Shown here: one piece after another, positions 1 to 64,000 of the stretch
Layout: each line of letters begins with the position of its first letter
Numbering within the stretch: position 1 is the first letter of the stretch
Assembly (NCBI RefSeq): GCF_964199755.1
Contig: NC_133926.1
Span: forward strand, 372,001-436,000
Source: Larus michahellis
Taxonomy: Eukaryota > Chordata > Aves > Charadriiformes > Laridae
Direction: 5' to 3'
DNA: 64,000 nucleotides
The notes under the pieces: model-generated
Told to the model about the DNA's origin: nothing
What the model saw: only the letters and a program-made list of their open reading frames with translations
Database searches by the model: none
Position numbers and translations under genes: made by a program

Positions 1-255
1 TCTCCTTCTCCTTTTCTTTCTTCTTTTCTCCTTTTTAATTTTTTCTCTTCTTTCTCTCCTTTCGCCTCTTTTCTTTTTTTCCTCCTTCTCTCTCCCCTTT
101 TTTCTTATTCTCGCTCCTCTTTTCTCCTTTGTTCTCTTTTCCCCCTCTTTTCTCCTCTCCTTTCCCTCCCCTTCTCTTCTTTATTCTCTTTTCTCCTCTT
201 TTCTCTTTTTTTCCTTTTTTCTCTCCTTTTCTCCCCCTTCCCTTCCCCTCCTCTC
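1..255. repeat. Polypyrimidine tract (TTCTCTCC-like)
   Basis: The plus strand is almost pure C and T, made of irregular TTTTCTCC and TTCTCTCC steps. No coding signal is credible here; the open frames are low-complexity (Lys/Arg/Glu-rich on one strand, Phe/Pro/Ser-rich on the other). Long polypurine-polypyrimidine tracts of this kind can form triplex (H-DNA). Confidence 0.85.
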
Positions 256-424
256 CCAACACGGTGCTGCTGCTCCAGCCAGAGCCAGACCCTGATGTGG
301 GAGAAGGGGCTGGAGCAGCCGAGAAGGGGCTGAGGAAGCTGGGGAGGGGGGGGCTCAGCCTGGAGAAAAAGGGGCCGAGGGGGGACCCTCTGCTCCCTCC
401 AAGGCCCCGAAGGAGCTCAGAGAG

Positions 425-655
425 CGAAACCTCTTGTCACAAGCGACGGCACGGAAGGAAATGGCCCCCGGTTGCGCCAGGGAGGGTTATCTGGGAGATG
501 GGGAAGAATTTCTTCCCCCCAGGGGCTGCCCAGGGAAGGGGTCGAGTCTCTGGAGGGAGCTGAAGGACGTCGGGGACAAGGGACAGGGGTTAACGGTGGG
601 ACTCGATGCTCTGGAAGCTCTTTCCCACCCTAAACCATCCCACGACTCTGTAACA
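425..655 (+). mobile_element. CR1 LINE, 3' end fragment
   Basis: The sequence follows the recalled 3' end of avian CR1 elements. In order it has a CACGGAAGGAAATGG-like start, GCGCCAGGGAGGGTTATCTG, GGAAGAATTTCTTC, GGCTGCCCAGGGAAG, TGGGACTCGATG and CACCCTAAACCATCCCACGA. It is a short 5'-truncated and diverged copy, with no reverse transcriptase. CR1 is the dominant LINE of birds, turtles and crocodilians. The identification is from memory of the consensus; a RepeatMasker run would settle the subfamily. Confidence 0.8.
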
Positions 656-982
656 GAACAAATCAGGACAGAACAGGCTGAAATATTTGGGTTGGGAGGG
701 ACGGACCCGGCTCATCTCCCCCCACCCACCCGGGGGCTGACCCAAAGCCGACGCCGGATCTTCAGGGAAATTTAAGAAATAAAAACCTCATGGGGGGGGT
801 CGAAGACAGAGCCCTGAAAGTCATTTCTGTTCCTCACTCCCCTCCCCGGCTCGCTGCTTTCCTGAACTCTCCTTCTTTTCCCTTTTTCTCCCCCGAAATC
901 CAGCCGCCTCCCCCGCCCCGACTCAACAGGACCCACCTCCCCCCGGAGAACCCACGCGGGGACACGACTGCAAAACAAACCT
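656..982. other. Intergenic, no gene recognised
   Basis: About 330 bases between the CR1 fragment and the TUT1 poly(A) region. A plus-strand AATAAA occurs near 776, but no upstream plus-strand exon is recognisable, so I do not assign it to a gene. Confidence 0.5.
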
Positions 983-988
983 TTTACT
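983..988 (-). terminator. TUT1: Candidate TUT1 poly(A) signal (AGTAAA)
   Basis: The plus strand reads TTTACT, giving AGTAAA on the coding strand 19 bases past the stop. It is a known weak variant, and no AATAAA was seen on this strand nearby. Confidence 0.4.
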
Positions 989-1006
989 GCCAAAAATAAA
1001 ACCCTC

Positions 1007-4000
1007 TCAAGAGACAGAACCCCCCGCCACGTCCCCTCCGTTCTGGGGCTCCGTGCCCCCCGCCGGCCCCCAGCCCAGGCGCCGCCGCACCGCGCCGGGC
1101 AGAAAACTCTGCAAAAAGTGAAAAAAGTCCCGAAAAAGCGGCCCGGGGGGGGTTGGGGAGGGGACCAGGCGCAGGAGGACCCGCGTCTCCCGCCGGGTGG
1201 TGGCCGGGCGGGCGCTGGCCTCGAATTGCAGCAGCGGCTGCGGCGTCCCCTCGGCGTCCCCTTGTCCCACGATGGTCTCCGAAACCTTCTGCTCCAGCTC
1301 CAGGGAGTCGCCCTCCGGCTCCTCGGCGTCGTCCCCGTGACGCAGCTGACGGCGGACGCGGCGTCGTCCCGTCCACACGCGGTGCCGGACGGCGCAGCTC
1401 CAATTCGCCACCGCCGCCTCCTCGGGGACGTTGGGACGCGGTTTCTTCCCGCCCGGGAGCGCGGAGCCGTTTGTCACCTCCGACCGGTGACGCTTGGAAC
1501 CCACCACCGCCGTCTCCTCCACATCCGGCTCCGCGTCTTCCTCGGATGGCGCCGAGTCCTCCAGGATCCCGCATTCCTCGTTGGAAGCTCTCGGCGTCTT
1601 CCCGGCGGCGCAGTCGCACTTGAGAACGTCCCTCAGCACGAAGGCGATGGCGGCGCAGACCTCCCAAAACCAAGGACCGCGACCAGCGAGCTGCCGGCAG
1701 CCGCCGGCGACATCCAAAGGGATGGAAATGAGGAAAACGCCGGCGTTGCCCGCTCCCGGCTCTACCGCGCCGGGTTGGAAGAGCCGCGTCAGCCCCCAGG
1801 CGCGGCCTTTGCTGGATTTGCGGCAGTATTGCAGGCTGCGGCAATATTTGGCGGCGGCGCGACAGCAGTGGCCGAAACGGGCGGCCGTTTTCTCGTTGAC
1901 GTTGGCCGCCACGTTGTGGCTCAGCTCGAAGGGGTCCTGCAGGTTGAAGGGTCCCAATTTCAAGCCCTCGGGGACGTCGGGGGACGGCAGCGGCAGCGCT
2001 CGACCCTCCCGCAGCGAAATGACCTGCCCCGCCAAGTCGAAATCCCCCAAAACGTGGAAAAATTGGGCCAGCAGCGAACCTGGGCGGGGGGAGAGAGAGG
2101 GGTGAGTAGCCGGGATTTGGGGACGCCCCCCCCCTGGCCCCCACAGTGTCCACCCCCCGACACAGTGTCCACCCCCCGACAAGCCCGGCCCTCACCGGGA
2201 CTCTCGGTGTTGGTGCTGGGCTCCAGCGACGCCGCGTCCCGGGGGAAGCTGCAGTCCCATCCGCCCACCACGGCGCGGTCCTCGTCCCCTGCAGCGAGAA
2301 AAGCGACGCTAAGAAGAGGGGTCCCCCCCGCGAAAGGGGGACAAAGGAACAGAGAGGGGGACGTTACCTGCCACGTCACGCAGCCGGGCGACGGTGGGGA
2401 GCACGGGGGGGCTGCGGGTCTGCAGGAAAAAGAGCACCAGCAGCGTCAGGGCGTAGTTGTTGAGGAGGGGACCTCCCCCAGAGGGGTTTCCTGCGGGGGA
2501 AAAGATGGCGTCAGAGCCACGCTGTCACCTACCGAGGGGACACAACCTCGCCGCGAAGGCCGTCACCCGCTGAGGGACCGAGGAGGACACCCCCCCGGGA
2601 CGTTGTCACCCGCTGTCACCTGCCAGGCCCTGCTGCTTGGCCCAGAGCCGCACGGCGTAGACCAACGGCCGCACGCGTTCGTCCGCCTCGGCGCAAAGCT
2701 GCAGGAAGCGGGTGTTGAGGAGCGCCAGCCTGCGGGGACGGCGGCATGAGGACAAGGACACGTCACCGGAGCCAGGGAGAGGAACCCTCCCCGCCACATC
2801 CCACCCTCCCCCCGGACCTGTTGTCGATGGAGATGTCACCCGCCAGCCCCGATTGTTTGTGACAAAACTTAACGACGGGCCGCCGGGCGGTGGGGACGGC
2901 GCGGACCCGGCGGACGCCCGGCACGCAGCGTCGCAGCACGGTGGCCACCAGCTCCAACACCTCCGGCGCCGGCGTCACCGCCAGGTCGATGTCGCTCAGG
3001 ATGGAATCCTCGGAGGCGGGAAGGTCTCGAGTGGCCGCCGCCTGGAGGGATTTGGTGGGTTCCAGGTCCAGGAGAAGGTCAAGGTCGCAGCCGTGGGCGT
3101 CGAAGCCGTTGACGGAGGAGCCGAAGGGCAGCACGGCGCAGCCTGAGCGGGGAAAAGAGGGAGGCGAGTGCGTGAGGAACGCGGCCGTGTCACACGAGGG
3201 ACGCGGTGGCGATGGCCCAGGCTGGCCCGAGGGACGTGAGACACGAGGAATGGGGCTGCGGGGGGCCGGGGGGGGGGGCGCTCACCGGGGAAGAACTCGG
3301 TGAAAACCTCCTGGAAGAGCGTCACCAGGAGGTGCCGCACCCGGCGCTCGGCCTCGCTCAGCTCCAGCAGCTCCACCAGCCGCGACATTTGGGTGTCCAC
3401 CTGCGAGGAGACCTGTCACCGGCCAGCCTGGGACGCTTCCCCTCCCCCTGTCCCCCCCCCCCCCAACGTCCCCAGGGTCACCCACGGTCCCCAGCGCGTT
3501 CCCACACCCCTGGGAGACACTTGGGAGCCCCCAAAACCCCTGGAACCCTCTCAAATCTCCAGGACACCCCCAAACCCCTAGAAGAGCCTCCAGACGCCCT
3601 CCCAAATCCCTGGGAGAGCCCCGGGAACCCCCCCCAGGTCCCCAGGAGAGCCCCGGGAACCCCCCCCATCAAGTCCCCAGAAGAGCCCCAGGACCCCTCC
3701 CCAAATCCCTGGGAGAGCCCCGGGAACCCCCCCAAATCCCTGGGATCCCTCCCCAAGTCCCCAGGAGAGCCCTGGGAACCCCCCAAATCACCAGGACCCC
3801 CCCCCCAGGTCCCCAGGATCCCTCCCCAAATCCCCAGAAGAGCCCCAGGACCCCCCGGTCGAGCTCCGGGATCCCCCTAAGTCCCCAGGATCCCTCCCCA
3901 GATCCCTGTGAGAGCCCCAGGAACCCCCCCAAACCCCTGGGACCCCTCAAGGGGGTGCCTGTCGCGCCCCCCCCACAAGCCCCCACTCACGTCCGAGGCC

Positions 4001-4956
4001 TGCCAAAGCTCCTGCTCCAGCCGGGCCGGGCTGAGGGGCTCCCGGCGGGGGCTGCGCCCGGAGGGGGGCCCGTAAACGAACCCCTTTTGCTCCCGGGGCC
4101 GGACACGGAGCCGGTGCCCGTCCAGGTGGTGCCGGGGCTCCGCCAGGGCCCGCTCCCGTCCCGCCGCCTCCCGCAGCTCCACGATGGCGTAAGCGCCCTA
4201 AAACCGGGGGGTGGAGAAACACCGTCAGCCCCTCCCGGTACCTCCGGTGCGTGTGTCCCCCCTCCCCCGGGGTCGCCCCCACCTTCTCTTTGTCCATCAC
4301 GACCGTCGCGACATCGCCGTAGGTACGGAAATAGTCGGCGAGTTCCGCGCCCGAGGTGCCGCGGGCGAAACCGGTAACGAAGAGGCTCCGTTGTTCCTGG
4401 GCCCGGCGTTCGGCCCGCAGAGCCCGCAGCCGCTGGTGCTTCTTCCCCCGGAGGTGCTCCGCCAAGCTCGGCCCTGCACCGGGGGGAAAGGCAGCGCCGG
4501 TAACCGGTAAACCGCAGCCCGCCCCCCCCCCCGGCAACTTCGATGGCCGCCACTGGAGACGACCTCCCCCCCGCACTCACGGTTGGCGGCAGAGACTTGG
4601 CACAAGCGGCAGCGGAACCCGCCCCGAGGTTGAGACTCCACGTCGGGATCTGCTACCGGGTCGGGGAGGAGACCGGGAACGGTACCGGCACCGGGGAGCG
4701 GGTCGGGAACCGCGTCCGTATCTGGGCCGGAGCTGGGGTCTGTCTCCAGGCCGGTGTCCGCCTCCGTGGCTGGGCAGGAGCCGGTACTAGTACCGGCGAC
4801 CGGGCCGGGATCCGCTTCTGGGCCGGTGTCCGCATCTGTGGCTGGACCGGAGCCGGTGCCGGTACCGAGAACCAGGCCGGGACCCGCCTCCACGGCTGGG
4901 CCGGGGCCGGTGTCGACGTCCGTGGCTGGGCCGGGGCCGTTACCGGTACCCGCCAT
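1007..4956 (-). CDS. TUT1: TUT1, U6 terminal uridylyltransferase / Star-PAP
   Basis: Nuclear nucleotidyltransferase that adds 3' uridines to U6 snRNA and acts as a speckle poly(A) polymerase. Nine coding exons (4581-4956, 4283-4473, 3991-4197, 3286-3400, 2818-3142, 2620-2729, 2368-2490, 2196-2288, 1007-2079) sum to 2613 nt, 870 aa, all in frame; the human protein is about 874 aa. Visible in order: a U1-type zinc finger ([12 protein letters not shown]), an RRM ([10 protein letters not shown]...VVMDKEK), the polymerase-beta-type core with FGSSVNGFD and the DLDLLLDL carboxylates, the third Asp in [11 protein letters not shown], the PAP-associated part ([12 protein letters not shown]) and a C-terminal KA-1-like end. 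The start codon lies in a CpG-rich segment. The N-terminus is about 90 aa longer than the human one and is built of repeats. The polymerase insert rich in Pro/Glu in human is mostly missing. Identity is from recalled family sequence. Confidence 0.95.
3440..3985. repeat. Minisatellite in a TUT1 intron
   Basis: Tandem copies of a roughly 35-50 bp C-rich unit containing CAAATCCCTGGGAGAGCC followed by CCGGGAACCCCCC fill the intron between the RRM-end exon and the catalytic exons. Confidence 0.8.
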
Positions 4957-5110
4957 GTCCACGGCACCACCGGCGTCCTCCCACTCCCGCTTCTCTCCAC
5001 AACTTCCGCCGGAAGTAGCCCGTCCCATCTACGTCCCCCAAGGAACTTCCGCCAGAAGCGACTCGCACCCACCTAGCTCCCCCGGAAAACGCGACCCGAC
5101 AGAAACGTTC
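4957..5110 (-). promoter_or_regulatory. TUT1: TUT1 promoter / 5' region
   Basis: Only about 240 bases separate the TUT1 start codon from the MTA2 poly(A) signal, so the promoter must be very short. It holds repeated CTTCCGCCGGAAG-like ETS motifs (near 5005 and 5047) typical of TATA-less housekeeping promoters. Confidence 0.5.
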
Positions 5111-5196
5111 CGCCCGCCGGTATCTCCCCCCCCAGTAACTCCCCCCTCGCCCGGTGCCGCTTTTTGGACCCCGGTGAAGAAAAATCGTCGTTTTTG

Positions 5197-5202
5197 TTTA
5201 TT
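5197..5202 (-). terminator. MTA2: MTA2 poly(A) signal AATAAA
   Basis: TTTATT on the plus strand, about 235 bases past the MTA2 stop, which gives a short 3' UTR ending immediately upstream of TUT1. Confidence 0.75.
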
Positions 5203-5435
5203 TCCTGGCGCTACAGAACCGGGACAGCCCGAGATACAAAACCGGGGGGGTTGGGGGGCGGGGGACATTGCTCCACGTACAAAAGGGGCCCGCGGCAGGG
5301 GTGGGGGGTGTAAAAGGGCAGGGGGGGGCACCGGACCGGCACCGGGACCCCCCCCTCCCCCGGCGGATATTTCTATGGAAATAAAAAAAATACAAAAGGG
5401 GCCCGGCCCGGTGACGGCGGGGGGGGTGAGGGGTG

Positions 5436-8400
5436 TCAGTCCTCGAGGACGATGGGCTCCGAGGTGCTGGCGGGGTGGGGGGGTGCGGGGGGGGGCAGGG
5501 ACCCTCCCCCCGGCCTCAGGGGGGGCCCCGGTTTCACCTTGAGGGGGAGGTTGGGGCGGCGGGCGGCCCGGCGGAGCTCCAGGTGCGTCAGCGCCTTCCG
5601 CAGCGCCCTGGTGGGGAGGCGAGGGGGGGGGGGCAAAAAACGGGGAGGGTGGTTGGAAGGGACACCCCCACTCTGCCCTATGGGCCCCCAGATCGACCCC
5701 CCCCCCCCCCCCGCCCCATGATCCCCCTAGAATCCCAAGCCCCCCCCTTCTGACCCCCTTGTCCACCCCACAGCACCCCCCTCTCCACCACATGGCCCTC
5801 CCCATATGTCTCCCCCCCTTCACCTCATGGCCCTGTGGACCACCACCCCCTGCCCCACGGCCACCCCCTGTCTGCCCCACGGCCCCCCCAGATCCCCCTC
5901 TCTGCCCTTCAACCGCCCCCTCCTCTACCCCCCTCAGCCCCAGCTGCAGCCCTGCGCCCCAGACCCCATAGCCCACTTCCAAGCCCTCATAGCCCCCCCT
6001 GCCAGACCCGGTAGCCCCCTCCCAGACCCTGTAGTCCCCCCTCCAAGCCCCGTAGCCCCCTCCCCAGACCCCATAGACCCCTGCCCCAGGCCCCATAGCC
6101 CACTCCCAGACCCCTTAGCCCCCTCCCACATCTCTTAGCCCCCTCTCCAGAACTTGTAGTGCCCCCCGAGTCCCCAGAGCCCTTAGCCCCCTCCCAAATC
6201 CCCATAGCCCCACTCCTGCACGCCATAGCCCCCTCTCCAGGCACTTGTAGCCCCCTCCCACATCTCTTTAGCCCCCTCCCAGACCCCACAGACCCCTGCC
6301 CCAGGCCCCATAGCCCACTCCCAGACTCCATAGCCCCCTCCCAAACCCCGTGGTCCCCTCTCAAGTCCCCACAGCCCCCTCCCCACACCCCGTAGCCGCC
6401 CCCCCCGGCGAACCTGGTATCCTTGGTGGCCACAAAGACGACGGGGTTGGGGGCGTCCGCCGGGTTCAGCTTCTGCCTCTTGCTGGCAGGGGGAGGCCCA
6501 GCGCGCAGCCCCGCCGCCAGAGGGCGCCCGTTGGCCGAGAAGGGGAGGGCCCCGCCCCCGACCTGGGCGGCAGCGTCAGGCCCCGCCCCTCGGCCAATCG
6601 CAGGCCGCCCTGGCCCCGCTTGGCCCCGCCCACCCCTGCCCGGAGCTGTCACTCAACTCTCAGTCCTCCCCCTTGTCAATCAGCCCGGGCCCCGCCCACA
6701 AGGCCCTTTCCCCAACCAATCAGGGCCAGCCCTGTTCCCGCAGGCCCTTGTCAATCACCCCCATCTGACCCCACCCCTTTCCCACAGGCTCCACCCCATG
6801 TCAATCATTCCAAGCCCCGCCCCATCATTCAACCTAGGCTCCACCTCCCACCAATCATCCCATAGGCTCCAACCCCTGCCCATCATCCCCCAGGTCCCTC
6901 CCCTGTCAATCACCCCATAGGCTCCACCCCCTGCCAATCACCTCCAAGCCCTGCCCCAGCCCTGCTCCCACAGGCCCCTCTCCCTGTCACTCCCAGCGAG
7001 CTCCCGCCCCCTTCAGTGCCCCCATACCGGGGGGTTGGTGGCCCCTGCTGCCCCCTGGTAGCCCCCCAGGTGCCCGTACCCGTACTCGGGGGGGGCGGTG
7101 GCCCTCGCCGGCCCCCTCATAGCCCCTCTTGCCCACCAGCCCCGCCAGCCCCCGACTCTGGCTCAGCTGGTTCCGGTTGATGGGGGTCTTGGTGCCGCGC
7201 GGCGTCTTCGGCTTCAGGGGGGCCTGTGCGGCTGCAGGGGGGGTGTGGAAATCAGGGGGTTAGGGGCTGCCCCACGGCTCCCCCCAGCCCCACAGGACAC
7301 CACCCCCACTCCCTGGGCAGAGCCCCAAAATCCAGCCCCACAGCCCCAGTGGGGAACCCCACCCCTGTGTCTCCCCCAGCTGCTCCCCACCCCCAGGGAA
7401 CCCCCCCAGACGCCCCAGGGCCAGACCCTGCACCCCCGGGAGCCCCCCCTGTGTCCCCCACGACAGCCCCACCCCAGGGCTGGACCCCACTTCCCTGGGG
7501 ACCTCCCCCCCGTGAATCCCTGGGGACCCCTCCCTGCACCTTCCCCCCAGCCAGTCCCTCCACTCCCAGGGAATCTCCCAAATTCCCAGGGACACCCCAG
7601 CACCCGCCGGACACCCCAGGGACCCCCCCCAGCACCACACCCCTCCACCCCCAGGGACCCCCCCACCACCCCCAGCCACCCAAGGGCTGCACCCCCCACC
7701 CCCAGGGATGCTCCCTGAAGCCCCGGGGACCCCCCCAGCACGCTCAGGGACCCCTCCTGCACCCCCCAGCCACCCCAGGGCAGGATCCCACACCCCCAGG
7801 GACCCCCCCCCCGGCCCCCCAGCCCCCTCACCCAGCTCCTTGACGATGGCGGCGAGGGGCAGCCGGGCCAGCGGGTGAATCTTGAGGGGAGCCTTAGCAG
7901 CCTTGGGCAAGCGGATGGAGCCTGCGGGAGTAGGAGGGGGAGCAAGGGGATGAAGAAGAGGGTTTGCGAGGGTGGGGGCCGTGTCCCCCCTCCCCCAACC
8001 GTCACCTACACTCGGCCTTGATGGCGTTGGCGTTGATGGGGGCGTAGGGGCGGCGGGCGGCGCGGCGGGGCTGCAGGACGTCGCGGCAGAGGCGGCGGGC
8101 CAGGCGGGTGAGACGGGTGGTCTGGAGCAGGAAGGTCTGGCGGTTCTTGGCCAGTAACTTGGCCCGACTGGCGCTGGTGGTGTAAGGGGAGAGGCTCTGC
8201 GCTTCGGGGCGCGAGAGGTGACCCCGGGAGTGGGGCTCCTGCAAGGAGAGAGGGGGGGACACGCACACACAAGGACAAAAGGACCATCATTAAGGAGCTC
8301 AGTGAGGGTGCTGGGGGGCGCTGGGGGTGCAGGGGGCGTCCCCAGGGGTGTGGGTCCCGCCCTGGGGTGGCGGGGGGTCCCTTGAGGCTCAGGGAGGGTC

Positions 8401-11400
8401 CCTGGGGGTGGTGGGTCCTGCCCTGAGGTGGTTGGGGGCTCAGGGGGGGTCCCCAGGGGTATGGGGTCCAGCCCTGGGGTGGCTGGGGGGTCCCCTGGAG
8501 ATGTGGGGCCTGGTGCGGGGTGGATAGGGGATGCAGCAGGGGTCCCTGGGGGCTCGGGGGGGTCCCTGGGGGTGGTGGGTCCTGCCCTGAGGTGGTTGAG
8601 GGCTCAGGGTGGGTCCCTGGAGATGTGGGGCCTGGTGTGGGGTGGCTGGGAGGATGCAAGGGGGGGGGGTCCCTGGGGGCTCAGGGGGCATCTCTTGGGG
8701 TGGTGGGTCCTGCCCTGGGGTGGCTGGGGGTGCAGAGGGGGTCCCCAGGGGTGTGGGGTCCGGCCCTGGGGTGGCTGGGGGGTCCCCTGGAGATGTGGGG
8801 CCTGGCGTGGGGGACATGGCGGGGGTCAGTGGGGTGACCGGACCCCCTGAGGCTCACCGAGGCGCTGCGGGCCGCCCCCTCCAGCTGGGTGGGGGTCTTC
8901 AGCCCCCCATATTTCTTCCAGTAGATCCAGCAGGAGGCGCAGAGGCGGCATTGCATGTTGGGGGGGCCCCAGGCGTACCACTGGGCAGACTGGGTGGCTG
9001 TGGGGGGAGCGGAGGTGGGTATGGAGAACCCCCCCCAGGGTGGGCAGAGACTCTGCTGCCCTCCAACACCCCCATCCTGCCCCCCAGCCCCTACAGCGGC
9101 CCTGCTGCCCCCCATCCTGCCCCCTTAACCCCCCCATCCTGTGCTTCTAAGCTCTATATGCCCCTACTCCTACCCCATAGCCCCTACAGCAGCCCTGCTG
9201 CCCCCTCATCCTGCCCCCTAAGCCCCCCATCCTGTGCCCCTAACCCTTATACATCCCTGCTCCTGCCCCACAGCCCCTATAACTGCTCTCCTGTCCCCCA
9301 TCCTGCCCCCTTAACCCCCCCCATTCTGTCCCTGAGCTCTATATGCCCTTATTCCTACCCCATAGCCCCTATAATGGCCCTGCTGCCCCCCGATCCTGTC
9401 TCCCTAACCCCTGTACATCCCTGCTCCTGCCCCCCTGCTGCCCATGACCCCCCCACCCCTATAGCCCCCCGTCCCCCCACCCCCCCTCAACATCTAACCC
9501 CCCATTCTGCTGCCCTCAGCCCCCCAACTTCCTCCCAAGAGCCCAGACCCACCGGTGCCCCCCATCCCAAGACCCCCCCCACTCCAGCATCCCCTCGTTC
9601 CTCCGCCCCAGAACACCTCACCCCAGCGTCCCCCCATTCCTGCTGCCCCAGGACCCCCCCTCCGCCGCACACACACCCCCCAGGACCCCCCCACCCCACT
9701 GACTGTGGCAGCTCTCGCAGGTCAACCCCTTCTGGAAGCCGGCCCCATTCATGCCGGGTTTGGAGCCCACCGAGATGATCTGGTTGGGGTTTGGCTTCGT
9801 GCTGAGGAGAAAGAGGGGGTCAGGGGGGGACCCACCTTACCCCTCCCAGGCCTAGGAGGGGCTCCAGGCCCTCCCCCAAGGCCCCCCCGCCCCCAACTCA
9901 CTAGGTGGGGATGTAGACTTGCTTCAGCTTGCTGTCCGCTTCTGCTGCCTTCAGCCTCTTCTGTGAGCAGGGACGGTGTTAAGGCGAGTTGGGGGGACAC
10001 TGTGGGGGCTTGGGGCAGCCCCTCCATGCTGTAGGAGCCCCCCCAGGCCGCAGCAGCGCCCCCCCCACCACCCCTTACCTGCTGGATGTAGCGGTCGGTG
10101 GTTTTCCACATGTAGTAGAACTGCACGATGCTGGCCAAGGATTTCCAAGGCAGCTGCAGGGAAAGGAGTGAGTCCTCACACCAGAGGGGTTCCTTTACCC
10201 TCTGCCCCACCCCACCCCCCCCCCCCCCAGTCCTGTGGAACTCCCCCCTCCCAACTCACAAAGTCCTGCCGGATGTCGTTGAAGTCTTTCCCATATTTTT
10301 CCAGCGCTTCCTCGAAGAGCATGGCCTCAGAAGCCGACCACTCTTCCATCTCATCGCGGCACAGCACCGGCCCCCCCTGCGGCACCAGCGTCGACATGGC
10401 CTTGGCCAGATCGTAGCCGTTGCGCTGCAGCGTGTCCATGGCGTGGAACTGGGGGAAAAAACGGGGGGGGGGGGGGCACAGAACGGGGAGGGGGGGATCA
10501 GGAGGAGCCCCCCCTCACCACGGAATCAGGGTCCTCCCGGCCCCCCCAAATCTCACCAGCGTGATGTCCCGGGAGGCGGCAGCGGCGCTCATGTGCAGGC
10601 TGGGTTGTCGGATGGAGCTGCTGCAGTCCAGGGCACGTGCGAAGGTCCCGACGGCTCTGGGGGGAAACGCAGAGGCGCAGGAGGGTGTCAGCAGGGTCCC
10701 CCCCGCCGTGTCCCCCCGCACCTCCCCGGCTCCAGCTCACCGTGCCACCACCAGGAACTGGTCGATCTGCCGGTCCGTCAGGGGGTTGTCGGGGTCCCAC
10801 ACCTTCATCTCCATTTTCTGCTGGTTTCGGTTGTCCGATTCGCCTGGGGGGAGTGTGTGCGTGGGGTCAGGCTGAAATCCCTCCCCCCTCCACAGTCTTC
10901 CCCCCCCGCCTCAAAAAACACCCACACCCGTCCCCCTCCCACACCTTCGGCCAGCCGGTCTGGGATTTCTGCCTGGTACTTGCAGCCGACCCGGATCTCG
11001 CCCTGGTCGGCCAAGAGAGTTTTCTGCACGGGGTCAAACACCAGCGAGTAGAAGAAGCAGTCCTGGGGGGGGCAGGGAGAAAAAGGTGGGGGGGGGGCTC
11101 AGCTCAGTGAGAGCCCCCCCCCAAATCTGCCCCCTGCCTTGGCAGGGTGTGGGGCTCACCTCCTTCTCCAGGTACTGGCCAAGAATGTCGGTCTCATTGA
11201 GGAGCGTCACGCTGCACTTCCCCCTGTGGGGCACAGAAGTGGTGGGGGGGAGTGGTGGTGGGGGGGCATTACAGGGTGATCCACCCCCCTGGTGGGCCCC
11301 CCCCCCGACCTCGACACGCACCGTATGTGGGTGGCCGGCAGCGATTCGAACTGCCGGGAGAGGAAAAGCTCGCGGTGCTTCAGCTGGTGACGCTGCTGCT

Positions 11401-13367
11401 CCGTCATGGTGGGCTGCTTGGACTCCTCCTCGAACTCGCCTGGGCGTGGGGCAGGGTGGGGGGGGGGGTCGGGGGGGGGTGGTCAGAGGGGGGCCCCCCC
11501 CCTCACCACCGTCAAGCTGGGAGGCGCATTGTTCTCCCAGCAGCCCCCCCCCGGATTTTGGCAGCAGCCCAGGCCGAGGGGGGGAAGGGCGGGGGGGGGG
11601 GGCAGGGGGGGTGCAGCGCAGCCCAGCTCACACATGCGGGAAGCCCTGGGGGCCCCCCCAGCAGGGCCAGACCCCCCACCCCTGGCGTCACCCCAGGGAC
11701 GGTGGATTGGGACAATCTGGCTCCCCCCACCCAAAGTTGGGGGGGGGGGGGCGTGTCACAAACACACACACACCCCCACCCAGCACCCTCAAGGAACGGA
11801 ACGCCCTGAGGCAGGAACGGCAGCAAGCCGGGGTCTGCCCCCCACCACACCCCAGCCCTATGGCAAGGGGGGGCACAGCCCCAGCCCCCCCCGCACCCCT
11901 CCACAGCCCCCCCCTGGCGTGCAGCACCCCTCCAGAGCCCCCCCCCCGCCCCGGGACGCAGCACCCCACGCTCACGGGCATTGCTGTCGGCCAAGCTGTT
12001 GAGGCTGCTGGAAATGTCCCGTCGGCGGAAGAGACACACCACCTTGGCCTCCACGTTGCCATTGGCAGTCTGGGGTCGGGGCATAAAGGTGAGGAGGGGG
12101 CAAAGGATTTCCCCCCCCCCCCCCCCAGGAATAAAAGGGGGGTCCCCAAGGCTCTGTGCCCCCCTCCCTGCCTTCCCCGGGGGGGCAGCTGCTCACTTTG
12201 TTGAGCTCCTCGATGCGGCGGACGAGGTAGGGGTTGCTGGAGGAGTTCTCAAAGTAGACGTAATCTGCAGAAAAAAAAAGGGGGTGGTGGTGAGGGGAGC
12301 CCCCCCGGCAACTCCCCTTCTTCCTCTAACAAGTAAAGGGAGAGGGGGGCTCCTTTTTCTTCTCAAAAAAATGGAGCGGCATTTCTCTGCGCAGACACAG
12401 GGCCACCCGCCTTCTCACGGTGACGGGGGGCTCTTCCTTACCCCATGGGGCCCCCAAAACAGGACACACACCCCCCCCCCCCCCCCCCCCCGCAAAACGG
12501 AACACCGCCCCCGGCTCCTCACAGACACTGGGACCCCCTTTATTTTGCAGACACCCTGCTCCAGCCCCCCCCTTACAGACCAGGGGTCGTCCCCCCCCCC
12601 CAAGGTGGGGGGAGACGGGACGACACCCCCACCCCCCCCACAGAGGCCGGGGCTCCCCCTGACGGGTCTCTCTTGTCACAGACACAGTATTGCCCCCACC
12701 CCAAGAGCCCCCCAAACACGGCGGGGGGGAGACAGTGTCACCCACCTCTAGGCCTCAGGGCCCCCCGTTCCCCTCACAGTACCCCCCCTCCTCCTCACGG
12801 GCCCCCCCGTTCCTCGCGTCCCCTTGTGAGCACCCCTAATCCCCCCACAAACACTCCCTCCTCCTCACAGACTCCCCCTCCGTCCCTCACGACCCCCCCC
12901 ATCCCTCACGGGGACCCCCCCCCTTCCCCTTATGGGACCCCCCCCTTCCCCTCATGGGACCCCCCTACTCTCCTCGCCAGAACCCCCCCCTTCCCCTTAT
13001 GGGACACCCCCCTCCTCACAGACCTTCCTCCTCCTTACGGGCTCCCCTAATGCCCTCACAGGCCCCCCCAAACCCCTCAGGGGCGCCCCCAATCTCCTCA
13101 CCGGACCCCCCCCCCTTCCCCTTGTGGGACACCCCACTCCCCCAGACGTTCCTCCTCCTCGCGGTCCCCCCTAATGCCCTCACAGGGCTCCCCAATCCCT
13201 TCACGGTCCCCCCCGTCCCTCACGGCCTCCCCCGTCCCTCACGAACCCCCCTCTTCCCCTCACAGGACCCACCTCCCCCGTCCCCTCAGAGGCGCGGGGC
13301 CCCGATCCCGTTCTCCCCTCACCCCCGGCCCCCGCTCACCGCCGACGCGGTACATGTTGGCCGCCAT
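5436..13367 (-). CDS. MTA2: MTA2, metastasis-associated protein 2 (NuRD subunit)
   Basis: Nuclear scaffold of the NuRD complex that binds HDAC1/2. It starts MAANMYRVG (13340-13367) and ends [10 protein letters not shown]. Eighteen exons are recognised: 12197-12264, 11976-12069, 11322-11439, 11160-11223, 10945-11062, 10741-10843, 10557-10656, 10260-10448, 10079-10153, 9902-9960, 9704-9801, 8858-8997, 8006-8238, 7832-7921, 7028-7231, 6414-6562 and 5436-5607 follow the first. Domains in order: BAH (about 1-145), ELM2, SANT ([20 protein letters not shown]), GATA-type zinc finger (CESCH...CRLCASC), basic tail. Exons 1-13 are in frame and nearly identical to the recalled human protein. Two breaks follow. 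The 8006/7921 junction is out of phase by one base, and the G8 run at 7088-7095 carries one base too many. With both corrected the length is 699 aa; human is 668, the difference lying in exon 16. I judge these to be sequence errors. Confidence 0.95.
5740..6413. repeat. Minisatellite in last MTA2 intron
   Basis: C-rich units of about 25-60 bp built on CCCCATAGCCCCCTCCCAGAC, with variants GTAGCCCCC and TTAGCCCCC, fill the intron between 5607 and 6414. Confidence 0.8.
6590..6965. repeat. Tandem CCAATC/TCAATC repeat in an MTA2 intron
   Basis: About ten copies of a 35-45 bp unit with TGTCAATCA or CCAATCA followed by CCCCATAGGCTCCACCCC. Each copy carries a CCAAT-like core, but the array sits deep in the gene body, so a promoter role is not implied. 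Confidence 0.75.
7250..7825. repeat. C-rich minisatellite in an MTA2 intron
   Basis: Irregular units of about 25-40 bp built on CCCCCAGGGACCCCCCCAGC fill the intron. Confidence 0.75.
8305..8820. repeat. G-rich minisatellite in an MTA2 intron
   Basis: Units of roughly 50-100 bp made of GGGTCCTGCCCTGGGGTGG, CTGGGGGCTCAGGGGG and TCCCTGGAGATGTGGGGCC are repeated five or more times. The strand bias is opposite to the neighbouring introns, which are C-rich on the plus strand. Confidence 0.8.
9040..9500. repeat. C-rich minisatellite in an MTA2 intron
   Basis: Four to five degenerate copies of an approximately 90 bp unit containing CCCCATAGCCCCTA, CCCTGCTGCCCCC and CATCCTGCCCCCT between the zinc-finger exons. 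Confidence 0.75.
12440..13335. repeat. C-rich minisatellites in MTA2 intron 1
   Basis: The intron between the nine-residue first exon and exon 2 consists of C-runs and degenerate units such as CCCCTTCCCCTTATGGGACC and CCTCCTCACAGACCCCCC. No exon or conserved peptide was seen in it. Confidence 0.7.
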
Positions 13368-13464
13368 GGCCGCTCGTTGGGCCGCGCTACCCCCGGGCCC
13401 GGCCCCGGCCGCGCTTCATCGCCTCCCGCTCCCGCCGCCTCCGCACCGGCACGACCCGTTCGGC

Positions 13465-13790
13465 CGCCTCCGGAGAGCTTCGGGTAGCTTCGGAAAGGGT
13501 TCGGGCGCTTCCGGAGAGACCTCGGGAACTTTCGGAAGGGATTCGGGTCTTTCCGGAACAGCTTCGGGACTCCTCGGGGAGTCTTCGGCTCTTTCCGGAA
13601 CAGCTTCGGGACTCCTCAGGGTGGCTTCGGGTCTTCCCGGAAGAGCTTCGGATCTTTCCGGAGCAGCTTCGTGTCTTTCCGGAAGAGCTTCGTGACTCCT
13701 CGGCGCGGGTTCGAATCCCTCCGGAAGAGCTTCCGGCTCCTCCGGAAGGGGCTCGGTAAGTTCCGCCCGGAACCGACGAGCTTCACGGAA
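13465..13790. promoter_or_regulatory. MTA2: ETS-motif (CCGGAA) tandem array upstream of MTA2
   Basis: Starting about 100 bases upstream of the MTA2 ATG there are about a dozen units of about 30 bp. Each carries CCGGAA, CCGGAG or TCGGAA plus CTTCGGG (for example TCTTTCCGGAACAGCTTCGG). CCGGAA(G) is the core site of ETS factors such as GABPA and ELK. The array spans the likely core promoter. Confidence 0.6.
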
Positions 13791-13868
13791 ACGGGGTCGG
13801 GTGGGAAAGCGACTTCCGGGAAGCGGGCGGACGGGAAAGAGGCGGAGCGCAGGCCCCTGACCCCAGGC

Positions 13869-13874
13869 TTTATT
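13869..13874 (-). terminator. EML3: EML3 poly(A) signal AATAAA
   Basis: TTTATT on the plus strand, about 120 bases past the EML3 stop and about 500 bases upstream of the MTA2 start codon. Confidence 0.8.
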
Positions 13875-13991
13875 GATGCCTCTCACAGTGCAGCATAAAA
13901 ATGTGGGGGGGGGGACACACACAGAACCCCCCCCCCCTTTGGTCCCGCAGGAAGAGGAGGCAGAAGAGGAAGCAAAAAGGGGGGGAGGGGC

Positions 13992-16900
13992 TCAGCGGGG
14001 CTCGGGGTCCCCCCCGGGCTCCGGGGTACAGGGCGAGCGGGGGCAGGGTGGGGGTGGCCCCCCCAGCACCCGCCACTGGAAGACGCTGGTGTCCTTGCCC
14101 CCCAGGGAGACGAGGTGGCCGTCGTCGTGGGTGAAGCGGACGTTGGTGACGTGGCTGCCGTGGCCCCCGTACACGTGGCTGGGCGCCTGCCGGGGTTGGA
14201 CACGCGTGTTCACGCGTGGGCGGCCTCCCCTCGCACTTGCGTTGCACACACACGCCTGCCCACGGCCTCTCCAATGGCCCCCCAGCCCACCCCACTCGGG
14301 GGTCCAGACCCCCACTGAACCCCCCCAGGCCCCCCAGCCCACCCCACCTGGAGGTCTGGACCCCCCCATAGCCCCCCACCAGCCCCCCACGGCCCTCCCT
14401 GGACCCCCAGCCCACCCCACCCGAGGTTTTGGACCCGCCCATAGCCCCCCACGGGCCCCCCAGCTCACCCCACCTGAGATTTTGGTCCCCTCCATGGCCC
14501 TCCCCAGTCCCCCCCGAGGTTTTGGGCCCCCCCATAACCCCCCCCTTCCCCCCCCAACCTTGGGGCGGGCGCAGGGGTACTGGAAGAGATGGACTTTGCA
14601 GAAGTCGTCGGCCACGGCCACCACCCGCTCGTGGTGGGACCGGCACAGGGAGTTGATGTCGGTGCCATCCGAGCCATCGGGCCAGACGCCTGCAGGGGAC
14701 ATCGCCGGGGTGGGGGGGGGAGGTCAGGGGGATCCCTCAAGACCCCCCCATATCCCCTAGGACACCCCCCCCCGCAGCGCTCACCGAAGACGTGGAAGCC
14801 CAAGACGCAGGTGTAGGACGCCCATTCCCGGTCCCGGCTCTCGAAGCGGTTACGGAGCAGTTTGCAGCCCCCGGCGACGTCCCCTGGGATTTGGGGCAGG
14901 TGGGGGGGGGGGGGGACGGGACACACAGAGGCAGTGAGACCCCCCCGGCCCCCCCAAGACTCTGGGGGAGAGCGGGATGCACACCAGCACCCCCCCACAT
15001 CCCCAGGGGTCCCAGGGGACGAAGGGGTGCACTGTAAACCCCCCATGCTGGGGGTCCCAGCAGGATGAGGGGGGGGGCACGCCAGCCCCTGGGGGGGTCT
15101 CAGATGGATAAGGGGGGGCCCACCATGCCCTGGGGGGGGTCCCAGCAGGATAATGGGGTGTCCACCAGCCCCTGGGGGGGTCGCAGTTGGATAAGGGGGG
15201 GCCACCAGCCCCTGGGGGGTTCCCAGATGGATAACGGGGGGGCTCACCAGCCCCCCCCATCTGCCCCCCCCCACTCACAGTAGAGGATCTCGTAGTCCCC
15301 CGAGTTGGACATGATGAAGCGGCCGTCCTTGGACCAGTCCAGGTGGGTGATGAAACTGGAGTGGCCCTGGGGGATAGGGCGGGGGGGGGACGACAGGAGG
15401 GGTGTTGGGGACAGCGGGGGACAGGGGGGATCCCCGGTGCCCCCCACCCCTCCCAAAATCTCACTGTGCAGCGGCCGAAGCGGGTGTATTTGCGGCCCCC
15501 CTCGGTGACGCTGTAGATGTAGATGAAGTTGTCGTGGGAGCCGATGGCCAGGAAGGAGCCGTCTGCGGGGACAGGGAAGGGGTTGGGGACAGGGACGAGG
15601 GGTTGGGGACAAGGAGAAGGGGTTGGGGACATTGTGGGGGGGAAACAGAGGGGTGCCCCCCCCCCGGTTATGGGGATGGGGGCTCACCTGGGGAGAACCG
15701 CACCACCGAGAGCTGCTCGTTCCCGTCCGAGCCCCCGGCCAGCGGCTGCTGAGTTGCCGTGTCCAGCACTAGCCACCTGTGGGGACAGTGGGGACACGGG
15801 GGGGACAGGGGGACACAAGGACATGGGGGGGGGACAGTGGGACACGAGGGGACAGGAGGACATGGGGAGGGGGGACAGGGCACCGCAGGGATGGGGGGAG
15901 AGCGAGGACGGGGGGGGGGGGACACGGGGTCCGCGGGGTTCCCTGTGTGTCCCCCCCCGCCCCGTCCCTGTCCTGCCATCCCCCTGCGTGGCACCATGTC
16001 CCCAGCCACTGTGTGTGTGTGTCCCCCCCCCAACTCCATGTCCCCCGTCACTCACCGCCCCGTCAGCAGCCCCACGGCCACCACTTGCCCCCCTGGGTGG
16101 AAGTCAGCGCAGAGCCCTGTGTCCTGCGGGGATGGGGACATCAGGGCATGCGGCCACCGGACCCCCCCTCCCCGGACCCCTGCGTCCCCCCACACCAGCC
16201 CCCAGCCCCCCTGTACCCCCCTACCAGGCTCTTGCCCCTCCCCAACCCCCCTGTATCCCCACACCAGCCCCCTGCTCCCTCCTGGCCCCCCCATACCCAA
16301 ATCCTACCCCCACTCTGACCCCCCTGTACCCCCACATCAGACTCCTGACCCCCAGCCCCCCTGTACCCCCACACCAGCCCCCAGCCCCCTGCTCCCTCAA
16401 GCCCCCCAGACCCCTGTACCCCCATACCAGGCTCCTGACCCCCCCCGACCCCCTGTACCCCCAAACCAAGCTCCTGACCCCTTGTCCCTTCAGTCCCCTC
16501 AGCCCCCCTGTACCCCCATACCAGCCCCCTGCTCCCTCCAGCCCCCCCAGCCCCCTGTACCCCCATACCAGGCTCCTGCCCCCCCCGAGCCCCTGTACCC
16601 CTGTACCAGCCCCCTGCTCCTTCCAGCCCCCCCATACATGACTCCTACCCCCACTCTGACCCCCCCTGTACCCCCATATCAGCCCCCAGCCCCCTGGTCC
16701 CTCCAGTCCCCCCAGCCCCCCCGTACCCCCATACCAACCCCTCGTCCCTTGAGCCCCCCCAGCCCCCTGTACCCCCATACCAGGGTCCTGCCCCCCCTGC
16801 CCCCCCGTACCAGCCCCCTGCTCCTTCCAGCCCCCCCATACCTGACTCCTACCCCCACTCTGACCACCCTGTACCCCAAGACCAGCCCCCAGCCCCCTGG

Positions 16901-19900
16901 TCCCTCCAGTCCCCCCAGCCCCCCTGTACCCCCATACCAACCCCTGGTCCCTCGAGCCCCCCCAGCCCCCTGTACCCCCATACAAGCCTCCTGCGCCCCC
17001 CCAGCCCCCCACCTCCAGCGCCAGGCTCCACGCCAGGGCGTGCTCCTGCCCGTCCCACAGGCAGAGCTGCCGGTCGTGGCCGCAGGTGAGGAAGAGGCAG
17101 GAGCTGGGGTGGGTGGCCAAGCCCCACACCTCGTCCGTGTGTCCCTGGGGGGGGGGAAAGGGGGGGTTATCACCCCCATAGCGGGGAGACCCCCTCCTGC
17201 CCCCCCTCCCCCCCCGCCATTTCCCTGACCCCACCTGCACGATGGGGGTGAAGCCGGCGGCCAGCGTCCCCCGCAATAGGGCGTTGCGGGTCGTCCCCAC
17301 CAGCAGCTCGTCCCCGGGTCCCTCCGCGATGGTCCGCACCGCCCCGAAGCGCTCGGGGAGCTGGGGGGCAGAGAAGTGGGGGGGGGGTGTCAGAGGGGAG
17401 GGGGGGGCACCCCAAAACCCCCCGACTACGGTCACCCCCACCCGAATCGCTCAGGGAGCTGGGGGGCAGAGGGAGGGCACCCCACGTCCTCCCCCAGCAT
17501 CGTCACTCTCGCCCTGAAGCGTTCCGGGAGCTTGGGGGGCAAAGTTGGAGGGGGGGATCTCGGGGGGGCAGCCCAAAACCTCCCCAGCATGGTCACCCCT
17601 GCCCCGAGTCGCTTGGAGAGACCCACCTGGGGCAGGTTCTGGGGGTCAGAGATGGTTTTGGGGGTCAGAGCAGGTTTTGGGGGGGGGTCTGGGGCAGGAT
17701 TTGGGGGTCAGAGGGGGTTTTGGGGGGTCTGGGGCGGGTTCTGGGTGCCAGAGCAGGTTTTGGGGGGGTCTGGAGCAGGTTCAGGGTGCCATTTTGGGGG
17801 TCAGAGTGGGTTTTGGGGGGGTCTGGGGCAGGTTCTGTGGGTCAGAGTGGGTTTTGGCGGGGGTCTGGGAGAGGTTCTGTATGCCAGAGTGGGTTTTGGG
17901 GGTCAGAGGGGGTTTTGGGGGGGTCTGGGGCAGGTTCTGGGTGCCAGAGTGTGTTTGGGGGGGTCTGGGGCAGGTTTTGGGGATCACAGTGGGTTTTGGG
18001 GGTAGCTGGGACACGTTTTGGGGGTCAGAGTGGGTTTTGGCAGGGATCTGGGAGAGGTTCTGGATGCCAGAGTGGGTTTTGGGGGGGGTCTGGGGCAGGT
18101 TTTGGGGGTCAGAGGGGGTTTTGCGGGGGGCATGGGGCGGGATTTGGGTGTCAGAGAGGGTTTTTTTTGGGGGGGCCGGGTCGCCCACCTCGGCCTCCTG
18201 CAGCAGGGCGAGCGCGGGGCTCCAGCAGACCACCCTCCGGTCCTTTCCGCCGCCGCTCAGCACCGTCCCGTCTCGCCGGCGGCACAGGGCGAAGATGCTG
18301 CCTTCGTGCGCCCGGGTTTGCTGCCCGATCTGGTACGTCTCTGCGGAGCCGGGGTTAAAACACGTCCCCCCCCCCAGCCAGAGCTGCCCCACGGTCCCCT
18401 GTGTCCCCCCCAACCTTTAAATCCATGTGCCCCCCCTACCTTTGCCACCCTTCCCCGGCGCGCGGCCGTCCCCGGCGGCGCGGGTCCAGGTGAGGATGTT
18501 GCCTTCGGAGTCTCCCGTCAGCACATCCCCAGCGGCGTCGAAGATGAAGCACTGGATGAACTTGGGCTTTTTGTACTTCTACGGGGCCGGGGGGATGACA
18601 CACAAATAGAATCAGCACAAATCTGCCCCACACCCCCCTCCCCCCCAAAAAAAAGCCCCCCTGGGGCACGCCGCTCACCCCGAAAATGCCCTGCTTCTTG
18701 GTGAGGGTGGCCCCGCTCCAGGTCCAGAAGTAGACGTGGGATTTGCCGCTGGTGATGATGCTGCCGCTGTCCTGGGGGTTGAACTCCACCGTCAGCACCG
18801 ACTCGTTCGTGCTCTGCGGGGGGACAAATCGTCAGCCCCGATGCTCGGGGTGGGGTGGGGGGGCCGATCAGCCCTCCATTCCCCCCCCCCACCACCCCGA
18901 AAAAAAAAAAAAGCCGCAGATGCCGGGGGTCGCCCTCACCTTCACCTCCGCCTGCTTGGTGCCGCGGGCGCAGTCCCACACCGACATCATGTGCTCGTTG
19001 GAGTCGTCCACCACGCAGAGGAAGGCACCCTGGTCCTGGGGGGGGACGACACAGGGGTGAGGGGGACAGATGTGGGACAAGGCGGGGGACACGCGCACAC
19101 ACAGAGGGACGGGGGCGGGGGGGGGGGATGACGACGCGGGCTCACGGCGGTGGAGAAGGCGAGGGAGCCCACGCCGCGCTCGAAGCTGCCGAGGCCGATT
19201 TGCTGGAGCGTGAGGAGCGTGGCCGAGTCCCAGATGTGCACGACGGGCTGCAGTGGCTGCGGGGACAGCGCGGGTCGGGGGGCAGGGGGGGGACAGCGAG
19301 GGTCGGGGGGCAGGGGAGACCGGGGGGACCCATCCCATGGCAGGGGGAGGGGGGCAAAAATCCCCGTCCCATCCTGCCCTCGGCCCCATCCAGTCCCCGT
19401 CACGGCCCCGTCCTCATCCCGTCCCCATCCCATCCCATCCTCATCACATCCCATCCCTGCTGCCATCCCCATCCCATCCCATTCCGATTCCCAGTCCCAT
19501 TCCCATCCCCAATCCCATCCCATTCCAGTTCCCAGTCCCATCCCATTCTCATGCGCATCCCAATCTCATCCCCATCCGATCACCAATCCCACCCCATTCC
19601 CATCCCCATCCCATTCCCAGTACCACCCCATCCTAATCCAATTCCCATTCCCATCCCCACCCCATTCCCAATTCCATCCCATCCCATTCCTATCCCTATC
19701 CCATCCCCAATTCCGTCCCATCTCCATCCCATTCACAGTCCCATCCCACTCCCAATCCCATCCCCAATCCCATTCCATCCCCAATCTCACCCCATTCCCA
19801 ATCCATCCCCTACTCCATCCCCACCCCTTTCTCATCCCCATCCCCAATCCCAACCCATCTCCATCCCATCCCCACCTCATTCCCATCCCCAATTCCACCC

Positions 19901-22900
19901 CATCCCATTCCCATCCCCATCCCGTTCCCAACTCCATCCCATCCCATTCCCATCCCCATCCTAACCGCTTCCCATCCCTAATTCCATCCCATCCCCTTTC
20001 TCACCCCCATCCCATTCCTATCCCCACCCCATCCCCAATTCCATCCCATCCCCATCCCATTCCCAGTACCACCCCATCCCAATCCAATTCCCATTCCCAA
20101 TCCCATCCCCATTTACAATCCCATCCCACTCCCAATCCCAACCTATCCCATCCCATCCCCAATCCCACCCCATTCCCATTCCCAACCCCACACCTTTCCA
20201 TCCTTGTCCACGCCAGCCGCCTGCCCCGTGGCGACGCGGAGGCGGTCGGGATGCACGGCCAGGCTGGGATGGAGCCGGGGAAGCGGGGTCGGGGAGGGGG
20301 GGGAGAGAAGGAAGAAAAAGGGGGTGAGGGGGGGGGAATGGCTCCGGGGTCCCCCCCCCGCCCGGGGCTCACCAGCGCACGCAGTCGCTGTGGCGCAGGT
20401 AGTGGCGCTGGCGGCGGCGCGGGACGTGCAGGAGGATGACGACGCAGGCGATGAAGTAAACCAGCTCGCCCGAGGCCAGCACGTGCAGGTTGGAGCGGCT
20501 GTCCCGGCCCCGGTACCCGTAGCTGGGGCTCCGTTAAGGGGTGCAACGGGGGGTGGGGACCCCCCCAACCCCTTCTCCATCCCCATGGGGTGGGGACCTC
20601 CCAGGTGGGGACCCCCGAATGGGACGCCCAGAGAGGGATGGGGACAGGGACGGGACCCCCAGAGAGGGAATGGGGCTGGGGACAGGGATATGGACCCCCC
20701 CAGAGAGGGATAGGGACCCCCAGAGAGGGATGGGGACAGGGATGGGACCCCCAGAGAGGGAATGGGGACCCCCAGAGAGGGATGGGGACAGGGACGGGAC
20801 CCCCAGAGAGGGAATGGGGACCCCCAGAGAGGGATGGGGACAGGGACGGGACCCCCAGAGAGGGAATTGGGACCCCCAGAGAGGGATGGGGACAGGGATG
20901 GGACCCCCAGAGAGGGAATGGGGACCCCCAGAGAGGGATGGGGACAGGGATGGGACCCCCAGAGAGGGATAGGGACCCCCAGAGAGGGAGTGGGGCTGGG
21001 GACAGGGATATGGACCCCCCCAGAGAGGGATAGGGACCCCCAGAGAGGGATGGGGACAGGGATGGGACCCCCAGAGTGGGAATGGGGACCCCCAGAGAGG
21101 GATGGGGACCCCCAGAGAGGAATGGGGACAGGGATGGGACCCCCAGAGAGGGAATGGGGACCCCCAGAGAGGGATGGGGACAGGGATGGGACCCCCAGAG
21201 AGGGATAGGGACCCCCAGAGAGGGAGTGGGGCTGGGGACAGGGATATGGACCCTCCCAGAGAGGGATAGGGACCCCCAGAGAGGGAGTGGGGCTGGGGAC
21301 AGGGATATGGACCCCCCCAGAGAGGGATAGGGACCCCCAGAGAGGGATGGGGACAGGGATGGGACCCCCAGAGAGGGAATGGGGACCCCCAGAGGCTGAT
21401 GGGGACAGGGATGGGACCCCAGGAGAGGGATGGGGACCCCCCAGAGAGGGATGGGGCTGGGGACAGGGACAGAGACACCCAGAAGGGATGGGGACAAGGA
21501 TGGGGACACCCCCAGAGAGGGAATGGGGACAGGGACCCCCAGAGAGTGATGGAGACAGGAATGGGACCCCCAGAGAGGAATGGGGACCCCCCAGAGAGGG
21601 ATGGGGACAGATGGGACCCCCAGAGAGGGAATGGGGACAGGGATGAGACCCCCCTCCGAGAGGCACAGGGACCCCCCCCAGAGAGGGATGGGGACCGGGA
21701 CAGGGACGGGGACAAGGATGGCGACCCCCCAGAAGGGATGAGGACAGGGATGGGGACCCCCAGAAGGGGATGGGGACCCCCAGAGGTTGATGAGGATGGG
21801 GAGGGGGATGGGACCCCACCCAGAGAGGGATGGGGACCCCCAGAAGGGGATGGGGATGGGGATGGGACCCCCCAGAGAAGGAATGGGGACCCCCAGAGGC
21901 TAATGGGGACAGGGATGGGACCCCCCAGAGAGGGATGGGGACCCCCAGAGAGGGCTAGGGAATCCCAGATTTGGGGGGGGGGGCCCATAGATGGGACACC
22001 CCATGGCAGGGGGGGCGCGGTTTGCAGGATACACCCAGTCAAGCTGGAGGCGCTCGGGGGGCAGCTCGGCCCGTAGCCCCCCGTAGGGGCCCAGCCCCGA
22101 GGGCACGTACATGGTGATGGGGCGGCCCCGCAGGAACATCTTCACCGACACCCCCTCTGTGGGGGGGGGACGACGCCGGGGGTCACCCCATGGCCCCCGG
22201 CCCCCGCCCCCCGGCCGGACGGATGCCCCCGAGCCTCACCCAGGTTGTAGTTCCCACGGCGCGACCCTGGGGGGGGGTAGGGGGCGGGGAGAAATGATGT
22301 TACACCCCAAAAATGAGCCCCAGTAATCACATAACACTCCCGCCTGCACCCCAAAAAACACCCCCCCCCCCCCCGACCCCCAGCACCCACCTGGGCTCAG
22401 GGTGGGCTCCTTCGGGCGGCTGCCAGGGAGAGGCGGCGTCAGCAGGGGGGTGTGGGGGTGCAGGGGGGTGCAGGGGAGGTTTGGGGGTGCAGGGGGCTAT
22501 GTCGGGGTGCGGGGGGGACACATGGGTGCAGGGGAGGTTTGGGGGTCCAGGGGAGGGACATGGTTGCAGGGCGGGGACATGGGTGCAGGGGGCTATGTGG
22601 GGGTGCAGGGGAGGTTTGGGGGTGCAGGAGGGGTGCAGGGGGGGGTCTGTGGGGTGCAGGGGGGGATGTGGGGCTGCGGGGGGGGACAGGGGTGCAGGGG
22701 AAGTTTGGGGGTGCAGGAGGACGGGGGGATGCAGGGGGGATGCAGGGGGAACGTGGGGCTCTGTGGGGGTGCAGGGGGGTTTTGGGGGGGTTGTGGGGGT
22801 GCGGGGGGGTCTGTGGGGGTGCAGGGGGGTGTGTGGGGGTGTGCAGGGGGGCTGCGGGCGTGCGGGGGTGTGTGTGTGGGTGCAGGGAGGGGTGTGTGGG

Positions 22901-25900
22901 GTGTGGGGCAGGATGCGGGGGGATTGTGGGGGTGCAGGGGGGGTCTGTGGGGGTGCGGGGGGGTTTGGGGGTGCGGGGGGTGTCCCCCACCTCTCGGGGC
23001 TCCCCGCCTGCAGCAGGAGGTTGGCGGATGAAGCCGCTTTCCTGCTGAGGCGCTGCCGGGGGCTGGCGCTGCCAGAGGAGGAGCTGTGTCTGCGCAGGCT
23101 GGGGGGACACGGGGGGGACCCGGGGGGGACATGGGGACACGGGGGGACACAGAAGACAGAAGGGACATGGGGATACAGGGAGCAAGAGGAGACATGGGGA
23201 CATGGGGACATGGGAACACAGCGGGGCACAGGAGACACAGGAGGACAGGGGGGACACGGGGGACATGAGAACACGGGGGCAAAGGGGGACACGGGGGACA
23301 TGGGAACACAGGGAGACACAGGAGACACAGGGGGACATGGGGGGAATGGGGGGACATGGGGCACAGGGGGGACACGGGGACACAGGGGGACACGGGGAGA
23401 ATGGGGGGGCACAGGGGGGACACAGGGGCACAGGGGGACACGGGGGCACACGGGGACACAGAAGGACATGGGGTTCAGGGGGAGACGGGGGGGACAGGGG
23501 GGCACGGGGGGACATGGTGGGACACGGGGACACAGGAGACATGGGGGGACACGGAGAGGACATGGGGCGCGGGGGGGACGCAGGGGACGGGGGGGACACG
23601 GGGGCACGGGGGGGGACACGGGGGAACACCATCAGTAACGAGTTAACAGCCCCCCACATCTCACCCACAAATCCTTCCCGACCCCCCATCCCTCCCCCCA
23701 CAGCCCCCCCCAGCAGACCCAGCCCCCCCATCCTCCTTCCCACGGCCCCCCCCCCGCACAGGCCCCCCCATCCCTCTCCCCACAGCCCCCCCCCATCAGA
23801 CCCAGCACCCCCACGTCCTTCTCCCCACGGCCTCCCGCTCCCCCCCCAGCCCAAAACATCACCCCCCCCATCCTTACAGCTCTTTGTGGGCACCCCGGGG
23901 GGCCGGGCTGGGGGCCGTCGGGGGGGAATCGGGAGTGGGGGGCTCCGGGGAGGCCGGGGGGGGGCCCGGGGGGCAGGGGGGGGACCCCGGGGGGGGTGGC
24001 TCCTGGGGGGTCCCCTGGTCCCCGCCAGCTCTCGGCGCCTCTGGGGTTGGGGGGGTCTCCTCCGTCTGTGTCCCCACGCTGACGGCTCGGGGGGGTTCAG
24101 GGGGGGCTGGGGGGGGCACGTCGGGGTCCAGGTGCAGGCAGGGCTCCGGGATGGCGCCATTGGGTGCTGGGGGGGGAGGGGAGGGAAGGAGAGGGGTCAG
24201 CACCCAAAACTCCCACCCCCTCACACCCCCCCCAACCCAGGTGTCGGGGGGGGGACACCCAAGTTTGTGGGGGGGACCCAGATTTCCAGACGAGGGACCC
24301 CATGGGGGGGAAGGACCCCATGGGATGGGGGGGGCAACCCCATGGAAGCAGGGGGGCACCCAGGTTTCCAGGGGGACCCAGGCTTCCAGACAAGGGACCC
24401 CAGGGCTGGAGGGGACCCCACGGAAGCGGGGGGGGCCCCATGGCAGGGGGGGGACACCCATGGAAGTGGGGGGGGGCACCCAGGTTTCCAGCCAAGGGAC
24501 CCCTTGGAACGTGGGGGAACCCAGGTTTCCAGGGGGACCCGGGCTTCCAGAGAAGGAATCCCATGGTGGGGGGAACCCCATGGCGGGGGGGGGGCACCCC
24601 ATGGCGGGGGGGGCCTCACCGTGGGGCAGGTGCCGCAGGAGCCGGGGCAGGTGCTGGTCGTAGAGGCCGAGGCGTCGCAGGGCATCGGACAAAGCCGCCT
24701 TCACCAGCGCCAGCTCCTCCTCCAGCCGCCCCAGGCGCAGCTCCAGGGGGTCCGGGGGGCCGGGGGGGGCCACCTCGCCTGCGGGAGGGGAGAGGGTGAC
24801 ACAGGGCTGCCAGGGGACGCAGGCGGCCGGGGACACCGGCTTCACCCCAGCACCCAGGTACCCAGGTGTCCCGGGACCCCCATATCACCCCCCAAGCACC
24901 CGGGGAAGGACCCAGGTGTCTGGGGACCCCCGTGTCACCCCCCAGCACCCAAACATCCCAGGACCCCCGTGTCACCCCCCAGCACCCAGGGGTCCAATGA
25001 CCCACCCGTGTCACCCCCCAGCACCCAGGGAGGGACCCAGGAGTCCAGGGACCCCCATATCACCCCCCAGCACCCAGGGAGGGACCCATGTGTCTGGGGA
25101 CCCCCCCATGTCACCCCCCAGCACCCAGGGAAGGACCCAGGAGTGCAGGGACCCCCATATCGCCCCCCCAGCACCCGATGTCTCAGGACCTCTGTGCCAC
25201 CCCCCAGCACCCAGGGGTCTGGGGACCCCCCCCCGTGTCACCCCCCAGCACCCCGACGTCCCAGGACGCCTGTGCCGCCCCCCAGCACCCAGGGGCCCAG
25301 TGACCCCCCCCGTGTCACCCCCAGCACCCAGATGTCCCAGGACCCCCATGTCACCCCCCAGCACCCAGGGAGGGACCCAAGTGTCCGGGGACCCCAGTGT
25401 CACCCCCCAGGACCCAGAGGTCCGGTGACACCACCCCCCCCCCCCCCCCCCCGTATCACCCCCCAGCACCCAAGGAGGGACCCAGGAGTCCAGGGACCCC
25501 TGTGTCACCCCCCAGCACCCAGGGACCCAGATGTTGCAGGACCCCCATGTCACCCCCCAGCACCCAGGCGTCTGGGGACCCCCCCTGTGCCACCCCCCCA
25601 GCACCCAGGGAGGGACCCATGTGTCTGGGGACCCCCGTGTCACCCCCCAGCACCCAGGGGTCTGGGGACCCCCCATGTCACCCCCCAGCACCCAGATGTC
25701 CCGGGACCCCACAACCCCCCCCCTTCCCCCCCCCCCAAAAACCCCACCGTGGACCCAGACATCCCTCTCCCCCCCCCCAGCCATTCCCCAGCCCCATTTC
25801 TGGGGGGCAGCAGGGGATCCCTGGGGGGGGGCGCCCCACACACACTCACCGGGGGGGCCGGGCAGGGGCTCCACGGCGGGGGGGCCGGGCTGGGACTCCA

Positions 25901-25901
25901 T
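13992..25901 (-). CDS. EML3: EML3, echinoderm microtubule-associated protein-like 3
   Basis: Microtubule-binding protein of the EMAP-like family. The 23 coding exons are 25850-25901, 24620-24778, 23878-24166, 22991-23098, 22391-22419, 22240-22266, 22033-22156, 20373-20522, 20194-20263, 19146-19256, 18940-19035, 18679-18813, 18440-18578, 18189-18340, 17235-17360, 17013-17144, 16056-16123, 15688-15776, 15465-15562, 15279-15366, 14785-14883, 14559-14689, 13992-14186. They sum to 2667 nt, 888 aa, wholly in frame; human is about 896. In order: an N-terminal coiled coil (LRLGRLEEELALVKAAL), a Pro-rich linker with SVGTQTEE (the TQT motif that in EML3 binds dynein light chain LC8), a Ser-rich segment, the HELP motif (VKMFLRGRPITMYVPSG) and the tandem WD-type beta-propellers (HIWDSATLL, GHTDEVWGL, HLDWSKDGRFI, GGHGSHVTNVRF). 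The start ATG has a good context (GCCGCCATGG). Two exons are under 30 nt. Confidence 0.96.
14240..14555. repeat. Minisatellite in last EML3 intron
   Basis: About six units of 50-60 bp with CCCAGCCCACCCCACCTGAG, TTTTGG(A/G)CCC and CCCCATAGCCCCCC. Confidence 0.8.
15040..15275. repeat. G-rich minisatellite in an EML3 intron
   Basis: Five units of about 45 bp with AGATGGATAAGGGGGGGCC, CACCAGCCCCTGGGGG and GTCCCAGCAGGAT. Confidence 0.8.
16130..17010. repeat. C-rich minisatellite in an EML3 intron
   Basis: About 880 bp of units around 40-60 bp with CCCCTGTACCCCCATACCAG and CCCCCTGCTCCCTCCAGCCC between two propeller exons. Confidence 0.85.
17365..18185. repeat. G-rich minisatellites in an EML3 intron
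   Basis: Two arrays. 17365-17635 has units with CGCTCAGGGAGCTGGGGGGC that resemble the preceding exon end (LPERF). 17640-18180 has units of about 45-60 bp with TTTTGGGGGGGTCTGGGGC, AGGTTCTGGGTGCC and AGAGTGGG. Confidence 0.85.
19370..20190. repeat. CCCATC/CCCATT low-complexity array in an EML3 intron
   Basis: About 820 bp consisting almost only of the steps ATCCC, ATCCCC, ATTCCC and AATCCC. The register is irregular. It is not the telomeric CCCTAA repeat. Confidence 0.9.
20560..21960. repeat. 1.4 kb minisatellite in an EML3 intron
   Basis: Highly regular units of about 26 bp (GGGACCCCCAGAGAGGGATG and AGGGATGGGACCCCCAGAGA), arranged in larger blocks that alternate GGGAATGGGGACC and GGGATGGGGACAGGG. 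The left 800 bp is nearly perfect and the right end decays, which suggests recent expansion from the left. The array is the whole intron between exons 22033-22156 and 20373-20522. Confidence 0.95.
22440..22985. repeat. GGGGTGCAGGGGGG array in an EML3 intron
   Basis: Units of 12-40 bp built on GGGGGTGCAGGGGAGGTTTG and GGGGTGCGGGGGGG. Strongly G-quadruplex-prone on the plus strand. Confidence 0.85.
23100..23635. repeat. GGGGGACACA array in an EML3 intron
   Basis: About 530 bp of 9-12 bp steps (GGGGACACGGGGG, GGGGACATGGG, AGGAGACAC). G-quadruplex-prone. Confidence 0.9.
24190..24615. repeat. Minisatellite in an EML3 intron
   Basis: Units of 40-70 bp with GGGCACCCAGGTTTCCAGG, CAAGGGACCCCA and CCCCATGG(A/C)GGGGGGG. 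Confidence 0.8.
24850..25800. repeat. Minisatellite in EML3 intron 1
   Basis: About 15 copies of a 55-70 bp unit (CACCCCCCAGCACCCAGGGA, GGGACCCAGGTGTCTGGGGA, CCCCCGTGT). It fills nearly all of intron 1. Confidence 0.9.
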
Positions 25902-26054
25902 GGCGGCCGGGCCCACGCCAGGCCTCGGGCCTTCGCCGCCCCAGGAAGCGCCGCCGTCATTTCCCCTCCGCCGCCGCCTCCATGGCGGGGGGGGGACAGG
26001 CAAAGACACCCCCCCACGCACCCCACTGCCCCCCCCGGGACAGCCCCCCCAGCC

Positions 26055-26480
26055 CTGACCCAACCCGAGCGGATTATTTGGGGTGAGGGCCCCCCAAAAG
26101 GCACCCACGAGCCCCCCGCCATGTTGCTGTCGATGGGGCTTGGTGTCCCCCCCCCAACCCCCCCCCCAGCGAATTATTTGGGGTGAGGCCCCCCCCATGT
26201 TGCCACCGATGGGGTTCAGCCCTCCCCATAACCCCCCCCATAGCGGAGTATTTGGGGTGAGGGGACCCCCCCCAGCAGATTTGGGGACCCCCACACACCA
26301 TGTTGCCATTGATGGGGCTTGCCCCCCCTGCCTCAACCCCCCCCCCAGCAAATTATCTGGGGCGAGGGCCCCCCCACAGACACCCCCCACCCTTTTCCAT
26401 CCCCCTCCGCCATGTTGCCATCGATGGGGCTGCCCCCCCCTCCCCATAAATCACCCCATTGCGAGACCCCCATCACCCCC
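26055..26480. repeat. ATTATTTGGGG tandem repeat upstream of EML3
   Basis: Four to five copies, 80-100 bp apart. Each has (A/G)(G/A)ATTATTTGGGGTGAGG, a C-run, and CCATGTTGCC(A/G)TCGATGGGG. The copies are well preserved and lie 150-580 bases upstream of the EML3 start codon, so they may belong to its promoter. Confidence 0.85.
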
Positions 26481-26591
26481 CTGCCCCACTCTGCCGGGGG
26501 GGGGGCTCAGGCCCGGATGCCTGAGGGGGCGTGAGGGGGGTGGGGGGCACCCCATAACCGTGGGGCAGCCCCCACCCCCCCAGCACCCCGG

Positions 26592-26689
26592 TTTCGGGAT
26601 GAATCGAGGTGGGGGGGGGGCACATCCCAGCACCCCGAACCCACAACAAAAGGCGCCGACGGCCCTGATTCATCCCGAAAGTGAAAGTG
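26592..26689. promoter_or_regulatory. Inverted repeat ending in an IRF/ISRE-type element
   Basis: TTTCGGGATGAATC at 26592-26605 and its exact reverse complement GATTCATCCCGAAA at 26667-26680 form 14 bp arms around a 61 bp spacer. The right arm continues into CGAAAGTGAAAGTG (26676-26689), which contains GAAAGTGAAA, a match to the IRF recognition pattern GAAANNGAAA. It sits in the divergent intergenic region between EML3 and the ELM2-SANT gene. Confidence 0.6.
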
Positions 26690-26699
26690 TCGCCCCCGG

Positions 26700-28085
26700 A
26701 AGGGACCCAGGCGCCCGGAGTGTCACCCCCCCCCCCCGCCATAGGAGACCCAGGACCCCCCCCCCCAGAACGGGGGCAGGGACCCAGGACCCCCCCAAAA
26801 GGGGGACAGGGACCCAAGACTCCCCACAAAACAGGGTCAGGGATCCAGGCCCCCCCCAAAAGGGGGACAGGGGCCCAGGACCCCCCCCAGATCGGGGACA
26901 GGGACCCAGGACCCCCCCCCAAAAGGGGGACAGAGACCTAACACTCCCCCCAAAACGGGGATAGGGACCCACAGATTCCCCCCCCCCCAAAATGGGGTCA
27001 GGGACCCAGGACCCCCCCAAAATGGGGACAGGGACCCACAGATCCCCCCCCCAAAATGGGGACAGGGACCCAGGACCCCCCCCTGCCAAAAGGGGGACAG
27101 GGACCCAGGACCCCCCCCCAAAACGGGGATAGGGACCCACAGATCCCCCCCCCAAAATGGGGTCAGGGACCCAGGACCCCCCCAAAACGGATATAGGGAC
27201 CCACGAATCCCCCCCCAAAAATGGGGTCAGGGACCCAGGACCCCCCCTGCCAAAAGGGGGACAGGGACCCAAGACTCCTCCCAAAACGGGGATAGGGACC
27301 CACAGATCCCCCCCCCAGAATGGGGTCAGGGACCCAGGATCCCCCCAAAACGGGGATAGGGACCCAGAACCCCCCCTGCCAAAATGGGGACAGGGACCCA
27401 GGACCCCCCCAAAACGGGGATAGGGACCCAGGACTCCCCCAAAATGGGGTCAGGGGCCCAGGACCCCCCCGCAAAACGGGTATAGGGACCCAGGACCCCC
27501 CCAAAATGGGGACAGGGACCCAGGACCCCCCCCCAAAACGGGTATAGGGACCCAGGACCCCCCCAAAATGGGGACAGGGACCCAGGACCCCCCCAAAACG
27601 GATATAGGGATCCACGAATCCCCCCCCAAAAATGGGGTCAGGGACCCAGGACCCCCCCAAAACAGGGTCAGGGACCCAGGACCCCCCCAAAAGGGGGACA
27701 GGGACCCAGGACCCCCCCCCAAAACGGGTATAGGGACCCAGGACCCCCCCAAAATGGGGACAGGGACCCAGGACCCCCCCAAAACGGATATAGGGACCCA
27801 CGAATCCCCCCCCAAAAATGGGGTCAGGGACCCAGGACCCCCCCAAAATAGGGTCAGGGACCCAGGACCCCCCCAAAAGGGGGACAGGGACCTAGGACCC
27901 CCCCAAAACGGGTATAGGGACCCAGGACCCCCCCAAAATGGGGACAGGGACCCAGGACCCCCCCCCAAAACGGGTATAGGGACCCAGGACTCCCCCAAAA
28001 TGGGGTCAGGGGCCCAGAACCCCCCCAACAGGGGGACGGGGACCCAGGACCCCCCCAAAAACAGGGACAGGGACCTTTCCACTCC
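26700..28085. repeat. 1.4 kb minisatellite, EML3 / ELM2-SANT intergenic
   Basis: About 45 copies of a 28-35 bp unit: AAAACGGGGATAGGGACCCA or AAAATGGGGACAGGGACCCA plus GGACCCCCCC. Variants TATAGGG, GTCAGGG and GACAGGG alternate in longer blocks; 27560-27690 and 27740-27870 are near-identical. Confidence 0.95.
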
Positions 28086-28258
28086 CCCCCCTTTTTTTAC
28101 CTGCCCCCCCCGGGGCTGGGATGGGGGTATCTGGGTGCTGAGCACCCCCAGGACGGGATATGGGGGGGCCTTTTCCACCCCCCACCCCCCCCACGTTTTT
28201 TGCCCCCCCCCGGGTTGGGGGGGGGGGGGTAGGTGTGAGCCGGGGCCGCATCCTGCAC

Positions 28259-28343
28259 AGTCATAGCGTGAGCTGCGCCTCCGGGAACAGCCTCGGCGCC
28301 GCGCACCCGCCGGGGGACGGGGACAGCGGGGACCCCGCCGCAG
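28259..28343 (+). other. Candidate 5' exon of the ELM2-SANT gene
   Basis: A unique CG-rich segment between two minisatellites, bounded by CCTGCACAG on the left and CCGCCGCAG followed by GTACGG on the right. Joined to the exon at 29732 it would be 5' UTR; no in-frame upstream ATG was seen. Evidence is splice-site context only. Confidence 0.4.
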
Positions 28344-28359
28344 GTACGGGGACAACGGG

Positions 28360-29690
28360 GGGACCGCGAGGTGTCCCAGGGACCGCCGGGTCCCCTGCGT
28401 CCCTCGGGGGGACAACAGGGTGGCCCAGGGACCAACCGGCTCCCTTGGGGGGACAAGGGGGTCCATGGGGTGGCCCGGGGACAACCGGGACGCCTGGGTC
28501 CCCTGGGGGGACAATCGGGTGGCCAAGGGACTGCTGGGTGGCTTGGTGGGACAACAGGGTCCATGGGGTGGCCCTGGGACCACTGCGTCCCTTGGAGGGA
28601 CAACAGGGTGGCCCAGGGACCACTGGGTCCCGCGGGGGGACAATGGGGCCCGTGGGGTGGCTCAGGGACAGCCGGGATGCTCGGGTCCCTCAGGGGGACA
28701 ATGGGGACTACGGGGTGGCCCAGGGGTGGCCAGGACACCCAGGTCCCTCGGGGGGACAACAGGGTGGCCCAGGGACCACTGGGTCCCTCAGGGGGACAAC
28801 GGGGTCCATAGGGTGGCCCAGGGGTAGCCAGGACACCCGGGGCCCTCGGGGGGACAACAGGGTGGCCCAGGGACCACTGGGTCCCTCAGGGGGACAACGG
28901 GGTCCATGGGGTGGTCCAGGGGTGGCCAGGACACCCGGGTCCCTTGGGGGGACAACAGGGTGGCCCAGGGACCACTGGGTCCTGTGGGGGAACAATGGGG
29001 TCCATGGGTGGCCCGGGGACAACTGGGTCCCTCAGGGGGACAACGGGGTCCATGGGGTGGTCCAGGGGTGGCCAGGACACCCGGGTCCCTTGGGGGGACA
29101 ACAGGGTGGCCCAGGGACCACTGGGTCCCTCAGGGGGACAACGGGGTCCATGGGGTGGTCCAGGGGTGGCCAGGACACCCGGGTCCCTTGGGGGGACAAC
29201 AGGGTGGCCCAGGGACCACTGGGTCCTGTGGGGGAACAATGGGGTCCATGGGTGGCCCGGGGACAACTGGGTCCCTCAGGGGGACAACGGGGTCCGTGGG
29301 GTGGCCCAGGGACTGCCGGGACGCCTGGGTCCCTTGATGGGACAACGGAGTCCAAGCGGTGGCCCGGGGACTACTGGGTCCCCTGGGGGGACAATCGGGT
29401 GGTCAAGGGACTGCTGGGTGGCTCGGTGGGACAATGGGGCCCATGGGGTGGCCCTGGGACCACTGGGTCCCTTGGGGGGACAACGGGGTCCCTGGGGTGG
29501 CCCGGACACCCAGGTCCCTTGGGGGGGGGAACACGGGGTGTCCCAGGGACCGCTGGGTCCCTTGGGGGGAGCAATGGGGACCCTGGGGGGGGGGCGGGAA
29601 CGGACAGACACCACAGGGTCCATGGGGTGGCCCAGGGACATCCCGGCCACCTGGGGGGGTCCTTGGGCTGGAAAATTGGGGGGGGGGGGG
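28360..29690. repeat. 1.3 kb minisatellite in first intron of the ELM2-SANT gene
   Basis: Units of 55-60 bp, with GGGGGACAACAGGGTGGCCC, AGGGACCACTGGGTCCCTC and GGGTCCATGGGGTGG, combine into higher-order blocks of about 240 bp. 28910-29040 and 29155-29285 are almost identical. Confidence 0.95.
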
Positions 29691-29735
29691 GCAGGAGTCC
29701 CCCCCATCTCACCCATATCCCCCCCCCCCAGCCCC

Positions 29736-32171
29736 ATGGAGCCGCAGCTGGGCCCCTATGCCCCCCTGTACCCCCCCGCTGTGGGGCAGCCCCACTGGGA
29801 GCCCCCCCCGGGCTCGTGGGCCACCGCACCCCCCCGGGGCGATGGCCCCCCCGGACGCCTGGACCCCTTCTCCCAAGCCTTCACTGGCCACTTGCCCAAC
29901 AAGGCCTGGGGGGCCGGGACCCTGGGGACCGGAGGGGTCACGCCCCCCCCAGGCTACCTGCCCCTGCCCTATGGTGGCCCCCCCCAAGAGGAGTCGCCCC
30001 CCGCTTGCCTCTACCAGGACCTACAGCCCCCCCCCGTGCCCTTCCAGGGCCCAGGTGAGTGCGGGGGGGGGGTGTCTGGACCCCTTTTTTGGAGGAGGGG
30101 GTAAGGGGGTGTGTGAACTTGACCTTGACGCCCCCCCCGCCCCCCCAATTTTCTTGCAGCCCCACAGGGAATGGGGGGGCCCGAGGGTGTTGCCGGACTC
30201 CTGGGCCCCCCCGACTGGGTGCCATCCTACCAGGTGAGCCTTGGTCCCCTTTGAGGGGGGGACACGGGGGGGCGGGGGGGCAGCATTGGGTCCCCCAGTG
30301 CCTGACCCCCCCCCCCCTTTTATCCTCCCCACCTGCCCCCCCAGGACCCCAACCGCTATTTTGGGGGTGCTGAGCTGCCTTTTCCTGGGGTCCCCCCCCC
30401 ATGTCCGGGGGGGTGCTACGAGCTGAGCCCCCCCTGGGCAGGGGGCACGGCCCCCCCTGAGGTGAGAGAAGCCGGATGCCTGGGTCCCCCCATAATGGAG
30501 GGGGGGGGGGGGCAGACGCCTGGTGTGTCCCCCGCCCCGTGACCCCACTCTCCCCTCTCTTTCCCGTAGGCCCCCCCCAGCGAAAGCCGAGCCCCCCCCT
30601 ACCGGAGCCGCCTGAGTTTGGGGGGGGGCCCCCCCCGGTATCGCCCCCCGCCCATGTTGGACCCGGGGCGGGGGGGGCCGGGGCTGTTTGGGGGGCTGTC
30701 GGCAGAGGGGGGCCCTGACCCCCAGCGCCTCTCTCCTCCGTGAGTCGAGGGGGGGGTGCCAGGGGGGGCAGCGAGGAGGGGGGAGGCTGTCCTATAACCC
30801 CCCCCCCATCCATTTTGTGCCCCCCCCCCACCCCAGGCAGATCAACGTGGGCCCCAGCTTCCAGGCGGCCGTGCCGGTGTCAGTGGGGGGGGACTACGAC
30901 CAGGACCCCCCCGGGGCGGCCACACTGGCCTGGAGCCCCTGGCCCGGGCTGGAGGGGGACCCTGACACCCAACAGCAAGGTGAGACCCCCCCCCTTTTCC
31001 CCGGGGGGGGGTGTGTGTGTGTGTCTCCTGAATGTACCCCCCCTCATCCTCACCTTGCCGTGTGTGTCCCCCCCCCCCCCATAGTAGAGACCTTACTGGA
31101 CCTGGCTTGCTCCAGCGCCCTGCCCGGGGGGGGCACCAACCTGGAACTGGCCCTGCACTGCCTGGCCCGCGCCGGCGGCAACCTGATGGTGAGGGGGGGG
31201 GAGAGAAAATTTAGAGGGGGGTGAGATAATTTAGGGTGGCCTCCCCCCCCCCCCCAGCATCTTGTGTCCCCCCCCAACAGGGCGCCCTGGAGCTGCTGCT
31301 GCTGGGGACGCCGGCTTGGCTGCGGGCAGACCCCTTGGCTGGGTACCACTATACTGGTGAGGGGGGGTCAGGGGGATTTTGAGGGGGGGGGCAGAGGTGT
31401 TGAGGCCCCCCCCACCCGATGCTGCCCCCCCCCTTCACCTACAGGCAGCGACGCCTGGACCCCCCAGGAGCAGCGGCTTTTTGCCAAGGCCCTGGCACAG
31501 CACGGGAAGGATTTCACCCGCATTCAAGAGGCGGTGAGGGACCCCCCCCCCGCTTTGCCCCCCCCTCCTCAGGGCCCCCCGTTCCCACGGGCTGACCCCA
31601 AAACCCTTATTTCCCCCCCCGAAACCTTATCCCCCCCCCCCCTCAGGTGGCCTCCAAGAGGACGACGCAGTGCGTGGAGTTTTACTACCTGCACAAAGGG
31701 CAGCTGGGACAGGCACAGGGGCAGGTATGGCGAGGGAGGGGGGCACTGGAGACACCCCCATAGCCCTGGGGGGGGGGGCCACGTGGGACCCCCCATGGTT
31801 TTAGGGGCCACCCCCCCCCAAAATCTCTCTGTGTCCCAGATGCCACCCGAAGCCCTTGGCGCCCGCTTCCCCTGCAAGCTCTGCGGCAAGTATGCGGGGA
31901 GGGGGGTGGAGAGGGATCTGGGGGGGCCTGGTGGGGGGACACAGTGGGGGGGGGGGGGGCACAGGGGGTGCTGCCCTCCCCCAGCGCCCCCCCCCCCCCC
32001 CCCCCCCTCAATTTTTCCCCCAGGATCTTCCTCAAAATCAAGAGCCGCAACGCCCACATGAAGATCCACCGGCAACAAGAGGCTTGGGGGGGTTCGACCC
32101 CGCTCCTGCCCCCCCCGTGGCCCCCTGGCCCCCCTATTGTGGGGGGGTACACGCAGCAGCCCCCAGCGTGA
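29736..32171 (+). CDS. Compact ELM2-SANT-zinc finger protein (MIDEAS/TRERF1/ZNF541 family)
   Basis: Predicted nuclear corepressor that recruits HDAC1/2 through ELM2-SANT. Eleven coding exons (29736-30054, 30160-30233, 30345-30461, 30571-30739, 30837-30979, 31085-31188, 31281-31356, 31445-31533, 31647-31724, 31840-31889, 32023-32171) sum to 1368 nt, 455 aa, one frame throughout with GT-AG borders. The first 225 residues are Pro/Gly/Tyr-rich. ELM2 begins at about 228 (INVGPSFQAAVPV). SANT covers about 337-385 (AWTPQEQRLFAKALAQHGKDF, then CVEFYYLHKG). A single zinc finger follows at about 396-420 (FPCKLCG then NAHMKIH). The finger after SANT is the signature of the MIDEAS, TRERF1 and ZNF541 group, not of MTA, RCOR or MIER proteins. 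Those proteins are over 1000 aa in human and have long N-termini, which are missing here. I cannot name the orthologue. It is convergent with B3GAT3 and occupies the mammalian ROM1 slot. Confidence 0.85.
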
Positions 32172-32238
32172 GGATGCCCCTCCCCGAAATGAGGGTTCCC
32201 CCCCCCTCCAGGACACGGATGAGGATGGAACGAGAGAG

Positions 32239-32244
32239 TTTATT
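32239..32244 (-). terminator. B3GAT3: B3GAT3 poly(A) signal AATAAA
   Basis: TTTATT on the plus strand, about 150 bases past the B3GAT3 stop and inside the 3' UTR of the convergent ELM2-SANT gene. Confidence 0.75.
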
Positions 32245-32318
32245 GCGGAGATGATGCTTGGCCCCACGGAAAAGGGGTGCGGGCCCCCTCCCACGGAAAA
32301 AAAAAGGGGGTCCCCATC

Positions 32319-32328
32319 AATAAATAAA
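32319..32328 (+). terminator. Double poly(A) signal of the ELM2-SANT gene
   Basis: Two overlapping AATAAA hexamers (AATAAATAAA) about 150 bases past the stop at 32171. They lie 75-85 bases beyond the B3GAT3 signal on the other strand, so the two mature 3' ends overlap. Confidence 0.8.
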
Positions 32329-32391
32329 GTCCAAGTGTCCCCCGGGGGGGGTCCCTGTGATGCTGGGGGGGGGGGGGGGCGGGGGGGTCCC

Positions 32392-35300
32392 TCACACCTC
32401 GATGTGGGGGTCGGAGCCCCGGCCCTCGCGCTGCAGCTGCTCCTCCTGCCGCAGCTTCGGCTTCTCTGTCCTCGTGTGCCACACCAGAACCTGGCGGGGG
32501 GGGGGAAAGTGGGGGGGCCATCAGCAGGACCCCCTCAGTGACCCCCCCAGCCCAGCCTGGGACCCCTTGGTGAGGCCCAGGCCCCCAGCGACCCCCCTCC
32601 AGCACCGCGGGGAGCCCCTCGGGGTTCCTGTCACCCAACACCCCCAAGGGACCCCAGGCCCAACCCCCCCACCCCCCCACCCCCCCCCCGCAAAAAACCC
32701 ACCGAGGGCCCCCCCCAACCTCTTGAGGGACCTGAGGGACCAGCCAGAACCCCCCCGGGGGCCCCCCGCAAGTCCCTTACCTGGGTACAGTTGTCAGCCC
32801 TGAGTCCCCCAGGACCCCCAAGGGACCCCCCAGACCCCCTGAGGGACCCCAAAATCCCCCCAAGGACCCCCCAGACACCCCCCCCGTCCCCTACCTGGGT
32901 ACAGTTGTCAGCTCTGAGTCCCCCAGGACCCCCAAGGGACCCCCCAGACCCCCTGAGGGACCCCAAAATCCCCCCAAGGACCCCCCAGACCACACCCCAG
33001 ACCCTCTGAGGGACCCTAAAATCCCCCCAAGGGCCCCCCAGATCCCCCTTCCCCCCCCCCGTCCCCTACCTGGGTGCAGTTGTCAGCCTTGGGCTCCAGC
33101 TCGGCGGGGGACACGAGCCCCCCCAGCAGGCTGCTCTCCAGGTAGCCCCGCTCGGCTTGGGGGTCGAAGCGGGCCGCGGGGTGGGCCAGCAGGAGGGGCA
33201 GCCCCACGGCGAAGCCGGCCATGTCCAGAGGGAAGGGGCGCTCGGGTTTCCAGGCGGTGTGGAAGCCCACCACCCGCCCCCCCGCCACCAGCGGCCGCTC
33301 GAAACGCAGCCCCCCCACCAGCCCCACCGGCCAGACGGCCACGCCACGGGTGCTGCGCATCTGCCGGGGGGGAAGAAAGAGGCTGTTGGGGGGGGGGAAA
33401 TGGGGGGCTGGGGGGGGGATTTGGGGAGGTAGAAGGGAAGAGTTGGGGGGCGAGGGGAGTTTGGGGAAGAATTGGGGGCATTAGGGGGGGACTTGGGGGT
33501 TCTAGGAGGGATTAGGGGAGTTTGGGGGGGGAATTGGGGGGCTCCTGGGGGGAGTTAGGGGAATCTGGAGGGGGAACTGGGGGGCTCTGGGAAGGGTTGG
33601 GGGGAACTGGGGGGCTCAGGGGGGAACTACAGGGCTCGGGGATGAATTGGGGGGCTCAGGGGGGGATTAGAGGAGTTTCGGTGGGAATTGGAGGGCTCTG
33701 GGGGGGCTTAAAGAAGTTTCAGTGGGAATTAGAGGGCTCTGGGGGGGCTTAAAGAAGCTTGGGGGGGAATTGGGGGGCTCTGGGGGGGCTTAAAGGAGCT
33801 TGGGGGGGAATTGGGGGGCTCTGGGGGGGCTTAAAGGAGCTTGGGGGGGAATTGGGGGCGTAGTGGGGGGCAATTGGGGGACTCTGGGAAGGGTTGGGGG
33901 GAAATGGGGCTCTCTGGGGGGAGTTTTAGGAGGGAATTACAGGACACTGAGGGGGTAGGTGAGTTTGGGGGGGTTTGAGGAGTTTGGGGGGGATTGGGGG
34001 GGCTGTGGGGGTGTTAGGGCAGTTTTGGGGGGGGGGATTGGAGGAATTTTGGGAGGGGAGGTTCCGGGAGGGAACCCCAACACCTCGAAAAGCCGCAACC
34101 TGGAGGCGTGAAGAGGCAGAGGGGAGGAGCTGGGGGGTTCGAGGAGGGGACAAAGGGGGTTTGGGGGGGTTGAGGGGGGGTCGGGGGGTTCTGGGGGGGG
34201 GTCCCTACCTCCTCGAAGAGCCGCAGGCTGTAGGTGTTGTCGTCGTCGGCGAAGTAAACCACGCCGCCCTCGCCGGGCAGCCGCGTCTCCCGCAGCCACT
34301 GCAGCGCCCGGTTGCGTTGCTCCACGCCGCGGGGGCGCAGCCAAGGGGGGTCCCCGGGGCGGCGGCGGATTTCGGGGGGGGTCTCGACGTTCAGGTGGGT
34401 GTAAGGGACCCCGCTGGCAGCTAAAAGCCCCCCCACCAGCGCCGTGGGGGCGGGGGCGTCTTCCACCACCACCCAGTGCAGCGCCCGCACGTGGAGCAGC
34501 GTCTGCGACAGTCGCACCAGCTCTGCCTTCTGCACCGGCCTGGGGCGGGGGGGGCCACAAAAAAGGGGTTGGGGGAGGCAAAGAAAAGGCTGGGGGGGGA
34601 CAAAAAAGGGATAGGGAGGCAAAACAAGGGCTGGGGAGGGGGGGCTTGGGGGGCTGTGCGGGTCAGGGGGGGCTGTGGGAGCCAAGGAGGTTGGGGAGGG
34701 GGGAACAGATTGGGCTTGGGGTGGCCCAGGGGAGGCTGCGGGGTGGGGGGGAAATGTGGCTGGGGGGGGGCAGATTCAGGGTGTATGGGGCAGAGTGGGG
34801 GGGCAAATGGGGCTGGGGGAGGCAAATCAGGCTGTACAGGGACATGGGGGGGGAGGGAAATGGGGCTGGGGGGGGGAAATGGGTTGCAGGGGGGCAGGTC
34901 AGGGTGGGGTGTGGGGAAATGAGCCCGGGGCGGGGGGGGGGCAAATCAGGCTGTACAGGGCCATGGGGGGGGGGCAAATGGGTCTGGGGGGAGGCAAATG
35001 AGGTTATATGGGGCTGTGGGGGGGCCAGGTCTGGGGGGGGGGGGGCAAATGAGTCTGGAAGGGGGCAAGTTAGTTTGTATGGGGCTGCAGGGGGGGGCAA
35101 ATGGGTCTGGGGAGGGTCTGGAGGGGTCAGGGGTCTCACCTGGCGTAGGTGGGGGTCACCACGTAGATGGTGGGCAGGACCCGGGCCCCCCCCTGCCCCC
35201 GGGGCCCCCCCCGGCCCCCCCCACCCCGCAGCTCCCCCAGCAGCCGCTCCCGGTCCCGGCCCCTCCGCTGCTGGGTGCAGTCACAGGGTTGTCCTGGGGA

Positions 35301-35490
35301 GGGGACAGGGACAAAAGGGGGGGGGGGGGGGTGTCAGGGAGCAGCCCGGGGTGGAGGGGGGGTCAGGGACCCCCAAGCTGCCCCCCCCCCGGCCCCCCCC
35401 ATGCTCACCGAGCTGCAGGAGGGCGCAGAGCAGCCCCACCAGCGACACCACGAAGTAGATGATGAAGATGTTCTTCAGCTTCACCCTCAT
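32392..35490 (-). CDS. B3GAT3: B3GAT3, galactosylgalactosylxylosyl-protein 3-beta-glucuronosyltransferase 3
   Basis: Golgi type II enzyme (GlcAT-I) that adds the glucuronic acid completing the tetrasaccharide linker of glycosaminoglycan chains. Coding exons 35409-35490, 35140-35293, 34209-34539, 33070-33360 and 32392-32490 sum to 957 nt, 318 aa in frame; human is 335 aa. Visible in order: a short cytosolic tail (MRVKLKN), a membrane anchor ([20 protein letters not shown]), a Gly-rich stem, the nucleotide-sugar fold from [18 protein letters not shown], the Mn-binding DDD in [30 protein letters not shown], the [19 protein letters not shown] acceptor site and the conserved end [12 protein letters not shown]...HIEV. 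A non-coding first exon probably ends at 36220 (donor CCGAG followed by GTGAGT). The intron between the last two exons holds extra copies of the preceding exon end and donor. Confidence 0.96.
32775..33075. repeat. Tandem copies of a B3GAT3 exon end with splice donor
   Basis: On the coding strand, GCTGACAACTG(C/T)ACCCAGGTA occurs at the true exon end (33070) and again in the downstream intron with the donor at about 32892 and 32779. The intervening 115-175 bp of CCCCCAAGGACCCCCCAGAC-type sequence is repeated with it. Each copy keeps an intact CAG followed by GTA donor. Confidence 0.85.
33420..34200. repeat. G-rich minisatellite in a B3GAT3 intron
   Basis: Units of 40-45 bp with GGGGGAATTGGGGGGCTCTG and GGGGGGCTTAAAGGAGCTTG. 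The same family reappears in a GANAB intron at 38400-39060. Confidence 0.85.
34545..35135. repeat. G-rich minisatellite in a B3GAT3 intron
   Basis: Units of 30-60 bp containing GGGGGGCAAATGGGGCTGGG and TATGGGGCTG fill the intron between the stem exon and the catalytic exon. Confidence 0.8.
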
Positions 35491-35689
35491 GGCGGGGCCG
35501 GGGGGGGTCCGGGAGGGGCTCGGGGGGGGCTGGGGGTGTCCAGGGGGGGCCCCTGGAGCCTCCGGAGGGATTCCAGGGGGATCCTGAGGGGTCTGGGTGG
35601 GGGGGAAGGGGGGGGTGTCCTGGCTCTCGGGGGTCCTGCTCTGCAGCCCCCCCTTGCCAGCACGCTCTGCCCCGTGTTGTGCCCCCCCC

Positions 35690-36170
35690 CCAGCAGCAAC
35701 ACTCACCCCAGCGTTTCCCAGTACATCCCAGCAGCCGCAACCCCCTCCCAGTATGTATCTTGTATCACACCCCCAAAGCTCCCAGTCACCTCCAGTCCCT
35801 GCAGCCCCCAGTACATGCCAGCGGCCCCCCCCCCGCCATCGCCTCCAACGTCCCCCCCCCAGTGCTCCCAGTCCCACCAGTCTCCCCCCAGTGCCTCCAA
35901 CATCCGCCCCGGTGCTCCCAGTGCCCCCCCAGTGCCTCCACCACCCCTCAGAGCTCCCCCAGCGCCCCCCAGTGCTTCCAGTTACCCCCCCAATGCTTCC
36001 AGTGTCCCCCCCCGGTGCTCCCAGTCACCCCAGTGCTCCCCTCAGTGCTCCCCCCAGTACTCCCAGTCCTCCCCAGTACCTCCAACACCCCTCAGAGCTC
36101 CCCCAGTCCCCGTCCCCCCCCCGCCAGTGCTCCCAGTGCCCCCCCCCGTGTTCCTCTCAGTGCCTAAAGG
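35690..36170. repeat. CCCAGTGCTCCCAGT array in B3GAT3 intron 1
   Basis: Units of 10-20 bp (CCCCCAGTGCTCCCAGT, AGTGCCTCCA, AGTACC) between the coding start and the proposed non-coding first exon. Confidence 0.8.
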
Positions 36171-36179
36171 AGTGCGGAC

Positions 36180-36430
36180 GTGGCGCCGTTGCCACGGCGA
36201 CGGGGCCGAGACTCACCTCGGCGGTACCGGGGCTGACGGAGAGGGGAGTAGGAGCCGGGGCCGGGCCTTACCGCCCGGGGGAGGGCGGGGGGCAGGTCGG
36301 AACCGGGTACCGGTAGCGGGGCCGGGGCCGCGCAGCCTCCGCCGGGCCGGGCCGGGCCGGGCCGGCACTTCCGGTCCGTCCCCACCGCGCTTCCCCGTCA
36401 CTTCCGGCGTTGCGGTCCGCGCTCCGGGTG
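36180..36430 (-). promoter_or_regulatory. B3GAT3: B3GAT3 CpG promoter
   Basis: Unique CG-dense block with two CACTTCCGG ETS sites (near 36366 and 36399), a GGGCC tetra-repeat and GTTGCCACGGCGAC, which resembles an RFX X-box. It contains the probable non-coding first exon ending at 36220. Confidence 0.55.
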
Positions 36431-36519
36431 GGGAACACGCGGCCGCGGGGTTCCGGGTTCCGCCTCCCCCCCCTTCCCACTCCCCCGAACCCCCAAAACA
36501 CGTTTTTTTTTACCTGGTT

Positions 36520-36525
36520 TTTATT
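36520..36525 (-). terminator. GANAB: GANAB poly(A) signal AATAAA
   Basis: TTTATT on the plus strand, about 560 bases past the GANAB stop and about 100 bases upstream of the B3GAT3 promoter block. Confidence 0.7.
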
Positions 36526-37011
36526 TGTCTTTTATCAAAACTCCGCGTGGGGCCGCCTCCCTCCCACCCCGGCCCCCCCCCGCCCTCGGCCGCGGCTCTG
36601 CCCCCCCCCCGAAGGCCCCAATGGTGGGGGGAAATGGGAGGGGAAAGGGAAGGCGGGGGGGGGGGAAACGTGGAGAATGGGGGGGGAATGGAGAAGGGGG
36701 GGGGGCTCCCCCAAACCCCAGCTGACCCCCCTGGCTGGGGGTAGGGGGGAGAAAAGAGGAAGGGTGGGTCAAGAAGGAAGTAAGGGGGGGTATGGTGGTG
36801 GTGGGGCGGGGGGCACGCAGAGCTTTGGTCCCCAGCATCCCCCCCAGCCCCACATCTGGGGAGGGGGGAAAAGGGGGGGGGGTTTAGAGGCAGCCCCCCA
36901 AAACCAAGCAGGGGACTACCCCCCGCTACAGCAGCCAAGGGGGAGCTCCCTGTCCCCCAGGTTGGGGGGTCCCGGGGGGGTCCTGGGGGGCTGCGGGGGG
37001 GTCCCAGGGAA

Positions 37012-37015
<4 letters not shown>

Positions 37016-37045
<30 letters not shown>
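37016..37045. repeat. (GT)n microsatellite in GANAB 3' UTR
   Basis: About 14 GT dinucleotides, transcribed as CA repeats in the 3' UTR 40 bases past the stop codon. Confidence 0.9.
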
Positions 37046-37048
<3 letters not shown>

Positions 37049-37083
37049 GCCCCCCCCCCCCCCAGCAGCCCCCCCCCTCTGCA

Positions 37084-40000
37084 TTATCGCAGGACGATGG
37101 CCCAGTCGGCGCCGATGGGGACCCCCGGCTTGCGCAGGGTGAGGACGGAGGTCTCGGCCTCGTGGTGGAAGTCCAGGCGGGTTTCGGGGCCGTCTGTGGG
37201 GCGGGGGTGGGGGGTGGGAAATAGGGTTTGGGGGGGTTACAACCCTGAGGACTCGACCCCCCTCCCCCCCGCCCCCAAAAGCCCCCCTACTCACCCGCAG
37301 GACGGAGAATGACGGCGGCCGGTTTCCCCGCACCCAGGATCACCACGCGCTCCAGCCAGGCTGGGGTGTCGAAGGAGCCCTTGGGGTCCGCGGAGCTGCA
37401 GGGGAAGGGAAGGAGAAAAAGGGGGGGGTTAATGGGGGGGTCTGGAGGGTTTCTGGGGGGGTCCTGGGGTCGGGGGGGGTTACCTGGCCGTCAGCGTGTT
37501 GCTAGCGAAGGTGAACTGCCGGTGAAGGTAACGCGCCTTCGTCTGGTAATCAAAGCTCTGCCCATCGTCCAGGAAGAGATCGCCCTCGGCTGTGCCCTGG
37601 GGGAGAGGGGGGAAAATAAGGGGGGTTTGGGGGGGGGGGGAGGGTCTAGGGGGGCCGTAGGGGGGTTTTCGGGGGGGATTCCGGACCCACCTGGGGGCTG
37701 AGGGCGACGTAGAGGGTGAAGGGATCCCCCCGCATGCACTCGGTGGAGCGACGAACCCGCTCCTGCCGTGGCACCACCGTCCCCCCACGCTGGTAAACCG
37801 GCACCTGTTGGGGGGGTGGGGGGTGTAGGTAGGCAAGGGCCCCCCCCAAAACCCTCCAGACCCCCCCAAACCCCCCCCCCTTCCCCTTGTCGTCACCCAC
37901 GCTGCTCAAGGTCACCGGCACGTAGAGCGTCTGGGGTGCGTGATGCTTCTGGTGGGAGACGACGTCGTACCAGACCTGGGATGGGGGGGAGCACCAAGAG
38001 AGCGGTTTGGGGGGGACGGGAGACCCCCACAGCCCCCCCCCAAAGGCTGAAGCCCCCCTCAGAACCTGTAGAAACAGTCCCCCCCACTACCAAAAAGCTC
38101 ACCTCTCCCTTGCCGGGCAGGTAGACCTGCACACCCCGGGCTCCCTGCTCCGTCACGGGGTGCACCAGCAGCGCCCTGTCTGGGGACAAAATGGGGGGGG
38201 AGGGGGGGGCTCCCGGGTCATTACCGGGGTGGGGGGGCTGGGGGACCCCTCAATGGGACTGGGGACACCTCACAGTGGGGGGAAAACCCCGTGGAAACCC
38301 CCCCTCACCGATCATGTACTGGTCGTCGATGGCGAAAGTGGTGGTGTCCTCGGGGTACTCCATCCAGAGCGGCCTGCGGAAAGTTGGCGGGGGTGGGGGG
38401 GGGGGTGTTAGGGGGGTTTTGGGGGGGCTCCGGGGAGTTTAGGGGAGACTGGGGGGAGTTGGGGGGTGTTGGGGGTTCTGGGGGAGAGGTTAGGGGAGTT
38501 TGGGGGGTTTAGAGGAGTTTGGGGGGGGGAATGAGAGAGCTCAAGGGAGGGGTTAGGAGAGTTTGGGGGGGGGGACTGGGGGGCAAGAGGAGGAATTCGG
38601 GGGCTCTGACAGGGGTAAGGGGGGGGAATTAGGGGGCTCTGGGGAGGTTAGGGGAGTTTGGGGGGGAACTGGGGTGCTCTGGGGGGGAACTGGGGGGCTC
38701 TGGGGAGGTTAGGGGAGTTCTGGGGGAATTGGGGGGCTCTGGGGGGAGGTTAGAGGAGTTTGGGGGGGAACTGGGGGGCTCTGGGGGGGAACTGGGGGGC
38801 TCTGGGGAGGTTAGGGGAGTTCGGGGGGGTTTAGAGGAGTTTGGGAGGGGACTGGAAGGCTCTAGGGGGGGTTAAGGAGGAGAGTTTGGGGGGGAATTGG
38901 GGGACAAGAGGAGGAATTAGGGGCTCTGGGGGGAGTTGGGGGGCTCCGGCGGGGGGAAGGGGGGGGAATTGGGGGGGCTCCAGGAAGGGTTGAGGTGGAA
39001 CTGGGGAGCTCTGGGGGAATCGGGGGGCCCTGGGGGAAACTGGGGGGAGATAGAGGGGAACTGGGGGGGCTCTGGGGGGGGGTTAGGGTGGAACTGGGGG
39101 GGTCCTGGGGGTTTTTAGGGGGGAACTGGGGAGTTTGGGGGGGGCCTGGGAGGTTTTAGGGGGGAACTGGGGAGTTTGGGGGGGTCCTGGGGGTTTTTAG
39201 GGGGGAACTGGGGAGTTTGGGGGGGGCCTGGGAGGTTTTAGGGGGGAACTGGGGAGTTTGGGGGGGTCCTGGGGGTTTTTAGGGGGGAACTGGGGAGTTT
39301 GGGGGGGGCCTGGGAGGTTTTAGGGGGGAACTGGGGAGTTTGGGGGGGTCCTGGGGGTTTTTAGGGGGGAACTGGGGAGTTTGGGGGGGGCCTGGGAGGT
39401 TTTAGGGGGGAACTGGGGAATTTGGGGGGGCCCTGGGAGGTTTTAGGGGGGAACTGGGGAGTTTGGGGGGGCCCCTGGGAGGTTTTAGGGGGGGAATTGG
39501 TGGGTTTTAGGTGGGGAACTGGGACTCTGGGAAGGGTTAGGAGAATTTGGGGGTGGAACTGGGATCTCAGGGAGGGGATTTAGGGTGGAATTGGGGTTTT
39601 TTTGTTGGTTTTTTTGGTTGTTTTTTTTTTTTTTTTTTTCCCCCCCCAGGGCTCTGACCTCATGACGGGCACGCCGTGGCGGTGGCTGCGGTAAAACGCC
39701 GTGTACCAGAAGGGCAGGAGGGCGTAGCGCCGCCGCACGGCCTCGCGGATCAGCCCCGCCGTTTCCTCCCCGAAAAGCCAGGGCTCCCGCCGCGCCGTGT
39801 CCAGGTGCGCGTGAGCCCGGAAAAAAGGCTGGAAAGCCCCCGCTTGGTACCACCGCACCAACAGCTCCGCTTCGGGGTTCTTAAAGAAGCCCCCCACGTC
39901 CGCTATGGGGGGGGGGAAAAACCTCAATGTGACCCCCCCACGGGATAATACCCCCCCCTGCCGCCGCATCGCTGGTTTTACGCCTCGCTCACCGCCGCAG

Positions 40001-43000
40001 AAGGAGAGACCGGCCAGCCCGAAACTCAGGCACATGGGGATGGAAATCTTCAGGTGGTCCCACTCGGCGGCGTTGTCGCCCGTCCATACCGCCCCTGGGG
40101 GGGGGGGGGGGGGCAAAAAAGGATGGGGGGGGCGGGAACAACACGGGGTGGGAAGGGGGGAATCAACACCGCGGGGGGGAAAGGCAGAAGAGGAGGGGAG
40201 AAAACGGCGAGAAGGGGGGGGAAAAAAAAAAACCACATAAGGAGGGGGGAAAAAGCAACATGGTGGGGGGGGAACCACATGGGGGGGGAAGAAAAACACT
40301 GGGGGGCGGGGAAGACCACAAGAGGGGGCAAAAAAAACCCCACAGAAGTGGGGAAAAAACCAACACAAAGGGGCAAAAAACTAACCCAAGGTGGGGAGGA
40401 AAAATGAAAATAAGGGGGCAAAAACCACACACGCGGTGGGGGGAAGACACACGGGGGGAGGGGAAAGCAACACGGGGGGGGGTCCCCAGGGTGGTCCCCC
40501 CCCATCCTCACCGTAGCGCTGGGAGCCGGCGAAGAAAGCCCGGCTCAAGACGAAGGGTCGGCGCTGCCCCCCCGAGCGCTGGATCTGCCCCTCGGCCGTC
40601 GCCATTTGCTGCGGGAAAGGGGAAAAAGGGGGGGGGGAGAAAAAGCCATGAGGGACCCCCTCCGAGGCGGGGGGGGGGGTGTGTGTGTGTGTTTGTTTTT
40701 TTGGGGGGCGGGGGGGGCCCCAACGCTCACCACGTAGAGGCCGTAGAGGTTGTGGAGGTCGCGGTGCTCCCAGCCGCCGTGGTGGACCGCGTCCTTGTGC
40801 ATCGTCACCTCGGGGCCGCTGAAGACCGAGGGCTCGTTCATGTCGTTCCAGGTGAAGAGGTTCTCGGTCGAGCCCTGGGGGGGGCCACCCCACGGTGAGG
40901 GAGGGGGGGGCGGCCCAGGAGTGGTGGCGAGGGGGAGGGAATTGGGGGGCAGAGAGGTGAGAGGGGGGACACGAGGAACAGGGGACGATGGCAATTCGGG
41001 AGCAGAAGGGCAAGGGAGGGGGTGGCAGCGGCTTGGCAGGGGCTGATGGTGACTTTGGGGGGGCCACATACTTTCTGGGGGGGCTGATGGCAACGTGGAG
41101 GGGCTGAGTGTGATGTGGGGGGGAAACTGGGGGGCTGAGGAGGGGACACGAGGAATGGGGGACGCCGGCGATTCGGGAGCAGAAGGGCAAGGGAGGGGGT
41201 GTCAGCGGCTTGGCAGGGGCTGATGGTGGCTTTGGGGGGGGCCACACGCCTTTGCGGGGGGGTAAGAACGAGGTGGGGGGGCTGAGAATGAGGTGGGGGG
41301 GAACTGGGGGGCTGGGGGGGGACACGAGGAATAGGGGACGATGGCAATTCGGGAGCAGAAGGGCAAGGGAGGGGGTGGCAGCGGCTTGGCACGGGCTGAT
41401 GGTGGCTTTGGGGGGGGCCACACGCCTTTGGGGGGGGGTAAGAACAAGGTGGGGGGGCTGAGAACGAGGTGGGGGGGAACTGGGGGGCTGGGGGGGGACA
41501 CGAGGAATAGGGGACGATGGCAATTCGGGAGCAGAAGGGCAAGGGAGGGGGTGGCAGCGGCTTGGCAGGGGCTGATGGTGGCTTTGGGGGGGCCACACGC
41601 CTTCTGGGGGGGCCTGAGGGTGATGTGGGGGGGCCAAGGGCGACGTGGGGGGGTGTCCTCACCTCGTACTGGTCGTAGGCGAACATGGAAGCCCACCAGG
41701 CGCGCATCTCAGGGTTGGTGAAGTCGGGGTACGCCGCGGAGCCTGGGGGACAACACGGTGGGGGGGTGGGGGGGGGGGTCAGCGCGGTCCCCCCCCCCGC
41801 CCCAAAACGACCCCAGCCCCAACAACAACTCACCGGGCCAACACCAGCCCTCGTAGTCGTTCCCGTCCTTCGTCTTGACGTAGAAACCGCGGGAGCGCAG
41901 CTCGTTGTGGACGCGATACCCGCTGTCCACCTTGATGTGGGGGTCCACGATGCTGACCATCTACGGGGGGGGGACACACACACACGCCTCAGCTCCGGGG
42001 CCCCCCCAAACCTCTTAGGGGTTGTCGTGTCCCCCCCCCACACCTTCCCCGGCCTTTACCTTGCGTTTTTTGGCGGCCAGGCGTTCCAGCATGGCGCGGG
42101 GCTGGGGGAACTTGCTGGGGTCCCAGGTGAAGTAGCGCTTGCCGTCGGCGTGTTCGATGTCCAGCCAAAGGACGTCGCAGGGGACGGCGTGGTCCTCGAA
42201 ACCCCGCTCCACCGCCGCCACGTCCTCCTCGTCGTTGTAATTCCAGCGGCTCTGGTGGTAACCCAAGGCGAAAAGCGGCGGCAAGGCTTGGGTGCCTGGG
42301 AAAAAAAAAACAAAAACCAAAAACAACAAAACAAACCAAACCAGAAAAAAAAGCGTAAGAAACAGCCTAAAAATTAATTTCCTGGAAAAAACAGGGAGGG
42401 ATGAGGGGGGAAAAGCCCCCCCCGAGGCTTTAACGAAGGGCCTCAAACCCTCCCGAGGGGATAATGGAGGCGCGGAGTCCAAAGAACCGGCGACGCGCCC
42501 AAAGAAGCGGCAGGAGGACGGTCTCGCGGAGACGGGATGGTTCTGCCACTCGTGCCGCGAGCTGGTTTGTTCTCTGCCGGAGGCGGCCGCGGCCCGGAAA
42601 CGACTTTTGCTTCGTTAGCCGCGACACCGGAGACGCGCTAACGAGGATTGACGGAGACGGGGCTGAACGCCTACGGCCGCGGCGCGCGCCTCCCCACCCA
42701 AATCGCGCCCCGTGGAAATCCGCGTTCAGTGGGGCGGGACGTGCTAATTCCGCAGTTTCCCCCCGTTTATCCGCAAAGACAAAAAGGGGGAAACGAGGGA
42801 AAAGAATTTCCCCCAAGAAAGAAGATTCTGCTCGGGAAGATTTTTCTGCAAGAACAAAGATTTTCCCCACGAACGAAGATTTTTCCTAAGAAAGATCGCT
42901 CCCGGGAAAACCTTCCCCAAGAACGAAGATTTTCCCCACAAACGAAGACGGCGCCTGGGAAGATTTTCCCCAAGAAAGAAGATTTTTTCCCCAGAAAGAA

Positions 43001-46000
43001 GATTGCTCCCGGGAAGATTTTCCCTGAGAAAGAAGTTTCTTTTTTTCCCCCCAAGAACGAAAATTTTTTTCCCCCAAGAACGAAGATTTTTACCGAAAAA
43101 GATTTTTCCTCAGGAAGAAGATTGCTCCCGGGAAGATTTTCCCTGGGAAAGGTTTTTCCCAAGAACGAAGACGGTGTCTGGGAAGATTTTCCCCCCAAAA
43201 AAAGATTCCCCCCCAAAAAAGGGCTATTTCCCCCCCAAAAAAGGGCTATTTCCCCAAGATAAAGATAGAACCTGGGACGTTTTTTTCCCCACAAAAGAAG
43301 AATCTGGGAAAATTCCCTAAAAAAGACACTGAAATCGGAACCGGCCACCCCTTTATCCGTGTTTTTCCCCCCACCCCTCTATCTTTCCCTTTCTCCATCC
43401 CTCGGCCTCTTTTTTCCCCCTTGGATTCGCTAATTAAGGGTTCGAGTCGTCAAGTAACGACCTTAAGCACCCCGTTAGGTGCCTAATGAATAATCACGGA
43501 CTTAATTACTACTAAATTACACACGTGCCGCGAGATTCGCCCCGCCTCCGCGGGGGGGATTTAGGGATCTTATCCCTTTTCTTTCCCAAAGGGGATGAAA
43601 GTGGGGTCCCCCCCCATTCCGTTCGACCCCCCCCCGCCCCCGGGGGCGCGCCGTACCGGTGAGGGCGGCGTATTGCCCGGCCACGGCGGAGGGCGAAGGG
43701 CCCAGCAGCAAAAAAACGTCGATTATCCCGCTTTCCGACATCCAACGCACGTCGGTCTGCGGCGTCTCCCCCCCGCCCTGCATGTAATCCAGCAGCTTCC
43801 CGAAGAGAGTCTGCAGGGGAAGAAGTAAAAAAGCAGAATTCCCCCCAACAATACTTACCCCCCGCCACCAAAACCGCCCCGCACCTTGCCGGCGGTGTTG
43901 GAGCTGATGTCCACCCACGTTTCGGCGGCGTTGAGCCAGAAGACGCCGAGGGTGCGGCGGGCGCCGTGCGCCAGGAGGAGCGGGACGGAGCCGTAGAGAG
44001 CCATGGGGTTGTAAAGCTCGTACTGGAAGACGTCCAGGTTGTAGAGACGGTACGGGTCCCCCCCCCTGCCGAAAGCCGGGCGGGTGGGTCGGCGGGGCGT
44101 CCCCCGGCTTCGCGCCGCGGTGTCACCGTCACCCCCCCCGCCATCGTCGCGTGGGGGGTGTTTTTTTGGTTTGTTTTTTGTGCCACTCACTCCGTGGTGC
44201 GGAGCCGCAGGTTGTCGGCGTGTTCGGGGATGCCGTAGACGTGCTCGAAGCCGGGCAGGGAGAAATCCAGCCCCACCGAGGTGGGTCCTGCAGCGGGATG
44301 GAGTTGCGGGGGGGTGTGTGTGTATGCGAAATTAGGAGCCCCCGCCCCACGGCGACCCCCCTGGCGGCCACGGGAGGGGCCTCACCGTTGGGTTTGGTGT
44401 CCGTGTGCGTCTTAAACGTCTCCTCCCAGGAGCCCGGCTCCTCCGTCGCCTCCGCCGTGGGCTCCGTGGGCTGCGGGGACGGATGCCGTTAGGGTGGGGA
44501 GAGGGGTTCTCCCCCCGCCCCCTCCCCCCGACAAAAAAAAAAAAAGGGGGGGGGCCCCATCTCTCTGCTGGCCCCCGGAGCCCCCCCTCCCCATAATACC
44601 TTCTCGCTCTGGTTGCCCGCGTCCTCTGTCCCGCCGGCGGCTTCCTCCTGCCCCTCAGTGGCCGCCCCCTCCTCCGCCGTGGGGTCCTTGGGGGGGTCCC
44701 TAAAGGGTGGGGGGGGATGGTTATGGGGTGCTGAGGTGCCCCACAGAGCAGTCACACACGCAGCAGCCGGGAGCAGGGGGGGGGGACGGACACAGCACAC
44801 CCCGGTAAACGCTCGCTGGGGTCCCCGAGATGGGGCGAGCACCCCGACTGCCCCCCCCCCAGCTCTCTCGGGGTTGGGGGGGCGGGGGAAGGGGGGCAGC
44901 TCCTCGCTACTGGGGGGGACTGGGATGGCCCCGGTCGCTCCTGTCCCCTCCTCCCGCCCTCCAGGACCAGCCTGGCTGTAAGTGGAGGGGGGGGGGGACA
45001 GACAGGGCTCCCCTTTGGGGGCCCCGGGGGGGGTGTGTGTGTGTGGGGTGGGGGGCGGGGGGGGCAAAGACAGCAGCAGAAGCCACGGATTTACCTATGG
45101 AAAAGGGTCTTGATCTTATCCCACAAGCTACCGACCGAGCTACTAACTTTATCCGAGAAACTTGGGGGCGCGGGCAGGGGGGGAAGCGCAGCCAGAAACA
45201 GAAACACAGCCAAGAGTCAGTGCGAGGAGCCGCCGGACGGACAGACGGACGCAGCCCGGCCCCCTCCCCACCCCCCACCTCCCCCTTCCTTCCCCCCCGC
45301 CAACCCGAAAAAAACCCTCCCTTTTTAAAGGGAACCCCTCTGAGCGCTGCCGTTCCCCCCCCCACTTCCCAGCCCACCTTTCCCCAAGGGTTTACCTTCA
45401 GCGGTGGGGAACGGGGACGGCCAGGCACCCCGATACCCCCGGGGGGGGATGGGGTGGTGTGTTTGTGGGTGCTGTGGGTGGGTTTGGGGGGGGAAATTTG
45501 GGGGAGGGGGGGGCCGGTTGAACCCATCCGTCTGTACTCACGAGTCCCGGCGGCGTCGGAGGTGCTCGAAGAAGAGGAGGCCGCGGGCGTTGACGCTGCA
45601 GAGCAGCTCCCGGCCCTGCAGCAGATCCATGCGGAACGGCTTCTCCGTCACCAGCAACCGGTGGCCCGCCGGACCCAGCGACAGCTCCAGGCTCCCCTCG
45701 TCCCGGCCCGTCACCGATAGCCTGCCGGGAAAAAAGGTGCGGGAGTGTGTCTGTGTGTGGGGGGGTTAAAGGTGGCTGCGTCCCCCCCATCTCCACGTCC
45801 CCACGCTCACCGCTCCACCGGGGGCTCGCCCACCAGCACGTCCGGCACCTCGAAGCGCGGCCGCAGGGGGTTCAGCTCCTTGATGCGGATCCGGGTCATG
45901 TTGCCCTGAAGCCCCCACAGCTCCAGCAGCAGCGGGACCTTTTTTTTTGGCGAGGGGGGCGGGCACAACACACAGCGTCAAGGACAACGCCAGCGCTCCC

Positions 46001-47222
46001 TGTGTCCCCCTTCCCTGTCCCCACACCGATTTTGGAGGGGCTGGGATGGTTTTGGCCGCTCCTGTCCCCTCCTCGCTCCCTCCAGGACCTGCCTGGCTCC
46101 GGTGGGGGGGACACTGTCCCCTGGCCAGGGCTCCCATTCGGAGCCAGCCCCCCGGGCCCCCCGCCATGTCCCCCTTTCCCCGTCCCCACGCCGACCTTGG
46201 TGGCTTCGTTGATGAGCTGCAGCCTGGCGGCATCGGGGCCGAGCTGTAAGGACTCCAGGAGGGCTCGGTACGGCGATTCCCCGGGCTGCAGCCCCCGCTG
46301 GCGTCTGTGGTGACGAGGTTGGGGGGGGACGGACAGAGCCTGAGCGTCGTCCCCGGGCCCGGTAACACACACCCCCCCCTACCCCGTGACCCCCCCCCCA
46401 TCCCGCTCCCCACCTGCAGAAACCGCTTTGTTCACAGGTTTTGAAGTTGCTGCGGTCCACGGCCAGGGCGGCCCCGAGGCAAAGGGTTGCCCAAAGCAGC
46501 TCCGCCGGTCGCCGCCGCCTGCGGGAAGGGGAGGGGGAACGGGGGCGGGTCGGGGCGAAGGGCAGGGTTGAAGCTGCCCCTCCCTCCGCCACGGCGGGGA
46601 GGGTCGGGGGGGGACACGGCGGGACCGAGCGGGGTCGGGGGAACGGGGATAGGGACACTAGGACCGAGCGGGGAGGGGAAGGGACACCGGGAGCGACCGG
46701 GGAGGGGGGACGGGGGGGGACACCGGGAGCCACCGGGGAGGAGGGATGGGGGAACACCGGGGGCCACCGGGGAGGGGGGACGGGTGAACACGGGGGAAAG
46801 GGCCGGGGGGATCCCGGGACGAGGGACGGGGGAGGCGGGAGGGGGGGGTCACACGACACCGGACCCACCTGGGGAGGGGGACGGGGACACCCGGAGCCAC
46901 CGGGGAGGGAGGACTGGGACGAGGGGGGCAGGAGTGGGTCGGCGTTTGGGCCGTGGGGTGTTCCCGGGGAGAGGGGGGTCCCGGGGGGTGGGGTGGGCCC
47001 CGGGGTCCCAACGTGGGGGGGGGAACCGGGAGTGTGAGGGGATGGTGGCGGGGGGAAAGGGGGGGCCGTAACTCGGGCCCGGGGGGTCCCGGGGTGGGGA
47101 GGACCCGGTGGGGGGTTCCCGGGACGTGGGGTCCCACCGGTGGATGACGGGGGAGGGGGCGGGGTGGGGGGGCGACCGCAGGATCCCCCGGCGCACGCTC
47201 ACCTCCCCGGCGCCGCCGCCAT
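37084..47222 (-). CDS. GANAB: GANAB, glucosidase II alpha subunit
   Basis: ER glycoside hydrolase family 31 enzyme that trims the two inner glucoses of N-glycans and works with the beta subunit PRKCSH. The 25 coding exons are 47203-47222, 46414-46518, 46196-46304, 45811-45938, 45542-45721, 45095-45160, 44600-44699, 44386-44470, 44191-44287, 43885-44065, 43657-43810, 42060-42295, 41834-41960, 41663-41742, 40731-40874, 40512-40608, 39993-40094, 39659-39902, 38309-38373, 38103-38179, 37901-37975, 37691-37804, 37484-37596, 37295-37395, 37084-37193. They sum to 2910 nt, 969 aa in frame; the human long form is 966. Visible: a signal peptide ([13 protein letters not shown]), then [15 protein letters not shown], the substrate-pocket [14 protein letters not shown], the nucleophile in [10 protein letters not shown], the acid/base Asp in [10 protein letters not shown] and the distal strands to GADWAIVLR. 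The 66 nt exon 45095-45160 matches the human cassette exon. Confidence 0.97.
38395..39070. repeat. G-rich minisatellite in a GANAB intron
   Basis: Units of about 40 bp (GGGGGGCTCTGGGGAGGTTA, GGGGAGTTTGGGGGGGAACT). Same family as 33420-34200 in B3GAT3. Confidence 0.85.
39070..39480. repeat. Higher-order tandem repeat in a GANAB intron
   Basis: Two alternating monomers of about 41 bp share GGGGGGAACTGGGGAGTTTG and differ in the second half: GTCCTGGGGGTTTTTAG versus GCCTGGGAGGTTTTAG. They repeat as A-B about four times, a unit of roughly 83 bp with near-perfect copies. Confidence 0.9.
40095..40500. repeat. Purine-rich imperfect repeat in a GANAB intron
   Basis: Degenerate units such as GGGGGGAAAACCACA and GGGGCAAAAAAC, purine-rich on the plus strand. 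Confidence 0.7.
40900..41655. repeat. Four copies of a 176 bp unit in a GANAB intron
   Basis: GGCAATTCGGGAGCAGAAGG starts near 40989, 41168, 41344 and 41519, giving a spacing of about 176 bp. Each is followed by GGGAGGGGGTGGCAGCGGCT and TGATGGTGGCTTTGGGGGG. Copy identity is high, and the unit is more complex than the surrounding G-run repeats. Confidence 0.9.
42780..43330. repeat. A-tract/T-tract satellite in a GANAB intron
   Basis: About 25 units of roughly 20 bp built on CCAAGAACGAAGATTTTTCC and GCTCCCGGGAAGATTTTCCC, with A-runs and T-runs of 3-7 separated by GC-rich spacers of 5-9. Related arrays are at 57885-57955 and 62145-62535. Confidence 0.9.
43335..43525. other. AT-rich island in a GANAB intron
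   Basis: A unique segment with GCTAATTAAGG, CTAATGAATAATCAC and CTTAATTACTACTAAATTAC, standing out from the roughly 70-80 percent GC around it. It has several TAATTA homeodomain-type cores. It abuts the satellite at 42780-43330. Confidence 0.7.
46530..47170. repeat. G-rich minisatellite in GANAB intron 1
   Basis: Units of 25-30 bp with GGGGACACCGGGAGCCACCG and GGGAGGGGGGACGGG at 46600-46860, followed by less regular G-runs. Confidence 0.8.
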
Positions 47223-47840
47223 CTTGGATGGGACCTGACCCTTCACCCCGCCCCTGGCCCCACGCCGCCGCGCCCCATTGGCTGAGGGGAGCCACGCCCC
47301 CCAGCCACTCCCCTTCACGCACCGCGGGGCGGAGCTCGGGGGGCTCGCCGCCCCGCCCCTCCTTACCTGGTTGCCGTGGAGACCGTAGTCTTGCCCCCCC
47401 TCCGCTCCGTGATTGGCGGGAGAGGGGGTGAGAGATGGGAGCTCGCGCCAATCAGAGTGCGAGTTAGGGAAGGGGCGGACGCGCACCCGCGTAGAGGCGG
47501 GAGGGCGGACCAATGACAACGCGGGAAAGCTGAGTGACACAGCAGAGTGTCCAATCAGAACACCCGGCCGGGGCTTCCCCGGCAACGCCCCGCCCCCGCG
47601 GCCATGGCAACCACGGCCGTGGCGACCGCGGCCCGCCTCTTCCCGGGGCTGGCGTCAGCCGACGCCAATCAGCAGCCCGCCTCGCTGAGTGGCGGGAAGC
47701 AGCGACCAATCAGCGTACTCGACTGCCCAGTCCCCGTTGAGCGGCAGGTGACCGGACGAATAGAGGCGCGGGCGGCCGGCCGGCCGGGCTGCCAATCAGC
47801 GCGGGGTGGAGGCGGGGCGTCGCCGGGCCGCTGCTTTGTG
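47223..47840. promoter_or_regulatory. Bidirectional GANAB / ZBTB3 promoter with eight CCAAT boxes
   Basis: A non-repetitive CpG region. CCAAT or ATTGG occurs near 47276, 47412, 47450, 47509, 47550, 47666, 47706 and 47791, mostly in the NF-Y context CCAATCA(G/C). The GANAB start codon is embedded in AAGATGGCGGC, a YY1 consensus. A likely ZBTB3 5' UTR exon ends at the GTGAGC donor near 47840. Confidence 0.7.
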
Positions 47841-47879
47841 GTGAGCGGGGACGGGGGAGGCCCGGGGCTGGGGCCGAAC

Positions 47880-48790
47880 GGGCTTTAACGGGGCACACCG
47901 GGGGTGAACGGGCCTCAACGGGGCTGACCAAGCCTCAGTGGGCCTGACCGGGCCTTAACGGAGCTCACCGGGGGTGAATGGGCCCGAATGGGCCTCACTG
48001 GGCCTCAACGGTGCTGAATGGGCCTGTCCGGGCCTGACTGACCGGGCCCCAACGGGCCTGAATGGGGATGAACGGGCCTGACTGACCAGGCCTGACCGGG
48101 TCTGAACACGCCTCGATGGGGATGTCCAGGGCTGAACGGGGTCCCAGTGAGGCTGAACAGGGCTGGCAGGGTCTGACTGGGCCTCACTGGGGCTGAACGG
48201 GGCTGACGGGGGGGGGGGTGAGTGGGCCTGACTGGGCTTGAATGGGGCTGACTGGGACCCGATGGGGCTGAGTGGGTCTGGCTAAACAGGCCCCAGCAGG
48301 GCTGACTGGGCCCAAATAGGCCCCAATGGGGCCCCAATGAGGCTGACTGGGGCCTCAGTGGGGCTGACTGGGGCCCTCATGGGGCTGAATGGAGCCCCAG
48401 TGAGGCTGAATGGGGCTGACCAGGGCCCCAACGGGGCTAAATCGGGGTCCCAGTGGGGCTGAGTGGGGCTGACCAGGGCCCCAATTGGGCTGAATGAGGC
48501 TGACTGGGGCCTCAGTGGGGCTGACTGGGGCTCTCACGGGGCTGAATGGAGCCCCAGTGAGGCTGAATGGGGCTGACCAGGGCCCCAACGGGTCTAAATC
48601 GGGGTCCCAGTGGGGCTGAGTGGGGCTGACGAGGGCCCCAATAGGGCTGAATGGGGCTGACCAGGGCCCCAATGGGGCTGAATGGGGGTCCCAGTGGGGC
48701 TGAATAAGGCTGAGCAGGGCCCCAGTGGGGCTGAATGGGGCTGACCAGAGTGCCAATGGGGCTGACTGGGGCCCCAATGGGGCTGACTGG
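47880..48790. repeat. GGGGCTGAATGGGGCTGACC minisatellite
   Basis: About 900 bp of 10-45 bp units (GGGCCTGACTGGGCC on the left, GGGGCTGACCAGGGCCCCAA on the right) within the ZBTB3 5' intron. It is most regular at 48340-48790, where blocks of about 190 bp repeat. Confidence 0.9.
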
Positions 48791-48923
48791 GGCCTGCCAT
48801 ACTGGCCCTGCCACCTCCCTGCCTGCTCTGTGCTGTCCCCATTCTCCCGCTGCCCTGTCACTACCCAGCCCCTCCTGACCCCCCCCCCCCCCATTTGTCA
48901 CTCCCCCTCAGGAGCCTCACGCC

Positions 48924-50120
48924 ATGGAGTTCCCCGAGCACAGCCGGCAGCTGCTGCGGGGGCTGCGGGAGCAACGGGCCCAAGGTTTCCTCTGCGACTG
49001 CACCGTCCTGGTGGGCAGCTCCCCGTTCCCGGCCCATCGCGCCGTCCTGGCCGCCTGCAGCGCCTTCTTCCACATGTGTTACGCCGAACGCTTGGACAAA
49101 GGCGACTTGGTTTGTCTCAACAGCGAGATCGTCACCCCGCCGGCCTTCGGCCTCCTGCTGGAATTCATGTACGAGGGGCGGCTGGCGCTGGCGGCAACCC
49201 CTTTGGAGGACGTTTTGGCGGCCGCCAGTTACCTGCACATGAACGATGTCGTTAAACTCTGCAAGAAGAAGCTGCAGGCGCGAGTGCCGGCTGAAGCTGA
49301 CAGCACCAAACGCGAGGAGGAAGAGGAGGAGGAGGAAGAAGACACCCCTGCTAGCCCCCCAGCTGCCCCCCAGCAGCCTCCCCCCACCCCCCGGCCACCC
49401 CTCTTAGCCCTCCCCGGCCCAGCCCCCCAAGTTGGGGGTGTCGAGGAGCAGGGTGTCCCCCTCCCTGAGCCGCCGGTGGCCCGTGGGGATGTTGCTGACA
49501 CCACGCAGCCCGGCATGGAGGGCGACTGGCCCCGCGCCGCCCCCCCGGAGCTCCCCCACCCCAGCCCCAGCAGCTCGACGGAGGTGACCCCCCGCATCCC
49601 CTTCCCTGGGGCAGCCGAGCTGCCGGCTCCGGGGGGGCTCTGTGCTAGCCCCTGGGCTACCGCCGCTCCTGGGGGGCTGCTCCCCACCGCTGTCAAGGTG
49701 GAAGCCATCGTTATCTCTGATGAGGAACCTGAAGCTGGTGCTCGCCGCCCCACCGGCATCTTCCCTGGGCCGGCCCGTGGCCCACAGCCAGCAGCGGGGG
49801 AGTCATTGCCCTTTGGGCTACCGGCGCTGCGGGAGCCGTTGTTCCTTCCGCCGCTGGAAGGGCGTGGGGGCTTCGGGATTTTCACCGAGGAAGCCCCCAC
49901 TTGCCCCACCTGCGGCAAAACCTTCTCTTGCTCCTACACCCTGCGCCGCCACGCCACTGTCCACACGCGGGAGCGTCCTTACGAGTGTCGCCACTGCCTG
50001 CGCAGCTACACGCAGTCCGGGGACCTCTATCGCCACATCCGTAAGGCTCATAGCCACGGGCCACCCACCCGCGGCGGGGCCCAGGGCGACCACGATCGGG
50101 ATTGCGACAACCCGCCCTGA
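48924..50120 (+). CDS. ZBTB3: ZBTB3, BTB-zinc finger transcription factor
   Basis: Nuclear BTB/POZ zinc-finger protein of 398 aa in a single coding exon, as in mammals. The exon starts after the acceptor CCCCCTCAG at 48911, and the ATG lies in CACGCCATGG. The BTB domain is at about residues 4-120 ([67 protein letters not shown]). An acidic/Pro-rich middle keeps ADTTQPGME and [12 protein letters not shown], which match human ZBTB3. Two C2H2 fingers close the protein: [17 protein letters not shown] and [17 protein letters not shown]. It is about 170 aa shorter than human, mainly in the middle. In human it lies a few hundred kb from GANAB, with INTS5 and other genes between. Confidence 0.96.
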
Positions 50121-50233
50121 GCCGCCGGCGGGCGGCAGGACCCGGGGGCGCCGCGGGGGCGTGGCTTCTGCAGCGAGGGGGCGTGGCTACGCGGCGGGGG
50201 GGCGTGGCGGGTGTACGGCGGTCACGTGGGGGG

Positions 50234-50239
50234 AATAAA
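50234..50239 (+). terminator. ZBTB3: ZBTB3 poly(A) signal AATAAA
   Basis: AATAAA 113 bases past the stop. The short 3' UTR contains GGGGGCGTGGC repeats. Confidence 0.85.
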
Positions 50240-50399
50240 GCGCCGCTGGTGACGGGCAGGGGGTGATCCCTACAAGGAGGGGGCGTGGCCTGAGGCCACG
50301 CCCACGCCACGCTCCCATTGGCTCTCGTCGCGTCCAATAGGAGGGCGGCGCATGCGCGGGGCGGTCAGGACAGCGCCCCCTGGCGGGCGGGAGGAGCTG

Positions 50400-50990
50400 C
50401 GGCACCCCCGGTCCCGTCCCAGTCTGAACGGGGCAGAATCCCAGTTCAATCCAGTTCAACCCAGTCCGCGCCCCGGCCCAACGCCCCTTCAGCCCAGTCC
50501 CAGTAAGTCCCCGGGCCCTTCCCAGTCCGTCCCACACCCTCCCGGTCTGTCCCCAGTTCCTCCCAGTCCTGTCCCAGCGCCTCCCAGTCTGCCCCAGTAC
50601 CTCCCCAGTCTCCCACTCCCTCCTCGTCCCATCCCAGGGCCCTCCCAGTCCCATCCCACACCTTCCCAGTCCATCCTAGTGCCGTTTTACTCCCTCCCAG
50701 TCTCTCCCAGTCCCATCCCACGCCCTGCCACTCCATCCCAGTCTGTCCCACTCCCTCCCAGTCTTGCCCAGTCCCGTCCCGTACCTTCCCCCTCCATCCC
50801 AGTCCCGTCCCACGCCCTCCTGGTCCCACCCCACTCTGTCCCACTCGCTCCCAGTCCCATCCCAGTCTTTCCCCCTCCCTCCCAGTCCCATCCCAGTTCC
50901 TCCCACTCTATCCCAGTCTGTCCCACTCGCTCCCAGTCCCATCCCAGCCTTGCCCTCTCCCTCCCAGTCCACTCCCAGTCCACTCCCTCC
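50400..50990. repeat. TCCCAGTCCC minisatellite between ZBTB3 and RCE1
   Basis: Units of 10-20 bp (CCCTCCCAGTCCCATCCCA, CCAGTCTGTCCCACTC) fill the space between the two convergent poly(A) sites. Confidence 0.85.
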
Positions 50991-51004
50991 AAGGCTTAAA
51001 GCAC

Positions 51005-51010
51005 TTTAAT
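51005..51010 (-). terminator. RCE1: RCE1 poly(A) signal ATTAAA
   Basis: TTTAAT on the plus strand, about 95 bases past the RCE1 stop; ATTAAA is the commonest variant signal. Confidence 0.7.
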
Positions 51011-51102
51011 CACAAAAATAGAGCTCTGTGCGGCGGCACCTATAAAAACGGGGTGCGGGGGGGGGGGGGGGGGGTTGCCGGGGCCGGGGCCCCGCGCCCG
51101 GG

Positions 51103-52113
51103 TCAGGAGCAGGCAGGGGGGGCTCCGGGCAGGGGGGGGCCGCGTTGGGCGCAGGCCGGAGCCCCCCCGAAGAAGGTGGGTTCGGTGAGGGGGTGGAGGA
51201 GGAGGAGGAAGAGGAAGACGCCCAGGAGGTAACAGGGCAGCAGCGCCCGGCGCCGGGGGTGCTCCAGGGCCGCCCCCACCGCCGGGAAGCCCATGGAGTT
51301 ACAGAAGGAGTGACAGAGCACCGGCCCCGCCAGGTGACCTGGGGACAAAGGGGACAAGGCGGGGGGGGGGTCAGTACGGCTGAGACCCCCCCCTCCAACC
51401 CCCCCCCCCCGCCCCCGGCTGCACCCCACCTGTCCTGAGGAAGATGAAGGCCGTGTAGGCGCCAAAGACGGCCGTGTAGGAGAACTGGAATGCTGTGGGA
51501 GACGAGGGGGGGGGATTTAGTGCGGGGGGGGGGGGATTTAGTGCGGAGGGGGGGGGGCAGCCCCATATCCCCCCCCCCGGGGTCCTCACACCACCCCGGC
51601 ACCCCAACGTCCCCCTGGCAACCCAAATCCCCCTCCTCGTAGCCCAAATGGCCCCTGAGCACCCCAAAATCCCCCCACACACCCCCAAAATCCTCCCCCA
51701 GGCACCCTGAATCCCCCCCCCGACACCCCATATTGCCCTAAGCACCCCAAACCCCCCCCCCCCAGGACCCCAAATGTCCCCTGAGCACCCTACACAGCCC
51801 CTCCCCACCCCGTATCCCCCTGGACGCCCCACCCTGCCCCCAAACACCCCATAGCCCCCCCCCCCAGCACCGCCAGCCCCCCCCAGACCCCCCAAAGCCC
51901 CCCCAGACACTCCGTATGTCTCTGAAGCACCCTATTCCCCCCCCACCAGGAGCCCTGTATCCCCCCCTGGGCACCCCACCCTGCCCCTCAAGCACCCCGA
52001 GACCCCCCCCAGGGCACCCTGTGTCCCCCCCGCCCCGGTACCTGCCGACATGAAGATGCTGCCGACGGAGCCCTGCCGGAACCGGAGCTGCTCGATAACG
52101 TGATGGAAATGGG
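51103..52113 (-). CDS. RCE1: RCE1, CAAX prenyl protease 2 (3' exons only)
   Basis: ER-membrane intramembrane protease that removes the last three residues of prenylated CAAX proteins such as Ras. Only the last three exons are present: 52043-52113 ([20 protein letters not shown]), 51430-51492 ([20 protein letters not shown]) and 51103-51338 ([20 protein letters not shown], then a hydrophobic helix [12 protein letters not shown]). They join in frame and encode about 122 of the roughly 330 residues. HFHH and HSFCN hold conserved active-site histidine and asparagine residues. The upstream exons, including the EELVFR motif, are not found in 52114-52581 or beyond the N gap, so they are probably missing from the assembly rather than lost from the genome. 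Confidence 0.92.
51540..52030. repeat. C-rich minisatellite in an RCE1 intron
   Basis: Units of about 25-30 bp with GCACCCCAAAATCCCCC and ACACCCCATAGCCCCC. Confidence 0.8.
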
Positions 52114-52119
52114 CTGGGG

Positions 52120-52581
52120 GGGGGGACGTTGAAAAAACAGGGGGATGTGAGGGTTTGGGGGAGCCCGGGGGGGGTCACAGGGTGCTGGGGGGGGATATGG
52201 GGTGCTCAGGGGGGGATCCAGGCTCCCTGGGGGGGCAGCGTGGGGTGCCAGGGGGGATACAGGGACCGCGAAGGGGGGAACTATGGAGTGCTGGGGGGAG
52301 ACTGGGGGTGCTCAGGGCAATTTGGGGTGTCTGGGGGAAGCTGGGGGGGGTGCTCAGGGGGGATTTGGGGTTCCTGGGGGAGGACAACAGGGTGCCCTGG
52401 GGGGGTCTCAGGGTCCTGGGGGGGAGATATAGAGTTCCTGGGGGCGGGGAATAGGGTGCTCGGGGGACATAGGGAGTGTCTGGGGGGGGCTGTGGGGTGC
52501 CCAGGGGGGATCCAGGGTTCCTGGGGGGGGACAGGGTGCCCTGGGGGGCCAGGATGGGGTACCGAGGGGGACACAGGGTGC
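52120..52581. repeat. G-rich minisatellite running into the gap
   Basis: Units of 30-45 bp with GGGGTGCTCAGGGGGGATC and GGGTTCCTGGGGG(G)A continue to the first N. No RCE1 exon is visible in it. Confidence 0.85.
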
Positions 52582-52781
52582 NNNNNNNNNNNNNNNNNNN
52601 NNNNNNNNNNNNNNNNNNNNNNNNNNNNNNNNNNNNNNNNNNNNNNNNNNNNNNNNNNNNNNNNNNNNNNNNNNNNNNNNNNNNNNNNNNNNNNNNNNNN
52701 NNNNNNNNNNNNNNNNNNNNNNNNNNNNNNNNNNNNNNNNNNNNNNNNNNNNNNNNNNNNNNNNNNNNNNNNNNNNNNNNN
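52582..52781. other. Assembly gap, 200 N
   Basis: Exactly 200 undetermined bases, a typical placeholder size, so the true length is unknown. It separates the 3' part of RCE1 from the 5' exon of EHBP1L1, and both genes lose their remaining exons at this point. Confidence 0.95.
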
Positions 52782-53626
52782 TCTGCCCCACAGCTGCCCC
52801 ACACCTCCCCCCCCGCCATGAGTCACCCCACGTTGCTCAAGCGCTGCCGGGGCCGCGCCCCACAGCCGGGGGGGGGAGGGGGGGGCGGGGGGGGGGGGAC
52901 ACCCTATGGGGCAGGAGACATCCCCCCCCCCATCCCTCCCCCCTTCCCCCCCCCCAGGGGCAGGTGCGAACTCTCGGGGGGGGGGGGGGGGGCTAAATTT
53001 GGGGCCGGGGAGGGGGGGGAAATCGGACACCCCCGGGGGGGGGAGGGGAGGGGGGGGAGAGGGGGGAGAGAGGGGGGCCCGTCCCTTTCACACACCCCCT
53101 CCCAAAAAAAGTCTATTTTTAGCCCCGGAGTCGCCCTTTTTCGCCCCCATTTAAGGGCATTTTTCACTCAAAACGAAAGTGAGGCAGGAGGCGGGGGGGG
53201 GGGGGGACCGGGGGGAGGGGGACACGACACACTCCCATAGGGGGACACCCCCCCCCACCCCACCCCATAGAGAGCGCGGGGGGGTCCCGGAGTTTCGGGG
53301 AGATTTTGAGGGGTCCCGGGGGGATTTGGGGGGGTTCGGGGGGGGGGGAGGGTCCCGGAGTTTTTTGCCGGGGGGGGGGGGTTCCCGGGGGGGGGGGGGG
53401 GAGGGTGTTTGGGGGGGGGGGGGGGAAGCGAAAGGTTTGGGGGAGTTTTTGGGGGGGGGGTCCCGGGGGGGGGGGGGTTGGGGATCTGGGGGGTTCCCGG
53501 GGATTTGAGGAGTTTTGGGGGGTCCCGGAAGGAGTTTTGGGCGGGGGGGCTGGGGTGTTTCCCGGGTCCGGGGGGGGTTTGTGGGTCCGGGGGGGGGGTC
53601 CCCGGGGGGGGGGGGGGGTCACTCAC
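52782..53626. other. EHBP1L1 intron 1 / sequence beside the gap
   Basis: G-runs up to 20 bases and GGGGATTTGGGG-type steps at 53280-53626, a TGAGTCA (AP-1 type) motif near 52820, and a less GC-rich patch at 53100-53185. No exon is recognised in it. Confidence 0.6.
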
Positions 53627-53731
53627 CACTGCTCGCCCCCCTCCACCACCAGCTCCTGCAGCTCCGCCTGGAAGCGCACCTTGGCCGCCCGCTTCCCCGC
53701 CCGCTGCAGCCGCTTCCCACACCGACCCCAT
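53627..53731 (-). CDS. EHBP1L1: EHBP1L1, first coding exon only
   Basis: The coding strand reads ATGGGGTCGGTGTGG, then in the next frame KRLQRAGKRAAKVRFQAEL and QELVVEGGEQW, ending at a CAGTG donor followed by GTGAGT. The recalled human start of EHBP1/EHBP1L1 is MTSVWKRLQRVGKRAAKF with HELVVEC later, and its first exon also ends inside a Trp codon. EHBP1L1 is an EH-domain-binding, Rab8/10-linked protein with NT-C2, CH and bMERB domains, acting in endosomal recycling. The exon is 105 nt where 104 is expected: a GGG after GTGT where GG is needed breaks the frame after residue 5. None of the other exons is in the window. Position next to ZNRD2 in the same orientation agrees with human gene order. 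Confidence 0.8.
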
Positions 53732-53994
53732 CGCCCCCCCCCCCCCCCGCGACCCCCCTCGGGGCCCCCCCGCCCCGGGACACCCCCTCCCCCCCCCCGC
53801 GGCCCCACCGACACGCGCAAACGCCGCCCCCCCCCCCCCCGCCCCCGCGATCGGGACCCGCCGCAGCCGCCGCCGCCGCCGCCGGGATCGGGCCCCCCCC
53901 CCTTCCTCGCACCCCCCCCCACCCCCCCCCCCCCCCCGCCGCGGCCCCGCCCGGGCAGGAAACGGCAGCGGGGAGGAGCCTCTGCCCCCCCCCC

Positions 53995-54175
53995 CCCCCG
54001 GGCGGAAAAATGCCCCCCCCGGGCATAGAATTGCCCCCCCCGGGGGATATAACGCCCCCCCCACAGGGCATACACCCCCCCCGGGGATATACAGCCCCCC
54101 CGGGGATATAACGCCCCCCCGGGGGATATAACGACCCCCCCGGGGGATATAATTGGCCCCCCCGGGGAATATACC
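53995..54175. repeat. CCCCGGGGGATATAACG tandem repeat
   Basis: Eight or nine units of about 20 bp (CCCCCCCGGGGGATATAACG, CCCCGGGCATAGAATTGCC). Each couples a self-complementary CCCCGGGG with a TATA-like ATATAA. The array lies 260-445 bases upstream of the EHBP1L1 start codon. Confidence 0.9.
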
Positions 54176-54179
54176 CACC

Positions 54180-55245
54180 CCCAGTCCCCCCAAACTGCCC
54201 CCCAAATCCGCCCCAAAACCCCCCTGATTTACCCCAGAGCCCCCCGAATCTGCCCCCCCCCCCAGCCCCCCTATAACCCCCCTAACCTGCCCCCCCAGCC
54301 CCCGAACTCACCCCCCAGCCCCCCTGCTTTACCCCCCAGCCCCCCAAACCTGCCCCACGGCCCCCAAAATCCACCCCCCAGCCCCCCAACCTGCCCCCCA
54401 ACCCCCCTAACCTGCCCCCCCGCCCCCAAACTCACCCCCCAGCCCCCCTAATTTACCCCAGAGCCCCCCAAACCCACCCCCCAGCCCCCCAACCTGCCCC
54501 CCAGCTCCAAAACTCGCCCCATGGTCACTCTGTGGCCCCCCACACCTACCCCCCCAGCCCCCAAACCCACCCCCCAGCCCCCCCAAACCTGCCCCCCAGC
54601 CCCCTAAACCACCCCCAGCCCCCAAAACCTGCCCCACAACCTCCCTAACCTGCCCCCCAGCCCCCAAACCCACCCCCCAGCCCCCCCAAACCTGCCCCCC
54701 AGCCCCCTAAACCGCCCCCCAGCCCCCCAAAACCTGCCCCACAACCTCCCTAACCTGCCCCCCAGCCCCCCCAAACCTGCCCCCCAGCCCCCTAAACCGC
54801 CCCCCAAACCAACCCCCAGCCCCCAAACCTGCCCCACAACCTCCCTAACCTGCCCCCCAGCCCCCAAACTCACCCCCCAGCCCCCCCAAACCTGCCCCCC
54901 AGCCCCTAAGCCCACCCCCAAGTCCCCCCATAGCCCCCAAACCCGCCCCCCAGCCCCCCCAAACCTGCCCCCAGCTCCCTAACTCACCCCCCAGCCCCCC
55001 CGTAGCCCCCCAACCCACCCCCCAGCCCCCCCAATCCTGCCCCCAGCTCCCTAACTCACCCCCAGCCCCCCATAGACCCCCCAAACCCACCCCCCAGCCC
55101 CCCAATCCTGCCCCCAGCTCCGTAACTCACCCCCAGCCCCCCATAGACCCCCCAAACCTGCCCCCCAGCTCCCTAACTCACCCCCCAGCCCCCCCGTCGC
55201 CCCCCAACCCCGCCCCCCAGCCCCCCCAACCCCCCAAGGAAACGA
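54180..55245. repeat. CCCCCCAGCCCCCCAAACC array, 1 kb
   Basis: About 50 units of 17-22 bp (CCTGCCCCCCAGCCCCCCAA, ACTCACCCCCCAGCCCCC) between the EHBP1L1 5' end and the ZNRD2 3' end. The opposite strand is strongly G-quadruplex-prone. Confidence 0.95.
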
Positions 55246-55289
55246 CAAAAAAGGACCCGCCGTGGGTCAGAGCCGTGAAAAGGACCCGT

Positions 55290-57490
55290 TTATGGGGGCG
55301 CGTGGGGGGGGCCGAGGGCCTGCAGCCCCCCCAGGGCCTCGGCGCAGGCCCGCACCAGGGCGCAGAGCTGGGCGCTGGCCTCGGCCGAGGAGGTTCGGGG
55401 CAGCTCCCGCGCCGCCCACCCCAGCTTCTCCAGCACGGCCGCCCGCGCCGCCCCCACCGCCCCCCCGCCGTGGGGCTGAGGGGGGGCCCCGTGGGGCTGG
55501 CTGAGGGGGGCGGGGGCTCCCCCCGTCCCCCCCGTAAAGCGGTGGCGGCTCCTTCGCAGTGTTCGGGGCGGGGGGCGGCCGGGTGGGGGGGCGGGGAAGG
55601 GGCCGACAGGGCGTCCGGCGCTGTGGGGCGGGGGGGGGGGGCGTGGTGGGGGTCAGACCCCCAAGTTTTGTCCCCTCCCCCCCCCCGCCGTCCCCAAATC
55701 TGGCCCCACAATTCCTGTGTGGGATCCCCGGAACCAGCTCGGACCCCCCCGCCCCCCCCCCCCCCAGCCAGCCCCACACCGTGTCCCCAGCCCCACATCT
55801 GTCCCCAAACCCCCCAGCCCCCCAACCTTGTCCCCAGCCCCCAACCTTGTCCCCAGCCCCACATCTGTCCCCAAACCCCCCAGCCCCACCCCCGTGTCCC
55901 CAGCCCCAGCCCCCCATCTGTCCCCAAACCCCAGCCCCAGCCCCGTTCCCAGCCCCCCAACCTTGCCCCCAGCCCCACAACCTGCCCCCAGCCCCCTCCC
56001 CAGCCCCCCAACCTCATCCCCAGCCCCCCCCAGCCCCCCCCTCTCCGTACAGGGCCGTCCCGTCGCCCTCGGGGTCCTGGCAGGCGACGCAGAGCAGCTG
56101 CTGCTGTTTGTCCTGCAGGAGGATGGTCTGGGGGGGGGGGACGACACGGGGGGGGGGGGGGGTCAGCACGGCCCCGGCCCCCCAGCCCAGCCCTCTGCCC
56201 CACTGCAGCCCCCCCGCCCCGTGCCCAGCCCCACATCCCCGCTCCCACCCCCCCTATTTCCAACCCTCCCATTCCCGGCCCCCCGTTCCCCCCCCCCAGC
56301 CCCACATCCCCCGCTCCCAGCCCCCCCCCATTGCCACCCCAGCCCCCCCACTTCCCCCCCCCTTTCCAATCCTCCCATTTCGAGCCCCCCCCGTACCCTC
56401 CCAGCCCCACATCCCCTCTCCCATCCCCGCTATTGCCGGCCCCCCCCCGTTCCCCTCTGTGCCCCCCACCCCTCTCCCAGCCCCCCCAGTTCCCCCCCCA
56501 TTTCCAATCCTCCCATACCCAGCCCCCGTTCCCCCCAGCCCCATTTCGAGCCCCCCGTACCCCCCCAGCCCCACATCCCCTCTCCCAACCCCGCTATTAC
56601 CCACCCCCCCCCTTCCCCTCTGTGCGCCCCCACCCCTCTCCCAGCCCCCCCGCCCCCCCCCCCCGCGGTGCCCCCCCTGTCTCGCACCCCACAGCGGGGG
56701 CAGCAGCTCCCCAGCATGCGGTACCCCCGCAGCAGCAGCTCCCCCATGGCCTGGCTGACCCGGTCCTGCCGCCCCCGCGCCGCCTCCGCCCCTGCGGGAC
56801 ACCGGGGGGGGGGGGCTGTGTCACCGGGGGGCGGGGGGTAACACCGGGGGTCCCATAACCGGGGGATTAGCGGGTAGGGGGGAAACGGGGGGAGGCCCGG
56901 ACATGGGGGGAATCACCGCGGGGGAGAAACGGGACACCGAGGATGGGGGTGGGAACGGTTACCGGGGGGGTAACAGGGGGCCCGGGGAGCGGGGGGGGAA
57001 CGGGACACAGGGGGGTCGGGACACGGGGGGGTCACCGGGGGGAGACGAGACACGGAGGGAGGGGGAAAAGTACCGGGGAACGAGGGGATTAAAGGGCCCG
57101 GGGGGAGCCCAGTCACCGGGAGGGGCGCTGAGAATGAGGTGGGAACGGGACACGGGGGGGCCGGTTACCGGGGAGGGGGGCGGGTTACCGGGGAACAGGG
57201 GACCGGGGGGGGGGGCCCGGAGAACGAAGTGGGGGGGCACAGTCACCGACGGGGAGGGGGGTGTTAACGGGGGGTCCCGGGGGGAAACCGGTCATCGGGG
57301 GAGGCCGTGGGGGTCCCGGGGGAACGCAACACGGCGGGGCCGGTCACCGGGAAGGGGGGAACGGCCAGGGGGAGGGTTATGGGGTCCTAGGGGTGGTTTT
57401 TAGGGGGGTTTTGGGGGGATTTTCGGGGTTTTTTTTTGGGGGGGGGGGTGGGTGTCCCGCCGCTCGCACCGCACCCGCGTTCAGCGCCAT
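55290..57490 (-). CDS. ZNRD2: ZNRD2 (SSSCA1), zinc ribbon domain protein 2
   Basis: Small zinc-ribbon protein (Sjogren syndrome/scleroderma autoantigen 1, p27). Four exons: 57475-57490 (MALNAG), 56688-56791 (RQDRVSQAMGELLLRGYRML then CCPRCG), 56051-56127 (TILLQDKQQQLLCVACQD) and 55290-55620 (end KLGWAARELPRTSSAEASAQ, LCALVRACAEALGGLQALG). The paired CPRCG and CVAC give the zinc ribbon. My exons total 528 nt (175 aa plus stop). However, the conserved PRPEHCEGAATALRG near 55545-55580 is in a different frame from the C-terminus, so either the third donor is misplaced or a one-base error lies in the C/G runs of exon 4. The human EVDDFSWEPPTEAET stretch after MALNGA is absent. Confidence 0.88.
56160..56640. 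repeat. C-rich minisatellite in a ZNRD2 intron
   Basis: Units of 100-180 bp contain CCCAGCCCCACATCCCCTCT, TTTCCAATCCTCCCAT and CCCCGCTATT(G/A)CC. Two large copies of about 170 bp lie at 56290-56470 and 56470-56640. Confidence 0.8.
56805..57400. repeat. G-rich repeat in ZNRD2 intron 1
   Basis: Degenerate steps of GGTTACCGGGG, CACCGGGGGG and GGGAACGGGACAC. Confidence 0.75.
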
Positions 57491-58137
57491 GGTCGCCGCG
57501 GCGACGGCGTCGCGCCGGAACTGACGTCACTCCAGGGGCGACGGTGGTAGGAGGGGATGGAGCCGGTTCCCCGGATGTAAACCAAAGGGGCCGGGCGGAA
57601 ACAAGGGCGGCAGGAAACAAAGGTTCCGGGCGTCAAAAGAAAAAAGGGTCCGCCACCCCCCCATCCCGAAAAAAATCTGTTTTCAAGCATTAATTAGGGT
57701 CCCAAAATAGTTAATGTGTGTCTTAATTAGGTGCACGGTAATTCGTAAGGCATAAAGTAAATTAGAGCAAGTGGAAAGGTAGGCCTTTTGTTGCTTAGCA
57801 ATGGATATACGGCAAATTAAAGCGAGGAGCAATTAATACTAGACGCAGGGCGGATTGTCTGTGGAAAGCGCCTACATGGAAAATCGTTTTCTCGGGGTAA
57901 AAACTCTTTTATTGAGAGAAAAAACTCTTCTTTTGAGAAAAAAACTCCCTATTGGGGGCGGTGGGCGGGCCCCGCGGCGGCTCGACCAATCGCGTCGCGC
58001 CTCCCGCCTTGCCTCCGACCAATCAGCGCGCGCGGTGGGCGGGGCGCCGGGGGCGGAAGTTGGGTGGCCGCTGGGGGGGGGGGGGGGGGGGGGGGTGGAG
58101 CCGCCGCCGCCGCCATTTTGTCGCCGTCACCGACCCG
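57491..58137. promoter_or_regulatory. Divergent ZNRD2 / RBM4 promoter region
   Basis: The ZNRD2 ATG (57490) and the proposed RBM4 5' UTR exon (donor after 58137) are head to head. The RBM4 side has two NF-Y sites (GACCAATC near 57984 and 58018), a G-run of over 20 bases at about 58074-58095, and CCGCCGCCATTTTG (about 58107-58120), a YY1-type element. An AT-rich island lies between the genes. Confidence 0.6.
57670..57960. other. AT-rich island with short A-tract/T-tract repeat
   Basis: 57670-57850 is unique and AT-rich, with TTAATTAGG twice, AGTTAATGTG and CAATTAATAC. 57885-57955 carries three degenerate units (GAAAATCGTTTTCTCGGGG, AAAAACTCTTTTATTGAGAG, AAAAACTCTTCTTTTGAG) resembling the satellite at 42780-43330. 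Confidence 0.65.
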
Positions 58138-58149
58138 GTGAGAGGGAGC

Positions 58150-59030
58150 GCGGTGAGAGCGGCCGGGACCGGGCTCGTGGGGGGCGGAAAACGGGCACCG
58201 ACCGGGGCCCTGCGGCCTTGGGGGGGGCTCCGGGAACGAGCCGGGGGGGGACCGGGACCAGGACGGGGCCCTGCGGCCTCAGGGGGGGGCTGGGCCGGCC
58301 CCAGGCCTTGGGGGGGGGTCTCCGGGCCCGGGGGGTACCGGGACCGGGAAGGGGCCCTGGGCCCTGGGAGGGCTCCGGACCGGGGCCTGGGGGCTTTGGG
58401 GGTCTCTGAGACCGGGCCTGGGGGACACCGGGACCGGGAAGGGGCTCTGGGGCCTGGGGGGGTCTGAGAGCGGTGCCCTGAGGCCTTGGGAGGGCTCCTG
58501 GACCGGGCCTGGGGGACACCGGGATGGGGCTCTGGGAGGGCTCCAGACTGGGGCTTGGGGCGGGACTCCGGGCCTGGACCAGGGTCCTGGGGGCTTTGGG
58601 GGTCTCAGACCGGGACGGGGCTCTGGGGCCTGGGGGGGTCCGAGACCAGGGCCCTGCGGCCTCGGGGGGGCTGGTGGACCGGGACAAGGACGGGGCCCTG
58701 TGGCCTCGGGGAGGGTGCTGGGACCAGGGCCTGGGCCTAGGTCTGAGGAGGGGACTGGGATCCTGCGGCCTTGGGGGGTCTCTGAGACCGGGCCTGGGGG
58801 ACACCGGGGCTGGAATGGGGCTCTGGGGCCTGTGGGGGTCTGAGACTGAGGCCCTGCGGCCTTGGGGGGCAGCTGGGACCCGGGATGGGGCTTGAGGGGG
58901 GGGTTCTGGGTCTGGACTGGGGCCCTGCAGCTTTGGGAGGGGGCTCCAGGACGGGGCCCTGTGGCCTCGGGAGGGGCTGGGACTGAGGCCTGGGGGGTGA
59001 AATGGGCTGAAACGCCATGTCCGTCCTCCC
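58150..59030. repeat. GGGCCCTGCGGCCTTGGGG minisatellite in RBM4 intron 1
   Basis: About 880 bp of 40-60 bp units with ACCGGGACCGGGAAGGGGC, TCTGGGGCCTGGGGGGGTC and GGCCCTGCGGCCTTGGGGG, occupying the intron before the coding start. Confidence 0.9.
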
Positions 59031-59056
59031 CCCGTCCTCGTCGCAGGCTGGGCGAG

Positions 59057-61407
59057 ATGGTGAAGCTGTTCATCGGGAACCTGCCGCGGGAGGCGACGGA
59101 GCAGGAGATCCGGTCCCTCTTCGAGCAGTACGGGAAGGTGCTGGAGTGCGACATCATCAAGAACTACGGCTTCGTGCACATCGAGGACAAGACGGCGGCC
59201 GAGGACGCCATCCGCAACCTGCACCACCACAAGCTGCACGGCGTCTGCATCAACGTGGAGGCCAGCAAGAACAAGAGCAAGGTTCCACCAAGCTCCACGT
59301 GGGCAACATCAGCCCGGCTTGCACCAACCTGGAGCTGCGGGCCAAATTCGAGGAGTACGGGCCCGTCATCGAATGCGACATCGTGAAGGATTACGCCTTC
59401 GTTCACATGGAGAGGGCGGAGGACGCGGTGGAGGCCATCCGCGGGCTGGACAACACCGAGTTTCAAGGTGATCCGCGCCGGGGCCGTGGCCCTGGGCTGG
59501 GATAGGTAGCGCCGGGCTTGGCCCGGAAGAAGCAGGTCAGGTAGGAGGAGGGTGCGGGGGCATCCCGGTGCTGTGCCGGGAGCTTTTTCCGCCGCTACGG
59601 GGCCGGATCCGTGCCGCTGTCGCTCGCCCAGTGCCTGCCAGGGACAACTGGCGCGGCACCCACCGCGTTCTGGGTGTTCAGTGCCTTTTTCCCCCTGCCC
59701 CGTCTTGGTGAGAGGCTTCGGAGAGAGCCGTGTCCCACCGCCGGCAGCGCCGTGTCCGGCTTTTCCGTAAAGGGAGGTATCCGCGGGGTCAGTGTCGCTG
59801 CCGTGGCTCTGTCTCGGGGCAGAGAGTGGTGGTTTTTATAGGGAAAAGGCAGATTGGGCATAAAAATGGCAGGTTTGGCGCCTTTGGGGTCTCTCCACAG
59901 TGCAGCCGGGACCTGTGGGGTGTCCCTGCTCCGCTCTGTCCCGCCGGCAGGCTGCGATTTTGGGGGAAAATGGGGTGAGAAAGGGAAAAGCGGAGGCGGG
60001 GAGCTGCGTTGGTGCATCCTGGTGGCACCGGGGCGCCTTTTCCGTCGCTCCGGTGTGCGGTGCTGCCCCAAAATATGGTGATTCCCCCCGATTTCCGTGG
60101 GGTGCGGGGTCTGGCTGGCGGAGGTTGTTTCGCTTCCTTCCCTCTCATCGCCGCGGATTCCAGCTCGCGGCCGAGCCTCGGCATTTTCCCCCTCTCGCCC
60201 CATCCGGAATCGGTGCCGGATCATCCGGTGCTTCACCCCAAAGCCCTTCCCGGTTTCCCGCTGGGGTTTCGGCAAACCCCACCGCCCCCATTCCCGGCGT
60301 TTCCCCCAAAACTCTTCCTCCAAGCGGGACGGCGCATCCGGAGCTGCGCTTGGCTTGCCGCGGGCGGTTAATCCAGCGTCGCATCCCTCTCTGCCGCCAC
60401 CGCTGCGGCAGCAGTGTTTTCCGGCGGGAAGCTTGCCGTTGAGAACCGGGGCCAGCGGTGTCGCCGGCCGCTGGCCGGGGCTACCGGTCGCCGGTGTAGG
60501 TGCCGGTGGCCTGGGCTGCCGGCGTCCAGGCCGGCACAGGTAGCGCTGGGCGTTGCCGGCGGCACCGTCCTGGTAAGTCGGGTGGCCGCCGGCCGGGGTC
60601 CCGGCGCCGTCGGAGGCCGCGGGGAGGGGGTCCTAGCCGGTCCCGGCGGTGGTGGCCACGCCGTGGGCGCGGCGGCGTCACTGACGGGCTCCCTCTCGCG
60701 TCTCTCTTCCTCAAGGCAAGCGGATGCGCGTGCAGTTGTCCACCAGCCGGCTGCGGACGGCGCCCGGGATGGGAGACAAGAGCGGCTGCTACCGCTGCGG
60801 GAAGGAAGGGCACTGGTCTAAAGAGTGCCCGGTAGATCGCCCGGGGCAAGTGGCGGACTTTGCCGAGGCCTATAACGAGCAGTACGGAGCCGTGCGCACC
60901 CCCTACACCGCGGGCTATGGGGAGACGGTCTATTACGATGAGGCCTACGGCGGGATGGCCGACTACTACAAGCGCTACCGCGTCCGCTCCTACGCCACGG
61001 CCTCCGCGTACGACGCCTACGCGGAGCAGACCATGGCCCAGTACTCCCAGTACGCCCAGTACTCCCAGGTCCAGTCCTCGGCCATGGCCGCCACCACAGC
61101 CATGGCCAGTCGCATCCCCACCACCTTAGACGCGTACGATAGAGCTCTGCTGCCGACCCCCGGCGCGGCGGCCGCCGTCGCCGCTGCCGCCACCGCCGCC
61201 GCGGCGGCCGCCTCCTCCACCTATTACACCCGGGATAGAAGCCCCCTGCGCCGCACGGCCGCCGCGGCCACCACCGTCGGAGAGGCCTACACGTACGAGC
61301 GGGGGCAACTGTCGCCGGTCTCCTCGGTGGCCCGGGCGTCCCTCTACGACATGCAGCGGTTCGAGCGGGATCCCTACGGGGAGCGAGCGCGGTACTCGGC
61401 GTTTTGA
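59057..61407 (+). CDS. RBM4: RBM4 (LARK), RNA-binding protein 4
   Basis: Splicing and translation regulator with two RRMs and a CCHC knuckle. Coding exons 59057-59467 and 60716-61407 total 1103 nt. RRM1: [20 protein letters not shown] and [18 protein letters not shown]2: [20 protein letters not shown] and [16 protein letters not shown]. Then [14 protein letters not shown], an Ala/Tyr-rich tail with polyalanine, and the end ERARYSAF, as in human RBM4 (364 aa). At 59281 the linker AAGAGCAAGGTTCCACC is one base short of the AAG-G(C)T-TCC-ACC needed to read KSKASTKLH. With that base restored the length is 1104 nt, 367 aa. All downstream sequence is conserved in the restored frame, so an error in the assembly is much likelier than a pseudogene. 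The coding exons are separated by a 1.25 kb non-repetitive intron. Confidence 0.95.
59468..60715. other. RBM4: RBM4 coding intron, unusually complex sequence
   Basis: The one long intron in the window not made of a minisatellite. It has moderate GC, mixed composition and no recognised exon. Confidence 0.6.
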
Positions 61408-61965
61408 GCCCCCAGGTGAGCGGCGCCGAGGCTCCGCGGCAACGGAGGACGCTGGGGGGACGCCGGGGTGACGCTGGGCTTCCCCCCCCCGGCAGGAGGT
61501 GACGCCGCAGAGCAGCGGGGGACCCTTCTTTCCGCCTTCCCCCCCCTCCAAAACCCTGGACGCCGCCATGTCAGGTCAGACGCACCCCGGGTCGTCGTCG
61601 TCGCCGCCGCGCTCCCTCCCCCGTCACCGGGACCGCCGCGGGGGGGGGAAAACGGGGGGTGGGGGGGGAAGGCGGACCCCCCCACCCCCTCGCCGTCGCT
61701 GCCACCGTCACCGCCGCGTCCCCGTCTGTCCCTCTGTGTGTCCCCCCCCCTCACCTCTCTGCTCTCTTCCAGGTCCGGCGGCCTTGGATGGAGCCCCCCC
61801 TGCCGCCTGCAACCCCCCCAACCCCCTTTTTTTGTACAGAGCTTCCCCCCCGCACCCCCCCTTTGGGACCCCCTCCCCCAGCCCCACAACCGCCCCCCTT
61901 GGGGCCCTTTCTCCCCACCCCCCTTCTCCTCACCCCCCCCGATTTTCCAGCAAAATAAAGGTTTT
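61408..61965 (+). other. RBM4: RBM4 spliced 3' UTR with poly(A) signal
   Basis: Seven bases past the stop is CCCAG followed by GTGAGC (donor at 61414). Acceptors follow at 61495 (CCGGCAG) and 61772 (CTCTTCCAG), and AATAAA is at 61954-61959. A multi-exon 3' UTR is therefore likely, with a middle exon around 61496-61573. Confidence 0.6.
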
Positions 61966-62059
61966 CACCGACCCTTTGCATCCGTTTGTCCCGTTTTTCG
62001 GGGGTGGGGGGGGGCGGGGGGATGACACACCCCCCCTCCATCCTGGGGCCCTCCCCCAA

Positions 62060-62142
62060 GTTGCTCTTTGTTTCATTTGCATATTAAAGTTGGCCCCGTC
62101 CACGTATGCTAATGACGATTATGGAGCTCATGCTAAATGAAG
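62060..62142. promoter_or_regulatory. Cluster of octamer (POU) motifs
   Basis: ATTTGCAT at 62075-62082 is the exact reverse complement of the octamer ATGCAAAT. ATGCTAAT at 62106-62113 and ATGCTAAAT at 62130-62138 are close variants. The segment is an AT-rich island between the RBM4 poly(A) site and a satellite. Confidence 0.5.
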
Positions 62143-62144
62143 TG

Positions 62145-62535
62145 TCCCTGGGAGAGATTTTTCCCAAAAAAGAAGATTTTTCTGCCAACGGGGAGATTTG
62201 TCCCCCAAAATAAGGAGACTTGTCTCCAACGAGGAGAATTTTCCCCCAAAGAGGAGGAGATTTTTCCCCCAATGGGCGGATTTTTCCCCAAAACAAGGAG
62301 ACTTTTCCCCTGACGAGGACATTTCTCCCCAAAGAGAAGCAGATTTTCTCCCGACTGAGAGTTTTTTCCCCAAAAAGAAGAATTTTCCCCCCAAAACAAT
62401 GAGATTTCCCCCCCGAAAGCGGGAGATTTTACTGCCCATGGGCCGGTTTTTTCCCTAAAAAAGACGGAGATTTTCCCCCAATGGGGATTTTTTCCCCGCG
62501 AAGGTTTTCCCGCCGAGAGGCGACTTTTCCCGCCA
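62145..62535. repeat. A-tract/T-tract satellite upstream of the HARBI1-like gene
   Basis: About 18 diverged units of roughly 20-22 bp (AAAAAAGAAGATTTTTCTGCC, AAAACAAGGAGACTTTTCCCC) in the same strand orientation as 42780-43330. It ends about 100 bases before a CpG-rich promoter block. Confidence 0.85.
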
Positions 62536-62559
62536 AAACACGACGTTTTACCCGCCCTC

Positions 62560-62760
62560 CCCTCGTCCAATGGCCTTTGGCGGCGCGCCGGAAGTTGGAG
62601 GGCGGGGCCTAGCGCGGGGGAAGGCTGCCCCTTCCGGCCACGTGATGCTGGCGGAGGCCAATGGGAGCGGGGAGGAGGGGCGCGGCCCGGCGGAGCCCGG
62701 CGGGGTCGGAGCGGCGGGAGCGGCGGAGCGGGGTCGGCCGGGGCCGGGGCCGGGGGGGTG
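62560..62760 (+). promoter_or_regulatory. CpG promoter / possible 5' UTR exon of the HARBI1-like gene
   Basis: A CG-dense, non-repetitive block with GGAAGTTGG and CTTCCGGCCACGTGATG (ETS plus E-box CACGTG) and a candidate donor (GGGGG followed by GTGAAG, near 62757). Confidence 0.45.
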
Positions 62761-62919
62761 AAGCGGGGCCGGGGGCGGAACCGGGGCACGATCGTGGCCG
62801 GGAGAGAGCGGGGGGGGAACCGACCCCGCCGGCGCCGGCATCGGCGGGACTCGAACCGGGGCCTGGCCGGGAGCAGGACCGGGCCCCAGCGGGGTTGCCC
62901 CCGCCCCCTCGCCACACGT

Positions 62920-63372
62920 AGCTCCGCCCCCTTCCCCGAGGCCACGCCCCCTCTCCGCAGGGCCCCACCCCTCCCTTAGACACCGCCCATGATGCCGGAG
63001 CCACGCCCCCTCGATGTAGCCACGCCCCTCTTGCTTTAGCCACGCCCACCTCGCCTTTCACCACGCCCCTTCTCACCCATATAGCTTCTGAGGGCAGCCC
63101 ACCCCCTCCCCGTTAGCCCCGCCCCTCCTTTAGCTCCACCCCTTTGCCCTTTAGCCCCGCCCCTTCGTCCTTTAGCCCCGCCCTCCTGCCTCAGCTCCAC
63201 CCCTCCTTCCTTAACCTCGCCCCATTGGCCTTTATCCCCTCCCCTCCCGCTGTTAGCCACACCCCTTCGTCCTTAGCCCCGCCCCTTTACCCCACCTTAG
63301 CCACGCCCCCTCCTTAACCCCGCCCCTTCTCCCTTTAGCCCCGCCCCTTCTCCCTTTAGCCCCGCCCCCAGG
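62920..63372. repeat. GC-box / CACCC-box tandem array
   Basis: About 25 units of 15-20 bp (TTTAGCCCCGCCCCTT, TAGCCACGCCCCCT). Each contains CCCCGCCC (Sp1) or CCACGCCC (KLF). It lies directly before the exon carrying the HARBI1-like start codon. Confidence 0.85.
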
Positions 63373-63374
63373 CC

Positions 63375-64000
63375 ATGTCGGACCCGCTGCTGCTGCTGCG
63401 CCGGGTGCGGGAGCGGGATCGGGATCGGGATCCGGAGTGGGATCGGGATCGGGATCAGGATCCCTCGGAGGAGGATGGGCTGCCCCCCCCCGCCTCCTCC
63501 TCCTCCTCCTCCTCCTCCTCGTCCTCCTCCCTCTCCCTCCCCGCCGGGGGCTCCCTGCCGTCCCCCCCCCGCCGCAAACGCGCCCACCACCGGCGCCGCC
63601 GCTTCTACCCCCAGCACCGCGTCTACCGCGCCCGCTGCTCCTTCCTGGACCTGAGCGAGGAGCAGGTGCTGCGCCGCTACCGCCTGGACAAGGCCGCCAT
63701 CGCCGGGCTGTGCCGGGAGCTGGGAGCCGACCTGGAGAGCCTGACGGGCCGCAGCCACGCTCTCCCGGTGGCCGTCAAAGTCACCTCCGCCCTCACCTTT
63801 TTGGCTTCCGGCTCTTTCCAAACGGCCACCCGCCACACCACCGGCATCAGCCAGTCGGCCATGTCCAACTGCTTGGCGCAATTCCTGGAGGCTTTACAGC
63901 GCCGGGCGGGACGTTACATCGCCTTCCCGCCTCCCGGCGCCCCCAGTATGGCCCCCGCCGGGGGGGCTTTCCCCGGGGTGTTGGGCTTGGTGGGGGGGAT
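63375..64000 (+). CDS. HARBI1-like putative nuclease, 5' part
   Basis: Open from ATG at 63375 to the window end (208 codons so far). The exon starts at a CCCCCAG acceptor. After an N-terminal RDRDRDP repeat, polyserine and a basic stretch (RRKRAHHRRRRFYP) comes a HARBI1-type N-terminal domain: LRRYRLDKAAIAGLCRELG, then TSALTFLASGSFQTATR, GISQSAMSNCLAQFLEAL and FPGVLGLVGGI. The recalled human HARBI1 has GFYTSGSFQTRMGDAIGISQ and GVIGVVDCIH at matching places. HARBI1 is a host gene domesticated from a Harbinger DNA transposon. The catalytic DDE residues lie beyond the window, so activity cannot be judged. There is no terminal inverted repeat in view, and an intron precedes the start, which favours a host gene over a transposon copy. 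Orthology to HARBI1 itself versus a paralogue is unresolved. Confidence 0.8.
   Translation, partial: MSDPLLLLRRVRERDRDRDPEWDRDRDQDPSEEDGLPPPASSSSSSSSSSSSLSLPAGGSLPSPPRRKRAHHRRRRFYPQHRVYRARCSFLDLSEEQVLRRYRLDKAAIAGLCRELGADLESLTGRSHALPVAVKVTSALTFLASGSFQTATRHTTGISQSAMSNCLAQFLEALQRRAGRYIAFPPPGAPSMAPAGGAFPGVLGLVGG

Follow-up and report, generated by a model that had tools for sequence, protein, structure and literature searches.

Our analysis of a 64,000-nucleotide stretch of the Larus michahellis genome (the window) revealed an intact, small gene of the MIDEAS family, whose proteins hold histone deacetylases on chromatin. Together with MIDEAS and TRERF1, it probably descends from the 2R duplications, as a compact ohnologue that has been retained in this bird and stands outside the three known human members of the family. 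The absence of such a gene from mammals is taken from the published human family, for which three members are in print (PMC4344507, PMC7319964). In the parts of the literature surveyed (covering "-like" names, the bird interval, ROM1 evolution and TRERF1/MIDEAS ohnologues), we found no description of a fourth member of the MIDEAS family, and none of the terms sought was mentioned in the main texts of two papers on missing avian genes (PMC12954441, PMC4290089). The original prediction had left open whether the gene is a family member that mammals lack or a local truncated duplicate; our data support the former and sharpen it to a probable fourth lineage within an ancient chromosomal block.

Gene structure and protein domains

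Splicing of the window sequence yields a reading frame of 455 aa in 11 coding exons (29732–32171, plus strand; Table 1), which starts with an ATG at 29736 and contains neither frameshifts nor internal stops, and all ten introns carry GT–AG borders. This is exactly the protein that had been proposed, and its domains are recognised: ELM2 (PF01448) at residues 229–284 with 29.9 bits (Pfam cut-off 21.7) and, C-terminal to it, Myb/SANT (PF00249) at residues 338–380 with 37.5 bits (cut-off 24.4). The C2H2 finger (residues 399–425) scores under the Pfam cut-offs; both cysteines and both histidines are present, and it aligns with the finger of all three paralogues (MIDEAS, TRERF1 and ZNF541-like). The ELM2 core is preceded by 227 residues, and the motif RLDPFSQAF in this part has counterparts in bird TRERF1 (KLDSFTQVF) and bird MIDEAS (PLQPFQLAF). 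Upstream, most of the 1.4-kb intron expected after a putative leader exon consists of a tandem repeat (28348–29505).

Table 1. Features of the candidate gene and its neighbours, in positions of the window.
Feature	Position	Strand	Basis or remarks
MTA2, ELM2-SANT exons	10079..11062	-	sequence match
EML3, WD-repeat exons	18189..19247	-	sequence match
Putative 5′ leader exon (start of the original prediction)	28259..28343	+	sequence only; ends in GACCCCGCCGCAG before a GTACGG donor
Coding exon 1, Pro-rich N-terminus	29732..30054	+	codons 1-106 plus first base of codon 107
Motif RLDPFSQAF, exon 1	29856-29882	+	residues 41-49
Coding exon 2	30160..30233	+	GT-AG, in frame
Coding exon 3	30345..30461	+	spliced frame
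Coding exon 4, carries auto-inhibitory-loop element	30570..30739	+	spliced frame, loop comparison
Possible shorter element PYRSRL, upstream of loop	30597-30614	+	residues 180-185, by eye
Auto-inhibitory-loop element PRYRPPPMLDPGRGGPGLFG	30633-30692	+	residues 192-211, exon 4
Coding exon 5, N-terminal part of ELM2	30837..30979	+	Pfam match from residue 229
Coding exon 6, remaining ELM2 match and residues after it	31085..31188	+	Pfam, introns compared
Coding exon 7, ELM2-SANT linker GALELLLLGTP...YHYTG	31281..31356	+	spliced frame, paralogue comparison
Coding exon 8, N-terminal part of SANT	31445..31533	+	Pfam, introns compared
Coding exon 9, C-terminal part of SANT (TTQCVEFYYLHK)	31647..31724	+	Pfam, introns compared
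Coding exon 10, N-terminal half of C2H2 finger (FPCKLCGK)	31840..31889	+	introns compared
Coding exon 11, C-terminal half of finger (IFLKIKSRNAHMKIH), then C-terminus	32024..32171	+	stop TGA 32169-32171
Poly(A) signal AATAAATAAA	32319..32328	+	sequence
B3GAT3, 3′ part, convergent	32392..34775	-	34014-34775 exon confirmed; last exon, with stop at 32392, by reading

Relationship to MIDEAS, TRERF1 and ZNF541

The L. michahellis genome carries separate MIDEAS (C4) and TRERF1 (C3) genes as well as multi-copy genes (C16, C19, C39, C182 and elsewhere) which we take to be ZNF541-like. Since all of these reside in the same genome, the candidate would represent a fourth kind. It is 57% identical to bird TRERF1 over ELM2, SANT and finger, 51% to bird MIDEAS (over 184 columns; 47% to human MIDEAS over 157 columns) and 45% to a ZNF541-like copy, while bird and human MIDEAS share 78% and MIDEAS and TRERF1 63%. 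A local truncated duplication is rejected by these identities of 45–57%, by motifs which extend from the N-terminus to the finger and by the location of the other copies found, none of which is on this contig: the strong matches of the genome search all correspond to the candidate locus.

The best match among PDB structures is human MIDEAS (E 1.3e-44 and 1.1e-41 for two chains), with weaker matches to RCOR1 (5.6e-9), RERE (1.3e-5) and MTA chains (1.2e-4 to 9.9e-4). MTA1–3, RCOR1–3 and RERE share the ELM2-SANT architecture, but their reported alignments to the candidate span the SANT only and are far weaker. MIDEAS (ELMSAN1, C14orf43; PDB 6z2j, 6z2k, 9r4i), a scaffold of MiDAC, is of the same ELM2-SANT type and has in common with the candidate the loop ahead of ELM2, the five introns compared and a C-terminal finger cut by the same intron, whereas the human protein comprises 1045 aa (PMC7319964). 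TRERF1 (TReP-132), the closest paralogue in the genome, shares the finger sequence KIKSRNAHMK-HRQQE and an N-terminal LD-F-Q-F motif; however, in place of the 107 codons of the candidate's first coding exon, bird TRERF1 has a Gln-rich open frame of 509 codons, and the extra upstream C2H2 finger of TRERF1 is not seen in the candidate. The ZNF541-like copy L022 shows the same order of ELM2, SANT and finger and the same five introns, but genes of this kind, unlike the candidate, are present in multiple copies. A weak similarity of residues 14–52 to the N-terminus of MIDEAS (E 0.024) was given no weight.

Five of the ten coding introns were compared in four genes, and position and phase were equal in all cases (20 of 20), which rules out a retrocopy. 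As in the paralogues, the C2H2 finger is split by a phase-2 intron. Trees of five to six rows, made up of bird sequences and human MIDEAS as the sole human row, placed bird and human MIDEAS in a clade that leaves the candidate outside (support 99/97 with an MTA2 outgroup and 98/97 without it). By this clade, the candidate would be older than the split between birds and mammals; as the human row is for MIDEAS only, the tree by itself is also compatible with a later origin from TRERF1. The inner branches of these small trees single out no sister paralogue. The branch of the candidate is long (0.76–1.17), and its shortest path leads to TRERF1 (1.23–1.36). The candidate is not a sole copy that groups tightly with avian ZNF541 or MIDEAS, an outcome which had been named beforehand as speaking against it.

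Auto-inhibitory loop and contact residues

In human MIDEAS, a loop of residues 652–671 caps the active site of HDAC1 (structure in PMC12647621). The corresponding element of the candidate is identical to it at 11 of 20 positions, a value reached by 3 of 20,000 shuffles, and to bird TRERF1 at 13 of 20, reached by none of 20,000. Searched by itself with phmmer, the loop attains only 7.5 bits, a weak score to which we attached no weight. Tyr654, Pro656 and Pro721 of MIDEAS are all kept (Y, P, P), whereas Thr655, an HDAC1 contact within the loop, is replaced by Arg and Ile659 by Met. None of the three residues which mediate SANT–SANT contacts in the MIDEAS tetramer (K849, Y874 and V878) is identical in the candidate (G, H, L). 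Since bird TRERF1 has S, W and L at these places, they mark MIDEAS itself and not the whole family.

Chromosomal neighbourhood and alternative origins

The gene had been placed between EML3 and B3GAT3, in the slot that the eye gene ROM1 occupies in mammals, and this location proved right and more than a coincidence. TUT1, MTA2 (MTA family, best match MTA1), EML3 (EML family) and B3GAT3 are confirmed by sequence within the window, the MTA2 ELM2 exon lies 18.7 kb from the ATG of the candidate, and a gene list of the pig gives the order B3GAT3, ROM1, EML3, MTA2, TUT1 (PMC12071171). On C3, TRERF1 (31.06 Mb), PRPH2 (31.25 Mb), EML (31.98 Mb) and MTA (32.29–32.32 Mb) follow each other within 1.3 Mb; on C4, a peripherin-like gene (51.09 Mb) and MIDEAS (51.27–51.29 Mb) are 0.2 Mb apart; and on C35, the candidate is found together with EML3 and MTA2. 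Its neighbourhood looks like a third copy of a block of MIDEAS-family, peripherin-family, EML and MTA genes. The block around MIDEAS is scattered, with the EML gene of C4 at a distance of 15 Mb and the last MTA gene on C12. RDS, ROM1 and RDS2 have been described as 2R ohnologues, with ROM1 lost in reptiles (PMC2965184). The linkage of the block suggests an ancient age for the candidate, which we infer to be that of 2R, and an old block would also explain its nearness to MTA2. No credible peripherin/ROM1-like frame was found within the window (best E 2.4), which rules out a ROM1 remnant there, and none of the 35 tetraspanin matches and none of the five peripherin matches listed lies on the contig of the candidate. 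PDGF-domain genes, considered for a VEGF linkage, are found at C3:39.8 Mb and C4:65.5 Mb, too far away to weigh, and none of the eight such genes is on C35.

A later, lineage-specific (e.g. sauropsid) duplicate of TRERF1 or MIDEAS, which landed beside EML3, evolved fast and shrank, would be in line with TRERF1 being nearest by identity and by tree path, with the agreement of the finger and of the loop Met with TRERF1 and with the long branch. We nevertheless consider such an origin unlikely, as the kept introns exclude retroposition, the gene occupies the place of ROM1 near EML3 and MTA2, where the block predicts an ohnologue of the MIDEAS family, and its identity to TRERF1 is below that between the old paralogues MIDEAS and TRERF1. 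The long branch, along with several altered MiDAC-contact residues, could likewise point to a dying gene or a recent pseudogene whose frame is open by chance. This is very improbable for a gene of 11 exons with good splice sites throughout and no lesion, in which the GC content of third codon positions (0.829) exceeds that of second positions (0.588) and that of introns (0.697), and whose ELM2, SANT, finger and loop are still recognisable at the above identities to the paralogues, which speaks for long selection. Human ZNF541 is located at 19q13, and the ZNF541-like label of the multi-copy genes is our own assumption. That the candidate is instead the avian ZNF541, in which case the multi-copy genes would be something else, would fit a tree built without human ZNF541 in which the ZNF541-like row is unplaced, but we regard it as likewise very improbable because the ZNF541-like copy is the least similar to the candidate and the neighbourhood matches human 11q12.3 (PMC6365579) rather than the ZNF541 locus.

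Possible function and implications

As a probable ancient ohnologue of MIDEAS and TRERF1, the candidate is most likely the gene for a compact MiDAC-type scaffold, which would thereby take part in a complex with HDAC activity. Its ELM2-SANT region would wrap HDAC1/2 and hold DNTTIP1, whose dimer domain is encoded at C16:6.045 Mb, while loop residues 192–211 would act as a brake by covering the active site of the HDAC. The Pro-rich N-terminus, together with the C-terminal finger, would help to direct the protein on chromatin. MiDAC has been described with three alternative scaffolds. A plausible but tentative reading, to which we give slightly less than an even chance, is that sauropsids possess a fourth MiDAC, built around a miniature scaffold which was lost in mammals. 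It would entail opposite outcomes for one ancestral pair, with ROM1 kept and the scaffold lost in mammals and the reverse in this bird. Moreover, judging from the loop Arg at the HDAC contact and the lack of the MIDEAS SANT–SANT contact residues, such a complex might form dimers and be subject to a different brake.

If an old fourth scaffold existed, the human set would be a reduced one. A natural minimal scaffold of 455 aa could help to separate the roles of ELM2-SANT, brake loop and finger from that of the long N-terminus, and the gene would also provide a naturally altered brake loop, the human counterpart of which causes disease when it carries the Y654S substitution. Furthermore, the linked block of MIDEAS-family, peripherin, EML and MTA genes would explain the presence of a chromatin gene in the ROM1 slot, and it predicts that B3GAT3, the candidate, ROM1, EML3 and MTA2 adjoin each other in vertebrates which have retained both.

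A compact gene of the MIDEAS family

The compact ELM2-SANT-finger gene of the window (hereafter the candidate) adds a new member to a known family. Its top solved-structure match is human MIDEAS (residues 215-384, E 1.3e-44; a shorter construct, 1.1e-41), and weaker matches run through SANT to RCOR1 (5.6e-9), RERE (1.3e-5) and MTA chains (1.2e-4 to 9.9e-4). MIDEAS is the scaffold of the histone deacetylase complex MiDAC, and its human paralogues are TRERF1 and ZNF541 (excerpts of PMC4344507, PMC7319964, PMC7288346). Among the papers listed in open-licence literature searches, none describes a fourth member; sequence databases may well hold a "-like" automatic annotation. Comparison with solved structures confirmed the neighbours TUT1, MTA2, EML3 and B3GAT3, at least to the level of the family; further window genes, named by look, are presumably GANAB, ZBTB3 and RBM4.

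The intact 455-aa frame over 11 exons of the original prediction was borne out: spliced from the window, the coding exons join at GT-AG borders with zero lesions across 10 very short introns (88-134 nt). ELM2 and SANT lie above the Pfam cut-offs, and the C2H2 finger alone lies below them. The AATAAATAAA signal lies 63 nt ahead of the B3GAT3 stop codon; in this convergent neighbour the last exon was placed by reading and an upstream exon is confirmed. A 114-bp unit nearby is repeated twice (96%); its copies carry an apparent B3GAT3 exon border with a splice site and stand next to what is probably the genuine exon, near 33070.

The candidate's first coding exon spans 107 codons, against open frames of 492 in MIDEAS and 509 in TRERF1, and a related N-terminal motif occurs in all three genes (RLDPFSQAF in the candidate, PLQPFQLAF in MIDEAS, KLDSFTQVF in TRERF1). 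The N-terminus is short rather than truncated. The intron between the putative 5′ start and the ATG exon is mostly tandem repeat. Two large minisatellites stand on either side of the presumed promoter and occupy most of this presumed first intron.

Locations of the features in the window and in its genome (G000; C numbers are contigs)
Feature	Location	Remark
Window	C35:372001-436000
Candidate, coding exons	window 29732-32171	plus strand
Putative 5′ start	window 28259
Minisatellites	window 26760-28075, 28348-29505	units 30/64-bp and 244/342-bp among others
114-bp unit	window 32772-32998
Candidate, (ROM1), EML3, MTA2	window 10000-32400
MIDEAS	C4:51.27-51.29 Mb	78% identical to human MIDEAS, hence the name
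Second peripherin	C4 51.09 Mb
TRERF1	C3:31.05-31.08 Mb	name provisional, assigned partly by position
C3 block	C3:31.05-32.33 Mb	TRERF1 31.06, peripherin 31.25, EML 31.98, MTA 32.29-32.32
Third MTA gene	C12:26.565-26.573 Mb	MTA1 by exclusion
ZNF541-like places	C16:16.14-16.26 and 17.67 Mb, C19:0.09-1.19 Mb, C182, C39, C30, C2, C23

Paralogues in the same genome

The candidate is not the sole family copy, as separate MIDEAS, TRERF1 and ZNF541-like genes are present in the 1.405-Gb genome; the TRERF1 and ZNF541 labels are provisional, assigned partly by position. A protein search of this genome with the candidate listed 46 matches, eight of them on C35 and all the candidate's own exons; the best match elsewhere was TRERF1 (E 8.5e-5). 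In an alignment of 183-184 columns, the candidate shares 57% of residues with TRERF1, 51% with MIDEAS and 45% with one ZNF541-like copy; the figure for MIDEAS against TRERF1 is 63%. Five of the 10 introns, lying within the ELM2, SANT and finger regions, were compared across the four genes and were equal in position and phase in 20/20 cases.

That the candidate is a young TRERF1 copy is ruled out less firmly than a young MIDEAS copy, because MIDEAS alone had a human row in the tree. The deeper branch order of the tree is poorly supported. Origin as a MIDEAS copy after birds and mammals diverged is ruled out, since bird and human MIDEAS form a clade (99/97 with the MTA2 outgroup, 98/97 without) and the candidate falls outside it.

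The many ZNF541-like copies represent a large amplification of one MIDEAS paralogue. Their seven contigs hold 21 of the 26 ELM2 matches in the genome. The ELM2 exon was present in 9/9 places read as 10-kb loci (from L003-L008, L012-L018, L021 and L022); most loci also have SANT exons, some have the finger, a few are degenerate or partial, and some copies are oppositely oriented. Mammalian expression of ZNF541 is nearly testis-restricted, according to an excerpt of PMC7319964.

Predicted function

MIDEAS, TRERF1 and ZNF541 share ELM2-SANT and about 80 preceding residues (PMC4344507, in part). By cryo-EM, this stretch holds a loop (652-671 in human MIDEAS) covering the HDAC1 active site, and its change Y654S leads to a neurodevelopmental syndrome (PMC12647621, in part). 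The candidate's loop, residues 192-211, is identical to human MIDEAS at 11/20 positions and to bird TRERF1 at 13/20, which shuffles of its N-terminal 228 residues reached in 3/20,000 and 0/20,000 cases, respectively; by itself, the stretch gives only 7.5 bits in phmmer. MIDEAS Y654, P656 and P721 are conserved. Arg replaces T655, which touches HDAC1, and Met replaces the plug residue I659, as it does in bird TRERF1.

By homology, the candidate's ELM2-SANT would wrap HDAC1/2, the protein would bind a dimer of DNTTIP1, a MiDAC partner encoded in this genome, and the loop would cover the HDAC active site. In MIDEAS, K839 and K843 are placed close to the adjacent dimer's inositol phosphate, and K849, Y874 and V878 make SANT-SANT contacts (excerpt of PMC7319964). 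The candidate has R, K and G, H, L at these positions; the bird TRERF1 residues are R, E and S, W, L. Our guess from these residues is that tetramer formation might be weaker or absent.

Linkage and origin

The C3 peripherin is PRPH2 (PDB 7zw1 chain A, E 1.6e-113). The second peripherin, 59% identical to it, lies 0.2 Mb from MIDEAS, and we infer that it is RDS2. C35 carries the candidate together with EML3 and MTA2, and had no tetraspanin or peripherin among the matches listed in the genome search (35 tetraspanin, 5 peripherin). A tetraspanin study traces RDS (peripherin), ROM1 and RDS2, as three ohnologues, to the genome duplications of early vertebrates, and finds that reptiles lost ROM1 and mammals RDS2 (PMC2965184, in part); we read these reptiles as including birds.

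TRERF1 is thus paired with RDS, MIDEAS with an RDS2-like gene, and the candidate sits at the ROM1 place, the arrangement expected if an ancestral pair, one MIDEAS-family gene and one peripherin, was copied along with EML and MTA when the genome duplicated. The candidate and ROM1 would then be old neighbours, of which each lineage lost a different one. This shared block accounts for the "ROM1 slot" position of the original prediction. Given the three-member human family, the candidate was presumably lost in mammals. Against the block reading, the C4 EML is separated from MIDEAS by 15 Mb, and the third MTA gene lies apart from it on C12.

We take the exact mammalian place of ROM1 mainly from a pig gene list, because a human table lists the genes in another order. 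The pig list runs B3GAT3, ROM1, EML3, MTA2, TUT1 (excerpt of PMC12071171), and the 11q12.3 table MTA2, ROM1, EML3, B3GAT3 (excerpt of PMC6365579). The RCOR genes, another ELM2-SANT family, are likewise ohnologues of these duplications (PMC10721905, in part).

The four C3 genes lie in one 1.3-Mb block that mirrors the candidate, (ROM1), EML3 and MTA2 in the window. In humans, TRERF1/PRPH2 (6p21) and EML4/MTA3 (2p21) are, we assume, apart, so the bird may retain the older linkage.
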